This document shows positions 1 through 64,000 of a stretch of 64,000 nt of DNA, piece after piece (the stretch's first letter is position 1; every line of letters starts with the position of its first letter). Both the position numbers and the translations under genes were made by a program. The notes below the pieces were generated by a model. That model was not told the DNA's origin, ran no database searches, and saw nothing but the letters and a program-made list of their open reading frames with translations. Source of the stretch: Aporrectodea caliginosa (Eukaryota > Annelida > Clitellata > Crassiclitellata > Lumbricidae); NCBI GenBank assembly GCA_020284085.1, contig JACEVL010000154.1:2292143-2356142 (forward strand), in the 5' to 3' direction.

Positions 1-3000
1 CATGCTAGTCACTACATCATCACTATTTGAAATTCACTGAAGTATTTGAGGAATTCTTCTCGTCTCTGCCAAACCCTATTTCTTAGATCAAATTAAGATC
101 AACAATGACTTAGAAGCAACTGCAAATCAACTGTACTATGTGTGTGCTAATTACAGCATGTAACGAACCAGTTCGTAGTATGCAGAGCGGAAAGATGGAT
201 ATCATTCAGAGAGAGATGGAACGACTTGAAATATCAGTCATGGGGTTAAGCGAAACAAGATGGAAAGGACAAGGTCATTTCAACTGGAATGGTTATAGGA
301 TAATAATGTCGGGTCAAAAAGAAAAAGGAAGAAGTGGGGTAGCAATTATGTGTGATAGAATAAGTGCAAATGCAATAATGGGTTATGATACAGTGAGTGA
401 CAGAATCTTGAGCGTAAGATTTCGAGGAAAGAAAGTTAACACAACAATCATACAGATATATGCACCAACATCAATGGCGACTGAAGAAGAGCATGAAAGC
501 TTTTATAATGAATTACAAAGTATAATTGATAAAACCCATAAAGGAGATGTAGTAATGGTCACTGGTGACTTCAATGCAAAGGTGGGAAAATATAATGGAG
601 GAGGGGGAGACACGATAGGAGGTCATGGGTTGGGAGAGCAAAACGATGCAGGAGAGAGATTAGTGGATTTTTGTGAAGGAAACAGCCTGAGAATAATGAA
701 TACATGGTTTGAACAGCCAAAAAGAAGGTTGTACACGTGGACTTCACCGGATGGTAAACACAGGAACCAGATTGATTACATACTGATAAATAAAAGATGG
801 AAAAGCACGATAAGGGATGTGAGAACAAAACCAGGTGCGGACTGTGGAACTGATCATGAATTACTAGTGGCAACAGTGCAAATGAAATTTAAAAAACTAA
901 AAACAGGAGAAAGATTGATCACATACGACTGCAAGGAAATATCACAGGAATACAGAGTAGAAATAAGGAATAGATTTGAAATATTGGAGAGGGATGATGC
1001 GGAAACAGAGGAGGTTGAGAACAATTTATGGGAAAAGACAAAGGAAGCGATCTTAGAAACTGCGGAGAAATATATTCCGAAGAAAAGAAAATCCAAAACA
1101 ACTCCTTGGCTATCGAAAGAAGCTATCAACATAGCCATGGACAGAAGGGAAGCAAAAAGAGAAGGAGATAAAGATAAAGTAAGAAAACTGAATAGAGCAT
1201 TCCAAAAACAAGCACGCATGGACAAAGAAAAACATCTAAATGAATTATGCAAAGAAATGGAGGATGAGGGAAGAAAAGGAAGAACTAAAACAATGTTTTC
1301 AAAAGTAAGGGAAATAACGAGAAAAAACACACCAAGAATGGGATCATTGAAAGCAAGTGATGGACACATAATTGCGGACGAAGAAGGAATGAAGAAAAGA
1401 TGGAAAGAATACACAGAAGAGTTGTACAACGAAGATAAAAGAGTAAAGGTAGAAAAAATGGATGAAACTGAGTATGAAATTGAACCGGAAGTCATGGAAG
1501 CAGAGGTAGAATGGGCTATCAAACAATTGAAAGATAATAAGGCACCGGGTCAAGACGGGATACCAATAGAAATGGTAAAAGGTGGGGATGGCGTGATGAC
1601 AAAGACAATAACAAAAATTTGTAATAACATATGGAGAACTGGAAAATGGCCAGAAGATTGGAAAAGTTCAGTTTTTATACCTTTATTTAAAAAAGGAGAT
1701 GCGAAAGAGTGTGAAAATTACAGGACAATAGCAATGATATCGCACATAAGCAAAATATTACTTAAAATATTACATAAAAGAATGGAGAGTACAATAGAGA
1801 GAGAGCTTCCTGATAGTCAAGCAGGATTTAGGAAATCTCGTGGAACACGTGATCATATTGCCAATATGAGGTGGATAATGGAGAGACAAAGGGAGTATGG
1901 ACAGAAAGTATACATATGCTTCATCGATTATAGTAAAGCGTTTGACTGCATTAATCATGAATTGATGTGGAAAACCTTGGGAGAAATGGGAATACCGAAA
2001 CACTTGGTACAACTTCTTAGGGGTCTGTACGAAGATCAGATAGCGGTGATAAGGACTGAATATGGAGATACTGACAGTTTTAGGATAAGGAAGGGAGTGC
2101 GGCAAGGATGCATTCTGTCTCCTGTCTTATTTAACATGTACGCTGAAAGGATAATGAGGCAGGCGGGAATGGATGAGGCTGAGGAAGGAATAAAGATAGC
2201 GGGAAGAATAATGAACAATCTGAGATACGCTGATGATACAACATTATTGGCGGGTAAAAAAAACGAGTTGGTAACACTGATAAGAAGGCTTAAGAGTGAA
2301 AGTGAGAAAGCAGGACTCTACTTCAATATAAAAAAGACAAAGATCATGACAACAGAGGAGGAGGACAGTTTTGAAGTAGACGGAGAAGAAATAGAAACGG
2401 TAACTAACTTCACGTTTTTGGGATCAGTAATAGAAAAAGAAGGAAAGTGTGATATGGAAATAAATCGTAGAGTGGCTATAGGAAAAGCTGCAATGAATGG
2501 TCTGGAAAAATATGGAAGGACAAACATGTGAGTATAGACACGAAAAAAGATTGGTGAAGGCTTTGATCATACCAACAGTAACATACGGCAGCGAGACATG
2601 GACAATGACCAAGAAAATGAGAAAAAGATTAACGCATGCGAAATGTGGATATGGAGGAAGATGCAGAGAATATCATGGAAAGAGAAAAAGACCAATGATT
2701 GGGTGCGATGGAGTATTGGAATTGAGAAGGAAGAGACACTACAACAAACCGTGCTAAGAGCAAAGTTGAGGTTCTTTGGTCATGTCATGCGATCAGATGG
2801 ACTGGAAAAGGAAATGATGTTAGCATATGGAGAGGGAAGGAGAAAACAAGGACGACCAAGGAAAAAGTGGATGGACGAGATACATGAAACAACTGGAATG
2901 AATTTGGCAGAACTGAGAGATGCGACGGCGGACAGAAGGAAATGGAGAGGCTTGATCATGAAGGTCGCTAAAGTTCCAAGAACTGACAGCACAAGGTGAC

Positions 3001-3003
3001 AAG
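1..3003 (+). mobile_element. Non-LTR (LINE) retrotransposon, decayed copy
   Basis: This stretch carries an APE-type endonuclease and a reverse transcriptase in one long reading frame, the arrangement of RTE-like and related non-LTR retrotransposons; I cannot fix the clade. The 5' end is not defined because the window starts at or inside it. The 3' end is placed near 3003, where coding similarity stops, about 50 bases before the splice donor of a bromodomain exon on the other strand. The element therefore lies antisense inside an intron of that gene. No clean poly(A) or microsatellite tail was seen at the boundary. Confidence 0.8.
138..2999 (+). pseudogene. Endonuclease-reverse transcriptase ORF with frameshifts
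   Basis: The product would nick target DNA and copy element RNA. Endonuclease motifs in order: GLSETRWKG (about residue 36), VTGDFNAKVG (about 141), RNQIDYIL (about 210) and GTDHELL (about 237). Reverse transcriptase motifs: DYSKAFDCINHELMW, KGVRQGCILSPVLFN and the catalytic RYADDTTLLAG (about 696). A C-terminal tail with FGHVMR and GRPRKKWMDEI matches the end typical of this protein group. The frame stops at 2529, continues in the +1 frame to about 2620 (SIDTKKRLVKALIIPTVTYG), then returns to the original frame to 2999, so two compensating small indels broke it. Near the N-terminus the usual T-W-N-V-R motif reads C-N-E-P-V-R, with the tryptophan lost and two residues inserted. This copy is very probably inactive. 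Confidence 0.85.
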
Positions 3004-3051
3004 GTGAACGAACCATTGCCGATAATAACACAAAGACTGTTGATTGCCTAC

Positions 3052-3426
3052 CTCATTCGGCTGGTCCTTTATCATATTTAAAAGGACGTTGTAGCAGTAC
3101 GTCATAGCGTCCGAAGTGAGTTTTCTGCCATTGGTCAAATCTGCCATTTCATCGTTTGTGCTTTCTTTCTTTTGTTGCTTGGCAGGTCGTTGTTCGACGA
3201 TCGCTTGCATCTGGCCGGAAACACTTGGCTCAAGAGAAGGACGCAGTTGTTCCTCATTTAACTTCCGTTTGATGCTTTTTCTTACGTCGAATATTTCCTT
3301 ATCGTCTGCCTTTCGCTTCAGTGATTTCTTTACTTCAAGCGATTCATCCTCTTCGGTCTTTATCTTTAACGGTTTTTTCGTTTCCGGCAATTCAGATTCC
3401 GTCTTCCTTTTCAGCGATTTTTTAAT
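3052..3426 (-). CDS. BET gene exon 5: KSLKRK repeats and start of bromodomain 2
   Basis: 125 codons in phase 0, acceptor CTACTGTAG, donor GAG|GTAGGC. The first half has repeated lysine-rich modules: [30 protein letters not shown] and [10 protein letters not shown], about 14-17 residues apart, separated by acidic stretches. These look like duplicated nuclear-localisation or DNA-contact modules (inference). The end reads [20 protein letters not shown], matching the first helix of a second bromodomain. The next exon lies outside the window. Confidence 0.82.
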
Positions 3427-6400
3427 CTACAGTAGATAATTATTCAGTTGAATCTGTTGATTTGAATAAATGCACATACTGCAGTAACTTATATATGGCA
3501 GCGCTATATTCTAGCCTACCACGAAATTAAAGAAAGAATATTACAAAAAAGATATTTATTACAGTTAATCAATCTTCATCATACAGGGAACAAATGTTAG
3601 TTCTACACGAACATGACAATAGCGATAATAATAATATTAGTATTAATAAGGTTGTTTAGTTATTCTTATAAGTTACTTATCTCAGTTTCGTCGTTCAGTT
3701 GTACGTTTCGTCCTCTCTCGTTTTTTGTTCTCATCTTCTCTTCAGTTCCTTCATCCCTTACGTTCCTCCTCCTCACGTCTGGTTAGACGAGATCTTCCTC
3801 CTTCGGCTGCGGCGTCCCAACTCCCTGAATCCTCTCTCTGGCCTCTGCTATATTATTCTCATTCCACTGGCTCTCTTCCTGGCCTGCGCCTCTGTCTGCC
3901 TGCACTACCTCTTTCCTGGTCACAGCCACTATCTTATCTGTATCTGTTGCTACTGGCTTTCCACTGCACCGCCTAAGCTAGTTTACAGCTCCTTTTTAGG
4001 ATATGAAAATCTTGTACTCCTGTATACCTTCTGTATCTGCCCAAGTGTATGTGTCTGTCTGTATTCTAAATATACTTTGTCAGTGTGTCTGTCTGTCTTT
4101 GTCCCTGCCTGCTCTTGGTCTACTTTCAGTCTCTATCCACAACGGTTCAGCTTGTAGGTCAATCGGTCAACCTATTCCCAGAATCCTTCAGTAAGTCAGC
4201 TATCTGCCTGAACTTAAATATATATATCTCCGTGCATCACTTTCAACCTCAGCCAATGCATTTGGCTGCCTTCATCTTTCTCCTTCTCCTGTATTACTCA
4301 CGTCTGACATGTACCACAGCCTCCATAACTTCTCCTGCATCTGTACTGCTTCTATAGTGCCTTTTTCTACTCTGCGATATATACATTGGCATAGATGTTT
4401 ACATAAATCATTTGCAAAGTCAGTGTCATGCAAGGAAATCTTGTATTATTAACATACAGAGTTGTAATTGTAAATGTATATTTATATAGCACCACTTCAC
4501 CAGAAACTCCTCAGTAAGCTTGGAAAACTTTTGTCACAAAATCAGCAAGTTTGGTGTGTGAACAAGCAATGCTAATAAGTACACATACGTACAATTACAA
4601 GCAGCTAAAAACAAAGTTACTTGTGAAAAGGACAAATCCTTAGGTGTTCATTAAAAAATATAATTTATTCAAGTGCTTCTACACCACAGCATTCGCAATA
4701 CAGAAATGTCTCTTTGAAACAGGAAATTCTGGCAACCCAACTTGGTCCAACCTCCTGGACGTTGGGATTCAACCATTGCTGGCTATCAGACCAAACAAGC
4801 GGGATACATACACCTCTCCTACAGGTAGGGCCATGAGAGCTTTGCCTTAAATTTTCTGCCAAGAATAAAGCAGCCTCATTGCAGCTCACCTTGGAAGACG
4901 GCGCTGTTACGTGTTCAACTGCAGGCGATTGAGTTTCGAGCGTTGGAGCTGAACGACTGTCGAGTGCATTTGTTAATGCGACTTTTGTTGCTGAAGTCGA
5001 AAAAGACGACTTTGAATCGAGCTGGTTGTTGTTGACTGAGGCTGAAGTCTTTGACGGCATTACAGTCGCAACTAAAGAGTCATTGGACACAGCAGCCTTT
5101 TGTTTCGTTTCGTTCTTCACAGGTGGCTCTATGCTAAGCGGCGAACTGGCAGAAATGCTGCCGTTAGATTTGCGCACCTGTTTAGGCGATGCTGATGATG
5201 ATGCAGCTGCCGGAGCTCTGCCACGTCCTCTTTTGCTCGGTTTAACCTTGAAAATAAGAAAAAATAAAATAGCAATAAAGTAACAAAATACCAGCAATTA
5301 AAACTCATAAAGAAATGCGTAGGTAAAGTATGATGTAGTCATAAAAATACGCTATCTAGAAAATTGATATCACACCTTTCAAGTACCTCATAAAAGCGTC
5401 TGCATACCTAATTAACGCTAAATGTCGTTAAGAAGAGAAACTACATCAGTCAGAAAAGCAAATGCAGAGATTACTTATCACTTAAAGAGTAACCAGTGAC
5501 GGACACACACACACACACGTGGAGCCGAACCAAAAAATTCCTATCCAGAATTGAAAGATGCCACCGTGTTCAGTGTTCCTGGATTCGAGACGATAGTGTA
5601 GAGAAAGTACAGGCGGCAGTGTCTGCGACTCACCACAAAGCAGAGATCCAGCGGTTTGAAGGTTTTCTGGAGGCCACTCCGTCTGCTACCCATGAGATTC
5701 CACTGGGCAGTGGAACCTCATGGGTAGCAGATGAAGTGGTTTCCGGATATCCTTAAAAAAGCTGGATCCGCTGGAGAAGGTACTAGCCACCTGTCATTCA
5801 GTATTATAACTAAACATACTGCATATGCACCAAAACGTATGTTCTTGGATTTAAATTAAATGATAAACTAAATGCCACCATCTCGTCGCCTGAGAATTAT
5901 CTTGTCGTATCTCCACTTTTTTTCAAAAAGCAGTTTAGAGTTGATTTATAGCAGAATTTTTTTGATCTTTCTTCAGTTTCAATGGCTAAGAGATACGACA
6001 AGTCGTTTTAAAGATATTCAACAAAATATACTGTCGTATGTCCTGTTTTCAGAAACATTTTATCGTATCTCCACACAGCATTTGTGGTGTAGCAGTGTCT
6101 GTTGTTGTATGTCCAGAGAAAGCTCGTCGTTGATTGGACGAGCAGGAGATACAACAGTATAAACCTGTGTGCTTAGCGGGATTAAAGTGTCGCATATCCA
6201 GACAATTAAAAGTTTTTCTTTTAAAAATCCGGACTATATCCATGAATATTTTAACGAAAACACTCTCTAGTGATTGGTCGTTGCTTGATTTAATCATTTC
6301 ATGTCTTTGTTTTTCGTAGGATGATTCGTAATATTTGTAAATCCATTTTATACAAAATTTTCACAAATTTCTGAAAAACAGCTCTAATCGTTAATTTTTT

Positions 6401-9400
6401 AAATGCAGGGTCTTTATGCAATGTTGATGTTTTAATATGACGTCTGTGTGTGAACTGTAATTTGACAATGCCCTCCTTATTGCATTGAATTACGTATTTT
6501 TCCGCAAAATGCGGCCCAAACTTCAACCTCGATTATCTCGGAATTTTTGAAAATGGAGATACGCGAGGATAATTCTCAGGCGACGATCTAATAATTGTAA
6601 AATCTATCAATAGTAATTGACCACTTTCTCTTTGCAGAAGTGGTAACTGCATTCACGGTCATCTACATTGCCATTTTGCATGAACCTTGAAACATTCCAG
6701 GTCTATCATCAACAATTAAAATGCATCGTATATAGGTAACTTATTTCTAATCCTCATCATCATCGTTATGAAGGGACTGATGCTGTTATCATCATATAGT
6801 GGGGCTATATAAATGCAGCAGAACAATATCACACTAATGCTACTAACCTCCATTGGCATGCGCTTTATCAGTTGATTGAAGTAGGTTTCAACACTTTTAC
6901 AGTAGGTTATGACGTCCTAAAATGTATAAAAATGTACATGTTTGTAAAGGGCTGTTTTGTCGTGGACACAGGTTCACCAATTTATGAGATGATGGAACTA
7001 TGAAGTTTAAAACAACACTTTAATGTTGAATATTTTGCTAAATACAGCAGAATTTCATTATATCTGGGAAGTTGGCAGATCTCTAATGCAACCTAGAGTG
7101 TAAAATGGTGCCTGATAATGGCAGATCTGTAACGAAACCTAGAGCATAAAAGGGTCCCTGATAATGGAACAGTCTCCAGTACGAAGGCAGCCGAGAAATA
7201 ATCAGTGATACCTAGTAAACAAGCAGTCATGGACCATTGGTGACACTCTCCTTAGGGCACAGAGGTAATGGGTGGCACCATCACCGAGTTAGATAACACA
7301 AACACCTAACGACAAGAGTGGTGAGTACAGGACTACAGGTCAACATCAAATAAGCCAGGACTGCCAGGTTCCACTGCTGAGTGGGTCACCCTGGGAGTCG
7401 AGTTGTGGTATGGAAATAACCTAGCGGTAAAATCCAGGAAGATGATGATCTTACAGTGACATATTAGATGTCTGCAATAAAATGGCCAGCTTCTTAACCC
7501 TTTAACGACGAGCCGTTTATGGTTTCCCATACATTTTAGTACACGCTCGTCGTTAAAGGGTTAACCTCAAATCTGCCAGGCAAGCAGCCAATGGAATTTT
7601 CCTTTTGTTAGTGTTTTTGTTTAATACGAACACTGTCATCCAAAAATATTAGAGACAAGAGCATTAATGGATCTGGTCACCAGGCAGACAGTACCTCACC
7701 CAGCAAAAGGGGTCAGGGCCCACATGCCACAATCCTGTAAATTTGTAAAATCCACCAAACTTCAGAAAAAGTGAGAGACGGGGTGACAGCAAGTTTGTTA
7801 ATGGCTTGCAGTCATTATCAAGGATGAGTTGGCCATCAGAGAAAGAGTCTTATAATGTACTTACATCAGTGGGTCTGTTGTACGTGTAACAATTTTTAAA
7901 CATCAGTCTGAAGTCGTCAATGCAAGCTTGAGCATTGGCATACTTCTTCTGATTCAGCTTCTTCTTAATTGTCCCCAAGTCCATGGGCTGCTTAATGATT
8001 TCGAAATAATCCTGTTGAAAAATAAAAAACACACAACATTAACATTACAGCTTTCACATTAGGAAATGACAGCATTAAAACTAATGTGTGTTAGAACCGC
8101 ATTGAAAAACTTCCTAATAAAGTGATTAATGCTACAACATGGTAGGAACATACAAAACAAGTCTGGCCCAAGAATTATATCTAACAATATTAAACAGTGA
8201 ATTTTGACAAGCTTTTGTTCTAGAAGGGTTTTATTAATGAACAGTAAAATAACGTGGGAAGTTCCTTAAAGATCACTAGCACAGATAATTGGTTGATGTG
8301 TGCGCACTACCCCGATAATTAACTAGTTAAGTTATGTTGATATCCTGAGTAACTGAACAAAATAGCCGTTGAATATCACTTACTGAAAGGGAGATCCTGC
8401 TAAGTGGGAACTTGGTCCTTTTAGGGTTTTGTTTCCCTGTTGTTCCCAGATAATCCCCATTTTACATATTCGACTGCATTTTATTCGAACTGATTTGTTT
8501 GTATGTTTGATGGGACCAATAAAATTTATGGTTAAACAAGCTTTCTAATAAAGTGATTCCAGCTATAACATGGTTGGAACACAGAACATGTGTCTGGTCC
8601 AAGCAACTGAGTTATATTAAACATATAACATAATTATCTGGGAACAACAGGGAAACAAAACCCTAAAAGGACCAAGGTCCCACTTAATAATAATATATAT
8701 AATAATAATAAATAATAATAAATAATAAAATTATTATTATTATTATGTGTCTGGTCCAAGCAACTGAGTTATATTAAACCGTGAATTCTGTAGTTCTATC
8801 AGATTTTCATGTTAAATATAGAAAATTATGACAGAAGAGAACTCTTTATTAATATCCTAATAAGTTAATAGTGATGTTAAACTTTCTGTAGACTTTCACA
8901 GAACACAGGATAAATTTTATATGATGCATCAGGCTGTGCTGTACAGCAAATAATGTAGTGCAGTTGGCAATGGAAGCATAATTAAATTCAATTTCAAAAT
9001 TTCAAAACACTATTTTATTTGAACTAGTATTATTAATTTGTAACTTAGCACCAGTATCTAATGCACAATGCACTCCAAAGACAAACCAAAATTGTAATTG
9101 TAATTACGACCATTTATATAGCGTCGTTTGGTAGCAAGCTACTTCTAGGGACGCTTCACAAAACAGTCTACTGTCAACGTAAATGTTAGTGCTCGTCGTT
9201 ACGTATTAGATGCATTTTTAACTGTTTTTTTTAAAGATCAGTCTGCTGAGAAACAGAGACAGCCTGTGGTCAATAAGCGATTTGAAACATAAAAGTTTTG
9301 AGTTGAACATGAAATAGCACAAGCGACTGAGCAGAACGAGTAGATACTGAGAAAGTTTACACGGTTGAGACAGGTGACCCAGGAATTGACATGGCTATGC

Positions 9401-9972
9401 AGTTCCGAGGAGGGTCTGGTGACTACAGTATACTAAGATTAAAGTTGATACAAACTAATGATCTATTCATTTAAGGCAATGCTAGCGAGGACATACATAA
9501 TTCAGAACAGAAGTGCAGAAAATGACAGCAATTAATAGCCTTCACACCAGTTATTAGTTGACAATTACTAGTCAACAGCCACCATAGAACAAGCAGATTC
9601 TAATAGTCTCTCAGTTTAGTATGGCAAACTACATTCTCACAACTTCATCCAGAAACATAATTTAACAAATTTAAAATACTCAAAACTATAAATCTGCCGC
9701 TGATACAATGCGCAATACATTGGACGCCTCTTTCAAGTTCCAAGTAAAACTGCAAAGCAAAATAAGTATTTGCAAACATTCCATAACTGCTGAACCAGGC
9801 CATGAGCTGATGCAATACTTACATGAAGCTTGAGGGCAACTGTATCAACTGGTTTGCGGAACGGCCATGACGGATCAAACTTGAACAAATGTTTCAGTAC
9901 AGAATTCTTGATGTGCTGCAGCTGCTGTTTAACCAGCACATCCTCGAGACCGTTACTCTTACTCGAATCCAT
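3052..9972 (-). CDS. BET-family bromodomain protein gene (5' part, five exons)
   Basis: BET proteins (BRD2, BRD3, BRD4, BRDT) bind acetylated histone tails with paired bromodomains and recruit transcription machinery in the nucleus. Five exons on the minus strand join without a phase break: 9823-9972, 7865-8011, 6848-6916, 4890-5246 and 3052-3426, totalling 366 codons. Bromodomain 1 spans about residues 9-122 with the WPF shelf (SWPFRKPVD), ZA-loop sequence [17 protein letters not shown] and the acetyl-lysine-binding asparagine in [11 protein letters not shown] long basic and serine-rich linker follows, and the first helix of bromodomain 2 ([17 protein letters not shown]) ends exon 5. The rest lies left of the window beyond a LINE-bearing intron. 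The protein starts unusually close to bromodomain 1. All donors are GT and acceptors AG. Which BET paralogue this is cannot be decided here. Confidence 0.88.
3427..4889. other. BET intron 4
   Basis: No further exon recognised. Pyrimidine-rich on the plus strand from about 3690 to 4360, giving several long but meaningless reading frames. Near 4475-4530 it contains a TTTATATAGC-type sequence like those at the 3' tails of dispersed repeats elsewhere in this window. Confidence 0.5.
4890..5246 (-). CDS. BET gene exon 4: basic and Ser/Ala-rich linker
   Basis: 119 codons starting [12 protein letters not shown] after acceptor TTTTCAAG and ending SSK before the donor GTGAGC. Low-complexity Ser/Ala/Thr composition is typical of the segment between BET bromodomains. 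The frame stays open past the donor for another 75 codons, so the exact 3' boundary rests on the good AAG|GTGAGC match and on phase agreement with the next exon. Confidence 0.75.
5659..5754. repeat. Near-perfect 96-nt hairpin (47-nt arms, 2-nt loop)
   Basis: Left arm 5659-5705 and right arm 5708-5754 are reverse complements with only a few mismatches; the inner 20 or so pairs (TCTGCTACCCATGAG and its complement) are almost perfect. It lies in the intron between BET exons 3 and 4. It could be a foldback MITE, or a long hairpin when transcribed from either strand. Confidence 0.8.
5884..6585. mobile_element. TIR element of about 0.7 kb, flanked by ATCT
   Basis: Begins CGTCGCCTGAGAATTATC and ends with its exact reverse complement, then ATCT on both sides (5880-5883 and 6586-6589), consistent with a 4-bp target duplication. 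The interior has several copies of GTCGTATCTCC in both orientations (about 5907, 5990, 6061 and 6560). No transposase was seen, so it is non-autonomous. It lies in the same BET intron as the hairpin. Confidence 0.65.
6848..6916 (-). CDS. BET gene exon 3: last helix of bromodomain 1
   Basis: Twenty-three codons ([20 protein letters not shown] then PME). Acceptor ATTTTAG, donor GTTAGT, phase 0 on both sides. It supplies the D-V start of helix C expected right after YNRPTD. The exon is too short for an ordinary ORF search; it was found by looking for the missing helix between the neighbouring exons. Confidence 0.85.
7498..7560. mobile_element. 63-bp piggyBac-like micro-MITE
   Basis: The inverted ends CCCTTTAACGACGAGC and GCTCGTCGTTAAAGGG are perfect, the interior is only about 31 bases, and TTAA flanks each side (7494-7497, 7561-7564). 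TTAA target duplication and CCC termini are piggyBac hallmarks. It sits in the BET intron between exons 2 and 3. Confidence 0.65.
7865..8011 (-). CDS. BET gene exon 2: ZA loop to acetyl-lysine asparagine
   Basis: Forty-nine codons, phase 0 at both ends, acceptor TTCAACAG and donor GTAAGT. It encodes [19 protein letters not shown], then the B helix region ([12 protein letters not shown]) and YNRPTD. The asparagine after the tyrosine in YNRP is the residue that anchors acetyl-lysine in BET bromodomains. Confidence 0.92.
8401..8686. repeat. 54-nt inverted repeat arms 178 nt apart
   Basis: 8401-8454 and 8633-8686 are reverse complements with about two or three mismatches (core GGTCCTTTTAGGGTTTTG). 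The spacer includes a second copy (about 8543-8622) of a segment also seen at about 8108-8205 and in part at 8742-8800 (shared core GTCTGGTCCAAGCAACTGAG). This is either a rearranged MITE or local duplication and inversion inside the BET intron. Confidence 0.7.
8687..8743. repeat. AT-rich trinucleotide microsatellite (TAA/TTA)
   Basis: Imperfect runs of TAA turning into TTA, next to the right arm of the inverted repeat that ends at 8686. Confidence 0.8.
9050..9345. repeat. Dispersed repeat, relatives at 26.9 and 27.6 kb
   Basis: Shares blocks such as AGATCAGTCTG, GAGACAGAGAAAGACAG (here with changes), GATAAGC-like and TTGAACATGAAATGACACAA with 26885-27060 and 27626-27790. It also has the TTTATATAGCG motif seen in several repeat tails. 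Probably the 3' part of a LINE or SINE family. Confidence 0.55.
9823..9972 (-). CDS. BET gene exon 1 (coding): start codon and first half of bromodomain 1
   Basis: Fifty codons from ATG (9972-9970). It encodes helix Z and the WPF shelf ([19 protein letters not shown]) and ends at a CAT followed by GTAAGT. A consensus acceptor (TTTCAG) lies about 23 bases 5' of the ATG, at 9996, so the exon starts with a short untranslated stretch and an upstream 5' UTR exon is expected. Compared with the usual BET sequence K-L-x-L-P-D-Y, two residues are missing at the exon junction (K-L-H-D-Y). Confidence 0.88.
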
Positions 9973-10343
9973 GGTTTCAGAACAGAAACCAGGCTCTGAA
10001 ATGGCCAGAAAGTGCACTCCAACATAAAAACTTAACAAATTTCAGTGTTTTTAGCAACATTTCTGTTACTGAAAATAGCCACCATATTTACAAATGGCAG
10101 AAACTATGACAGTGATGATGGAAGAATGTCTACGGCTCTTACCACATGAAACAAAATGTTCTCAACCCAATCTAAGAATACATTGGGAACAATGAAACGC
10201 CAAAAAGCGTGATAGTGAATTGGAGTCACAAAATCTGATCTACAGCGTATAGCTGAGATAAACTAAAGCAGTTCACACAAGGTATATATTCAAACTGAGA
10301 GGTGAAACTGTTCTGGGATTCAACTGGTAGTGATCCAGATTAA

Positions 10344-10409
10344 CACTTTAACAGTGAACATGTATTAAACATGACACGGAAACCACTGATGCAGTTTGTC
10401 GTTAAAGTG
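10344..10409. mobile_element. 66-bp palindromic piggyBac-like micro-MITE
   Basis: TTAA flanks (10340-10343 and 10410-10413). The ends CACTTTAAC and GTTAAAGTG are inverted. It resembles the 7498-7560 element in size and end sequence (C-TTTAAC), so the two look like relatives. Confidence 0.45.
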
Positions 10410-10893
10410 TTAAACAAATATACTATACCAGAAACTTGTTACAACATCATCTTAGGCTATAAGAACCACCTTATGATGAATGTTCTAATGAGTTAATTTT
10501 CTGAGGCTGAATTAACTTTGGGAACCGTGTGCTCACACTGCTATATCAGAATTAAAGTAACAATGAAACAGAAGTTTCTGATGTATACACTAATTACTGA
10601 AAGCAAACAACTAATGCTAGGATTAATGAAAGCAAACAACTTATGCTAGGAATGGTTGATAGCAACATACCCCATTATCCCATAACCACTGCATCAATTC
10701 GTGACTAAATACCATTCAACATTTTCAACAATGACATAACAGACTGGTGTGACTGTAATTGCCAACACAACGTGCTTCCTCAAGAAACAAATGAAATCCT
10801 TCAGGACCAACAGTGCTGTTACACTACTTAAGCTATGAGGAACAGGATGGATCAATGGATAACAAAGGAGTCCTAACATGAAAGGTTAGGTAA

Positions 10894-12130
10894 GGCCAAA
10901 AAAAAATAATGGTGTGTTTCCGGTAACAGAGTTAAAAAAAACTGGGTAGGTAGGTAGGAAAATAATTTTATTTTGGTAAAATAATTTTATGCAGTGATTT
11001 CCCAAAATTATGCCACTGCCCATTTAAGTACATGCTGTACCAAAGTATATATTTTCTATGCGAGTATTAAAAATGCCTTTTTGCAGAATGTACCTACTGC
11101 TTCTTCCTGCTGTAGAAAACAATCTTATTTATTTCATTTTTGCTGACATCGTTTTTCTTGCAAGGTGAAATGGAAGGGGCAGGGGTGGGGAAGGAATTAT
11201 GGATTATGTACATTAAACAATAAACGTGTAGCAGACAACGGCTCTTTAGGAAATATGCATGGGTGGTAACGTGAGAAAATCGCTGACTTTTCAGTGTCTG
11301 TTATCTCCTCAACATCATACATGTGTGTAAATTGTCCATGGGAAACATTGAGCCCATTTATTGTTATAATATTATTAACACTGCATAGAAAGAAATATGG
11401 TTCCTAACGTCGTCTGCTAAGGAGACTGCTTGCTACGAAGATTGGATGCTATGAAGACTGGTTGTTAAGGAGACTAGTTGCTAATGAAGGCAGTTGCTAA
11501 GCAGGACAGTTTCTAAGGATAACTGTTGCTAAGGAAGGCGGTTGCTAAAGGGGCCAAGTCTGACTTTGAAACTGGTTGCTAATGAGGCTGACATAGAGGC
11601 TGCTAGCTACAAAGCTTGGATGCTAAGAAGGCTGTTTGCTACGAAAGTAGAATGCTACGGAGGTTGTTAAGTAGGCTGATTGCTATTAGGAGGCTTTACT
11701 TTTATAATGGCACGTACGATAATAGGTATTTCTGATACAATGAATATGGCGGTCAGATTTGTGAAATAACCCTGTCAAATTACCGTGAGAAAATCCACCA
11801 CTTTCGGGTCTATTACCTCCCTCTCCCAAACTCCACACTTTAGCCCTTTTATTGCTGTAATTTATGGCACCATTCTTTCCATTGAAAGACCGCTAGTTTC
11901 CGAACGTCTCTGCTTCAGTGAATGCACCTATAATGTCACGATTCTATCACCGGCAGGCAAAGGCTTAATGTATGTGAAGTAGGAAAAAAAATTTTTTAAA
12001 TTTTCCGGAAAAAAATTTTTTTTTTTACAAAATTTTCCGTAAAAAAAATTTTTGTTACAAAATTTTCGAGTCGCGGCAAAAAAGTGAGTCGGTCGGGTTA
12101 CCGGAAACACACCATTATTTTGTTTTGGCC
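10894..12130. mobile_element. Harbinger-like TIR element (1.24 kb, non-autonomous)
   Basis: The ends are inverted over about 34 bases with one mismatch. They start GGCCAAAA and contain GGTGTGTTTCCGGTAAC, with the complement at 12097-12130. TAA flanks both sides (10891-10893 and 12131-12133), fitting the 3-bp TWA target duplication of PIF/Harbinger elements. No transposase motif was seen. It contains a degenerate tandem array (11405-11690) and A/T homopolymer runs near 11985-12060. Confidence 0.75.
11405..11690. repeat. Degenerate tandem array inside the Harbinger-like element
   Basis: Many variants of TTGCTAAGGAGACT (also TTGCTACGAAG, TTGCTAATGAAGG, ATGCTACGGAGG) at roughly 20-24-base spacing. 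It is too diverged for a precise unit. Confidence 0.65.
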
Positions 12131-12133
12131 TAA

Positions 12134-15100
12134 ATAATAATCAACGTTCACTAGTATGCTGGAGACTCATTCAGCACAAATACTTATATAATATTGTTAA
12201 GGACACTGATGTAAGTGATGTTCAAGCCATTAGAGCCACAGAAAGTAAATTCACTAAAGGATAATCTTGTTTTACCAAAGTTCTGGATAGAGCTCCCAAA
12301 GACAGTATAGTGAGTTTCACCTGTACTAAATATTTATTAAGTACCTGTTCAATATGATAAAGAATACACAGGTGTTTGGCAGGCTGTGTGACAAAACTGA
12401 TTCAAGAAATCACAGGTTTATCAGTGACAGTGAAAAACACCAGCAATACTAACAATATAAGAACACCTGAATAAATAGACAACTTACTAAGCAAGATTAT
12501 ATGTCAGGGATTCTTGATGATTGGCAAATCAGGCAATCAAGTTGGATCAATAAACCAGCTCTGCAAAAAGTACAGAAGCAGTATGAGAGCTATTATCAAG
12601 AGGAAGAATCACAAGTTGTTTTAAAGAGGCATGGAAAGTCAAAGAGCCATATATGCAGGATTCACAGTTATACTTTTACATGCATGCTCAATGGTGCCAA
12701 AAACAGAAAAATTCTTCAAACAGTCTACACAATCAAAAAGAAACAGTGGCATGCTCACTTTAACTATTAGGTATATTTACCCTTATTAGTTCCTTATGCT
12801 TCAGCACTTTGCATCTATGTATGTATGCATGTATCTGGACATTTGTAACTTAGTGCGTTTTTAAAAACCTCACAAACGTGCTTAACATGGCAGATCTAAA
12901 TAGATGCATCTTAAGATGGCCTGAAAATGTTTCTTGAGCTGTCTCTGATTAGATAGTTTGTGAGTTTAAAGGTAGACTGTTACAGGATGGTCCAATGCAT
13001 TAGAAAGCATGGTATGCCCACATCTTCGTACAAGAGTGTTAACCACGGGCCACTGAACGCACTACCATTAACGAAGTTGACTGACAGCGGGACCGCAGAG
13101 CTCTCTGATAGTCCCGTGCCGCACTGACTATCGGAGCTCTTCCTGAAAGGAGGATTATGATGGTTATCCTCTTCTCGGCCATAATCCAGTGCAGTCGCAT
13201 ATACCTCGAAACATGATAGAATTTTGGTATGTTAGCAGCGATTCAGGCAGTGCAGTTGAGTATGGACCAAAGCTGTCATATCCGGAATTTCAACAGGCCA
13301 ACGAGGACAGAGTTGCAATAGTCCAGGTGCATCAGAATAAAGAAGTGAACAAGAGTCACGACGGAGGCGAATGATGTCACAGTATGACTCTAATGTGATG
13401 CATTTGATAAAAACAGGATCTGCAGAGGAAGCTGACATGCACTTCCACATATAGGTTTTACACGATTGGATGACTCCAGAGAGGTTCTCAAATGTTTGTG
13501 ATAAACTGGCAACAGCTACCGACCAGCCAAGAACCCTTATCATGCGCAAGATATTTTATGTGACTGAAATGCTGATATTTAAATCCAAGTATATTAATAG
13601 CGTAGTGCTTCTGCGGCAGAAGATTCCGCCACACAACTTATGAGGAAATTAATCCTGCGGCGAACGGTTTTCAACTCATTATATAATGACGACACTGACC
13701 CTAACCCTAACTGACCCTCACGATGCCTAACCTGACCCTAACGATGCCAATATTGATAGGAAAAGCCATTTTTAACAATGCGCATGTGCCAAAGAGCTCT
13801 AGTGCATGCGCAAATGTCTTCCGCTGTGGGATTGTGTCGAAAACATTACTTCTGCGGAATCTTCCACCGCAGAAGATTTATCCATACTAATATTACATTG
13901 CCTCTGAGGTGGAGCACTGATACAATACTTTTTAATATAGTGATTTTTTTGCAGGTGTGAGGTTTCAAAAGCACAAACACTGCAAAATAGGAAGGTCGAA
14001 GACACACTGACAACATATCGATTAATATTACAGATCTATGTAGATAATAAATCTGCTACTCATGAATTCCTGTGAGTGGGTGCGGGCCGAATCCCTGAAA
14101 GGAATTTCGGCCGGATCCCCGAAAATGATTTTCTAAGTCCGACTCGAATGAATATAATTAACAAATACACATTTGAATAGGCAGTATATCGATATACGTC
14201 AAGGCCACGCTAGGTCTTGTCATGTTTACAATTTAACTTTGAATAGCTCGGCCGCTTTCTAGCAAACTGTTTTCAGGAAATCGGGCTTTTGTCTATTATC
14301 AGCGTTTTCGGGGATTCAGGCTGATCCCCTGTGAGCTGATGGAATCTCAATAAATGAGTTGCTTAACATACTTACAATAAATTAATTGCAATTATATGTA
14401 ACTGTAGCTGCACAATAACTTTTAAGCAAAAGTGCTGCATGCATAAATTAGAAATCTTATCGAACTGTGTTCATTGCCAGAACTTATATTCTAACATTTC
14501 TAATGCTTAATAATTCCAAAATTCGCAGTAACTGACCGAATATCTCAATTTCTTAATATGCAGCATATATGATGCATCTGTTTATAGTATCTGCCACTTA
14601 CTTTAGGAAGATAAAGTTACAAATCACCAAAATATCAATGCAGATTTTGATAGCTTACTTACGCACGCGTTTTTCGATTGCTTAATTTGCGCGCAAGTTT
14701 TCAGTTTATAAAATTTCGACGACCTAGTTTCATGCCTGATGTCACGCATGTGTACGCTAAACTATTCCTAACCACTGCCTCAATTCGTGACTAAATACCA
14801 TTCAACAAATTCAACATACGTTCTGTAAACGAGTAATTCACTTTAAAACCACTTACCACGTTAAAACTAAACTTCGTTAACGAAAATCTGTAGAATTTGG
14901 AAATTAACGTTAATTAAAATGGCGGATAGACGAAATCTACGTCGATTTAATGACTTTAAAATGAGTTCTGCGTCCTAAATCCACAGTATCTTACCCATTG
15001 CTATTTCTCCGCGTTTTCATGATTCAAAGCAACATTATGTTCAGTTTATCCATTATTGTAAGCAATATAAAATATAAATCGAATCTATTACCGTTGAAGA

Positions 15101-15530
15101 AACGTCTTCCACAAATATCCAACAACGAGGTTCTACTAATAACGCGAAGTTACCAACTTACACTTCCGGTGCACAGTAAACGCTCAGATTTTGATCAAAT
15201 ACCAAAATTACAATATAATGAACGTTACAATAAAACAAATAAACTGAATGAATAAATTCAGTTAATAAAATTTTGATGCATGGTTTAGTAATGGCACCGT
15301 ATTCGTCCAAAAATCTTAGTAGACTAAAACCAGTTTTCAAAACTTAATTTCACAAACACACTGCACGGAATAATAAAGACCCTAAATTGCGATAAAGGGC
15401 ACATGGTGCCAATATCAATGCATGGTAGTAGATTTCGTTTATTATTAAGATACAAAGTTGACATACCGCAACTTGTTTACATGAGATAATGAAAGTAATG
15501 AAATTAAAAACTATAAGTTTATGCCTATAG
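12134..15530. other. Gene-poor stretch with diverged repeats
   Basis: No gene supported. An 89-codon reading frame at 12501-12770 has no recognisable motif. Two hairpins lie at about 13098-13142 (GAGCTC..TGATAGTC and complement) and 13147-13190. A segment at 14763-14815 matches 10680-10727 (see findings). Minus-strand 5' UTR exons of the BET gene could lie here but none can be proven. Confidence 0.4.
13607..13876. repeat. Inverted-repeat element with CTTCTGCGG ends and telomere-like core
   Basis: The left end CTTCTGCGGCAGAAGATTC and the right end, read in reverse, share CTTCTGCGG and GAAGATTCCGC, indicating diverged terminal inverted repeats. The interior at 13695-13745 has several CCCTAAC-like motifs (ACCCTAACCCTAAC), a short telomere-like patch. 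Confidence 0.45.
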
Positions 15531-15543
15531 TCAGGATTGAGAG

Positions 15544-16375
15544 TTAAAACTTAACATCCCGAATGGTACGATATAGAACCCTAGAGATGAAATTGTGGTC
15601 ATGTTCTTTTGGGAGTTCATATTCATGAGGTCTAGGGCGCAGAGCATAAGGCCTACAAACGGTCGGAGGAAAGAGGCCTCTAAGCACATGTTGTGAGTTC
15701 CGGTTGACCGCAAGCAGGAGTTTGACATCTGCTTCTTCCATCATTCGGTCTAAATCCTGTTGTTGAGGAGGAAGGTAGCCCAGTCGTTTGGCCCTTTGCA
15801 GGAAACGTTGGAGTTTTAGTCGGTCACTTGCGGTGGTGAATCCCCACCAAGCAGGGGAGGCATAGAGAAGGCGAGAGATGGTAGTTGCACGTGCAACTTC
15901 ATGGAGCGCTGTCGGAGGGAGACCGTGTGCCCTGAGGACTCTGAGAGCGTGGAGCGAACCAGAACATGCACTTAGAATCCCTGTTGACATGGGAAGAAGC
16001 ACTAAGATCGTTTGCAATTGTCACTCCGAGCATGAGCATTGATGTTACTCTCACGATTCCTAAGGTAGGTGGGTCAGATGTTCCTTTGACACGTCGACGG
16101 TGGATGATCATTTCCTGGGATTTGCTCTCGTTGAGTCGTAGATTGTTCCTCACGGCCCATTCCGATACATTTTCCAACTCCTGCGGAGTGGAACTCCTCA
16201 TGGAGGCACCTATAATTAAATAAGTGTCATCCGCATACTTTCTGATCAAGTTCTGAGGATTGACTGGGTGCAAATCCGAGGCATCGGCGATGTAAGATGA
16301 TGGGCCTACCCCAGAGCCTTGAACAACGCTGGCGTTGATGGATGCAATGGTTGATTTCAGCCTGGAGAAGCATAC
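15544..16375 (-). pseudogene. LINE reverse transcriptase C-terminal fragment
   Basis: Reading the minus strand gives the end of a CR1/Jockey-like reverse transcriptase: VVQGSGVGPSSYIAD, catalytic KYADDTYLIIGAS, then SEWAVRNNLRLNESKSQEM. After a frame change near 15980 follow ATTISRLLYASPAWWGFTTA, QRAKRLGYLPP and a terminal LFPPTVCRPYALRPR segment. It is 5'-truncated near 16375 and frameshifted, so it is dead. Confidence 0.85.
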
Positions 16376-17159
16376 AATGTGTGTATTATAATTATATTAT
16401 ATGTGACATGCATAAGACCATAAGTATTTACTTATAGAATAATATTCATGGTGCATTGTAAGTTTGGTGTTTCACAACACTGTGTCACAACAAAGATGAT
16501 TAGCGTCGGCCTCCTCATTTCTCAAGGGATTTGGGACTGGCACTACTAGAGTACGAACAGTGGCTATATGCATGGTGCACACAATGACCTCCTGTATGTA
16601 ATGGGGTGCACGTAACGACAGAGGAAGTGGTCCATCGACAGATCGCAGACAATGGTCATGTTCTACATCTGACCTATTTGTCCTCGAGGAAGAAGTTCGT
16701 GTTCGAAAGCCGTACTTAACATGTCCAATAATAAGTCTTTTACGACCCGTTTTAGTCTTCTAGATTTTACTAGCTCAGTGTATTCTCGTTAACCTACCTT
16801 TTGACCTACTTTGCTAGTTTCAAGATTTTTATTACACGTTTTTGTCACCGGATTTTGATGACCTTAATTTAGGCCTACTTATAGGGCCTATACAATTTTC
16901 CAGGTTTCCGATGGCCTTTACTATAGTTTCCACATTTTTAATAAAGTGTTTTCCATTCCCATGGTTTTTGTGACTTTAATGCTTCCCGAATTTTCACTTA
17001 ACCCCGCCTTTAAGAGATGAAGAGGCCCGATCGAAGTCCCCGAACTAAGCTTTAAATTTGGTGTGCCCCAATGTAAAATCTCTGTCTTGAGTCCTCTGCT
17101 ATAATAATAATTATTGTCTTCTCTATACGGCAGATGTTTGCCCTCTGCTGGCGTCTCAA
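16376..17159. other. No gene seen
   Basis: Unassigned sequence between two LINE fragments. The palindrome TAGGCCTA becomes frequent from about 16870 onward. Confidence 0.4.
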
Positions 17160-17518
17160 AGGCTTTTGCACAAACTTTTTGTGGATGATGCGCAGGCGGC
17201 AGGCCTAGGCTACACCCACTCGATCCGTCCATCGGTCATCGGATGCAGTAGCTGCTGTGAGTCGGATATGTGCCTGACTGTGGATGTTGTTCCTTCTTGG
17301 ATGGCCTCTAATCGGCTTCTCTTAAACCATTCGAAAACAGTTTATTTGAATGGGTGGCCGTTGCAAATAATTATTGAGTGTGTTAATCTGCTCCAGCCTG
17401 CTCAGATGTTCTCTGAGATAACTTTTCTCTCACAGTTCGTGACCTGGATATGTTACCATTGACCGCGAACTTGGCTTTTCCCAACATGTGAACGTCTAGT
17501 AGGCCTACAGCTCCGAGT

Positions 17519-17608
<90 letters not shown>

Positions 17609-17683
17609 ACACACACACACACACACACACACTCTCTCTCTCATTGGGTCCGTGCATACATAGGCCTACATGTTGCATTGGCT
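17160..17683 (+). pseudogene. CR1-like LINE remnant, first piece
   Basis: 17175-17350 encodes LFVDDAQAAG (a decayed YADD-type motif) and later SWMASNRLLLNHSKT, the segment that follows the reverse transcriptase active site in CR1-type LINEs. After a CT/CA microsatellite the coding trace reaches LHWLP at 17673 and is broken by a hAT insertion. The next piece resumes at 20268. Confidence 0.7.
17519..17643. repeat. (CT)n-(CA)n-(CT)n microsatellite
   Basis: About 85 bases of CT, then about 24 of CA, then CT again, inside the LINE remnant. Confidence 0.95.
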
Positions 17684-18004
17684 CAGTGGCGTAGCAAGGA
17701 TTTCGGGGGCCCTTGTGCAGAGCTTTGGTGGTGGGCCCCTTGAAACCCCCCCATTTGATTTCAAACAAAAACGCCGTGCAAAAAACGCTGCTGCATACAA
17801 CATAAAAGGTCAGGTAATCAAATTGGACAAGTCTAAATTAGTCTAAATTCTACGGTAATCTAAGAAGAATACTAAAAGTTAAAACGGTCGTTTGTGCGCT
17901 TTCTCTTGCGCAAAAATATCCACAACTTTTGAAGTATCAAGCTTTTTGGCATAGCCTGTTTATTTTCTATTGACAACATAAAGAATATACTTACTTAGCC
18001 TACT

Positions 18005-18150
18005 TACATTGCCACGTACGTCCCTCAGCCGCTCTTCTGATATGGTACTTCGTAGATAGTTTTTGATGAGCTTCAGTTTTGAAAATGATCTTTCACATGT
18101 TGCAACAGTCACAGGTAAAGTCAGCAGCAACATGTAGGCAGTGCAGACAT
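18005..18150 (-). pseudogene. hAT transposase C-terminal dimerisation domain remnant
   Basis: The minus strand reads MLLLTLPVTVATCERSFSKL followed by KLIKNYLRSTISEERL, a clear hATC dimerisation motif. The residues upstream, toward 18720, are full of stops and broken by the nested element, so no active transposase remains. Confidence 0.9.
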
Positions 18151-18724
18151 AGCTGAATGTAGACGAAAGAGCATAATAGGCTACGAGTAGCCTAACAGCT
18201 ATAGTAGGCCTAACTGTTGTGCAATTTCGAGATGGTTGACTTCGTTGACAACTTAGAACGAACGCTTGAGCGAAATTACAAAAAGCTGAGCTGGAAAAGA
18301 TAGCGAAATGTCGGTATCCTACTGCTTAGCTAACAGTTCGGCTGCTGCATACAATTCGTTGTCAGATGCATCTAAGAGTGTCGAAGGCAAGAGCGCGCTG
18401 AACGTTGCAGCCAAAGAACTAAGGCTGAGAAATCGCTGTTTGATTTGTCCACATGCTCTAGGCTATCCACTGTAGCCAAAAACACATTCACTCTTAAACG
18501 TTTCTCGGTTGACGAAGGCGATTCGTCGTGACAAATTTAATCAAATAGTCTGTTTGCCTTCTTTAAACGCCGATCTTCAAAATGATCTTTAATGCCCCAA
18601 GCTTATGCCAGACTAACAGCAGTATTGCGGATAGAATCGTACTCGATCATTCCGCATGCTCTGAAATTTATCATGCAATGCCTTGATCATATCACTTGCT
18701 TTACTCAGGTCGCACTGCGGAGAT

Positions 18725-19745
18725 TAGACCTGGGAGTCACTTTGGTCAGCCAATCTGACCCCACTTGTCCCTAAAGTGACTTGAGGTCGACTTTAAGTCG
18801 ACAACTTGGAGCCAAAACGACTTGATTCCACTTGATAGAAAAACAACCAACTTCCGACTTAAAGTCGACTTCTGACATGGTAATAACGATTATCTACGGC
18901 CAAATATACAAAAATGTCATGCCAATTTGCCTGGCAAGCATTAATTTCATATACTAATTAGTAATGAGACCTCAACACCTGACGAATAAAATTGTTTATT
19001 AGGCCTATTTTAGGCTGTGTTTGTGCTTGAACAGTATTGTAATGCTCTAATGGATCAACAGAAGAATCTGTAGCGGACCGCGGACTGGTTGCACTGAATG
19101 GCGTGTTATAATGACACATTTTAATTAAGTTGTCATAATTATTTGGACGCTAGCCTAGGCCCTAACGTCATTCAAATAGCAATGCATGCCTATCATCCTA
19201 CTCGTAACAGTACTACCTAAAAGTTCATTTATTTCTTGATAAGGCAGACGTGCTAACATTTTTTATTAACATTTCGATTCGCCATTTTTATGAAACGTAC
19301 GTGTGACGTTTTAACATAGAATAACAAAATTATATAGATAAATTGACACCAATAAAAAAATAAGTAACTGTTAGTGTTTAGCACAACCGCGGCAACCGGC
19401 GTCGATAATACATAATTATATCGCAGCCTATTATATAAGTACGGCGTACGCGGTAGACCGTAGAAGTTAGAACTGACAGGCCTATGCTTCATTAATTTTT
19501 GCAACAGCACTACAAAACTGCTTAAAATGCTGTCGTGGCCTCGTGATCATTAGTGTGATGTGATAAATTTAGATTTATTTGTGTTTCAAGTCGGTTTAAG
19601 TCGACTTGTGGAGAAAACAACTTCAAGTCACTTTTCTGTACAAATTCGACTTGGGGGTCAGTTGCGCTAAGCAGAAACGACTCGACTCGACTTGAGATGA
19701 CCAAGTCGACTGGGGTCGACTTATTGGAGTCGACTCCCAGGTCTA
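18725..19745. mobile_element. Nested hAT-type non-autonomous element
   Basis: Ends TAGACCTGGGAGTC and GACTCCCAGGTCTA are perfect inverted copies. GCGGAGAT is duplicated exactly at 18717-18724 and 19746-19753. The interior near both ends is full of AAGTCGACTT-type palindromes (subterminal repeats, a usual hAT transposase-binding feature). No coding trace was seen. Confidence 0.9.
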
Positions 19746-20139
19746 GCGGAGATTGTAGTAGTTTTGAGATGCCATGGGTTGCTTCTAAGACGAGTATAGT
19801 CGTCTTAGGTCAATTGCTTCCAGAATATTTTAAATTGTCCATACTGTGTAGTACGGTAGTGGAAAATATCAACAAATGAACAAAAACCCATATGTAAATT
19901 ATTAACACGCCCGGTGACGTAGGACATGACATCAAACTGCTGGCCAAAGATTAAAGATAGGCAACTAAAAGATTTTTGTTATGGCATACCGGTACCGGTT
20001 GTTTACTAAATCACGCATTTGGGCATTCAGACTTCAGTCTCTGCTAATGCAAATAAAACTTGAGTGCGTACGCTGTACTTAAAGATTTAGACTTGGTTAA
20101 GTTGATTTTATTACATTCTGAAAGGAAAGCCCCTCTGAC

Positions 20140-20212
20140 GGTCTGACCGCCGGGGGCCCTTAACCGCCGGGGCCCATGACCGCCGGGGGGCCCCTGACCG
20201 CCGTGGGCCCTT
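20140..20212. repeat. GC-rich minisatellite, about four units
   Basis: Units like GACCGCCGGGGGCCC of about 17-19 bases near the right end of the hAT element. Confidence 0.75.
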
Positions 20213-20267
20213 GTGGCTTGTGCACTGCACAACCTGCACAACCCATTGCTACGCCACTGCATTGGCT

Positions 20268-20974
20268 GCCCAACGTATCCCTTACCGATTTACTGTATTG
20301 CCGCTCTAGCCTCTAGCTGCACTCTTGGGTGTGATCTGTAGCCCAGTGATGTTGCAGCGCGCCGGGTCCTTGCTTCGCTCTGCGACGAGGGGTGGAGTCG
20401 GTGGACTTTTATGGATCAACCCAACTGGTTTTATAGGCCTAATTAACTGTTCTCGTTATATTGAAATGTTATAATTTAAGTGAGAGTTTCATGGAATTTT
20501 CAAGTACTTCATTCAAGTATTCGACCATGGGATCACTCTTAGGCTGCATGGATTCAGCGACAAACTTCCGGTGAGAGTTGATTTTGAATATCAATGCATG
20601 GTGTCTACATGTGCTGGTCTATCTTGGGTAATTGTACAGATCCCTAGGTTCGCTGCAAGGACCTATTATGCAGATTCCTTGGGTTCGATGATAGAAAAAT
20701 ACAGCCGCCCTAGACTCCCGATAGAATAGAGTGCTATCAAACCTCTGAACCCTCTCACATTCGCCAGCTATTCACCATCCAACCGCCTGGGTCTATTCGC
20801 TCATCATATCTTTCTCTATCTCGGCCTCCAGTCTCATCCTCTGAAATTCTGCAACCGCTCCTTAGTCTATGCTGCACCAGGTCTTTGGAACGGACTCCCA
20901 AGACCTCCGCCAGTTTGCTCAACCTCGCCTTGTAATTTAACCTCTCCTCCGCTTGCACTCTCCTCTGCTAATTT
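20268..20974 (+). pseudogene. CR1-like LINE remnant, second piece
   Basis: Continues the trace from 17683: the duplicated CATTGGCT sits in the LHWLP codons. Near 20875 the sequence reads APGLWNGLPR, a standard motif close to the end of CR1-type reverse transcriptases, followed by SSANF at 20974 where another hAT element interrupts. Confidence 0.65.
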
Positions 20975-21083
20975 CAGTGGCGGCGCCAGCTATACAATTT
21001 CAGCAGGTCGTGTCAGGGTCATGGGAGTTATTCAGCAGGTCGAAGAAATTAATGTTTGAGTTTTACGCATTAAGCAGCATAAC

Positions 21084-21131
21084 TTTATATATATATATAA
21101 TTATATATTATATATATATATATATATATAA
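21084..21131. repeat. (TA)n microsatellite
   Basis: Imperfect TA run of about 45 bases at the left edge of the LINE fragment inside the hAT element. Confidence 0.9.
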
Positions 21132-21134
21132 TCT

Positions 21135-21690
21135 CACAGCACCTTGCCCCTCCTCTGTTTATGTGATCAGAAAACTCAAAACCCATGTCCTTTCTTCCTC
21201 ATCCATCAATAATGTAACCATAGCCACTACCGTTGCTAAACTTCTATATGCCTCCCATCCTGGTGGGGTCTTACCCTGGCTTCCGATAAAGATCGCCTGG
21301 AAAACTCCTAAAAAGAGCCAAACGCCTAGGTTACCTAGAACAATCCTTTCCAACAGTCTCTGAACTTGCAAATATAGCCGATGCGAAACTCCTTTTCTCC
21401 ATATTACACAACCCCAAGCATGTAGCCTACTTCACCAACTCCTACCTCCACTCCGACCTCTATCCTCTCACCAATTAAGACCTAGAGCGTACTTCTACGG
21501 CCCAGTCTAGGAGTTTCGCTATTGTTGGTCCCAATGGCTGGAACCAGTTAGGCTACCTTTTTCTCTATTTCTTTTGACCAGTTCCGCCAGCGCCTGAAAG
21601 CCTCTCTTTACCAATGAAGACACTGCATGGCCCGGGTCGGGAGCGCCTCTGTTTTGAGTGGCTCTATATAAATGTTCGATTACGATTACG
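21135..21690 (+). pseudogene. LINE 3' fragment (same broad family as 15544-16375)
   Basis: Traces of ATTVAKLLYAS, then after a frame change WWG-like and KRLGYL-like residues, ADAKLLFSILHNPKHVAY and a terminal FDQFRQRLKASLYQ. These parallel the 15.5-16 kb fragment. It ends with CTATATAAATGTTCGATTACGATTACG, a short ATTACG tandem tail. Confidence 0.75.
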
Positions 21691-21694
21691 ATCA

Positions 21695-21890
21695 CACAAC
21701 CATACCGGTACTCTCCCACCCAAAGACAACTCTCAATTTATTCCCAGATCTTAATATAAAAATATTTACTAGTTTATTCTGAAATTTTCTAATTATAACT
21801 TTAAATTATCCATTATCACTCATGATGTAAGCATTTCTGCGTGTTTGTCAGATTGTTTTGTCAATATACGAATATATAATAAACAACTGA
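21695..21890. repeat. Dispersed repeat, twin at 36780-36985
   Basis: Shares long blocks (CTCTCAATTTATTCCCAGATC, then TTTACTAGTTTATTCT and CAGATTGTTTT.TCAATA) in the same order and orientation with LC3 intron 1. Confidence 0.8.
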
Positions 21891-22297
21891 AAAGGCATCG
21901 ACGCGAAAAGGTTAGTTTCGCGAAGTAATCGACGACTACTAGACGCCCGATTGTATTTATTTCCACTAATTTTTGACGAAACGGCGGCGGCAAAGACTAA
22001 TAGGCCTACTTACATTTAGGCCTATGCATTTCAATTTTAGAGTTTACAACATAGGCCTAGGCTTCTGTTGAAATAAACGTTTAAATGTCGTTTAGATCTA
22101 ATAATTGCAATAGTGATCCTATGGGACAGATGTTGATGTTTGAAATGAAAAGAAGATATTAAAAATTCCAAAGAATTTTAAGCAGGTCATTAAGCAGGTC
22201 GGGAGCAAAATAAGCAGGTCAAATGACCTGCTGCGACCTGCTGTAGCGCCGCCACTGGCTAATTTCCACTCGCGACTGAAAACCGAACCCTTTAAGC

Positions 22298-22670
22298 CAG
22301 TGCTTCCCAAATTTTTCCGTGTCACGGACCGGCAGAAATAACTTCTCAGTGTCATGGACCGGCAGAAAATTTCCCTAGAGCTGCAGGAGGACCGTTGCCA
22401 AATTTATTAATTATTTCTCTCCTTCGTTAACGATCACCTAAAATTCCTCAAATATGTATTAACATTGATTTAAATGCATGTTTAGCCAATTTTATGACTA
22501 TCTTTCTCTTTAAATGCTAGCTTAAACGTGTTTTCGTTATGACTTTTAAAAATATAAACCATTTCTTGATTCCAAGACATTTGACCAGTTTCCTGTCTGA
22601 CTTTGCGGACCGGCAACTGAGGGTTCGCGGACCGGTGCCGGTCCGCGGACCACCACTTTGGGAAGCACTG
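22298..22670. mobile_element. hAT-type MITE with CAGTGCTTCCCAAA ends
   Basis: Inverted ends CAGTGCTTCCCAAA and TTTGGGAAGCACTG, and internal GGACCGG repeats near both ends. The flanks CTTTAAGC and CTTTACCG are only a partial match to an 8-bp duplication. It sits in the 3' end of the same CR1-like LINE remnant. Confidence 0.75.
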
Positions 22671-22890
22671 CTTTACCGCTTCCTATCCTGATTCTACTCC
22701 TGCGCCACCACACGACCACCATCATCACAGATTACCACCGTAGCACCATGCTGTCTCCTCGGCTTGACCTCCCCGGATTTTGACTGCACCGGAACGAACA
22801 GAGGAGTTTGGCTATTGCGGACTTGATTTGACATAGTGCTGGTGAATAAGCTGGTCTCCCTGACGTGGCTTTTGTGGGCACTGAGAAATT
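22671..22890 (+). repeat. LINE 3' end repeat, relatives at 27.95 and 31.0 kb
   Basis: The block GAATAAGCTGGT.. with nearby GACCTCC.. and CTTTTG.. recurs at 27945-28085 and 31015-31135 in the same orientation, suggesting the 3' end of one LINE family deposited several times. Confidence 0.6.
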
Positions 22891-23158
22891 TTCAAAGATT
22901 TACATTACATTACCAGTGACTCTCAGAATACAGTTCTCTGAAGTAAGTTAGTAATCAGCAATGCAATGCACAGAGAACAGTGACTGTTTTAGTGTTTTGA
23001 TATTCAAATAGTGTCTGCATGTACGTTTAAAAATGTGTACCCTGGAAATTTATGTGGTGGCTTCTGTAAATCTTGGAGTTACATGCTATAAAATGGGAAT
23101 TTTGTTGAATGTTTTTTGTTGAGTTTACATCTGTAGTTGTTGGTATTTGTGTTTGTAG

Positions 23159-23262
23159 GACTTGTTTGTGGCAATTATTGTTGACCAAATTGCAGCACTT
23201 GAAGTGGCCGAGGAGTTATTCAACACAGTGTACAATGAGATGGCAGATTTTCACCACAATCT
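23159..23262 (+). CDS. NRDC: Nardilysin-like exon: DLFVAIIVDQIAAL..
   Basis: Acceptor TTTGTAG, donor CT|GTAACT (phase 2). It encodes DLFVAIIVDQIAALEVAEEL and continues to NEMADFHHN. This parallels the LFVEG.VQGN strand-helix unit that precedes the C-terminal domain in nardilysin, though weakly. It is the first exon of this gene visible in the window. Confidence 0.55.
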
Positions 23263-23549
23263 GTAACTTTGCCCAGAGAAATTGAACAAGTAATTGTTTC
23301 TGTTAAAATTTAGTCACATGTTATGTATAATTGTATATGATTTGAAATGATTTTTTAAATGATCATGAATTTGTATATTATGCTGTGTTGAACTGGCCAC
23401 CTGTTAACTGTTTTTGTGAGAGGGTAATCCAGGCTAGTAGCAGGACTTTTGACCCTATTGGATTGCCCTTTTGACACCAGCACTTATAATGCTATAGACG
23501 AAACTGCCATAATTTGATTTGCCTGTTATGTGGTGATTCAATAAACAAT

Positions 23550-23584
<35 letters not shown>

Positions 23585-26500
23585 CGCATTATAGACCTGT
23601 ATCATATATACTTTACTTAATGGTGCCCATTAGGACTTATGAGCTGAAAGCATAAAACATTTAACATTAATTATTTTTTTAAAGTTTAGTTGTAAATTTG
23701 TATAGTGCTTCTTCAAATGAAAATGTCAGAACTGTTTCCATGCTAACCTTAGTAAAGCTATTACTATTATTTTTATTATTATTATTAATTATGCATTAAT
23801 TAATCACCATGTTGGGGTCCATAGTATGGCAGGCAACATGCTAGCACGAAGAGCATAACATCCATGCATAAAGCGGGATTGATACCTGTTACCCCGTAAG
23901 GTCGACTCAGCCTTCCATTCCCTAGCTGTCGATGGTAAAATAATGATGTTGTAGGATGTGATGGGCGCCTAGCAGGCTGTCATACTGTTATAAAATCAAT
24001 TCTTGCACAACTTATAATCACGTGTCTCTACAGACTCAAGTAATCTGACTGCGGTTTGTCAGTTTGAGTCAATAAACATTACACAAGAATATTATTGTTA
24101 TTACTACCGTATATAATGACCAAGCATTGATCAATGGCACTGAGCAAGTCTTAGTGAAGGATTTGCTCAACTTCCCTACAGAGTACCCGTCTCAGAGCCG
24201 GAGGCTCGAACCCATGCTCTCCACACTAAAAGAAGAGTGATCTAACCAATTAGCAACCTGTGTCCCGATGATGTTTAGTTAATTAAAAACGTCAGGTATG
24301 ATGGTAGTAGTATTTCTTTTATTGTTTATTGAGTTTGAATCAAATGCATGACCAATCATTAGTTTACAAAATTTTACACAGACTGGAATGCAAACAATAG
24401 CAGTGAAATAACTTAATTAAAGAATAGCATACCTGAGCTTACAAACTTAAAACTGACGCAACAGATGATTCACGAGGAGAACAAACTGACAGCTTATCCC
24501 CACCATTTACGAAACAGTAATATTCAATTAGAATGAACACTATTTGTAACACATACATCGGCCAAAACTCAAAAAGACATTAATGTTACTACAGTAATAC
24601 ATGTATATGGCATGATAATATGATATCATATATTTCTTTTATTGGTTCAATTGTAACAAGCAAAAAGAGTCAGCGAAAAACAAACGATAAAGTTACAAGT
24701 ATCACTGATACCAAACATTAAATTAACAGGTATCTTAATTAATTGACAAATATTTTTGCAAAGATATTCAAATATGCAAAAACGAAATTATAAATATCAC
24801 TGAAGAGAAGAACCAAAGTTTGCAGTAAAGATTAATTAATATAATAGTGATAGTATACAATTATCAACGGTATTTCAAAAAAACATTACACATAGCAGTG
24901 GTACATGGACATTAAGTTAACATGTGGCTTAATTAAATTAATCATAATAAACTCGTGCTGTGTAGAACACAAAGGGAGACCCCGAAGGGTGGAAATCCCA
25001 CTAACCAGCACCCCCAATTATCTGTTGTATTAGTTTGATGGTTATGCAGAAATTGATAAGTTAAGAAAAATTAAATAATAACAGTCGATTCAATTTAGTC
25101 AGTCAGCATAATTATCAGTACAGCAAGGAAACAGTAACATAACAGAAGCAATCAAACAAACCAAATGAGAGATCTTCGATGGAGTTTAAAAACTTTTTCA
25201 TTTAAGTAATTAATGTTTTTGTTAGCCATTTGCAAAGGTTCATTTTAAATAGGTTTATGTTGGGGTATGTTTAAGGCTTTGTGGTAATGTATTCCATATG
25301 ATTGGACCCTTGCACTTTATAGAGAATTTGCGTGAGTTAATTCTAGCAAAGTGAGCTCTTAGAGAAAGAGCTTCTTGTATCGTAAGAATGAATGTCCGAA
25401 CTTAACCTAAACAGATGAGTAAATTCATCAGGTAACATATTATAAAGAGATCTGTACATGAATTAGCATGTTTGGAATATTGTTATTTGAATAATTTTTA
25501 AAATTTCCAGGTAGATAAATAGCTAGTCAGTATGTGTAGTATAATGAGAGCCACTTATGATAGACAATTATTTTCCCACGTAGTAATAATTTAGCGATGT
25601 GACACATGTTTCATTACTATAGCGTTCATCATCGCTGTGGAGTAGTAGCCTTGAAGGAGCACTATATCAATCTTCATAATGAATAATTGAGTCGAGAGAG
25701 TCTTGGGATTAGCTTAAAAATATTGGTTCATCTGTACATCACTGATGCGTCGTTTCCCATCACGTTGAAATATTTGACTCAGTAAAACTGTTTTAGTGAT
25801 AATAATAAAACGATGACTTCCATAGCATCGTAGCACAACTGAGGCTGAACACCCTTTGGGTGTTGTACTAGAGTTAAGGAATCATTGACGGTCACATGAT
25901 AGCTTAAGAAGATAGGTCTTGAGCTGTGATTTGAATGTTTCCAGAGATGGCGCATTCGTTACCAAAACCAAGCCGTAATCAGGTCAATGTCCAGAAGATC
26001 AATCTGCTAAGATTATTTAATGTGGCATGTTTATTTTGGATTAGGAAGCCATTGACTATGAAGCACGCCTGATCCAAAAGCTAAAACTCAAGGCTGCTGG
26101 AAAGCTGGACAGCCTATCGGAAGTGAGTCAATTATTGCTGACTAATGGACTGATTGCAGGTTGGCTGTTTTTGGAATACTTGGAATAGGTTGGAAAATTG
26201 ATGCATTACATCCTAGTACAGTAGTAGTTATTAACATACTGAGGCCTGTAAAGTGCAAGTTGTGCCACTTAAATTAATAAAATACTTTTAAAATGATTAT
26301 TATAAAATGCTGATGAAATGATTAGTGAACAGTATGCATGCAGTGCTTGTATTATAATTTATTTAGAACTTTGTGTTCTGATACCCATACTTTGGTAATT
26401 GGCTTTGCTTTAGGGTTGGGTTTAGGACCACCGGATGTCTTAACCCAGCTCTTGGCTTAGGGTCCAAAAGTCTTAATCCGGCCCTGATCAGAACAGGCAG

Positions 26501-29500
26501 TGAATGCCATATTAATCTCAGATTGGCAGCTGAGAAAATCTTTGATTGCAATACAATCTGTTTATTACTTGAGGCAAAGTCAATTTATTTTGATGTTTTA
26601 TCCTTTACCAGATATGCATCACAGTGGTTCCTTGTGGCGTGTCCACTCTAAAACTATTCAACCGGAACGTGAATGATGACAACTCTGTCATCGAGAATTT
26701 CTACCAACTCGGGCCTTTCGATCTACGATGGCAGTTGTTGTCGGAGCTTGTGATTGTAAGTCATTCATAATACCAAATCTCAAATGTATCTCTGTTCCAA
26801 ATTGGATTAGGATTGCAGTGTCATGAAACGTGGTTTCCGATTGTGTAATCTGATCATTATTAGTTATTGTTAATTAGTAACTGCATTGTGCCGGTGTCTA
26901 ATACACAAGGCATCAACCAAAGCCGAGCTGCAATCAATTCAGCATCCGGAAGATCAGTCTGTTGAGACAGAGAAAGACAGTCTATGGTGGATAAGCAATC
27001 CAAAACAGATGAGTTTTAAGTTGAACATGAAATGACACAAGCGAACGAGTGATGGTCGCATACCTGTATATGCAAAACTGGCTTCAGATTTCAGGAACCT
27101 TGGAGTAGAGAAACAGTCAGCTACTGTGAGACCCAATAGACTGCACACCCTTTTGCTATGAACTGTTTTCCAATCAGAAAAAATGGGGTAACCCCAGATC
27201 CAACCAACATTAGAGAACTTGGATGGTGACTAGAACAGGCAGTGAATTCCATAGTCTCAGATTGGCAGCTGAGAAAAATCTTAATTGCAATACAATCTGT
27301 TTAATAACTTGAGGCAAAAGTCAATTTATTTTGATGTTTTATCCTTTACCAGATTTCCATCACAAAGGTTCCTTGTGGCGTGTCCACTCTGAAATTATTC
27401 AACCAAAATCTGAATGATGACAACTCTGTCATCGACAACTATTACCAAATCGGGCCTCTCGATCTACGTTGGCAGTTGTTGTCAGAGCTTGCGATTGTAA
27501 GTCATTCATAATACCAAATCTCAAATGTATCTCTGTTCCAAATTGGATTAGGATTGCAGTGTCATGAAACGTGGTTTCCGATTGTGTAATCTGATCATTA
27601 TTAGTTATTGTTAATTAGTAACTGCATTGTGCCGGTGTCTAATACACAAGGCATCAACCAAAGCCAAGCTGCAATCAATTCAGCATTCAGAAGATCAGTC
27701 TGTTGAGACAGAGAAAGACAGCCTATGGTGGATAAGCAATCCCATACAGATAAGTTTTCAGTTGAACATGAAATGACACAAGCGAATGAGCAATACCATA
27801 TGCCAGTTTAATAGTCCAACAATGCATTGGCAGAACATATGGCAAATGGGTAATTGAACTCCCAACACTGGTGACAGATGGCAGCATTGGCTGTAAACGT
27901 GTAAAGGAAATCTGAAATTCTGTTGGCAGTCCGTGGTTGTTGTTTAAAGCCGTGTCCTCTGCCTCCTCTCTCTGGTCTCTCGGCAACTGGACTCGTACCT
28001 CCACTGGACATCTCTGGACAACCCCCTGACACGACACACTGTTAATGAATAAGCTGGTACCCTCTGCTTAGCTTTTGAGTAGTGCTATACACATTTTGAG
28101 TTTACAATAATGCTTATAAATGATTTGTTCTTATTCACATTGTAACATTTGACAATGCAGTAGGTAGTGCTTAATGTTTAATTGTATGGAATAATATCTA
28201 TGTCAGGCAGGGGTGGGGTGTCAAAGTCCAGCCTTCAACAAGGTTTTATGGCCTGCCGAGCCTTGCCTAAATAAGATTAGAAAGACTGCACAATTTAAGA
28301 ATAAATGTTCAAAGTTGTCATTTTTCATTGCATATGAAGCAAAATCAAATTACTGCTTGCCGATTGCCTGAAAATATTGACAACCTAATGCTCATAATAT
28401 TTCAATGTAGGAAAACATGGAGGAACCGGGGTTCAACCGGCTGAGGACCAAGCTGATGCTCGGTTATGAGGTCACCATCAAGTACAGCTACACATATGGA
28501 ATAGCCGGATTTTCTGTGACTGTGTGTAGCCAGGCATCAAAACCACGTAAGTTGTGAGCAGCCTTTTTCCAAAGTTGCGATGTAGGAACTCATGGTCGCA
28601 CCAAGCGCACATTCTTTTGAGGACCAAGCTGATGCTTGGTTATGAGGTCACCATCAAGCACAGCTACACATATGGAATAGCCGGATTTTCTGTGACTGTG
28701 TGTAGCCAGGCATCAAAACCACGTAAGTTGTGAGCTCTTTTTCCAAAGTTGCGACTCTCCCAACAATCTGGGTGGAACGTTAAATTCATGATGTACTCTA
28801 TTTAATCGAATTATGTATGTGGAACCATTGTCGTAATGCACAGGGTATTGAGAAATGGTTGCTTCAGGTGAAACTGCATCAAGAATCATGATTGGTTGGA
28901 GCCATATGTCAGGGAAACCAAATCGGGCTATTGTGGATAAGCAAGTAGAATCGAGTGGTGGGTAAGCAAGTGGAACCATGTGTTGGATAAACAAGTGGAA
29001 CTATGTGGTGGATAAGCAAGTGGAACTATGTGGTGGATAAGCAAGTAGAATTATGTGTTGGGTAAGCAAGTAGAATTATGTGGTAGGTAAGCAAGTGGAC
29101 TCTTTAAGTTTAGAATGACCTGAATGACATTAAACAGCTAATGGAATAATGAGAACTGTTAATGAATTTCAATGCTTCAGAACCAGCCACTGAGAATGAT
29201 GCTCTAAGCCCAACACATCCTAATCATCTGAATTCATGCTTTCATTCTGCTGGTTTATTCTGTAATCCTGCTCATGTGGGGCATGATTGCTGAATGGATA
29301 GAGTGCTAGGCCTGTAATGCAGAGAGCATTGGTTCGAGCCTCCACTCATGCAGTCACTGTGGAAGTACATTGAGCAAGTCCTTCACGCACAATCGCCCAG
29401 CACCATCAATGTTCGATTGTATGGTGTTGTATTTACTTGTTAACTTTGGAAGGAGGGCAATATATAAAATACAGTGGTATTATATTGTATTAGGGACCTT

Positions 29501-32500
29501 GAGCAAGTCCTTTACTCACTATTACTTAGCACCATTGATGTTTTGTTGTGTGGGCACTTCTGAGCTTTTAAAGGAGAGCAATATCAAATGCAGTTGTACT
29601 GTATTGTATTGCATTAGGGACCTTTTGATCAAGTCCTTAACTCACTATTGCTCAGTGCCATCGATGTTCTGTCATGTGATCGTGTGTGAACTTCTGAACT
29701 TGGGAAGGAAGGCAATATATAAAATACAGTTGTATTGTATTGTATCTAATTCATCATGTTGCATATTGTGTGAAACTTTAGAAGTGAAGAAGTAGATAGC
29801 CAGATTGACCGGTTCCTTCTCGATTACAACCGGGGTTCTATCCAAAAGATGACTGCGAGAAAATTTGATCTATTAGTGAGTAGTGTTAATTTGATCTATT
29901 GGTGAGAAGTGTTAATTTGATCTATTGGTGAGTAGTGTTAATTTTATCTATTGGTGAGTAGTGTTAATTTGATCTATTGGTGAGTAGTGTTAATTTGATC
30001 TATTGGTGAGTAGTGTTAATTTGATCTATTGGTGAGTAGTGTTAATTTGATCTATTGGTGAGTAGTGTTAATTTGATCTATTGGTGAGTAGTGTTAATTT
30101 GATCTATTGGTGAGTAGTGTTAATTTGATCTATTGGTGAGTAGTGTTCATAGTTGCAATGTTGTGACTCATGAAGCATAGCAACTGTTTGGATGATAGCA
30201 GCTGTTGCTAAGCAATATCTCTCCCTCTTCAAGTTCTCTGCCCTTGGACAGGTTCAAATGTTTAATGACGCCATTCCTCTCAACTGTGGGCTTCTTCCTT
30301 CATTGTCCTATATATGTATCCATCATCATCCAGTCCAGCAGCATTTTCATTCTTGTTCTCTTGCCCTCTTTGCTTCCCTGTATGATTGTTCTTTGAGGGG
30401 GCCCATGCATACATGGGGAGCCAACCAACCGATTCCCGTCAGCAGTTGACAGATGTCTCTGGCTATCAAACCAATCTAAGCAAATGGTACCTAAGATTGG
30501 TTGAAATTGTACTTTGAGCTGAGTCAAGTGAAAAAGTACATAAATGTGATGAACGACATTCGTATAGCATGGTCCAAAACAAATGAAAGGATGAAAGGCT
30601 CTGATCTTTCTTACCATTGAGAGGAGAAACCAGTTCTGATTAGTAAGTGAAGTCCAGTCTAAAATCCACAGAAAATATCTGTCTTCATTTTGTTTTGATA
30701 GGGATAACACTACACTCTGCTTTACATTACAGGTCGCAGCTCTCATGAAAACCAAGACACTGGATTCAAAAAGCCTGAAAGAAGAGGTTGATGGCAATTG
30801 GGAGGAAATTACGCAGCAGAGCTACAATTTTGATGGTGCTGAAAAAGAGGTACAGGTCTTCATTCAGTTACTTCAATCCCAAAACGCTGTCTGACCTAAA
30901 AATGAAGTTCAAAGACTTGTTGCACCAATTTTAATTCTTTACTTAGGCAGGTAAACTGTTAGTAATAAAATTCAGCATGCTTCTCATCCTCAGTGAAACC
31001 CACCATAGCAGCTGCTATGCCTCCTTTCTCTGGCAACCAGACTTGGACCTCCACTGATCATCGATCTCTGGACAACTGTCTGATACAACACAGTGCTTAT
31101 GAACAAGCTGGCACTTTGTGCTTCGCTTTAGAAATTTGGAGTATGATTACGATGCAACAAGATTAAGAGTCCAATGAGATCAGAGTCTAAAATTCTTGGC
31201 TTTGGTATAGTCGTGGTCTAATACCAAGGTCAGTGTTTAAAGTGGGTGGGAACACTTGGGAACGGCATTCCCACTGCTCTCAAAATTCTTTGCTTGCATT
31301 CCCACTGCTCACCATGCTATGCAACCCTGGTAACACATGCATTCCAATAAACCCTGGTAACACATGCATTCCAATAAACCCTGGTAACACATGCATTCCA
31401 ATAAACCCTGGTAACACATGCATTCCAATAAACCCTGGTAACATATGCATTCCAATAAACCCTGGTAACACATGCATTCCAATAAACCCTGGTAACACAT
31501 GCATTCCAATAAACCCTGGTAACACATGCATTCCAATAAACCCTGGTAACACATGCATTCCAATAAACCCTGGTAACACATGCATTCCAATAAACCCTGG
31601 TAACATAAGCGCTCCAACAAAACTCTTCTTCCGAGTTCCCACTGCTCACACAAACCACTTAACCACTGACTAAGGTTATTTTTAAGCTGTGATCGTGCCT
31701 TGGTTTTCAATTCCAATTTGATAGTTTTTAGGGTCATAGCACCACTTCATGTTGGCAGAACAGCGCATTAACCGGCAGCACGTTAACAAGTCCACACTGT
31801 AGTTACAAACTCATTAGACTACAGAAACCTTCTGAACCTTATAAGAGACATTGAACATAGTGTTTGGATAGTGTTTGGAATGTGCTGAACATAATGTTTG
31901 AAAAGTGCTTACCCTTGCATTGCTATGATTGCTGGCATGACATTAAACAGGTAAAACAGTTTGATAGTAAGATTTATCATTAACTGATAAATAAAGGTGT
32001 GTTAGTTTTTAATTAGTGATTTAAAATTGCATGTTATGCCTACTGGAAGAGGAGATATTGTCACAGTATTGCTAGAAGTTTTGTGTCATCATCAGGAATA
32101 ATTTGTAAATTTAGTGAGGTGGTTTTATAGAGACACTATATATCTCTATGCTTTGATGTTCTCCATCATACGTCCCTCAATTACAATTTTAATTCTTCAG
32201 ATTGAAGAACTTCGAAAACTGACGGTTGAAGATCTGAAACACTGGGGCCAGGATCAGCTGATGCCAAATGACAAGAGAAGAAAGCTCAGCATTCAGGTAA
32301 TCATCATTGGCATATGACAAAGTTCCTTGTCTTGCAAGTTGGTTTAGGTTAATCACAACTTGTAGAAATGTTCAGCAAGCTTTAATAGCTTTAATGGCCG
32401 TGCCTTTTAAGGGTGTCTTTGAAGGCGCTGTTTAAGCGTGGCAATAACTTTGGTCTAAAAGGTGGGGGAACAAATTTGTTCCCTCCTTCCTCGGTAAATT

Positions 32501-33151
32501 GCAATGTGCTTTGAACCACAGAAGCATTGGGAGTTATACACAGCCACAATAGCAACATTTCATGATCGTAGGGTGTATGATAGTCAAGTGGTTAGCTTGC
32601 TGGACTGTCAACCAAGAGGCTAGGAGTTCAAATCCCTGACAAGGCAGAAATTTGCTTGGAGATTTCTGCTCTACCTGTGCGCCAACCAACTTGGCAGTAA
32701 AGAGTAAACTGACTCTACACTGTCGGTGGGAAGATGGAATGGTGAGGGAGAGGACTGCGCCCGCACCCTCATATGTCAAGACTACGAAAATGAAGTCGCT
32801 AACACCATACCGATGGCTGCCTCTCGGGCTGGCAAGGGACTGCTCCTCCTTTTCTATCTTGATCTTGGTCTCTTCGGCATTTTACCATAGTACTAGTTCT
32901 CATAACTTACTCGGATGTGAATTTAAGAATGTTCTTTGGTAGGCTAACTGAGATAAATAACTGGACAACTGTAAGAGATTTGCACATTGGTCAATACATT
33001 GTAGGTTGTGGGACATGCCCGAAGTCGGAAGATGGCAAAAGAACAAAGGAAAAAGACCACTTCGCATGGAAATCTCCCGCACCAAGAAATCTTGGACATC
33101 GATGACTTCAAGGGTCACTGTGAACAGCACGTCTTCAAACGCCGCCGTTGA
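23159..33151 (+). CDS. NRDC: Nardilysin-like M16 peptidase gene, C-terminal half
   Basis: Nardilysin and insulysin are M16 metallopeptidases with an N-terminal catalytic half (zinc motif HxxEH) and a C-terminal half that completes the chamber. Exons seen: 23159-23262, 26045-26122, 26612-26755 and its copy 27353-27496, 28411-28553, 29782-29875, 30733-30849, 32201-32296 and 33005-33151. Key matches: GPFDLRWQLLSELVI then ENMEEPGFNRLRTKLMLGYE, GIAGFSVTVCSQASK, KEEVDGNWEEITQQSYNF and LRKLTVEDLKHW. From exon 26612 onward all phases agree. The change from phase 2 at 23262 to phase 0 at 26045 implies a missing small exon or a wrong site. No HxxEH half was found upstream. GFSVTV..QA.K fits nardilysin better than insulin-degrading enzyme. 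Confidence 0.85.
23400..23583 (+). repeat. Retroelement-like 3' tail ending in (TCAA)n
   Basis: A segment ending ATTCAATAAACAATTTCAATC and then seven to eight TCAA repeats (to 23583), the usual look of a LINE/SINE 3' end with a microsatellite tail. Confidence 0.5.
24160..24275 (-). repeat. tRNA-derived SINE-like sequence
   Basis: On the minus strand: GGTTGCTAATTGGTTAGATC (A-box-like) and later GGGTTCGAGCC (B box) about 45 bases on, as in tRNA-derived SINEs. Confidence 0.55.
24300..25510 (-). pseudogene. LINE 3' fragment, minus strand
   Basis: 25185-25510 read on the minus strand gives NMLPDEFTHLFRLSSDIHSY, then in another frame LRAHFARINSRKFSIKCKGP and IIWNTLPQSLKHTP, the typical C-terminal tail of CR1/L2/Jockey-like reverse transcriptases. 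At least one frame change makes it a pseudogene. The AT-rich sequence down to about 24300 is probably its 3' UTR. Confidence 0.75.
26045..26122 (+). CDS. NRDC: Possible nardilysin-like exon: lysine-rich helix
   Basis: Twenty-six codons (EAIDYEARLIQKLKLKAAGK then LDSLSE) between acceptor TTTGGATTAG and donor GAA|GTGAGT. Its 3' phase fits the next exon, but its 5' phase does not fit 23262. No clear family match, so moderate support only. Confidence 0.4.
26612..26755 (+). CDS. NRDC: Nardilysin-like duplicated exon, copy A
   Basis: Forty-eight codons, phase 0 at both ends, acceptor TTTACCAG, donor ATT|GTAAGT. It encodes PCGVSTLKLFNRNVNDDNSV and then YQLGPFDLRWQLLSEL, matching the D.NS.....YQ.GP.....LMEL segment of the nardilysin C-terminal domain. 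Copy B lies 741 bases downstream. Confidence 0.88.
27353..27496 (+). CDS. NRDC: Nardilysin-like duplicated exon, copy B
   Basis: Also 48 codons, phase 0, with the same acceptor and donor context. It differs from copy A at 19 of 144 bases and 9 of 48 residues (C/S, V/K, R/Q, V/L, E/D, F/Y, L/I, F/L, V/A); the frame is intact and the GP and LLSEL landmarks are kept. Each copy alone, or both together, keeps the reading frame. Confidence 0.85.
27945..28085 (+). repeat. LINE 3' end repeat copy
   Basis: Matches 31015-31135 (GGCAACTGGACTCGTACCTC.., CATCTCTGGACAAC, GAATAAGCTGGTACC) and partly 22840-22880. Confidence 0.6.
28411..28553 (+). CDS. NRDC: Nardilysin-like exon: MEEP..LRTK..LGYE
   Basis: Acceptor CAATGTAG. 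It encodes ENMEEPGFNRLRTKLMLGYE and GIAGFSVTVCSQASK. Two donors are possible: 28547 (GTAAGT, phase 1) and 28554 (GTGAGC, phase 2). Only the second joins in frame to the 29782 exon (LSEEVDSQIDRFL), so it is preferred although GTAAGT is the stronger consensus. Confidence 0.82.
28617..28729 (+). pseudogene. NRDC: Partial duplicate of the preceding exon
   Basis: Repeats 28441-28553 at an offset of 176 bases, with about three base changes (one giving Y to H). It keeps both donor candidates but lacks the first ten codons and any good acceptor. The frame is open. Probably an exon relic unless an unrecognised acceptor is used. Confidence 0.8.
28930..29100 (+). repeat. 25-bp minisatellite, about seven units
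   Basis: Unit like GATAAGCAAGTGGAACTATG with GTG..GG variation; some units contain GGTAAGCAAGT, which resembles a 5' splice site. Confidence 0.85.
29277..29372 (+). repeat. tRNA-derived SINE-like sequence
   Basis: GCTGAATGGATAGAGTGC (A-box region) and GGTTCGAGCC (B box) about 40 bases later. It leads into the 29372-29760 repeats. Confidence 0.55.
29372..29760 (+). repeat. About 125-bp unit repeated three times
   Basis: Three copies of a segment with TTGAGCAAGTCCTT.., CACCAT..ATGTT.., and AGG.GGGCAATAT..AAATACAGT followed by TATTGTATT, starting near 29370, 29499 and 29625. Confidence 0.8.
29782..29875 (+). CDS. NRDC: Nardilysin-like exon: SEEVDSQIDRFLLDY..
   Basis: Acceptor AACTTTAG. It encodes SEEVDSQIDRFLLDYNRG and MTARKFDLL, matching the nardilysin helix with F(L) and T...F. 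It ends CTATTA|GTGAGT. Its last nine bases and donor form the first unit of a 26-bp array that continues to 30152. Confidence 0.82.
29867..30152 (+). repeat. 26-bp minisatellite made of a 5' splice site, 11 units
   Basis: Exactly 11 head-to-tail units of 26 bases. Each has GATCTATTGGTGAGTAGTG followed by TTAATTT, with few changes (unit 1 has TTAGTGAGT, unit 2 GAGAAG, the last TTCATAG). Unit 1 straddles the exon-intron border at 29875, so ten further GTGAG donor-like copies follow the real one. Confidence 0.95.
30733..30849 (+). CDS. NRDC: Nardilysin-like exon: EEVDGNWEEI..
   Basis: Thirty-nine codons, phase 0, acceptor ATTACAG, donor GAG|GTACAG. It encodes LMKTKTLDSKSLKEEVDGNW and EEITQQSYNFDGAEKE, the best-matching M16C segment (..LGEEVDRNW-type in nardilysin). 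Confidence 0.9.
31015..31135 (+). repeat. LINE 3' end repeat copy
   Basis: Same block order as 27945-28085 (GGCAACCAGACTTGGACCTC, CTCTGGACAACT, GAACAAGCTGG). Confidence 0.6.
31231..31668. mobile_element. hAT-type MITE expanded by an internal minisatellite
   Basis: Starts CAGTGTTTAAAGTGG and ends with a degenerate inverse (CCACTTAACCACTG). The flanks ACCAAGGT and ACTAAGGT match at 7 of 8 bases. The internal order of motifs mirrors the 168-bp element at 62906-63073 in reverse, with 11 tandem units where that element has one. Confidence 0.8.
31323..31619. repeat. 27-bp minisatellite, 11 units
   Basis: Units of exactly 27 bases starting AACCCTGGTAACACATGC; ten nearly identical, the last diverged. 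Because 27 is divisible by three, it makes long repetitive reading frames on both strands (for example NPGNTCIPI repeats); none is a gene. Confidence 0.97.
32201..32296 (+). CDS. NRDC: Nardilysin-like exon: IEELRKLTVEDLKHW..
   Basis: Thirty-two codons, phase 0, acceptor TTCTTCAG, donor CAG|GTAATC. It encodes IEELRKLTVEDLKHWGQDQL and RRKLSIQ, matching the helix before the last strand (..LSV.VVG) of M16C proteins. Confidence 0.88.
32566..32880 (+). repeat. tRNA-derived SINE, copy 1
   Basis: Starts with a tRNA-like head: TAGTCAAGTGGTTAGC (A box) and GGAGTTCAAATCCC (B box). A body follows with GAGATTTCTGCTC, CACTGTCGGTGGGAAGATG, GAGGGAGAGGACTG and AATGAAGTCGCTAACAC. The body is shared with 61965-62270 and, reversed and interrupted, with 48215-48480. 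Confidence 0.88.
33005..33151 (+). CDS. NRDC: Nardilysin-like last exon with stop
   Basis: Acceptor ATTGTAG, 48 codons plus TGA (33149-33151), starting VVGHARSRKMAKEQRKK and ending DDFKGHCEQHVFKRRR. The VVG start and the I-x-D-hydrophobic segment near the end match the nardilysin C-terminus. The tail KRRR is unusual and might act as a basic or nuclear signal (inference). Confidence 0.8.
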   Translation, partial: VVGHARSRKMAKEQRKKTTSHGNLPHQEILDIDDFKGHCEQHVFKRRR

Positions 33152-33169
33152 GTGTCGTGTACACTCTGT

Positions 33170-33610
33170 ATTTTTCCCATTATTATTAGTATTATTATCA
33201 TCAGTATTATTAGTATTATTATTGTTATTATATTTATACTAGACGAGTGTTCACAGTTTATTATGTTTTTACGCAGTCTGATTAGCACTGCACTTGAAAC
33301 GGACGGCATTGACTGTAGAATATAATGTATTCTTCACAGCTTTATTCATTCCATTATTATTAGTATTATTAACAGTATTATTATTGAGCGCTTCTGAGTA
33401 GATTACCTTGAAGGGGCGCTATATGAAATACTCCTTAATAATAATAATAATAATATTAGTATTGTTATTTTATTTTACTGGAATAACTAGACCAGTGTTC
33501 TCGTTTTCTATATGTTTTTAATGCCATTTGAGTAGCACTACACTTGAAATGGATGGCATTACTGCATAATAATGTAATGTATTCTGCACCGTAAAATTTA
33601 CAGCTTTGTT
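33170..33610 (+). repeat. Duplicated segment in the 3' UTR or flank
   Basis: 33215-33330 and 33465-33590 share a block order: TTATT runs, ACTAGAC.AGTGTTC, TATGTTTTTA, AGTAGCACTACACTTGAAA-like and GGATGGCATT. Between them lies TTGAAGGGGCGCTATATGAA, a repeat-tail motif. Confidence 0.75.
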
Positions 33611-33904
33611 CGTTAAATTATTACCTACATACTTACTTACCCACTGATACCATCCAATATGTGGGCTGGGAAGACTTCAGATATCTTGCTACTCCGCCAC
33701 TGAAATTTCCCTTATGCCTATGCTTCAGTTGCAAATTACATTGTCAGTGCTACTTGGTCTTAGAAACTTTCAAATTGTGTTAGTTATTCCATTTAAGATT
33801 TAAGTTTTTCAGAGAGGCAAAGTTACATAACTTTGCCAGCTTTGTAAGTTTTGTATCTAATCTACATGTGGAAACTGCAAGATGTGTGCATTTTATTGTC
33901 ACTT

Positions 33905-33910
33905 AATAAA
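33905..33910 (+). promoter_or_regulatory. Candidate poly(A) signal for the nardilysin-like gene
   Basis: An AATAAA about 750 bases after the stop codon. Position is plausible; other repeats lie between, so this is only a candidate. Confidence 0.35.
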
Positions 33911-34094
33911 AATTTGGTTTTGCTGTTACCTATAATTATACGAGTCATATGGCATTATAATAATCACTCTAATGTAGTTTGTGATCTGATGATTATGTAT
34001 CTGTCCCTGATGTATACAGCCTGGGTATTTTTATCAGTAAGCATTTTTAGTTTAACACTGGCGTTGCCTGAAGCTTCAAACCGTTACATCAGTT

Positions 34095-34170
34095 TGTCAG
34101 AAGTGGGATTTGAACCTATGCCTGGAGAACCGAACTGCGACCTGAACCTTGGACCGCTTGGTCATCATGG
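34095..34170 (-). pseudogene. tRNA-Leu(CAG)-like pseudogene or SINE head
   Basis: The minus strand reads GACCAAGCGGTCCAAGG, TTCAGGTCGCAG (anticodon arm with CAG), a variable arm, then GGTTCAAATCCCACTTCTGA. This closely follows tRNA-Leu, but about eight bases are missing before the anticodon arm and the acceptor pairing is poor, so it is not a working tRNA. Confidence 0.6.
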
Positions 34171-35036
34171 TGGATGAGTATAGGTCGAATAGTTAGTATC
34201 TGAGCATAGCCTAGAGCTGGGAAGAGCGGTACTGATCCGAAGACCTGATGTGTAAGCGATTTCCAACCTATCATCATACGAATGGAATGTATGGGCTGAG
34301 AGCAGGGCTGTTAAAAGCTTGGTTTTTTGTATACAAATTTACAAATTATAAATGCCAAAAATGGCGTCTCTTCAACTCTCTTGGCAATTGTTGTATTAGA
34401 TATGCAATTTCGGTCATGACATTCTATGGTTCTACTGTTCTAGTTACTTTCCATCTGCAATGCTGATTAATTTGAATGGTATTATGCAATTTTATGAGTT
34501 TTATGATCCGAGATAGGAAAATCTTTAAAACAAAAAATAAACAACTTTTCATTTTGAACAAACTTTCTTTTGCACCTCTGGCTGAGAAGAGAGGAAGAAG
34601 ACAGTGTAAACTCAACTAGTGAGTGGTCGGAAGTGACCGGCGGATGTCGAGTCAAAGCAGGTGTCCAGAGGGTAGTAATTAGGGCCTACGAATGAAACCC
34701 TTTCCTAAGATTGCAGCTTTGTAGAACTGTTTAGGCAACCTTTGGAATGTTCTCATCTTTGAATGCGCTATATAAATATTCATTTTGATACCTACATACA
34801 CAAACATGCATGCATGACGAAACCTGGTCTAGAGAAGTTTTTGTTTATTCGCCAGAAGCGCTGGTGTCAGTCCTTCTTTCTGTTCTGGACTTTGCATTTT
34901 CGCACAAACCTACTGCATGGACTTGATTGTTTGCGTTTAAACATACGCATAAAATGTGGTAAAAAAGGAATCACATCCATTAGAAAGTATAACTTTAACT
35001 GCATTACTTCTAACAGAAAGTAATGTCGTCGTTGAG

Positions 35037-35110
35037 GTTGCTGTAGTGTGATGGTTATCGCCTTTGCCTAGGCCTATCACGCAAAAGGTCCCCAGTTCGA
35101 ACCTGACCGT
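35037..35110 (+). pseudogene. tRNA-Val-like pseudogene with TAGGCCTA in the anticodon loop
   Basis: TGTAGTGTGATGGTTATCGC (D arm with A box), then an anticodon stem TTTGC..GCAAA, then AGGTCCCCAGTTCGAACC (T arm with B box), as in tRNA-Val. The loop between the stems is CTAGGCCTATCAC, about six bases too long because of a TAGGCCTA palindrome. The 3' acceptor half is diverged. Probably the head of a SINE. Confidence 0.6.
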
Positions 35111-35525
35111 TACCGAAGCATTTCTTAACGTGTGGTCGTGTGCAGTAGGCAGGGAGTCAATAATAATAATTAGGCCTATTATTATTATAGGCTTGAAACT
35201 AATGCAGAAGGCGTAGAAGAGCCTCCCTGACTGCACTGGTGACCGAACTGACCATGGTATGAAAAGAGGCGCAGAACTAGATTCCAAAGAGTGACCGTAG
35301 GCCTATAGGCCTATACATGGTAGGCCTAAAAGAACAGTGCTGTTTTCGTTAGCCTACGAAACTAAAACAATTAGAACTAAAAGGAGAACAAAAAGGAAGT
35401 TTTAAACTAAAACTAGATTTAAGAAACGAAAAAGACGGCGTTGAACGAAATAAATTCGAGAACGATAGGCTAAAGAAAAACTGAACGAAATCATGTGAAC
35501 AGTTAGGCTATAGCCTATTATAATT

Positions 35526-36290
35526 TGGGCACCAGACAACAGCTGGCCAAGCTAGACCGAAGCGCTCTCTCAGCTGAATTCCCCACTATGTCCTTATTTC
35601 TCTGGCGGTGCGTGACCTCGGGGTGCTATTGTACCAAGAGCTCACCTTTGCATCTCATATAAACCAGGTATGCCGCAGCTGCTACTACCAGTTGCGGCAG
35701 CTCAGGGTCATTGCTCGCACCCTGACTGTTAAGGCAGCAGTCTCCCTAGTTCACGCGTTTGTGCTGAGCCGCCTAGACTATTGCGCCTCCATCTACGCTG
35801 GTCTCCCGCGGGTTCGAATCGAGAGGCTGGAGCGGGTTCACCGGGCTGCGGCTCGACTCATTGGCGGATTTGGTAAGACCGACCGCATATCTCAGTATAT
35901 GCGTGAGGTATTGCACTGGCTTCCTTTCTCTCAGCGCATATCATACAGGATCGCGTCCTTGGTGTGGCAGTGCTTATCAGGCTGGGCACCCTCTTACCTG
36001 CGTGAGCTATGCCGCCCTCTTTCTTCTTGCACGGACCGCCGAGCACTGCGCTCCTCTGTCCACGGTGACCTGGCGATCCCATTCGCCCGCTCTGCAACAA
36101 TGCAGAGCCGTTCCTTCTCTGTGGTTGGTCCAACAACCTGAAACGGGCTAACATTAGATTTACGACACCTTCCAAACTGTTCTCAGTTTCACCAACTGTT
36201 GAAGACAACCAGAACTCTCTTCTGTATCCGGTCAATTCTCTTCTGGAAAGAAATTCAAGTCTTTTATGTGTCATTTTGTTAGGGATTTCC
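35526..36290 (+). pseudogene. CR1-like LINE C-terminal fragment
   Basis: LGTRQQLAKLDRSALSAEFP near 35526, then RDLGVLLYQELTFASHINQV, SRLDYCASIYAGLP, RVHRAAARLIGGFGKTDRIS and LHWLPFSQRISYRIASLVW, and GPTT followed by a TGA at 36139 where tryptophan is expected. A trace NGLTLDLRHLPN continues after it. No start, a premature stop, and isolation from other pieces mark a dead fragment. Confidence 0.88.
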
Positions 36291-36591
36291 TTTTCGGAGA
36301 TGTGACACGCAGCCAGAGATCCAGAACTAGATTGTCCAAAACTCAGTAGCCGGCGTACTAAACCAGGTGCGGTTTATCAGTATTTCAACTAGTTATTCTG
36401 CGATGGTGCGTGTTATAATTATAGTTTAGTTGTTCGAGACGTAACAATTTAAGAAAATTAGTGCTGGCTTTTAATTACGAGAGTTTGGTTAATTAACTTC
36501 GAACAGAAGCACTGTCTAACAAGTTACGTTATCACTTTTAAAGTGTTTTGTGAATTGTGGCGAGAAATACTATCGATCAGCTGTGAGAACA

Positions 36592-36649
36592 ATGCCGTGC
36601 GACAGTAAACAGTCTAGTAGACAGTCGTTCAAGAAACAAAAAACCATTG
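36592..36649 (+). CDS. MAP1LC3C: LC3C-like exon 1
   Basis: Nineteen codons plus one base (MPCDSKQSSRQSFKKQKTI), donor G|GTAATT. Supplies the basic N-terminal arm of ATG8 proteins. The split alanine codon (G+CT) joins to exon 2. Confidence 0.85.
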
Positions 36650-39600
36650 GTAATTGGGAATTGTTTGTTAGATTAAAGCATGAACTTTTATTTCAACTTT
36701 TGTCATCACTCACAACCTTCAGAATTTACAGTTTTATATTGTTAGGGTCAGTATTAGCTCCGTTGACCTCGGATTCTGACCTAGAGCACACAACCATTAT
36801 TCTCCCACCCAAGGACAACTCTCAATTTATTCCCAGATCATTATATAAACATATTTACTAGTTTATTCTAAAATTTTCTAATGAACTTTAATTCTTATTA
36901 TCACTCATGTTAGCATTTCTGCATTTTGTCAGATTGTTTTTCTCAATAAACGAATATATAATGATGATGATATTTATTCAGGTTTGAGATTGATGGTTTA
37001 TTCAAGAAGAGATGTATGGATTTCGTTGTCAACCGAAAATCCCAGCCATTAATTATTAGTAATTAATTAACTTCTCTGAATACCTCGGACTTGGACTGCT
37101 ACTCCCAAGCATCTTGCTTATGCCTCTGTTGGCCATTCATTTTTGGAATGATCTTCCCTCTAGAACTCTCTGTATCATCTTAGCTGGGTCATTGGTGTCT
37201 CTCTCCATTGTCTTGAGACTTTTTCGCGGGGCTCTTCACACTGGGATTGCCTTTGATTAGGTAGTACTGTGAGAGGCAGTGTTAATTTCGTGATCGAAAC
37301 GAAAACGAGAACGAAAAAGATTAGACAATCGTTCACGAAAACGAAAACGAGAACTAGAAAGAAATTGTGAACTGAAACTAAATAAAAACGAGAAAGAATT
37401 GACGTGGAATGAAATAAAAACGAGAACGATATTGAAATCTTGAACTAAAACTATAGAAAACACAAGAATCTATTGTGGTATAAATTTCGGCGGCGACGCT
37501 GTTTAACGGCGCGCATGTAGAAATTACTGTCACCCTACGCCACTTGGCTCTATGCCATAAAGAAGCCAGAGGGGGAAGGGCAGTCCCGGCTGTGGCGTCT
37601 AAACCTCCCGCCGGGAATTGGAGAACAAACCCCAACTCTGGCCGACATAATATGAGACCCAGATCTAGTCACTGAGAATTATATTGCAGGCCATTATATT
37701 ATTGGAAATCAACTACCCTCCCCCAGTTTATATTCAAAGCGTGTGTAAATTCCCCCATTTCCTGGCAGCCGTGGGAGATCTTTAGGCTATCCCAACCCCC
37801 ATTGGCAGACACCACTGGGGGAAGGTGGCTCTTCGGACTTCAACTCATTTTATGGCTCAGTTCCTCTTTAATTAACCCCCTCCCTTCCAGCTGCCTCTTG
37901 TTCACCACACTTGCTGTCCAACGATGCTGAAGGGCATGCAGTGTTAATTTCGTGAACGAACTAAAACGAAAACGAAAAAGATTTGATGAATAATAACTAA
38001 ACTAAAACTAAAATGATTATCAGAAATAAAACTAAAACTAGAACTGAACTGAAATGATTGATACCGAACTAAATAAAAACTAGAATAAAAATGATTTTCT
38101 GAACTAAAATAACACTGGTGAGAGGTGCTTTAGAAATCCGTAAATACAGTACAATACAATACAGTAAATGTATTGATAACTTAAAAATTATTAAATCAAT
38201 ATGCACTTGTACAAGTTCTACTGTACTGTATGTGCCATTCCTGCATACCGTACATTAGTTCTTGGTTTTAATGGTTTTCAGCTGAGAGGAAGTTGGAAGT
38301 GGAGAGCATTCGAGCCAAATTTCCAAACAAGGTTCCGGTTAGTAAATTCAAGGAGTGACTTCTGTAAAATGCCAATCATTATCGACGCACTTACTATTTT
38401 ATGGTTCTGTTTGTTTAGTTTTTTTTAGCAGCATGGTTTAGAATAATGCAACATTAAATTCCAAGAAAAGGTACAGAAAATGCAGATAAATGCTTGGATA
38501 ATCTTTAAAGCAGTCAGTGCATATTTTTCATTTAGCTGTAAATAAATTTCTGCTTGACTGCTGTTTGATGTCGTTCATTGTCAAATCACGTGACGCGCTT
38601 TGTTTCTATTAACCACAGGTTAGTAAATTCAAGTATTTTTGCTAGTAAACTCAGGTTATTTGCTTCTAGTGAACCCAAGTAATTTTTTAATTAAACCCAG
38701 GTAATTGTTTCTATTAAACCCAGGTTAGTAAATTCAAGAAGTATTGTTTCTGGTAATTTTTTTATTAAACCCAGGTTATTGTTTCTTGTAAAGTCAGGTA
38801 ATTTTTTAATTAAACCCAGGTAATTGTTTCTATTAAAGCCAGGTAATTGTTTGTATTAAACCCAGTAATTGTTTCTGTTAAACCCAGGTAATTGTCGAGT
38901 CAAGTGAAAAAGAAAGGGAGCTTCCAGAGTTGGATAAAACAAAGTTTCTTCTTCCACAAGAGTTAACGATTGCACAGTTTGTTTCCTTGATCAGGTAAAT
39001 TATGGTCAACTGACCAGTTTACAGCTCTTTTTTAGAACAACTTGGGCCATGAAAATGTTCTCCAAGCAATGATAATGCGATGCTTCTCGATCAAATTCTT
39101 CAAACACACACGAGAAACAATGAGGAATTGTTAAGGTAGATTGCAGTGATCGTAATAAAGGAGATTAAATAATGGCTGGCAAAGCCACATGGTGATAAGA
39201 AATATTGTCATGATGTCCCTCAAAGTGAAAACAGTAATGGTGAAGCTTGCCATTTTATTAAACACAGGTAATTGTTTCTATTAAACCCAGGTAGTTGTAG
39301 CAAATTATAGCAAAGATTGCCTTGATGGCCCCTAAAAGCTATTATAATAATAGCAAAGGTGGCTGTGATGGCCTTTAGATGTGATGATACAGGAGGTTGC
39401 CATGATCTCTGTAAACACTTGACTGCTGTATCACCATTTTATATAATATTAATGCTTGTCAAATAAGTAAGTCATCCAATTAACCCAGAATGCCTTTGCC
39501 CATGCTGTAACCAAAAGCCCTAACATGGCTGAACATCATGGGATGAAATTAGAATTATAAAAGATATTTGTAAACTAGGTGAACACAGGCCCTGCCTGCT

Positions 39601-40230
39601 GTTTTGCTTGAGCAGTCAGCTTGGCTTGTAGTGCATCAACTGGTACACTGTAACACTTGGCGGTGCACACTTCTTTAGCATTAACTTTGTTTTATTAGAT
39701 CATACAGAATTGAAGTAAACAAGGATTAAATCAATTCTGTGTTTAAATTTAAGTAAAGTTGTCTGTGTGTCACTGGTTGCCTTGACAGTCATTAGAATAG
39801 ATTGAGATGGTAAATGAGTTTTTTACTTTTTCAGCGTTTTCCTGTTGAACTTATTTCTAATCTAATCTAATCTAATCTGAACATTTGTAAAGTGCTTCTC
39901 ATAGCAGAGCTATTCAGAAGCGCTCTCAGCATGAGGCCCGTGAAAAAGAGAAAGGTCTTTAAGCAGTAAAGAGATGCAGGTGAAATCCCCTCCAGAATCC
40001 TGCTACGAATAGCATATTATTTGTTGCCAGGTCATTGTGAAATGGTCTTTGCATTTTTTTTTTTTTGCAGGAACCGAATGTTAATCAGTTCCAGCCAGAC
40101 ATTTTTCCTCTTCGTAAACAAGAAGACCATGGTCAGCATGAGTACAACTCTTCTGGATCTGTACACAAAAGAGAAAGACGAAGATGGTTTCCTCTACTTC
40201 ACGTACGCATCGCAGGATGCGTTTGGCTAG
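36592..40230 (+). CDS. MAP1LC3C: LC3C-like ATG8-family ubiquitin-like autophagy protein
   Basis: ATG8 proteins are conjugated through a C-terminal glycine to phosphatidylethanolamine on autophagosome membranes and bind cargo receptors. Four exons (36592-36649, 38282-38337, 38888-38994, 40071-40230) join in phase to 126 codons plus TAG. The exon junctions fall after QKT-I, after NKVP and within LIR. Landmarks: basic N-terminus (RQSFKKQK), IRAKFPNKVP, LDKTKFLLPQELTIAQFVSL, TFFLFVNKKTMVSMS and EKDEDGFLYFTYASQDAFG. RAKFPNK, LVPQELT-like and VSMS favour LC3C over LC3A/B or GABARAP. The protein ends at the glycine itself with no tail. The ATG at 36592 fits the family start; a longer upstream GTG-frame is not needed. 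Confidence 0.95.
36780..36985. repeat. Dispersed repeat, twin of 21695-21890
   Basis: Same order and orientation of blocks as the copy at 21.7 kb. It lies in LC3 intron 1 and ends in ATGATGATG. Confidence 0.8.
37277..38117. mobile_element. Composite hAT-type element, 8-bp TSD GTGAGAGG
   Basis: Left end CAGTGTTAATTTCGTGA and right end AAAATAACACTG are flanked by exact GTGAGAGG copies (37269-37276 and 38118-38125). A second left end (CAGTGTTAATTTCGTGA) occurs inside at 37939, so two AAACGAAAACGAGAAC-rich MITE arms bracket about 480 bases of unrelated sequence (37460-37938). It lies in LC3 intron 1. Confidence 0.8.
38282..38337 (+). CDS. MAP1LC3C: LC3C-like exon 2
   Basis: 56 bases after acceptor TTTTCAG. 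Encodes ERKLEVESIRAKFPNKVP and ends before GTTAGT. Found from the R..FP.K.P motif of ATG8 proteins; too short for a plain ORF search. Confidence 0.93.
38605..38887 (+). repeat. 22-23-bp array resembling the LC3 exon 3 acceptor
   Basis: Eleven copies of AAACCCAGGTAATTG-like units with TTTCTATT between, at about 38611, 38648, 38671, 38693, 38716, 38767, 38790, 38813, 38836, 38859 and the real acceptor at 38881-38887. Two units carry GGTTAGTAAATTCAAG, the same 16 bases as the exon 2 donor junction at 38337. Two more copies lie downstream at about 39258-39300. Confidence 0.88.
38888..38994 (+). CDS. MAP1LC3C: LC3C-like exon 3
   Basis: 107 bases after acceptor AACCCAG, donor AG|GTAAAT. Encodes VIVESSEKERELPELDKTKF and LLPQELTIAQFVSLI. 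The exon itself begins GTAATTG, so acceptor and exon start read CAG|GTAATT, like a recursive splice site. Confidence 0.95.
40071..40230 (+). CDS. MAP1LC3C: LC3C-like exon 4 with stop
   Basis: Acceptor is a T-run then GCAG. Encodes NRMLISSSQTFFLFVNKKTM and EKDEDGFLYFTYASQDAFG, then TAG. Strong ATG8 family match. Confidence 0.96.
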
Positions 40231-41221
40231 CTCTGAACTAATCTGTCGAACTGTGTGGGAAATTCATGCCGAATTCTTTCCGAAAACCCATCAACACAAT
40301 TCTCATGTATCGCCAACGATGTGGTTGTTGTGTGGATTGTAAAACCTTAGGGTGTAATTATGTGCCTGTAAATTTCAGCTGACAACACATTTGTATAGTG
40401 CCTTGTAATGTGCTGGTAACAATGTAAAGCTCGGAATTGTTGTGGTGCCTCGCAAAGCCTGTGTCAATGAGACTTGGTTTTTCACTGACACTTTATCGTA
40501 TCATTTCCAGAAGAACCAAGTTGTTTGGTCGTTCTTTTCGTGCCAGGTCAGAATTTGTGGGTTATGTTCAGTTTATACAGGTCAGTGGCACAAATATCTT
40601 TACCCAGAGGGATCTGGTAACTGGAGGAAAATAGGGGCTCTAGGACAAGAAGTATCATTAGCTTCTTCAGCGACTGGGAAACCAACGCAGCTCGTTGTTA
40701 AAGTGTTAAAGAATGAGTTGATCATATAAGCAAATAGGATGTTCTTATTAGAAATATGTCTTGGAGGCCTGGTTCTGGTATTGAAAGATATATTGTTACT
40801 GAATGACGACAGATGCTGAAAACTGCGAACCAATGCAATAATTACAGAAGTCAGTTGATCATATACGGGATGTCCTTATTAGAAATAGGAAGCCTGGTTC
40901 TGGTATTGAAAGACATTGACTGAAGCACAGATATGAAAACTGCAAACCAACAAGGTCAGTTTATGCAGGTCCCTTGCCACTTAATGAGAAATAATTCACA
41001 GAAAACGTGGAAATTGGTCGTCATCTGGAAACCTGTTACAGAGATTATTGCAACTGCTGGCTCCTTTTGCCAGCGATGATTATGTGTACGCGGTTCAGAC
41101 TGCCTTTTCAGTTGTTACAAAATGTTTTAGAATCATTTATTCTGATTGTTTTCATTGTGAATGGTTGTTGGAGTTTCAGTTTATAAGACTTATAAATTTG
41201 AATCAACGTATACTGAGATTG

Positions 41222-41515
41222 ACCTGACATATATCTAGACTGACCTGACGTGATGTATGTATGTATGTATGTATGTATGTATGTATGTTGTTATAGCGCC
41301 CCTTCAAGATTTCTACCGACTCCCGACTACAGCTCAGACACTGAGTCGGAGTTTCACGCTGAACCGCATGAGCAATTGCGAGCGAAGGACTTGCCCAGGG
41401 TCCCTCACGCGGCGGCTGAGGATTGACCCTCCGGCTGCAAGGACATACCCCTATATATCTAGATTGACCTGACATATATTTAGATTGACCTGACATATAC
41501 CTAGTTGACATGATT
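41222..41515. repeat. 22-bp minisatellite interrupted by an insertion
   Basis: ATATCTAGATTGACCTGAC-like units occur at 41213-41250 and again at 41453-41512. Between them lie a GTAT microsatellite (41252-41287) and a 170-base block with TATAGCGCCCCTTCAAGA, which looks like an inserted repeat. Confidence 0.7.
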
Positions 41516-41902
41516 TTGTAAGCATATGGATTGTAATGTGGTTTTATTTATGAACATCGTTTAGACTGTGTAGACAGAAATCATGGTTTTACTCTTTTGC
41601 TGTAGAATAGAAACTGGATGTCTGGTTTCGTTTTTCAGGTATTTGGTTTGTTGCATAATGTATTATCGTATAATACTATATGGTGTGCACTAAAAACTAA
41701 TTTTTTATAACTCAGTGTGGCTGTTGTTTTTGTACAGAATTGTTACTTGAGATGTTTGAAGGTTTTTATATTTTCATGAATTCTGCCGTAGAGCTTGTGA
41801 GATTGCAAAAAATGAACTGCTGAAATTCATGTAATGTGCATTGATTTATTTTACCTGCATGGTCTCAAAGCGCGTTAGCAATTGTTTATCCACTTTTGGA
41901 GA

Positions 41903-41908
41903 AATAAA
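41903..41908 (+). promoter_or_regulatory. Candidate poly(A) signal of the LC3C-like gene
   Basis: AATAAA about 1.7 kb after the stop codon. Confidence 0.4.
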
Positions 41909-43489
41909 GCCAGCAAAAGAAAGAATTTTCCTCATTTTAGTTCTGAACATTGTTTAATAAATTAGTAATCGATTAACAATTATTGCTATGTTTAGAACTG
42001 TGATGTGCATTAAGCTGTGTTCCTTGGTAGATTACTGGGTCCTGAAGTGGACATAAGTTGTGTTTTTGTACACCTGTCACATTCAGTTGTGTGGTTTCAT
42101 GTCAACTTCAACATAAAAGAGTAGACCACTAGAGAAACTTACAAGAGATAAATAGCTAAAGAAGGAATGATGAAAGTCTACAAAGCAAACCTTTTAAGTT
42201 ATGTGGAATCAGGGGGAAAGGATGGGGAACAGGAGGGGATGAGCGATGGGGAAGGCCTGATTGTGGGTGGGGGTTGAGCTAGATATGGGATATCAGAAGG
42301 GGCATTCGCTAAACTAGGGCGTAAATGCTCTACGTGGGATAGACCAGTGATTCGGCAGTTTTCTTAATATGGAGCTTCAGTTGCTTGACATGGTGTCTAA
42401 CAAAGGAAATGAAAGAATTGTAGCCTATATAAGGCATGATACTTAACGTTGCGGTTGTTTCACATCATCGAAGATGGAAGAACTACTACAAAAGACTTTG
42501 CCAAAGACTTTGTCTGATGTAAACATGTTAATTTAAAATGATTAAGTATAAATTGTTTATAAAGTCACGCAACCTCCGTTCAATTTGTGGCGTGTTAGAA
42601 CTGATTTAATCAAACCAGGAAGTAGGCCTATAGGTACAAAGCAGTAGGCTAATTACTGTCAATTAATTGTCACACCAGCTCCGTTTACAAGCCTAATTAA
42701 AGTAAGCCTATGCATGCAAAGCACTGTTGAGTTATGTCCACGCGTGGTCTTTGTGCTACAGCAGTGAGGCCTAGGCCTATGCTAAGAGGCCCTGATCACA
42801 TGCATAGGTGTAGGTTGAAGCCCGTGTTAACCGTTCGAGTGTTGACCCGGTGGCCTCAAGAACAAGTCGATCGAGTAGATTCTTCCTCGTTGAAGCACTC
42901 GATTATATTGGCCGCCATTGACGGCTGGCTGAGCGTCCAGCGCGAACCAACAAGACGCCGATCATTATATATGAAGAGTTCGCAAGAGGCAAAGCATAGG
43001 AAATTGCAAGGCAACAACAGGCGACGATTTCGTAAGTAGATTTCAGCTTCGTCTTAAATTGAACTGTGTTTGTCGAGCAAAACTTGTTCTATAGTCAGCA
43101 TAATTTATGCCTTCCGTTAAGCTAACCAAGAATTTGCGATAGCATTGTTCTTAGCCTACGTCTTGAGTTTAGAGCTCTCAGCTCGTAGGCTGGAGGCCTA
43201 TGTTTCGTAATGCTAACGTTTCTTTTACTATCTAATGCTGAGGTATCTTTTACTATCCTAATGTTTCCTAATGCTAACGTTTCCTAATCGTACATGTTTC
43301 ATAATGCTCGTATAGCCTACGTGCATTAGGAAACGTGCCCTCACTTCTAGTTCTAGTCTATGTAGGCCTACGTATAGACTAGAAAGGCGTCTAGACAATT
43401 TTTAGTCTACATGTATGTAAAAAGCCTACTGCATAATTCAATGTATGTCTATTGCGCAATTAATTGACCCTTTAAAGACAAGCAGCCCT

Positions 43490-43695
43490 GACCAGCGATG
43501 ACCGAGGAGGTCATGGGGTATGTATGAGAATGACACGCTAGGTGGTTGGTGTGAGAGCACGGCTTGTAACTCGGAGAGTAGGGGTTCCACCCTCCCTGGA
43601 GATTTTTGGGCAAGACATTGACGTAGGGCCTACAGTTGCTAATTAGGGCCATCGCTTGATGCTTAGTCATTGTGGCGCTTAATAAATACATCAAT
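43490..43695 (+). repeat. tRNA-derived SINE-like sequence
   Basis: CTAGGTGGTTGGTGTGAGAG (A-box-like) and GGGGTTCCACCCTCC (B-box-like), then a body ending AATAAATACATCAATAACAA with a short AT-rich tail. Confidence 0.5.
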
Positions 43696-43774
43696 AACAA
43701 TAATTTGAACTAGAATTCTTAGGCATAATATGGGCCTATGTATAATATACCTAGGCCTGTATATATAGGCCTAT

Positions 43775-43923
43775 ATATATATATGTATGCATGTATGTAT
43801 GTGTATGTATGTATGTATGTATGTATGTATGTATGTATGTATGTATGTATGTATGCATGTATGTAATGTATGTATGTATGTATGTATGTGTATATATATA
43901 TATAGCTATGACCATGTGTGTAG

Positions 43924-43963
<40 letters not shown>

Positions 43964-43988
43964 TGGGTGTGTGTGTGTGTGTGTGTAT
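43775..43988. repeat. (GTAT)n, (GTGC)n and (GT)n microsatellites
   Basis: About 110 bases of GTAT, then TA, then about 45 bases of GTGC/GCGT, then GT. Open frames here are simple repeats only. Confidence 0.95.
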
Positions 43989-44629
43989 TTAGGTATACTT
44001 GGCTAGCTATGACTGTATGAATAAGCTTAGTGCCATTCGCAATACACTGGACCAAGTGATTTTGTACATGCAAGATTCTAGGTCCAATCTATGCAGCAGG
44101 TAGGCCTATTCCTATGGGTCTAAATGCAGATGTGTCGGCCTAAACGTGGCCTAAACCGAGGCATGAGTGCAAATGCGAGCCACGAGATAGCGTATAATGC
44201 CGCACGTGTCTCGACTTGTGAGACTTGTTGGCGACTATGTTTACCATGGCGACCATGACATGTGTTAGTGCTTAAGGTGTCGCAATGCTGACCACTACTT
44301 GATCTTGTCTACGACAAAGTCCACACCTACATGTAGGCTGCTACAAGAACAGATCGACAGCTTGCAATAAACTATTATTTATTAAGTATCTGGCACTTAC
44401 GGGTAGGCCCTATAGCTACACTAATAGGTCTACGGCGTCTACGTAATACACAAGCATAATTATTATATACACACTAGTATTAGCAGCATAGACCAATATT
44501 ATAATGTATTATTACTATGTAGTGTAATATCATTCTTATGTATAAGAGGTCTATTATAATTAACCATATATATTTTGCCATGCCATATATACCAATGGAT
44601 AGTCCCACGTAGCCTACACACCTACACAC

Positions 44630-44824
44630 ACATACATACACATAGGCCTACAGAGAGAGAGAGAGAGAGAGACAGAGACAGACAGACAGACAGAGAGACA
44701 GAGACAGAGAGACAGAGAGACAGAGACAGAGACAGAGACAGAGAGATGCACACACCTACACACGGGCACACCTACACACACACTTACCTACACACACACT
44801 TACCTACACACACCTATACACACG
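44630..44824. repeat. (AG)n/(ACAG)n/(CA)n microsatellite cluster
   Basis: CA, GA, GACA and ACAC-CTAC blocks in succession. Confidence 0.95.
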
Positions 44825-45109
44825 CGATCGCATAGATACGCATATAGTGGTTGTGCACGCATTGGATCTTTGAAAGTCTTTGATATTGTAATCACTTTAT
44901 GATTGACTGTTGAGGAGCGAAACAAAATTTAGCTGCACGACTACAGGTCTATACTGGGTGCAAGGGACAAATCAAACCGAATAACTGACGGCATGTTTAC
45001 AGGCACAGAACTAAAGTATAACTGCGATATCTATAGCAATGTCGGTCTGTGAGCTTCTGCGAGAAGGCATAATGAAGGACTATACATAGACAGAAACAAA
45101 GACAGACCG

Positions 45110-45202
45110 GCAGAGAGAGAGAGACATAGAGAGACACAGAAAAAGAAGAGACAGACAGACAGACAGACAGACATACAGACAGACAGACAGACAGAGACAG
45201 AG
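45110..45202. repeat. (GACA)n microsatellite
   Basis: GAGA and GACA runs upstream of the CXorf65 homologue start codon. Confidence 0.9.
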
Positions 45203-45380
45203 GAGGAGTATCTACGCGTAATCCTGTTTGTGGCTTATGCGTATAGGTTGCTTCGGATATGCGTTTGAACGCATTGGTTGCAAACTGAATTGATTCGTTG
45301 CTATCCTTCTATTTCTTGGTCTGTTTATGCACAGGTAAATCTATCTGTACAGGTAAATACGTGGCCGACCGCTGTGGAGG

Positions 45381-45522
45381 ATGTTCATCAAGGTGAAGTA
45401 CGGAGATAACGAGACGCTGCTCTGCAATCCGAGCTGCGCCGCAATCAACCTGTTGCATAGCATCAAGAGAAGAACTGGATACAGCGACAGGACGATCGTC
45501 GTTGATCTATCAGATGAAAAAG
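45381..45522 (+). CDS. CXorf65: CXorf65-like exon 1 (coding)
   Basis: 47 codons plus one base. A possible acceptor TCTGTACAG lies about 30 bases before the ATG, so an upstream untranslated exon is likely. The frame stays open into the microsatellite, but that extension (runs of SLSLCLCL) is not protein-like. Confidence 0.82.
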
Positions 45523-45741
45523 GTCGACAGATCAGTCTGATGGTTATATCCATCTGCTGGATGTCTCATCTTCCTGTCTACACTGCTGTCTGTCTTTATT
45601 TGTATCTGTGTGTCTGTCTCACTATCGATTTTCTATCCATCCTCTGTCTGTCTGTCTCTTTCTGTCTCTGCAGCTATCTCTCGTCTTTGTTTCTCTGTCC
45701 TTCGCTGACTCTCTGTCTCTCTGTCTCTGTCTCTGTCTCTG

Positions 45742-45772
<31 letters not shown>

Positions 45773-46085
45773 GTCTCTGTCTCTGTCTCTGTCTCTGTCT
45801 CTGTCTCTGTCTCTGTCTCTGTCTCTGTCTCTGTCTCTGTCTCTGTCTCTCTTTCTCTGTCTCTGTCTCTCTCTGTCTCTCTCTCTGTGTCTCTGTGTCT
45901 CTCTCTGTCTGTCTCTCTGTCTCTGTCTCTGTCTCTCTGTCTCTGTCTCTGTCTCTGTCTCTGTCTCTGTCTCTGTCTCTGTCTCTGTCTCTGTCTCTGT
46001 CTCTGTCTCTCTCTGTCTCTGTCTCTGTCTCTGTCTCTGTCTCTGTCTCTGTCTCTGTCTCTCTCTGTCTCTGTCTCTGTCTCTG

Positions 46086-46162
<77 letters not shown>

Positions 46163-47354
46163 ACCAATATTTTTAACTCTCACTGTCAATTTCTCTCACT
46201 TTTTCGCTCTCCATTTGTCTCACACTCGGTCTCCTCTCCCTCTACTCACCTTCCATCTCTCAAATCTATCTTTTTCATTCTATGTTCTTCATTCTATCTC
46301 TCTCACTCGCAATCTCTCACTTCTTGTCACTCTTTCCTACACTTTTTCTCACTCTCTCTGACCTTCCGTCTCACGTTAATTCTCTTATCCTTCCTCTCTC
46401 TCACTTGTCTTTCACTCATTCTCTCCCTCTCTCCGTCTCCCATTCACTCTCAGTATCACTTCCTTCCTTTCTTTCTCTTAATCTTTCCTATACTCTCTCG
46501 CTGGGTTACGCACTCCCACATTCTGTTTCCAGTTCTGCTGCTTTCGCTGTCTCTTTTTTTGATTTCTTACTCCTTGACCTGCCGCTTGGTGAGCTCGAGT
46601 TGCTTGGGTTATGGTTATTTATCAGTTAGCCTGACCTATAATCTGGTTTTAATCTGGCAACTTCAATAGTCACTTCTGTGTTGAAGTGCATTTCGTAACC
46701 ACAATAATACTCTCGATCGATACAACGGGGATTTAAAGACACCATATATACGTATACATTGCAATCGATCTCTGGAGATATGCATTTCAGTCAGTCAGTC
46801 AGTCAGTCAGTCATTCATTCATTCAGTCAGTCAGTCAGTCATTCAGTCAGTCATTCAGTCAGTCAGTCAGTCAGTCGGCCAGTCAGTCAGTCAGTCAGTC
46901 AGTCAGTCGGCCAGTCATTCATTCATTCATTCAGTCAGTCAGTCAGTCAGTCAGCTGATGATTCATTGATCTTATGTTCAACTGATTTATTGACGAATTA
47001 ACTATGGACTGGTTTTTCAATGGTTTAGGTCTTGTCCAAGAGCTGGAGGCCCACAAATACGACCCTGCCTCCAACTACCTGACATCGCACAGAACGTACA
47101 TCCTGGTCCAAAAGCAGGCGCTGTCTCCCATACCAGAGGACATGGATCTAGGAGAAGGAAACGCCGTCCAGTACGAATACATTCCGCTTCTGAATAACTG
47201 TCTGGAATTATTCCCTGACTACAAGCTCCAGGTCCAGGCGAACGACCTCCACCAGAAGAAACCCCAAAGGAGACCGATTCGAGGAAAGGCGGCCAGTCCA
47301 GCTGGACTGAAGGTCGCCAAGGGAGACAGAAAAGTCGTCCCCAAGAGAAGATAA
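45381..47354 (+). CDS. CXorf65: CXorf65-like protein (function unknown)
   Basis: Two exons, 45381-45522 and 47029-47354, give 155 residues. The first exon starts MFIKVKYGDNETLLCNPSCA and continues AINLLHSIKRRTG, VVDLSDEKG. The second has YDPASNYLTSHRTYILVQKQ, then YEYIPLLNNC and a basic tail GDRKVVPKRR. This order (short strand, LL-x-x-I helix, VDL..E.G turn, then AS.YL..R..Y and PLL) is that of the small uncharacterised CXorf65 family, human length about 183. The donor would be G|GTCGAC, which is weak; the acceptor TGGTTTAG is ordinary. The intron holds about 570 bases of CT-rich microsatellite. No enzymatic motif is visible. Confidence 0.8.
45596..46165. repeat. (CTCTGT)n / (CT)n microsatellite in the CXorf65-like intron
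   Basis: About 570 bases of CTGTCT hexamer-like repeats with CT runs, pyrimidine-only on the plus strand apart from G in each unit. It continues as degenerate CT-rich sequence to about 46500. Confidence 0.97.
46788..46956. repeat. (TCAG)n/(TCAT)n tetranucleotide repeat
   Basis: CAGTCAGT with interspersed CATTCATT blocks, about 75 bases before CXorf65-like exon 2. Confidence 0.95.
47029..47354 (+). CDS. CXorf65: CXorf65-like exon 2 with stop
   Basis: Starts GLVQELEAHKYDPASNYL after TTTAG and ends KRR-TAA (47352-47354). Codon use and lack of repeats contrast with the surrounding microsatellites. Confidence 0.85.
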
Positions 47355-47481
47355 CGAACAGCAGGAGTAGAGTTGGGCATACACAAGATGATCCTGTCCA
47401 TCAAATTCGTCTTGCGGAAGCCGTATCAGTCACTGCATTATTATCAGATCTCGTCATAGCGATGTTGAATTTCAAAGCCGA

Positions 47482-47487
47482 AATAAA
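47482..47487 (+). promoter_or_regulatory. Candidate poly(A) signal of the CXorf65-like gene
   Basis: AATAAA about 128 bases after the stop codon, a usual distance. Confidence 0.55.
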
Positions 47488-47762
47488 TTTGCGATCAGTA
47501 CTTGCCTATAATCAGAATTGGAGTTATACTGACGAGATTCTAAGGAGGATCCTTTGTACGTCATGGTTCACGCGCTATAGGTCATAATTATACGGCATTA
47601 TATTATAATTATATATTATTATAATATTATATTCAATCGCGAATTCTATGCATTAGTTTTACATATTATTGTGTATCGACACTGACGACGACACACCTAT
47701 TTAAGATTCTAACGGATTTTCTATACCTTTGTGTTGACAATGTTCTCGTGTATCTATGGGCT

Positions 47763-48178
47763 CTATTCTGCAGAGGCAATGGCCTACATGTGGGTTTAGA
47801 AAGGCCTTGGAAGCACGACATAACGAGACGAGAGCTTCTATCAGCTGTTACATATTAGGTAAAATGCCTAAACTATAGCATAATGTAGGGCTATGTCCAT
47901 GCAAATATAGAAAGCACAGCAAAGCCACAATACATGCACGCGTGGTCCCAATATGTAAATACCTATTTTATCTAACATTCTGCAGAGACAATGGCCTACA
48001 ATCATGTGGGTTTAGAGAGGCCTTGGAAACACGACATAGCCAGACCTTATATCAGCTGTTACACATTAGGTAAAATGCCTAAATTATTAAGCATATGTAG
48101 GGCTATGTCCATGCAAATATAGAAAGCACAGCAAAGCCACAATGCGTGGTCCGTAAATACCTATTATTATCTAGCACT
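47763..48178. repeat. Tandem duplication, two units of about 200-215 bp
   Basis: 47763-47977 and 47978-48178 share TTCTGCAGAG.CAATGGCCTAC, TGTGGGTTTAGA.AGGCC, ATCAGCTGTTACA.ATTAGG and GGGCTATGTCCATGCAAAT, with indels. The downstream copy is followed by TAGCACTCC. Confidence 0.88.
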
Positions 48179-48214
48179 CCCTTTAGCTAACCTGAGAGGC
48201 CTCCGTTTGAATAG

Positions 48215-48480
48215 GCCTAGTGCGTTAGCGACTTCATTTTCTTATAATAAGAATGTTATACTCTGTAAAAATGTATGTATACCAAAGTGCAGATACAATA
48301 AATAATATACTTACTTACTTGAGAACAGCAGGCCAGTCTCCTCCTTTGCCGTCTGGTCTTCCCACTGACAGTGTCCGTTCAGTGTACTCATTGCAGTACA
48401 CCGAATTGGCTATGGGGGGGACGCAAGTGAAGCCGTCATTCTGAAATATTTTCTCCCTTGGCGAGGAATTGAACACTCAA
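48215..48480 (-). repeat. tRNA-derived SINE, copy 3, interrupted
   Basis: The minus strand has the same body order as 61965-62270: CACTGTCAGTGGGAAGA, GAGGAGACTGGCC, AATGAAGTCGCTAACGC. About 70 bases are inserted between the last two, including a TTACTTAC run. The tRNA-like head reads GGTTGAGTGTTCAATTCC on the minus strand. Confidence 0.75.
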
Positions 48481-49334
48481 CCTTTACAATTATGGAGCAG
48501 GTCCTATACACGTAATTCGAACACGGTCTGTAGTTTGAAACCCTATGCATTTGTACATTTCCTTAAGTCGTCATATAGAGATATTTATTTATACAAATGC
48601 TGTAGGTAGTGAAATTGTTTTAAGTCTTAAATGCTTCCTCTGTGTTGTTTCTTTTCTAAATTAACGAATTATTGTATCAACTCTAATCACGATATGGTTG
48701 CCTATAAACTAACAATGCTGCTGAAAGGTGCACTAAAAAGGCGCTATATTATTGTGCATCTCTTATATTAACATTTTCCATAGCGTCTTTCTAAGTACGT
48801 CTATGGACACCATTCGCTGTTTAAGTGATGTTAGAGGTCATTAAGAGCATCAGTGGTCATTATTATAATGGCAAAACTGAAGCTCGAGAGAAGAAACGGT
48901 AAGATAAGGTGAGATAAGATTATATCTGTGTCTCTGTCTGTTTTTTTCTGTAACTTTATTTATTTATTTCTGTCTGTTATTATTTGTTTAATTTTATTCT
49001 TGTCTGTCTTTGATTCATCTGTCACTATTTAGTGTCATCAGTTGATAAATAAAATAGCACAGAACTGCTAAGTTATCTAAAATGCAAAATGTTGTCTTTG
49101 TACACAGTAATCTCCGATTGACTGATCTCTGTCTCTTATATAAGTCTCAATTTTTGATAATGTACACTCTCCGTACAAAATTTAGTTTTTAATTGTTTAT
49201 GTTTATGTCAGCATGGACTTATGTGGACTTGTGCATACAATTTAAATTTTAAAAAATTCAGTATTTTCAATAACTCAATTTCTTATTAAACCAAACATAT
49301 GAAAAAGAAAATAACTGTTGTAGATTCTCTCTCT

Positions 49335-49612
49335 CTGATTAAAATTAAATTCTGTCTGTCTGTCTGTCTGTTTTTACCGTCTATCAGATTTGTGTGATAC
49401 GTATAGGTACTCTGTCTGTCTGCTCTCTTCATCCACCAATATCTTCTGTCTGTCTCAAAGTCTGATTCTGTCTGTCTCTCTGTCTGTCTCTGTATCTCTG
49501 TCTCTGTCTGTCTCTCTTTGTTTCTCTGTCTCTCTATCTCTGTCTCTCTCTGTCTGTCTGTGTGTCTCTCTCTGTCTGTCTGTCTCTGTCTGTCTCTCTC
49601 TTTCTCTTTTTT
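49335..49612. repeat. (CTGT)n / (CTCTGT)n microsatellite
   Basis: CTGTCTGT blocks with CTCT interruptions and two unique islands near 49380-49450. Confidence 0.95.
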
Positions 49613-50637
49613 ATAAATAGGCATATACATGTGGTCTTCTGTAGTAAAACATCTTTCGTAGTTATATGGGATTTGCCATTGGCATACTGTCAAGTATAGG
49701 TATCGTTATACAAACTTCAAAATTAAAAAAGATGCCTTTGACAGCTACGGTCATTGGTCTCGCATTAGGCCTATCTATTGCTGTGTCACCAGTGGTACAA
49801 AGCGGACCAACTATGCATGGGTCCAACGACCGTGGTTGTCTCTTGGAGAGTATTAATGGGGTCCAAAATCACTGAAAACAGCGAAGGCAGAAGCTAACGA
49901 AAACATTCTCACACATCCCCACCTATATACTCGAATTCCGACCTTTAAATTCACTATCAGCAGTAAAATCTTCTTATCAGAAAAACACTTTGAAAAAGAC
50001 AAATCAGTCGTTGAATTTTTTCGAACATTTCAAAGGGGCAAGGCCACAAAACAAGGCAGTTTGCAAGCATACGTATGCAAACACAATATTTGAACTAGTT
50101 AAGAAGCGCAAAGAAGGGGAGAGTGCCACAAGACGCACCCCTTTTCGTTTCTAGCTTGAAACTTTGTGGAACTTTCCCCTATGCATATGTATGCAGAAAG
50201 AATTTTTAACATCGCGAAGCACAAAGCCACAACAATAAAATAAGAGACTCGACATTATTTAATTTAGCCTAAGATATTTTATAAGGAAAATCAAATTTTA
50301 TAGATAAATACCACGCTTAAAGAAATGGCCGATATGTTTTGCTGAGAAACCAAAACGTGGCCTGCTTCAGTAGGCTACTGTTGAAGCTTAGACCGGCTTT
50401 GCTCGAAGACTTTTTGACATAGCTCTGAGTGTGACAATCTCTGTGGCTAATTCTCCAATGATTGGATGGACTCCACTATCGCCAAGAATTTGCTTCCCAA
50501 AATCAAACCTAATGTGCCACGAAGAGGAAGAGCAGTCCCTTGAGCTAACATAAGAGACAGCCATGGGTACGAAGTGTTAGCGACTTCATTTAGTAAGCCG
50601 TGGCATATGAGGTCAAAGTTCATAACACGACTCAACG

Positions 50638-50720
50638 AAACATAACATCACATATCACAACATAACATAACACAGCATGACATAACATAACATAACATAA
50701 CATAAACATAACATAACATG
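50638..50720. repeat. (ACATA)n pentamer microsatellite
   Basis: CATAACATAACA runs with minor changes. Confidence 0.9.
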
Positions 50721-50734
50721 GGTTCAGGTTATCT

Positions 50735-50850
50735 GATTATCGTTAACGATAGTCATAGTTATCGTTAACGATAACTGTAACTAAAATATCATTTACTTTA
50801 ACTATAACGAAAATAACACTAACGAAAATTCATCGTTATTTTCGTTAAAA
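50735..50850. repeat. Palindromic GTTAACGATAAC-rich MITE remnant
   Basis: Multiple TCGTTAACGATA palindromes and AACGAAAATAACACTAACG, resembling the arms of the 37277 and 63309 elements. Confidence 0.5.
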
Positions 50851-51392
50851 AAAATAGCTGATTCAGAGGACATTTAATCTACACTAGAACTACTGCAACC
50901 TACTGGGGGTATATGACCCGAATCCAATTCTTCCAAGACTTAAAAGTTCTGATGGGATAGACAGCAAAGTTCACAGCTTCACAGGCTGCGTTCTGAAATG
51001 GCGTTATTAGTATCTTTAAACTAATTGCTATATAAATTTTCCTCTTATATGTATACTATTTACGACGAAATATGTTAGCTCAAGAATATAAACGTCATAT
51101 GGTTCATGATGTAGTTGAAGGTCATTGCGATAAAACGTCTGAAGTCTGGTACAGAGTCCGGGTTTGGAAAAGGCGGCGAAGTTTTTATGTCCACGTCCAA
51201 CACAACATGGTCCTCATTAACGAGTCGCTCAGTCCAAGCACAAACATTTCTTGTTTTCAACAACTTCTAATTAGGACGACACTTAAGTTTTTTTCCAGAC
51301 ATTTCAGGAAGGGGAGTCTAGCTTGCTAAGTAGTTTCGTATTTAGTCTACACGTGCAAAAATGATCTAATAGACCTATGTTCTCTTATTATC

Positions 51393-51785
51393 CATCTAGT
51401 TTAACTTGCGGGAATCTTGATTGCTTGCATCTTGATTGATTGAGCCACAGGCTAAATAGTCAAATCTTGCGACGACTAGTTCGATCATACAATCATTCAA
51501 TCGTCGTGAAACTTGGCAGACAGACTCGCCCGCGCACACACTTCATTCTATCAAAATTTCAGCTCCCCAAAAAGGCTAGCTTATAGAATCGGGGACTCAA
51601 CTTTTCGAATCGGGGAATCCCTTTTCCGATACGCACCGTTGTGATTGGCCAGCGTTGTGATTGGCTGCAACAATAATGGGTGCGCTGCCTCGCAAGCGTG
51701 CTATGTTGTAAAATGAACGCGGACTATTTTCAGAGTACACGTTATAGGATGCTAGATGGATATAGTAAAAAACTTTGTTTTTACT
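51393..51785 (+). repeat. About 390-bp segment duplicated at 60363-60760
   Basis: Collinear with 60363-60760: CCATCTAGTTTAACTT, GTCAAATCTTGCGACGACTA, TTCAGCTCCCC, CTTATAGAATCGGGGACTCA, paired ATTGGCCAGCGTTG / ATTGGC (inverted CCAAT boxes) and ATGAACGCGGACTATTTTCA. Both copies are open for MNADYFQSTRYR.LDGYSKKL. Looks like the promoter and first codons of a repeated gene or element. Confidence 0.85.
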
Positions 51786-52429
51786 ATTGGTTCTTATTTT
51801 TATTATTTCTTTCTTTACTATGTTTGATTTTCTGCTGTTCTAGACATAAATAAAGATGATTTTATATAATCAAATGCACTGACATACATAAAAATAGTTG
51901 ATTTTTTCAACAAATTCAGGGGGCAAATGCGCCCAGCCCCTCAAATGACGTCCCTGCTTCTAATTGAAACAGAATTTTATTCATCTATTTAGTAAATTAT
52001 ATAGCATAGATGCATACATATTTAGCGGTTTATTCATTTGTTTAGCAATTTATTTTTTTTTTATGCAGAAAATTGTTCATCTTGAAGTCGAGAAATTGTA
52101 AAAGGTAAAATTATACAAAGCGTTCGTGATGCAATGTAAAAGCCTACTTGTTTCGATTAATGCAACACAATTTCACACAGTGCAACGCAAAAGGCCCTTG
52201 TAACTGAAATTTCAAATGCCACATTACAAAGCTGAGTAAGGCACATCGATAAACAGACTGAAAGAAATAAGCACAATTAAGTAAAATAACCTTTTCGTTT
52301 AAGTAGATTAAACTGTTTTTCACTGCAATGGTAGAGTGGAGATTAGTCAAATTCGACTAAGTGCAGATTAGAATGTATGCATGTATGCATATGTGTATGT
52401 ATGCATTTATGCATGCATGGATGTATACA

Positions 52430-54194
52430 ATAGGGTGCCAATGAAACGTACACGAAAAAATTAAGTTTTTATTTTCTGTGGTCTCACCCTCTAAAAATGT
52501 TCCTTTATATATGGAAGTTATTCAGGAAAAAAATTAACCAAATATTTAAATATTTAGAGGTGGCACAATGCTCCTGAAGGCTATGTAATGATAATGTGTC
52601 TTAATGCTAGTGAATTTCTGGCATATTGTTCTGCTCTGTCATTGAAAACTTGTTAACTATGTGGATTACTCAGGAGTTTTGATTATTTCCGTGCTTTATA
52701 TCTATACTATATCATATCTGTGTTTTATATTCAGTCTCGATGCTATGACATCCCTCAGGAAAAATTAAAATTAAAAGACTAAAATGTACTGTGAACCGAA
52801 TAACTTTTGAATCCACTCGTTAGTGTTTTTATTCTTATTTACTGTTGGTTACCAAATAATGTTTAACAGAAAATCAATGCAAATTTGATTGTTTTATTAT
52901 TAGCATTGATTACATTATTTGAAATATTTGTAGGTGAGTGATACTATGAGATTGCTATCATCTTCTTCTAGTTGTCAATCTATGACAGAACTACAGGCCT
53001 AAACTCGGTTCCATTGTATGCAGAAAATATTATTGTTATGTGTGTATTACTATGTAACAGGTCTCTTGTCTGGTAATGGCTTAGTCCAGTTGGCAGACAT
53101 TAAAAAATATACATCGTGCATGGCTTATAGAAGGTCTGTCTGAGGCCATTGCCAGTTCTAAACTGCCTTCCAGTCGACAAGAAGTGTTAAGTCGTTTTCT
53201 GATCTGCATACAGTGCAGAACAAAACAGTTCAGGAGAGTGCTGCCGCCACTGCCAAGGAGATCAGCCAGTTTTGGGATAAATCACGCATTCCGACACGAC
53301 AGCAATACCATATCATCATCAAAATTAAGCAACAACACCACAAGTGGCAAGGTCTGAAGAAAGCTTCTTCCCGAAGAAAAGAAACGCAGCAGCACAAGGA
53401 AGATGAATTCACATCTGTTCTCGACGACTTATTTGATGTCGCGCATGCAGATGCTTTGCATTCGATAAAAATAAAGGAAGACCGGGAATTTTAACTAGCA
53501 CAGAGGGAGAAAGGAAGACATAGGAGTCTGGGACCAGATGACTTGAAGTTGGCGAAGGTCGAAGAGCGACGTTGTAAGAGAAAACAGCTAACCGAACACA
53601 GAAGGAAAAGAGTACAAGAGCGTAAGGTATCGCTAGGTTAGAGTTCTGTTGAAATTTCAGATAGCAATACAGACAGCAATGGGAGCAGTACAACTGAAGG
53701 TGAAGATAGTGATGTGAAAAATCTGTGGTAAAGAAAACAAATGAAAACAACAAAGCCAATAAATATAATTAGCCTAATCCCAGTGCAGGGTAAAAAGCTG
53801 AAGGTGGTAAACGACACAGTAGGCGAACGGGGCGTCGCACTAATACAGACATTCAATTCCGCTGTTAGAAAGCAGGAGGAGCAGAAGCAATATCTGCTTC
53901 AGGTGGTTGAAAGCCATCACCAGCAGTTTCCAGAACCCCCAAAATTTACTCGTTCAACAACTGTGCAGCCAGTAACATTTTATTAAACAATGAAACAACG
54001 AGGAGCAATGCATGTGTGCATAGCGGATTATTTAATACCATATTGCAGAGTTTGAAAATTTTACAGGTCTTGTGCCACCAGTAAATGTTATGTGATTGCT
54101 ACAAAACTTTATGTATTTCAGTTTAATGGCTAAAGGAACAAAACTAAGGGGTGAGACCTAAAAAATTGCAAACTTTGTTTTTCATTGGCACCCT
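52430..54194 (+). mobile_element. TIR DNA transposon of about 1.77 kb with passenger ORF
   Basis: Ends AGGGTGCCAATGAAA and its inverted copy TTTCATTGGCACCCT. TGTATACA lies on both sides (52422-52429 and 54195-54202), either an 8-bp target duplication or, as it is a palindrome, an extension of the inverted repeats; two extra bases (AT) sit at the left. The superfamily is not clear. The interior carries the ORF described at 53135-53730. Confidence 0.75.
53135..53730 (+). pseudogene. Passenger gene remnant with LFDVAHADAL motif
   Basis: Function unknown. Reading: EGLSEAIASSKLPSSRQEVL, a frame change near 53200, then VQNKTVQESAAATAKEISQF, IPTRQQYHIIIKIKQQHHKW, DDLFDVAHADALHSIKIKED, and REF followed by TAA (53492). 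The same frame continues LAQREKGRHRSLGPDDLKL and basic residues to TAG at 53638, then an acidic Ser-rich tail. I recall FDIAHADAL..F-LAQREKGRR as a repeated, element-associated protein in invertebrates, but I cannot name its family. One stop and one frameshift make this copy dead. Confidence 0.6.
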
Positions 54195-54202
54195 TGTATA
54201 CA

Positions 54203-57200
54203 TTCACTAAAACACCCATTCACCCACCCACTCATGCACTCACTCACTCGCCTATAAAGTCGACTCGACCCAGACTCTGTTCTGCTCAGCACGAGCTTAA
54301 CGTATCTTTTATTCAGGGTTTTCAAGTTTCAGTGCATATAGGACAGAAAGGCACAGACTTAACTACGGATTAGTTTAACTACTAATTAAATCTTAATGGC
54401 AACAGTAGTTTACTGCTACGCGTCATTAACTAAGTCTGAAAATTACTTAATCTTATGAAAAGGAACTGATTGACTTCTCCGAAATAGTCGACATGACCGA
54501 GGCTGTCTTCTATCGAACATGTGCTTACTTCAGTAAGTACGGACTAACCTGTGTCCACAATATGGGAAGACGCATATTGAAACGACCAAGGCAGTCAGAC
54601 GAAAGGGCAAAAAGACACGAACTGATTTAGGATATTCTTTATTAACTGCGAACTGAGTCTCTAGTCAGTGTAGTGCTTCGAGGTCAAGAGATAGGAAACA
54701 ATTTACTGATTCTTTCGAAACAGCTGCGACTTAAGAGCGCGCATAAAATGAGACATTAAGTCGTTTGAAGGTATATTAGACACAAGCAATAAAATAATTA
54801 TTACATAATTTGGACGAGTATCAGATTTAGTTTATGATTCTCATGGCATGCAAGGACGTAGGAGGCCGGAGGGCCGGGGCATTTCTCCAAATTCGGGCTT
54901 TAGTGTTTTTCGGGAGAAAGATAAGGAGAAGGCATAATAATGCCAGATTTCACTTTTCGGAAAAAGGTGGCTACTGGTTAGGCCTACCGGTCTATTCCGT
55001 ACTGCCTACGTATAGTAGGCCTACGGTATAGAGCGTATAGGGTCTACAGTCTACATACACAGCCTACTTAGCTCGCAAACACATCGTATGCACGACGCCA
55101 ATTATTATGGATTTATTTTTGCTTCTGGCAGAAGTAAAAGCTTGCGGCTTCCTGCACCCTACCATTGAAATTTACCCTACGCCTATGATGGTATGTCTCC
55201 AGTCCACGTGGATTTTTGCTCCATGAGTGGTTCTATACAAGTCCAAGACATAGGCCTACATAGGCTACGGGTCGCTGAGTTCTTAGGACAGGTATACATC
55301 ATTGAGGGGTTCTTAATGCCCGAGATATATTAATAATTACTGGGTACTTAAGGGGTTCCCAAAAATGACCAAGACTTACACCTGTGTCATTGGGTAGTTC
55401 TTATGATGTCCAGATGTATAGGCTAACTCGGTAATTGAAGTTCTTAACTTGACCACAGGGAATAATTATCACTGGACTGTTTACGGTAGGCCCCGGAGTC
55501 AGTCGGTGAATTGTCGGTCGGTAAGGAGTCACCGACTGACTTGTTGAGTTAGCGACTGACTTGTTGAGTTAGCGACTGACTTAGCGATTTAGTTGACTGG
55601 CAGTATACGTTGAAAGCAACGTAATTTCAACGCAACGTTTGACTGCAACATTGAACAGACGTCATTTTCGATGAATAAAAACGATTGCATAACGTCATGC
55701 AACGTTAGAAGACACCACTCAGGCAGGTAGTAAATAAAGAACTAGTAGATGTTTTTGAACATCATACGAGACAAAAAGTTCTGATTGTCTTCGCCATAAA
55801 ACAAAGCAGCTTGAGACTTTCTTAAAGTAATATAATATTATTCCGATATTTGCCCATCGTGTTACCGAAAATATAACCTAGGAAGCATTGCCGACGACCA
55901 TGAAAGAAATAATGTATGAAGATTCGGAGAAAGGTTGACAAGTAGGCTATTGAAGTCGTTCACAACAATGAGGTTTTGTTGTTTGACCACTAGTCAAAGC
56001 TACTTTTGAAAAGGTCAACTAGGAAGGCCTGGTTTTTAATTACTCAAAGATTAGTTTAACTACTAATTAAGTCTTAATGGCAACAGTAGCTTCCTGCTAG
56101 GCCTACTCATCAATATCCAGGATGAATTCGTCCATGATATGCCAAGGCGTTAATAGCTGGGAATAAGCGATTCCCTGTAATCCACCTTGCACAAGGAAGC
56201 TTCGTATAACCTACTTTACTAGATACACACCGTACAAGTATGCTGTAAACTAGTTCCCAGAAAGGCCGCCATCCGCCGCCGCTGAGCCCTCAAGTCGAAA
56301 CCAGTCGCTAAGCTATGGACTGCTAGTGACTTGGTTCACTTAATATCTTGCTTACTGTTTTAATCGCGGTTTTCGAGTTTAGATTTAACAAGGACAGGAG
56401 CAAAACTCGCTTTTAAGGTGCAATAGATTAACAGTCTAGCAATCAGTCGATGTCAGATTATCAGTTCTTAACAGGAAGCTGACGTTACTAGGCAAAATCA
56501 ATGTTTCATAACTGCTACAATCCAGAACAATAACAATGTTATTGTCACTGTCTTGTTGCGTTCTGACAACAAAACTTTGATCGAATAAACGAAAATACAT
56601 ACATACATAATCACACGTGTTATCTATCAACCCAGTTTCAATCTTACAGCGTGAGAAAAGTAGTTCCAGCAGAAGCAGTGGAAAGTATATATAGCTACTC
56701 TTAAAACCAGCTAATAATTATCAGGCCTACTAGTTCAACTGATTCAAAACAGTTAAAAACATAGTCGTAGTTAAACTATTTTTAAAGTAGTTACTGTCTG
56801 TCTCTGGTCTTGGAAAACGAGGCCTGCACATCACAAGATCGCTTGTTGTGTACATCTAAGAATCTTTCTTTTGGTGACTTTTTGCTTCGGGTGACATTTT
56901 AATTACTTATACTGCAGATTCAGTAGAGGCCAGGATCATAGTAAACGTAATAGTAAACTCCAAACTTCTAAACCGCCACTTGAAAGCCAAGAGCAAGGCA
57001 CCAGCTTATTCACGAGCGCTGAAGTGTCTCTTACAGCAGTTGAACCTTTTTTTTATCAACACCCTCATATATAGGCCTATTATGTTTTGTTGCTGACCAT
57101 TTCGTTCGTAGACATCTAACTCTGAGCCTTTAGATATCGATCTCATGCTTTTCACTCGCACAGATATATTATACGGTAGTGAGTGGATCCTTCATTGGTA

Positions 57201-57590
57201 GAATAGACAAGGTAGCCAGGAATCCATTCGTTGGGTTTCCTCAGCGGGTGGCATCACACGAATGTAATGAATTCACTGCTTTGCATGATGCAGTCGTGTA
57301 GGTGACCACGAAGCCATTATTTCTTTGATAGGGTGGGGTGGGTGTGTTTTCAAATGACGAAACGACACGAGGCGTTACGGTCGGGCTAACTGGACCTCAG
57401 TTTAGGCCACTTCAGAAGAAGACCGTTGAACTAGAAACTGAGATCTGTGGATACAAAGGATTAGAAATTCTACTATGGGCGATTTTGTGCTATTGTGAAT
57501 ATGAAACGCCTTCTTTCTCAGAAGGGTGCACTCAGGCCTCATGAACAGCAATCTCATAAGTAGGACATATCAATAAATGAATAAATCGGT
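54203..57590. other. No gene seen
   Basis: Contains a duplicated block (54370-54418 and 56045-56095: GATTAGTTTAACTACTAATT), short GACTGACTTGTTGAGTTAGC repeats at 55530-55590, and frequent TAGGCCTA. No reading frame has a family motif. Confidence 0.4.
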
Positions 57591-57597
57591 GAACCAA

Positions 57598-57903
57598 TCA
57601 TTCATTCAGGTATTCAACCATTCAATCAGCCATTCAAAAAGCCATTCAGTCATTCAATCATTCATTCGTTCATTCATTCAGTCATCCAGTCATTCAGTCA
57701 TTCATTCGTTCAGTAATTCAGTTAGTCATTCGGTCATTCAGTCAATCAGTCAGTAATTAATTTATTCATTCAGTCATTCATTCAGTCAGTCAGTTAGTCA
57801 TTCAGTCAGTCATTAAGTCGGTCAATCATTCAGTCAGTCATTCAGTCATTCAGTCATTCAGTCAGTCATTCATTCAGTCCGTCATTCAGTCCGTCAGTCA
57901 ATC
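57598..57903. repeat. (TCAG)n/(TCAT)n tetranucleotide repeat, about 300 bp
   Basis: Mixed CATT, CAGT, CGTT and CAAT tetramers starting mostly with CA or TC, the same type as 46788-46956. Confidence 0.92.
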
Positions 57904-58666
57904 TTAAATTAGAGAGAGAGTGGAACATACACATTGAGCATTATGGCCTACTGAACTAGTGCGTTAAGTTAATAACAGTACCACTCAGAACATGCAACTA
58001 TCTGGATTACGTAGGTCTACGATGCCCTGATGGGAAACACAGTTCTGTTAGCTATTAAACCTTCCCACCAGACGAATGCACACATTGCACAGAGACCTAA
58101 ATTCAAAGAGGCAACACATGATGACTTAACTACCATGTCAAATATATATAGCCTATATATATATTCACGAGCGCTATATATATATATATATATTAAGGCC
58201 TAACGTGCAGGAATTAGTTAGATACTAATACGTTGGTAGCACAAGGTTTCAATTCCATCCTCATCAGATCGTAATGTTATACGTTCGTTTAAATTCTTTC
58301 CACATTAAAGACTCAAGGACGGATCGCTGTTGTACTCTATAGTCCACACGTCACCGACAAAAGTTGTTGTATAAGTATAAACATAATACACACTCAAATT
58401 ATGTATTTATGTCAAGTTCAACTCACTCTTATTGCTGTTTTAATACAATTTCGAGTCGATTGTTTTGTTCTTTTTTGACTTACCAAAACACCGTTTAAAT
58501 TTTGACAGTTCAAAATTTAAAAATGGCAGAAATGTTCGAACAGATTATCATGCTGTGGCGGAGATTGATTTTTCCGAATCGAAAACAACACTACAAGACG
58601 ATACATCTCTGAAGTGTGTCTAGCTAGGTCAGAGGAGCCAAAGTCTCGCTTGATTTATAAAGACCA

Positions 58667-58815
58667 CACGATCAGACTCGCAGTAACGGTACCGAACTTT
58701 CGCCCAGAATGCCGAATCCGGTACATGAAGTTCTTACTAAATTAAAATGTCTACAGGCCTATTTTTTAAGGAGAGTACAACGTTCATTTCTCGTACGCTG
58801 GTCGCTCCTGTTATC
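58667..58815. repeat. Segment duplicated at 60156-60300
   Basis: Both have GATCAGACT.., GTAACGGTACC.AACTTTCGCC, GAATCCGGTACA.GAAGTTCT, CTACAGGCCTATTTTTTAA, GTACGCTGGTCG.TCCTGTT. Confidence 0.85.
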
Positions 58816-60155
58816 TGACTGCAACGTAGACGTGAATTATGAGTAAATTTAGACCACTGGCGCGAGGTTCTACGCCAGATTTAAAGCCTTGCACCGAGTG
58901 ATTAGATTTTATTTTTGTAGCCTTAGGTGGGAATGTAGAAGCGATTGTGAAAGGATGGTTGCCAACTGGGAAAAGATGAGTGGCCGCTGTGAGGAGAATT
59001 GCGAAACTCGTAGGGGCCTACTTGAGGTTGTTCGCGTGCTAATGAAGTTTGTCTAGCCTTCCGAAAAATGCATTAATCATTGGAACTTCTCAGTGCATAA
59101 TTCTCTAGACATGCTGAGTGCTACAGATATGCTGGAGTTCAGATTCCGGCTCTAGGGTAAAAGACCGACCGACTTCCATTATCAACACGCAGACTCAGTC
59201 CTGGCTTGGAGATCAGCCAGCGCAGTGCAATCAGTAACAGCAACACTGGCCAATGATAATGCATTAAGAAACTTACTAACTAACTAACTAACTAACTAAT
59301 ACTGTGTTTTCCAGCTGTGTCCAAGCTCGATCTGTTTTTCGCGAATATAAATCGCGAAAAACGTAAGTGCCAGGGAAAACTGCATCAGAGAAACCAACAG
59401 CCCTTATTCGCGAGTGAAAGGATTGCGGGCTTCTAATAATTATGGCCTTGTCTATAGTAGGCCCTATGCGTTCCTGGAATGCCTCTATACATCCTCGCAC
59501 TCTTTGTTAAGGAGACGGATAACTAGTCATGCGGGCTTTTCATATCAACCTTTCATTGAATATAATATGTCAATTTCGTAAAATGTGAGCGTTTGACTAA
59601 CGTTATTAAAAGGCTACTTACTTACTTACTTAGTAAGAGTCGAACGCAATTGTGCCTGTGGGGATTTGCAGATTCTCTGCTTCTGCACATCAGTGCGAGG
59701 AGCTCATCAGGCGATCGGACCCTTGAATATAATATCAATTCTTACTAAAGTTCTTAATAAACTAATTATAGTTTCTACTCGATTACCTTTTTTTCTACCT
59801 ACTTAGAAAATTAAGGAAAACTTGGCTCCCTGGCAGCGGAGCATAATTGCTCCTTTAGGGATGACCCTTTCACACTAGGAAAATGATTAACTTACGGTAG
59901 ATAACATTGCTGCTCGTATAATTGATAGTTGGACTGAAGTGAATTGATTGATTTGTTGTTGAGAAGAATAATATTATGTGCTACGGTTTTACGGGTTCAC
60001 CCCCCCGAAATAAGTTTCCGAAATTTTTATATGCTTTTACATGCAAAATAAAAAAAACCTGGAATTTTGCGACAATTTTCAATGGAAACCCCCGAAATCT
60101 TAAAACCTCCTCCGAAATAATTTTTTCTGGCTACGCCCATGTCAATGAGACCACG
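58816..60155. other. No gene seen
   Basis: TAAC (59272-59300) and TTAC (about 59613-59630) short repeats. A CCCCCGAAAT-containing pair at about 60000 and 60090 may mark a MITE ending near GGCTACGCCC (60130). Confidence 0.35.
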
Positions 60156-60300
60156 ATCAGACTTAGAGTAACGGTACCAAACTTTCGCCCAGATGCTGAA
60201 TCCGGTACACGAAGTTCTAACTAAACTGAATTGTCTACAGGCCTATTTTTTAAAGAGAATACGCCGTTCATTCATCGTACGCTGGTCGTTCCTGTTGTCC
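60156..60300. repeat. Second copy of the 58667 segment
   Basis: Same orientation, about 85-90 percent alike by eye. It ends about 60 bases before the next duplicated block, so two repeat families are adjacent here. Confidence 0.85.
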
Positions 60301-60362
60301 ATTGTCTTACCCTATGGCGCTCATATTTACACGGGTTACACGACCTAGTGAGCAGCGCTTTT

Positions 60363-60760
60363 TATCCATCTAGTTTAACTTACGGAAATCTTGCTTGCTT
60401 GCTTGCTTGCTTGAGCCACAGGCTAAAAAGTCAAATCTTGCGACGACTAATTCGATCACTTACAATCATTCAATCGTCATGAAACTTGGCAGATAGACTC
60501 GCCCTCGCAGACACTTCATTCTATAAAATTTCAGCTCCCCCAAAAGGCTAGCTTATAGAATCGGGGACTCAAATTTTCGAATCGGGGAATCCCCTTTTCC
60601 GATACGCAGCGTTGCCATTGGCCAGCGTTGCCATTGGCCGCAACAAAACGGGCGCGCTGCCTGATTAAACGCACGCTATGGCGTAAAATGAACGCGGACT
60701 ATTTTCAGAGTACACGTTATAGGATACTAGATGGATATAGTAAAAAACTTTGTTTTTACG
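60363..60760 (+). repeat. Second copy of the 51393 segment
   Basis: Contains a TTGC microexpansion (GCTTGCTTGCTTGC at about 60390) where the other copy has single units. The start ATGAACGCGGACTATTTTCA is kept. Confidence 0.85.
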
Positions 60761-60769
60761 GGCTGTATT

Positions 60770-61960
60770 TTATTATAGATTCTGAAAAGCCGCTGTGTAA
60801 ATTCGATCATTGGTCCCTAAAATACTATTTGCAACGGTGCATATATTATATAGGCTACATACACACTCATCTTGTTTGTTGAGGCAACTGATGCAAATAC
60901 TGGAGTGGTTAAAAACAGGACAGGCCTGGCGTCTTAATTATCTGGGTTGGGCATGATGTTGCCTTATGAGGGTAACGAACCGTTGAGAGGTTCTTGAATG
61001 GCCTATACAAATGTTCAGGTGCATATGTACCGGTACAGACAAACGCTCATACATATATAAGGGTGGTTAAACCCATGACGAGCCTAGCACCAAGAAATTA
61101 TTTATTTGTGGGAAGGGTTTGAGCCTAGTTGGAATCCTTATAGAATTCTTAAGCCCGCTGCTTGCGTTAGACTATTATTATAGAGCTACTTCGTTTATTT
61201 TACCATATAGATTCAATTTTTTCGTCAACTGGCTCTCCTTTCCTGAATCCTTCTGCCTTTACAATTGCAAAAGGTCACTCTCAGTTCTAAAACACACGCG
61301 TGACCTTCAGCTGTTTACGTAGATCTAACAACTGTGATATAGCTCCACAAGCAGACTACTATTAAGTGGTTTTACAGTAACTAGTTGTGAAAGGATTCAC
61401 AGTAACAACTGCTAAACTGTTTTATAGTGACCTATTGTGACACCATTTCGCAGCAAGATATGCTTCTTAGATTTCGGAACTCAAAAGTGGTTACTGTGAC
61501 ATAGTTTCAAAAGTAGACTGCTGTTAAGTGGTTTTACAGCAACTAAAAGTGACATTAAACTACTCTGCCACTGCATTTGAGATTGCTCTCCTTCTATTAT
61601 TTCAGAAGTGTACTCAAGACCATACGGTAGATTAGAACATCGATGGCGCTGCGCATCTGCGAGTGGACTTGCTTTAAACATTGGCCAAATCGAGGAGGCT
61701 CGAACTGGTAATCTCCTTATTACATGCAAGCCGAGCGTTATGACTATTCGGTTAGGCCATACCGTGTCAAACTAAACTACTATCAGTTACCTAAATTTAC
61801 TGCGAATGTATAACAGCAGACTACCAGAAAAAGTCGCAGCAGATAACACTTACTTTAACACAATCGTGGCAGTCAATTTGCCTTGCCATCAGTTTCTGAT
61901 TAGCAAGAGTCTAGAAAAATGTAGGATGAGCTCATCAGAGGCTGATTTGGGCGTTAGTGT
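60770..61960. other. No gene seen; a possible tRNA-like piece
   Basis: 61680-61760 on the minus strand reads GGCCTAACCGAATAGTCATA, CTTGCATGTAATAAGGAG and CCAGTTCGAGCCTCC, tRNA-like with A and B boxes but diverged arms. TAAGTGGTTTTACAGTAACT-like sequence repeats at 61356 and 61533. Confidence 0.35.
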
Positions 61961-61964
61961 GGGT

Positions 61965-62270
61965 GCGGGGGTGCTTGATAGTGTAGTGGATATAGCGTGC
62001 TGGACTGTTAAACGAGAGGTCGGGGGGTTCGAATCCCCGCCAGAGCAGATATTTAGTTCGAGATTTCTGTTCCACCTGCGCACCCTAGCCAACTCATCTA
62101 CAATGAGCATACTGATCGTACACTGTCAGTGGGAAGATGAGACGGCGAGGGAGAGGACTGGCCACCCGCCCTCATAAGCCGTGGCCAAGAAAATGAAGTC
62201 GCTAACACTTCATAGACGTGGCTGCCTTGGGGCTATAGCTTAAGGGACTGATCTTCTTTTCTGCTCTGCA
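61965..62270 (+). repeat. tRNA-derived SINE, copy 2 (best preserved)
   Basis: Head: GATAGTGTAGTGGATATAGC and GGGGGTTCGAATCCCCGCC (near-perfect B box and T arm). Body as in 32566-32880. The tail after CGCTAACACTTCATAGACG reads GGCTGCCTTGGGGCT. Confidence 0.88.
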
Positions 62271-62897
62271 CCCTGTGTCCTTCGACATAGTAGGCCTGCA
62301 CCATAATAGTAGCAAACACATCTCAAAGAACTTGACTAGTATGGCCTCGGGTCAACCGACTTCCTACCCAACCTCCCACTCGTCGCGGTCCAGGGCCAAG
62401 TCCTTGGACCAGTTCTGTTTTCAATACGCATAGTCCCAGTTTTTTTTCGGAGCGCCTAATCGGCCAGGCAAAGATGCTGCAGCACATCGCCTGTAGATGA
62501 CGCTAGTCGTACGTACTTGGTCGTGGTTAACATCACGTGGGCTGGAATTTTTATGCCACCCCAATGCAGACGTTGACAAATGGGAAACGTCGGCTGGAGA
62601 GACGGAAATTTTTCCATGCTCCGCTACGACGAGGTTTACTCGGTAAATGTCCTTCGCAGATGACTACCGGGTGCTCGGAATGCGAGAACGACGGATCTGG
62701 GTATAACTGCAGACTGCCTTGAAGTTGTCAAACACAGGGCAGAAAGATCGGGTGCATTAAGGCCTACTTTTGCATTTCGGTTCAGTAAAAGAGCTGCGTA
62801 AGTGCAGAATAAACGCCGGAGGTCTTTCAATGTCCGATGAACACCCCACTGTCGGAGACGATCTAAACAAGGAGGCACCGGCTGTTTGGACACATCA
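62271..62897. other. No gene seen
   Basis: Several short frames on both strands without recognisable motifs. Confidence 0.35.
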
Positions 62898-62905
62898 GGT
62901 GTTGC

Positions 62906-63073
62906 CAGTTGTTAAAGTGGTTTGGGTGATTAGTGGGAACTCCGAAGTAGTGTTTTATTGGAAAGCATGTTTTATCATGGTTCCATTGCATGGTGAGCAG
63001 TGGGAATGCAAGCCAAAATTTGGAGAACAGTTGGAACGCCGTTCCCATGGTTCCCACACCACTTTAAACACTG
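62906..63073. mobile_element. 168-bp hAT-type MITE, perfect 8-bp TSD
   Basis: Ends CAGTTGTTAAAGTGG and CCACTTTAAACACTG. GGTGTTGC is duplicated exactly at 62898-62905 and 63074-63081. It is the same family as 31231-31668 in opposite orientation, but with a single copy of the 27-base unit (about 62962-62988). Confidence 0.9.
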
Positions 63074-63166
63074 GGTGTTGCGACAGCAAACAGAACCATG
63101 CTAGAACTCTTCGAACCATGATTTCCGGCCCTTCAAGAGATTGGAAAAGATCAACAGGATGCCCGA

Positions 63167-63752
63167 TGCACATAGGCGCCGACTCCTTGGGAGCCTTGGG
63201 TGCGAATGCACCCAGAGAGAGCGTTCAGTGGGTGCGTCGCATTGAGAAGAATTCGGACCTAACTGTGCAATAAATTTGCAAATCTTCTATATTGGACAGG
63301 CTACATACAAGTGTTATTTAAGTTAACTAAAACTGAAAGTAACTTTATTGTTAAATGAAAAGTTCCATTTCAGTTAACTGAAACTGAAACGATGAAAACT
63401 GAAACTAAAACTAAAACTGAAAAGATTTGAAAACTATAACTAAAACTAAACTGGAAAGTTAAAACAAAAACTAAAACTGAACTCTGAAAAATATACTGAA
63501 ACTTAAATAACACTGCTACATACACAAATTTCGGAACATGTGAGCAGTGAGGTTGCACAACTATGTCAGTCACCGTCACCTGAGTTTCAAATAGTTTTTC
63601 TAACCACGTAACCCTTGACAAGACAAAACACAATTTCTTTCTCCGAAAATGCGCTGAAACTCACCTACGGCAAAAGTCGGCAATGTAGAATATAACAAAT
63701 GTTCCATCGGAAGAGCCCATGCACCAGAGACAAAAGTGAAAGTCGGCGCCTA
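63167..63752. mobile_element. Possible TIR element with GGCGCCGACT ends
   Basis: TAGGCGCCGACT at 63169 and AGTCGGCGCCTA near 63741 are inverted. No clear target duplication. It contains the nested element 63309-63515. Confidence 0.45.
63309..63515. mobile_element. 207-bp hAT-type MITE, perfect 8-bp TSD
   Basis: Ends AAGTGTTATTTAAG and CTTAAATAACACTG (one mismatch). CTACATAC is duplicated at 63301-63308 and 63516-63523. The interior is AACTAAAACTGAAA-type low complexity, like 37277-38117. Confidence 0.85.
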
Positions 63753-63851
63753 CGCAAGGATGAAGAACGGTGGAGCCTGGACTAGTCACGGCCTGGAGAC
63801 GAGAACAAAGATCTGTTATGGAAACGCTTTTGAGAAGGACACATCACATAT

Positions 63852-64000
63852 GACGATCATGATGATGATGACGATGTTGTTCTGGCTGCTGCTGATGATG
63901 GTGTTGTTGTTGTTCTTGCTGATGATGATTATGATGATTATGATGTTGTTGTTGTTGTTCTTGCTGACGATGATTATGATGATGATGTTGTTGTTGTTGA
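63852..64000. repeat. (GAT)n/(GTT)n trinucleotide repeat
   Basis: ATGATG and GTTGTT blocks repeated with CTTGCTGA-like interruptions, running off the window edge. Confidence 0.95.

Follow-up and report, generated by a model that had tools for sequence, protein, structure and literature searches.

Exon layout of the nardilysin-like gene

The window (the whole stretch of DNA analysed, 64 kb of an Aporrectodea caliginosa contig) contains a gene that is, judged by its sequence, nardilysin-like (M16 family). A 97% COX1 match to Eisenia places the animal among the clitellate earthworms. One exon of this predicted gene is present twice in tandem. Copy A lies at 26612–26755 and copy B at 27353–27496; both have 48 codons, an open translation and phase 0-0. 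All features described here are on the forward strand.

The relationship to nardilysin concerns the C-terminal half. At a threshold of E ≤ 0.001, six proteins matched, the strongest at 1.9e-31; three carry the name nardilysin or nardilysin-like, and there were profile matches too. The PDB search returned insulin-degrading enzyme only (E 0.0019 or worse, no match at 0.001), and the Pfam search returned PqqF-like_C_4, below the Pfam cut-off.

Upstream of copy A, exon Z (26045–26122, 26 codons) has an open frame and AG/GTGAGT borders, and its region had 60–69% matches in six paralogue loci. Exon X (20505–20570, phase 0-0) is probable, with tblastn and profile matches to nardilysins and AG/GTGAGA borders. 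Exon Y (23159–23262) is possible, with a weak tblastn/profile match, a phase 2 end and a weak donor. Downstream, exon C (28411–28553, the LRTK..LGY region) was matched by tblastn and profile; its end varies with the donor and is either 28546 (phase 1) or 28553 (phase 2, which fits exon D). C′ (28618–28735) repeats exon C in tandem (98%) in truncated form, without the first residues. Exon D (29782–29875) had a tblastn match and a weak profile match (9.7 bits), and exons E (30733–30849) and F (32201–32296) had profile matches. Exon G (33005–33151) contains a stop and is the probable last exon, with weak paralogue matches only (E 1.8 and 4.6).

Exons A to F are sequence relatives of nardilysin and insulin-degrading enzyme. 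The difference from these enzymes is in the catalytic half: neither this half nor an HXXEH zinc site was found within the window, and no catalytic half was found at E ≤ 1 on the window's own contig (C153) or on contigs C849 and C806. Paralogues on C3728 and C4541 did show HXXEH. Since the searches of the window and, at E ≤ 1, of its contig gave no catalytic half, the gene may be a C-terminal gene copy. Among the papers searched, none joined nardilysin with a mutually exclusive exon and none was on nardilysin in an earthworm genome.

Tandem mutually exclusive exons are adjoining copies of equal length and the same phase. Copies A and B, known from the genomic sequence only, resemble them in lying side by side with equal length, the same phase and intact splice sites. 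The 20 bases 5′ of the exon and the 12 bases around the donor are identical in both copies, which agrees with the phase 0 and the identical splice contexts given in the initial annotation. Inclusion of either copy or of both, with the frame kept, is structurally possible, and A and B may be used as alternatives. A difference from mutually exclusive exons is that two copies in one array on C849 have a changed acceptor. The initial annotation had also placed the exon in the 'substrate-chamber wall'; this tentative position draws on a weak match (E 0.0019) to insulin-degrading enzyme and on the layout of that enzyme.

Divergence of the two exon copies and their introns

The duplicated units aligned from 26490 to 27049 (A) and from 27232 to 27790 (B), and ~180 bp of unpaired sequence separated them. 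The homology ended at 27790, as initially annotated. A recount also reproduced the initial difference counts: the exons differed at 19 of 144 sites, changing 9 of 48 residues, and the 169 intron bases directly after each copy (26756–26924 and 27497–27665) were identical. Farther out (26925–27049 on the A side), 9 of 125 sites differed. In the intron 5′ of the exon, there were 4 substitutions in 118 sites and 7 gap columns, with 0 of 36 differences adjoining the exon.

The exon differed more than all flanking sequence (13/412; Fisher p = 3.7e-5). The longest identical run was 173 columns, exon edge included, and was matched in 0.0002 of permutations (all columns). The contrast thus exceeds chance, yet much of it is this one identical tract of ~170 bp, outside which the flanks differed by 5–6% and the exon by 13%. 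Against the upstream and distal downstream flank only (13/243), the exon excess was modest (p = 0.012).

Synonymous sites were affected as well. Among codons for the same residue, 7 of 38 were changed, compared with 13 of 412 flank sites (p = 6e-4) or with 13 of 207 distal flank sites (p = 0.02; this flank comprised 207 columns here and 243 in the exon test). At same-residue V, P, T, A and G codons, 0 of 9 differed, so the synonymous excess of A/B comes from codons for Leu, Ile, Asn, Arg and Ser. The dN was 0.096 and the dS 0.335 (omega 0.29). The 19 sites polarised evenly, with 9 for A and 10 for B, relative to saturated outgroups.

Two other sources of intron identity were rejected. For the intron 5′ of copy B (27060–27352), all 20 genome matches were on exon-carrying contigs (in a search that skips very common words), which argues against a dispersed repeat. 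The downstream intron does overlap a dispersed repeat (~26871–27044, ~77% identity, many copies), but this repeat leaves ~115 of the 169 identical bases uncovered. A conserved intronic RNA was rejected since Rfam gave no match in 26000–33300 up to E = 1.

Recurrence of the contrast in paralogues

The nardilysin-like family is present at multiple dispersed loci elsewhere in the genome, and the signature of A and B is shared with these relatives and not private to one pair. On contig C849, copies 536, 523, 541 and 554 shared an identical 90-bp stretch of upstream intron, with exons 9–23% apart. Between 523 and 541, 70 of 2034 non-exon sites differed, compared with 22 of 144 in exon AB and 13 of 123 (plus 16 gap columns) in exon C; 13 of 40 same-residue codons were changed (p = 1.3e-9). 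Between 536 and 541, the exon differed at 33 of 144 sites and the upstream intron at 4 of 251. Between 536 and 559a, there were 3 differences in 144 sites of exon AB and 9 in 274 of the upstream intron; over 1.35 kb of non-exon sequence, 75 of 1346 sites differed, against 4 of 309 in exons. Hence, introns on C849 could be near-identical where exons were far apart, and could differ where exons hardly did. The exon tree grouped 536 with 559a (98/99), and for the introns the five C849 rows gave no resolved tree.

The pooled fourfold divergence was 0.61, compared with 0.17 in the upstream intron, for the 96 usable of 190 copy pairs (same-cluster pairs included). Fourfold divergence was the larger of the two in 91 of the 96; A/B, with 0 of 9 sites, was an exception. 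Among pairs passing the thresholds, the exon types on C849 had a dN of 0.05–0.15 and a dS of 0.58–1.37, and dispersed pairs had a dN of about 0.34–0.93, which was above their own intron divergence, with saturated dS. Some paralogue copies may have decayed: 554 has two in-frame stops, 586 has one and 541 has four extra bases 5′ of its donor.

On C849, exon distance did not track the distance between upstream introns (r = -0.08, P 0.60) but correlated with downstream intron distance (r = 0.51, P 0.037). For 11 dispersed copies, r was 0.25 upstream (P 0.08) and 0.17 downstream (P 0.18). Exon and intron histories are therefore not wholly uncoupled.

Conversion, import and selection as possible explanations

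The best explanation, which we consider probable though far from secure, is that A and B are old exons under purifying selection with introns homogenised by gene conversion. One 144-bp exon of the nardilysin-like gene would have been duplicated in tandem together with its introns. The old exon copies would have been held by purifying selection, and the introns around them would later have been made alike again by conversion between the copies. The exon versions would have stayed apart either through selection against converted exons or through exon mismatches that block conversion. The same process between family paralogues would uncouple intron age from exon age. Intron-biased conversion, one of the causes listed in the initial annotation, fits best because the same signature recurs in the paralogues; overall, the interpretation in that annotation was partly supported. 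A further point counts against conversion: the dispersed loci are on different contigs, so their introns would also have to be homogenised there or be otherwise slow.

The annotation had also named import from a paralogue, which we regard as unlikely. A recent duplication of the unit (introns ~3% apart) would have been followed by overwriting of one or each exon, with a diverged paralogue as the template for conversion, directly or via cDNA. Import would explain the exon-limited island in a single step; the A/B differences are spread across the exon, the first at position 3 and the last at 140, and exons AB and C were both raised between 523 and 541. However, no donor exon was visible: with the ten loci that belong to the window itself set aside, the closest exon copies had at most 50% amino acid identity over the exon, and the same protein-level searches showed nothing close to the three C849 exon types on any other contig. 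Moreover, the differences between 536 and 523 were confined to exon positions 27–120 (P = 0.00055) with identical exon edges, as if intron tracts extended into the exon; four other pairs gave P 0.08–0.77 in this test.

Strong functional constraint on the introns, with exon synonymous sites simply reflecting the true age, is more doubtful still. It agrees with the prevailing excess of fourfold over intron divergence, with the downstream correlation on C849 and with introns that are alike across dispersed loci, in a comparison of BLAST-alignable stretches only (408–1875 columns per locus), a restriction biased towards similar intron. This comparison omitted simple-repeat stretches, out-of-order matches, exon A and C′, and the limits it used for exons Z, C, D, E, F and G are up to 2 bases off the listed coordinates. 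Against constraint, introns varied between 536 and 559a where exons were alike, upstream intron distance on C849 did not track exon distance, and Rfam matches were lacking in the region searched.

Diversifying selection on the exon, also proposed initially, is very improbable: besides the 9 residues between A and B, 25–33 of 48 residues separate A or B from the dispersed paralogues, and dN exceeds intron divergence in dispersed pairs, but omega is unreadable there due to the saturated dS, the A/B omega is low, dN is well below dS in the C849 types and synonymous sites are raised too. Least credible is an assembly artefact with two haplotypes placed in tandem: duplicate contigs seem present (C100 and C1330 matches score equally), but A and B lie within a single 2.54-Mb contig with an unpaired spacer between them, haplotypes would not yield 13% exon and 0% intron difference, and the signature recurs at other loci.

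Among known systems, the primate L/M opsin genes are similar: tandem duplicates in which exons, synonymous sites included, have diverged more than introns. PMC3213168 reports for gibbons that synonymous and non-synonymous exon divergence both exceed that of introns, non-synonymous not being above synonymous, and explains the catarrhine pattern by intron conversion with selection against exon homogenisation. Exon divergence above intron divergence, synonymous sites included, was likewise found for A/B (but with no difference at V/P/T/A/G codons) and for the earthworm family. Unlike the opsins, which are whole genes in an array, the earthworm case combines an exon pair inside a single gene with a family dispersed over many loci, and its divergence is larger. 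The three-finger toxin genes of snake venom are also reported to have like intron segments (>85%) and different exon segments, through segment switching in exons (PMC2474615). There, short exon segments turn unlike, whereas the earthworm exon is still alignable, and accelerated evolution with omega above 1 was not found in A/B or the C849 types, with dN below dS in close copies.

More tentatively, the exons of the whole family may be separately inherited cassettes, with introns kept alike across loci by recombination. Exon versions, tandem at several loci, would then persist to synonymous saturation as a store of alternative protease segments.

In the gene and its relatives, the way in which conversion and selection divide a gene between them is put to a natural test. 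Introns would report recent copying, and exons the age of versions kept separate. The case also warns against reading introns in tandem families as a neutral clock. If A and B are used alternatively, exon diversity would be shielded from conversion within a single gene.

The exon pair in the nardilysin-like gene

Exons A (26612-26755) and B (27353-27496) are tandem copies of one 144-bp exon, each an open frame of phase 0-0. The homologous units that hold them (26490-27049 and 27232-27790 in the alignment) differ by 32 substitutions over 556 aligned columns. These are 19 of 144 in the exon, 4 of 118 in the upstream intron and 9 of 294 in the downstream intron. The 36 upstream bases adjoining the exon and the first 169 downstream bases are all identical. 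The counts for this pair in the initial annotation were thus reproduced by the full alignment of the two units. Both copies have intact splice sites, with identical donors and identical sequence in the preceding 20 bases. Judged from the sequence, inclusion of A alone, B alone or both together would keep the frame.

Similarity to nardilysin-like proteins covers exons A/B, C, D, E and F, with the best match in Zootermopsis (38% identity). The nardilysin profile was built from six database proteins and a human sequence. The gene would comprise exons X, Y, Z, A, B, C, D, E, F and G, with X, Y, D and G placed on weak evidence. Catalytic N-terminal exons were not found in the window with 11 peptides from two paralogues as queries, nor at E≤1 on its contig or on contigs C849 and C806. 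Matches to them were present on C3728, C4541 and other contigs in the E≤1 search. Because the window and its contig yielded no catalytic exons, the gene may represent a copied C-terminal half; alternatively, the first half may be too distant or too diverged to detect.

Further repeats lie within the gene. C' (28618-28735) is a tandem copy of exon C (98% over 118 bp) that begins inside the exon and does not have its first residues. Judged by eye, inclusion of both C and C' using the downstream donor at 28554 would keep the frame. In a minisatellite at 29862-30147 (26-bp unit, 11 copies), the end of exon D recurs along with the splice donor GTGAGT, which yields a series of potential donors. Intronic minisatellites occur at 31323-31605 (27-bp units) and 28933-29099 (25-bp units); the latter was found again, expanded, in the C4541 paralogue. 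Elsewhere in the window, at 138-2531, a long open frame (797 aa) resembles a LINE with putative endonuclease and reverse transcriptase motifs.

The COX1 of the assembly shares 97% identity with Eisenia nordenskioldi and 96% with an Amynthas, which marks the animal as a clitellate earthworm, probably a lumbricid. This COX1 is located on C70:3435453-3436790 and C4544:4612-5949, with the same translation and 12 TGA codons. The second-contig COX1 (C70 beside C4544) may be a nuclear insertion or a misjoin.

Paralogous copies

The joined exons gave 72 matches in the whole genome at E≤10; eight, on contig C153, were the window gene itself, and the remainder were on other contigs. The A/B-type exon (exon AB) was compared across 20 copies, A and B included. 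Contig C849 carries single copies near 523, 536, 541 and 554 kb (named accordingly) and a four-copy array (559a-d) at 558.8-560.0 kb with a spacing of ~350 bp (L023, C849:558313-561465).

The A/B pattern is not limited to the window but recurs among paralogues. Divergence at fourfold sites exceeded intron divergence in 91 of 96 pairs (pooled: 0.61 versus 0.17), although the pairs are not independent. The 96 pairs, of 190, were those with sufficient aligned intron and fourfold codons, with same-cluster and dispersed pairs combined. The five exceptions were A/B, 536/559a, 559b/523, 559d/523 and 806a/806c. Between the window gene and eight paralogue loci, exons were 38-49% and introns 18-22% diverged, a comparison biased by counting alignable intron only. 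The copies 4541 and 4113 differed at 29 of 144 exon positions (dS 1.59), 12% upstream and 9% downstream, so that the total exon difference was little above that of the introns. The upstream intron of B (27060-27352) had 20 genome matches, every one on an exon-carrying contig, and hence does not resemble a general repeat.

On C849, the exon-over-intron contrast is stronger than in A/B. Copies 536 and 523 differ at 23/144 exon positions and 1/99 upstream; 523 and 541 differ at 22/144, 1/100 upstream and 4/146 downstream. Over 2.3 kb, the latter pair differs at 70 of 2034 non-exon positions, 22 of 144 in exon AB and 13 of 123 in exon C; two 100-bp intron windows also reach 13%.

On contig C806, a 2,917-bp unit that contains exons AB and C has recently been triplicated in tandem (C806:1150201-1159000, L039). 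Identity among the three copies ranges from 92 to 100% over the stretches listed; between the first and third, 2 of 144 exon positions and 1 of 280 upstream positions are changed. These recent copies are thus without the contrast.

In the C849 array, copies b and c have the acceptor ACCGG instead of ACCAG, and the donors of b, c and d begin with GC. Tandem copies of exon AB are therefore not always kept usable. Copies 554 and 586 carry two stops and one stop, respectively, and copy 541 has four additional bases ahead of its donor.

Proposed recombination between copies and alternative explanations

Exon distance on C849 did not track upstream intron distance (r = -0.08) but did track downstream intron distance (r = 0.51, P 0.037). 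For 11 dispersed copies, r was 0.25 upstream (P 0.08) and 0.17 downstream (P 0.18). The exon tree pairs 536 with 559a (98/99); the tree of upstream introns from five C849 copies has no resolved branching. Exon and intron histories thus seem partly separate, which would require recombination between copies. The exon differences between 536 and 523 end 26 bases inside one exon edge and 24 inside the other (P 0.00055), which suggests that conversion tracts begin in introns and end within the exon. Four other pairs given the same test had no such edge effect.

Import of an exon, with copying in the opposite direction, is possible, but the assembly showed no donor exon. Under constraint on the introns alone, copies sharing an exon should share the intron. 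However, the exons of 536 and 559a differ at only 4/309 positions, yet the two copies differ at 75/1346 elsewhere and 9/274 upstream, and 536 and 541 differ at 4/251 upstream despite 33/144 in the exon.

Diversifying selection, a possible cause named in the initial annotation, is not supported by an omega of 0.29 between A and B (Nei-Gojobori: 9 synonymous changes at 33.3 sites, dS 0.335; 10 non-synonymous at 110.7 sites, dN 0.096) and by synonymous sites raised above the flanks. Same-residue codons had changed in 7/38 cases versus 13/412 in the flank (p = 6e-4) and 13/207 in the distal flank (p = 0.02), with the caveat that A and B agree at all nine same-residue codons for V, P, T, A or G. 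Selection for new amino acids leaves the synonymous rate unraised.

The same divergence combination is described for gibbon L/M opsin genes in PMC3213168: synonymous and non-synonymous exon divergence exceeds intron divergence, and non-synonymous does not exceed synonymous. Viperid three-finger toxin genes, according to PMC2474615, have similar introns and switched exon segments; unlike these, the close earthworm copies are not at omega > 1. We class the pattern as a form of the known homogenisation of introns with exons spared, here in tandem exons within a gene and in a dispersed family. dS has reached saturation in comparisons of dispersed copies, where dN (~0.34-0.93) is above intron divergence. 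Protein change may possibly have been quicker earlier in the past of the nardilysin-like family.
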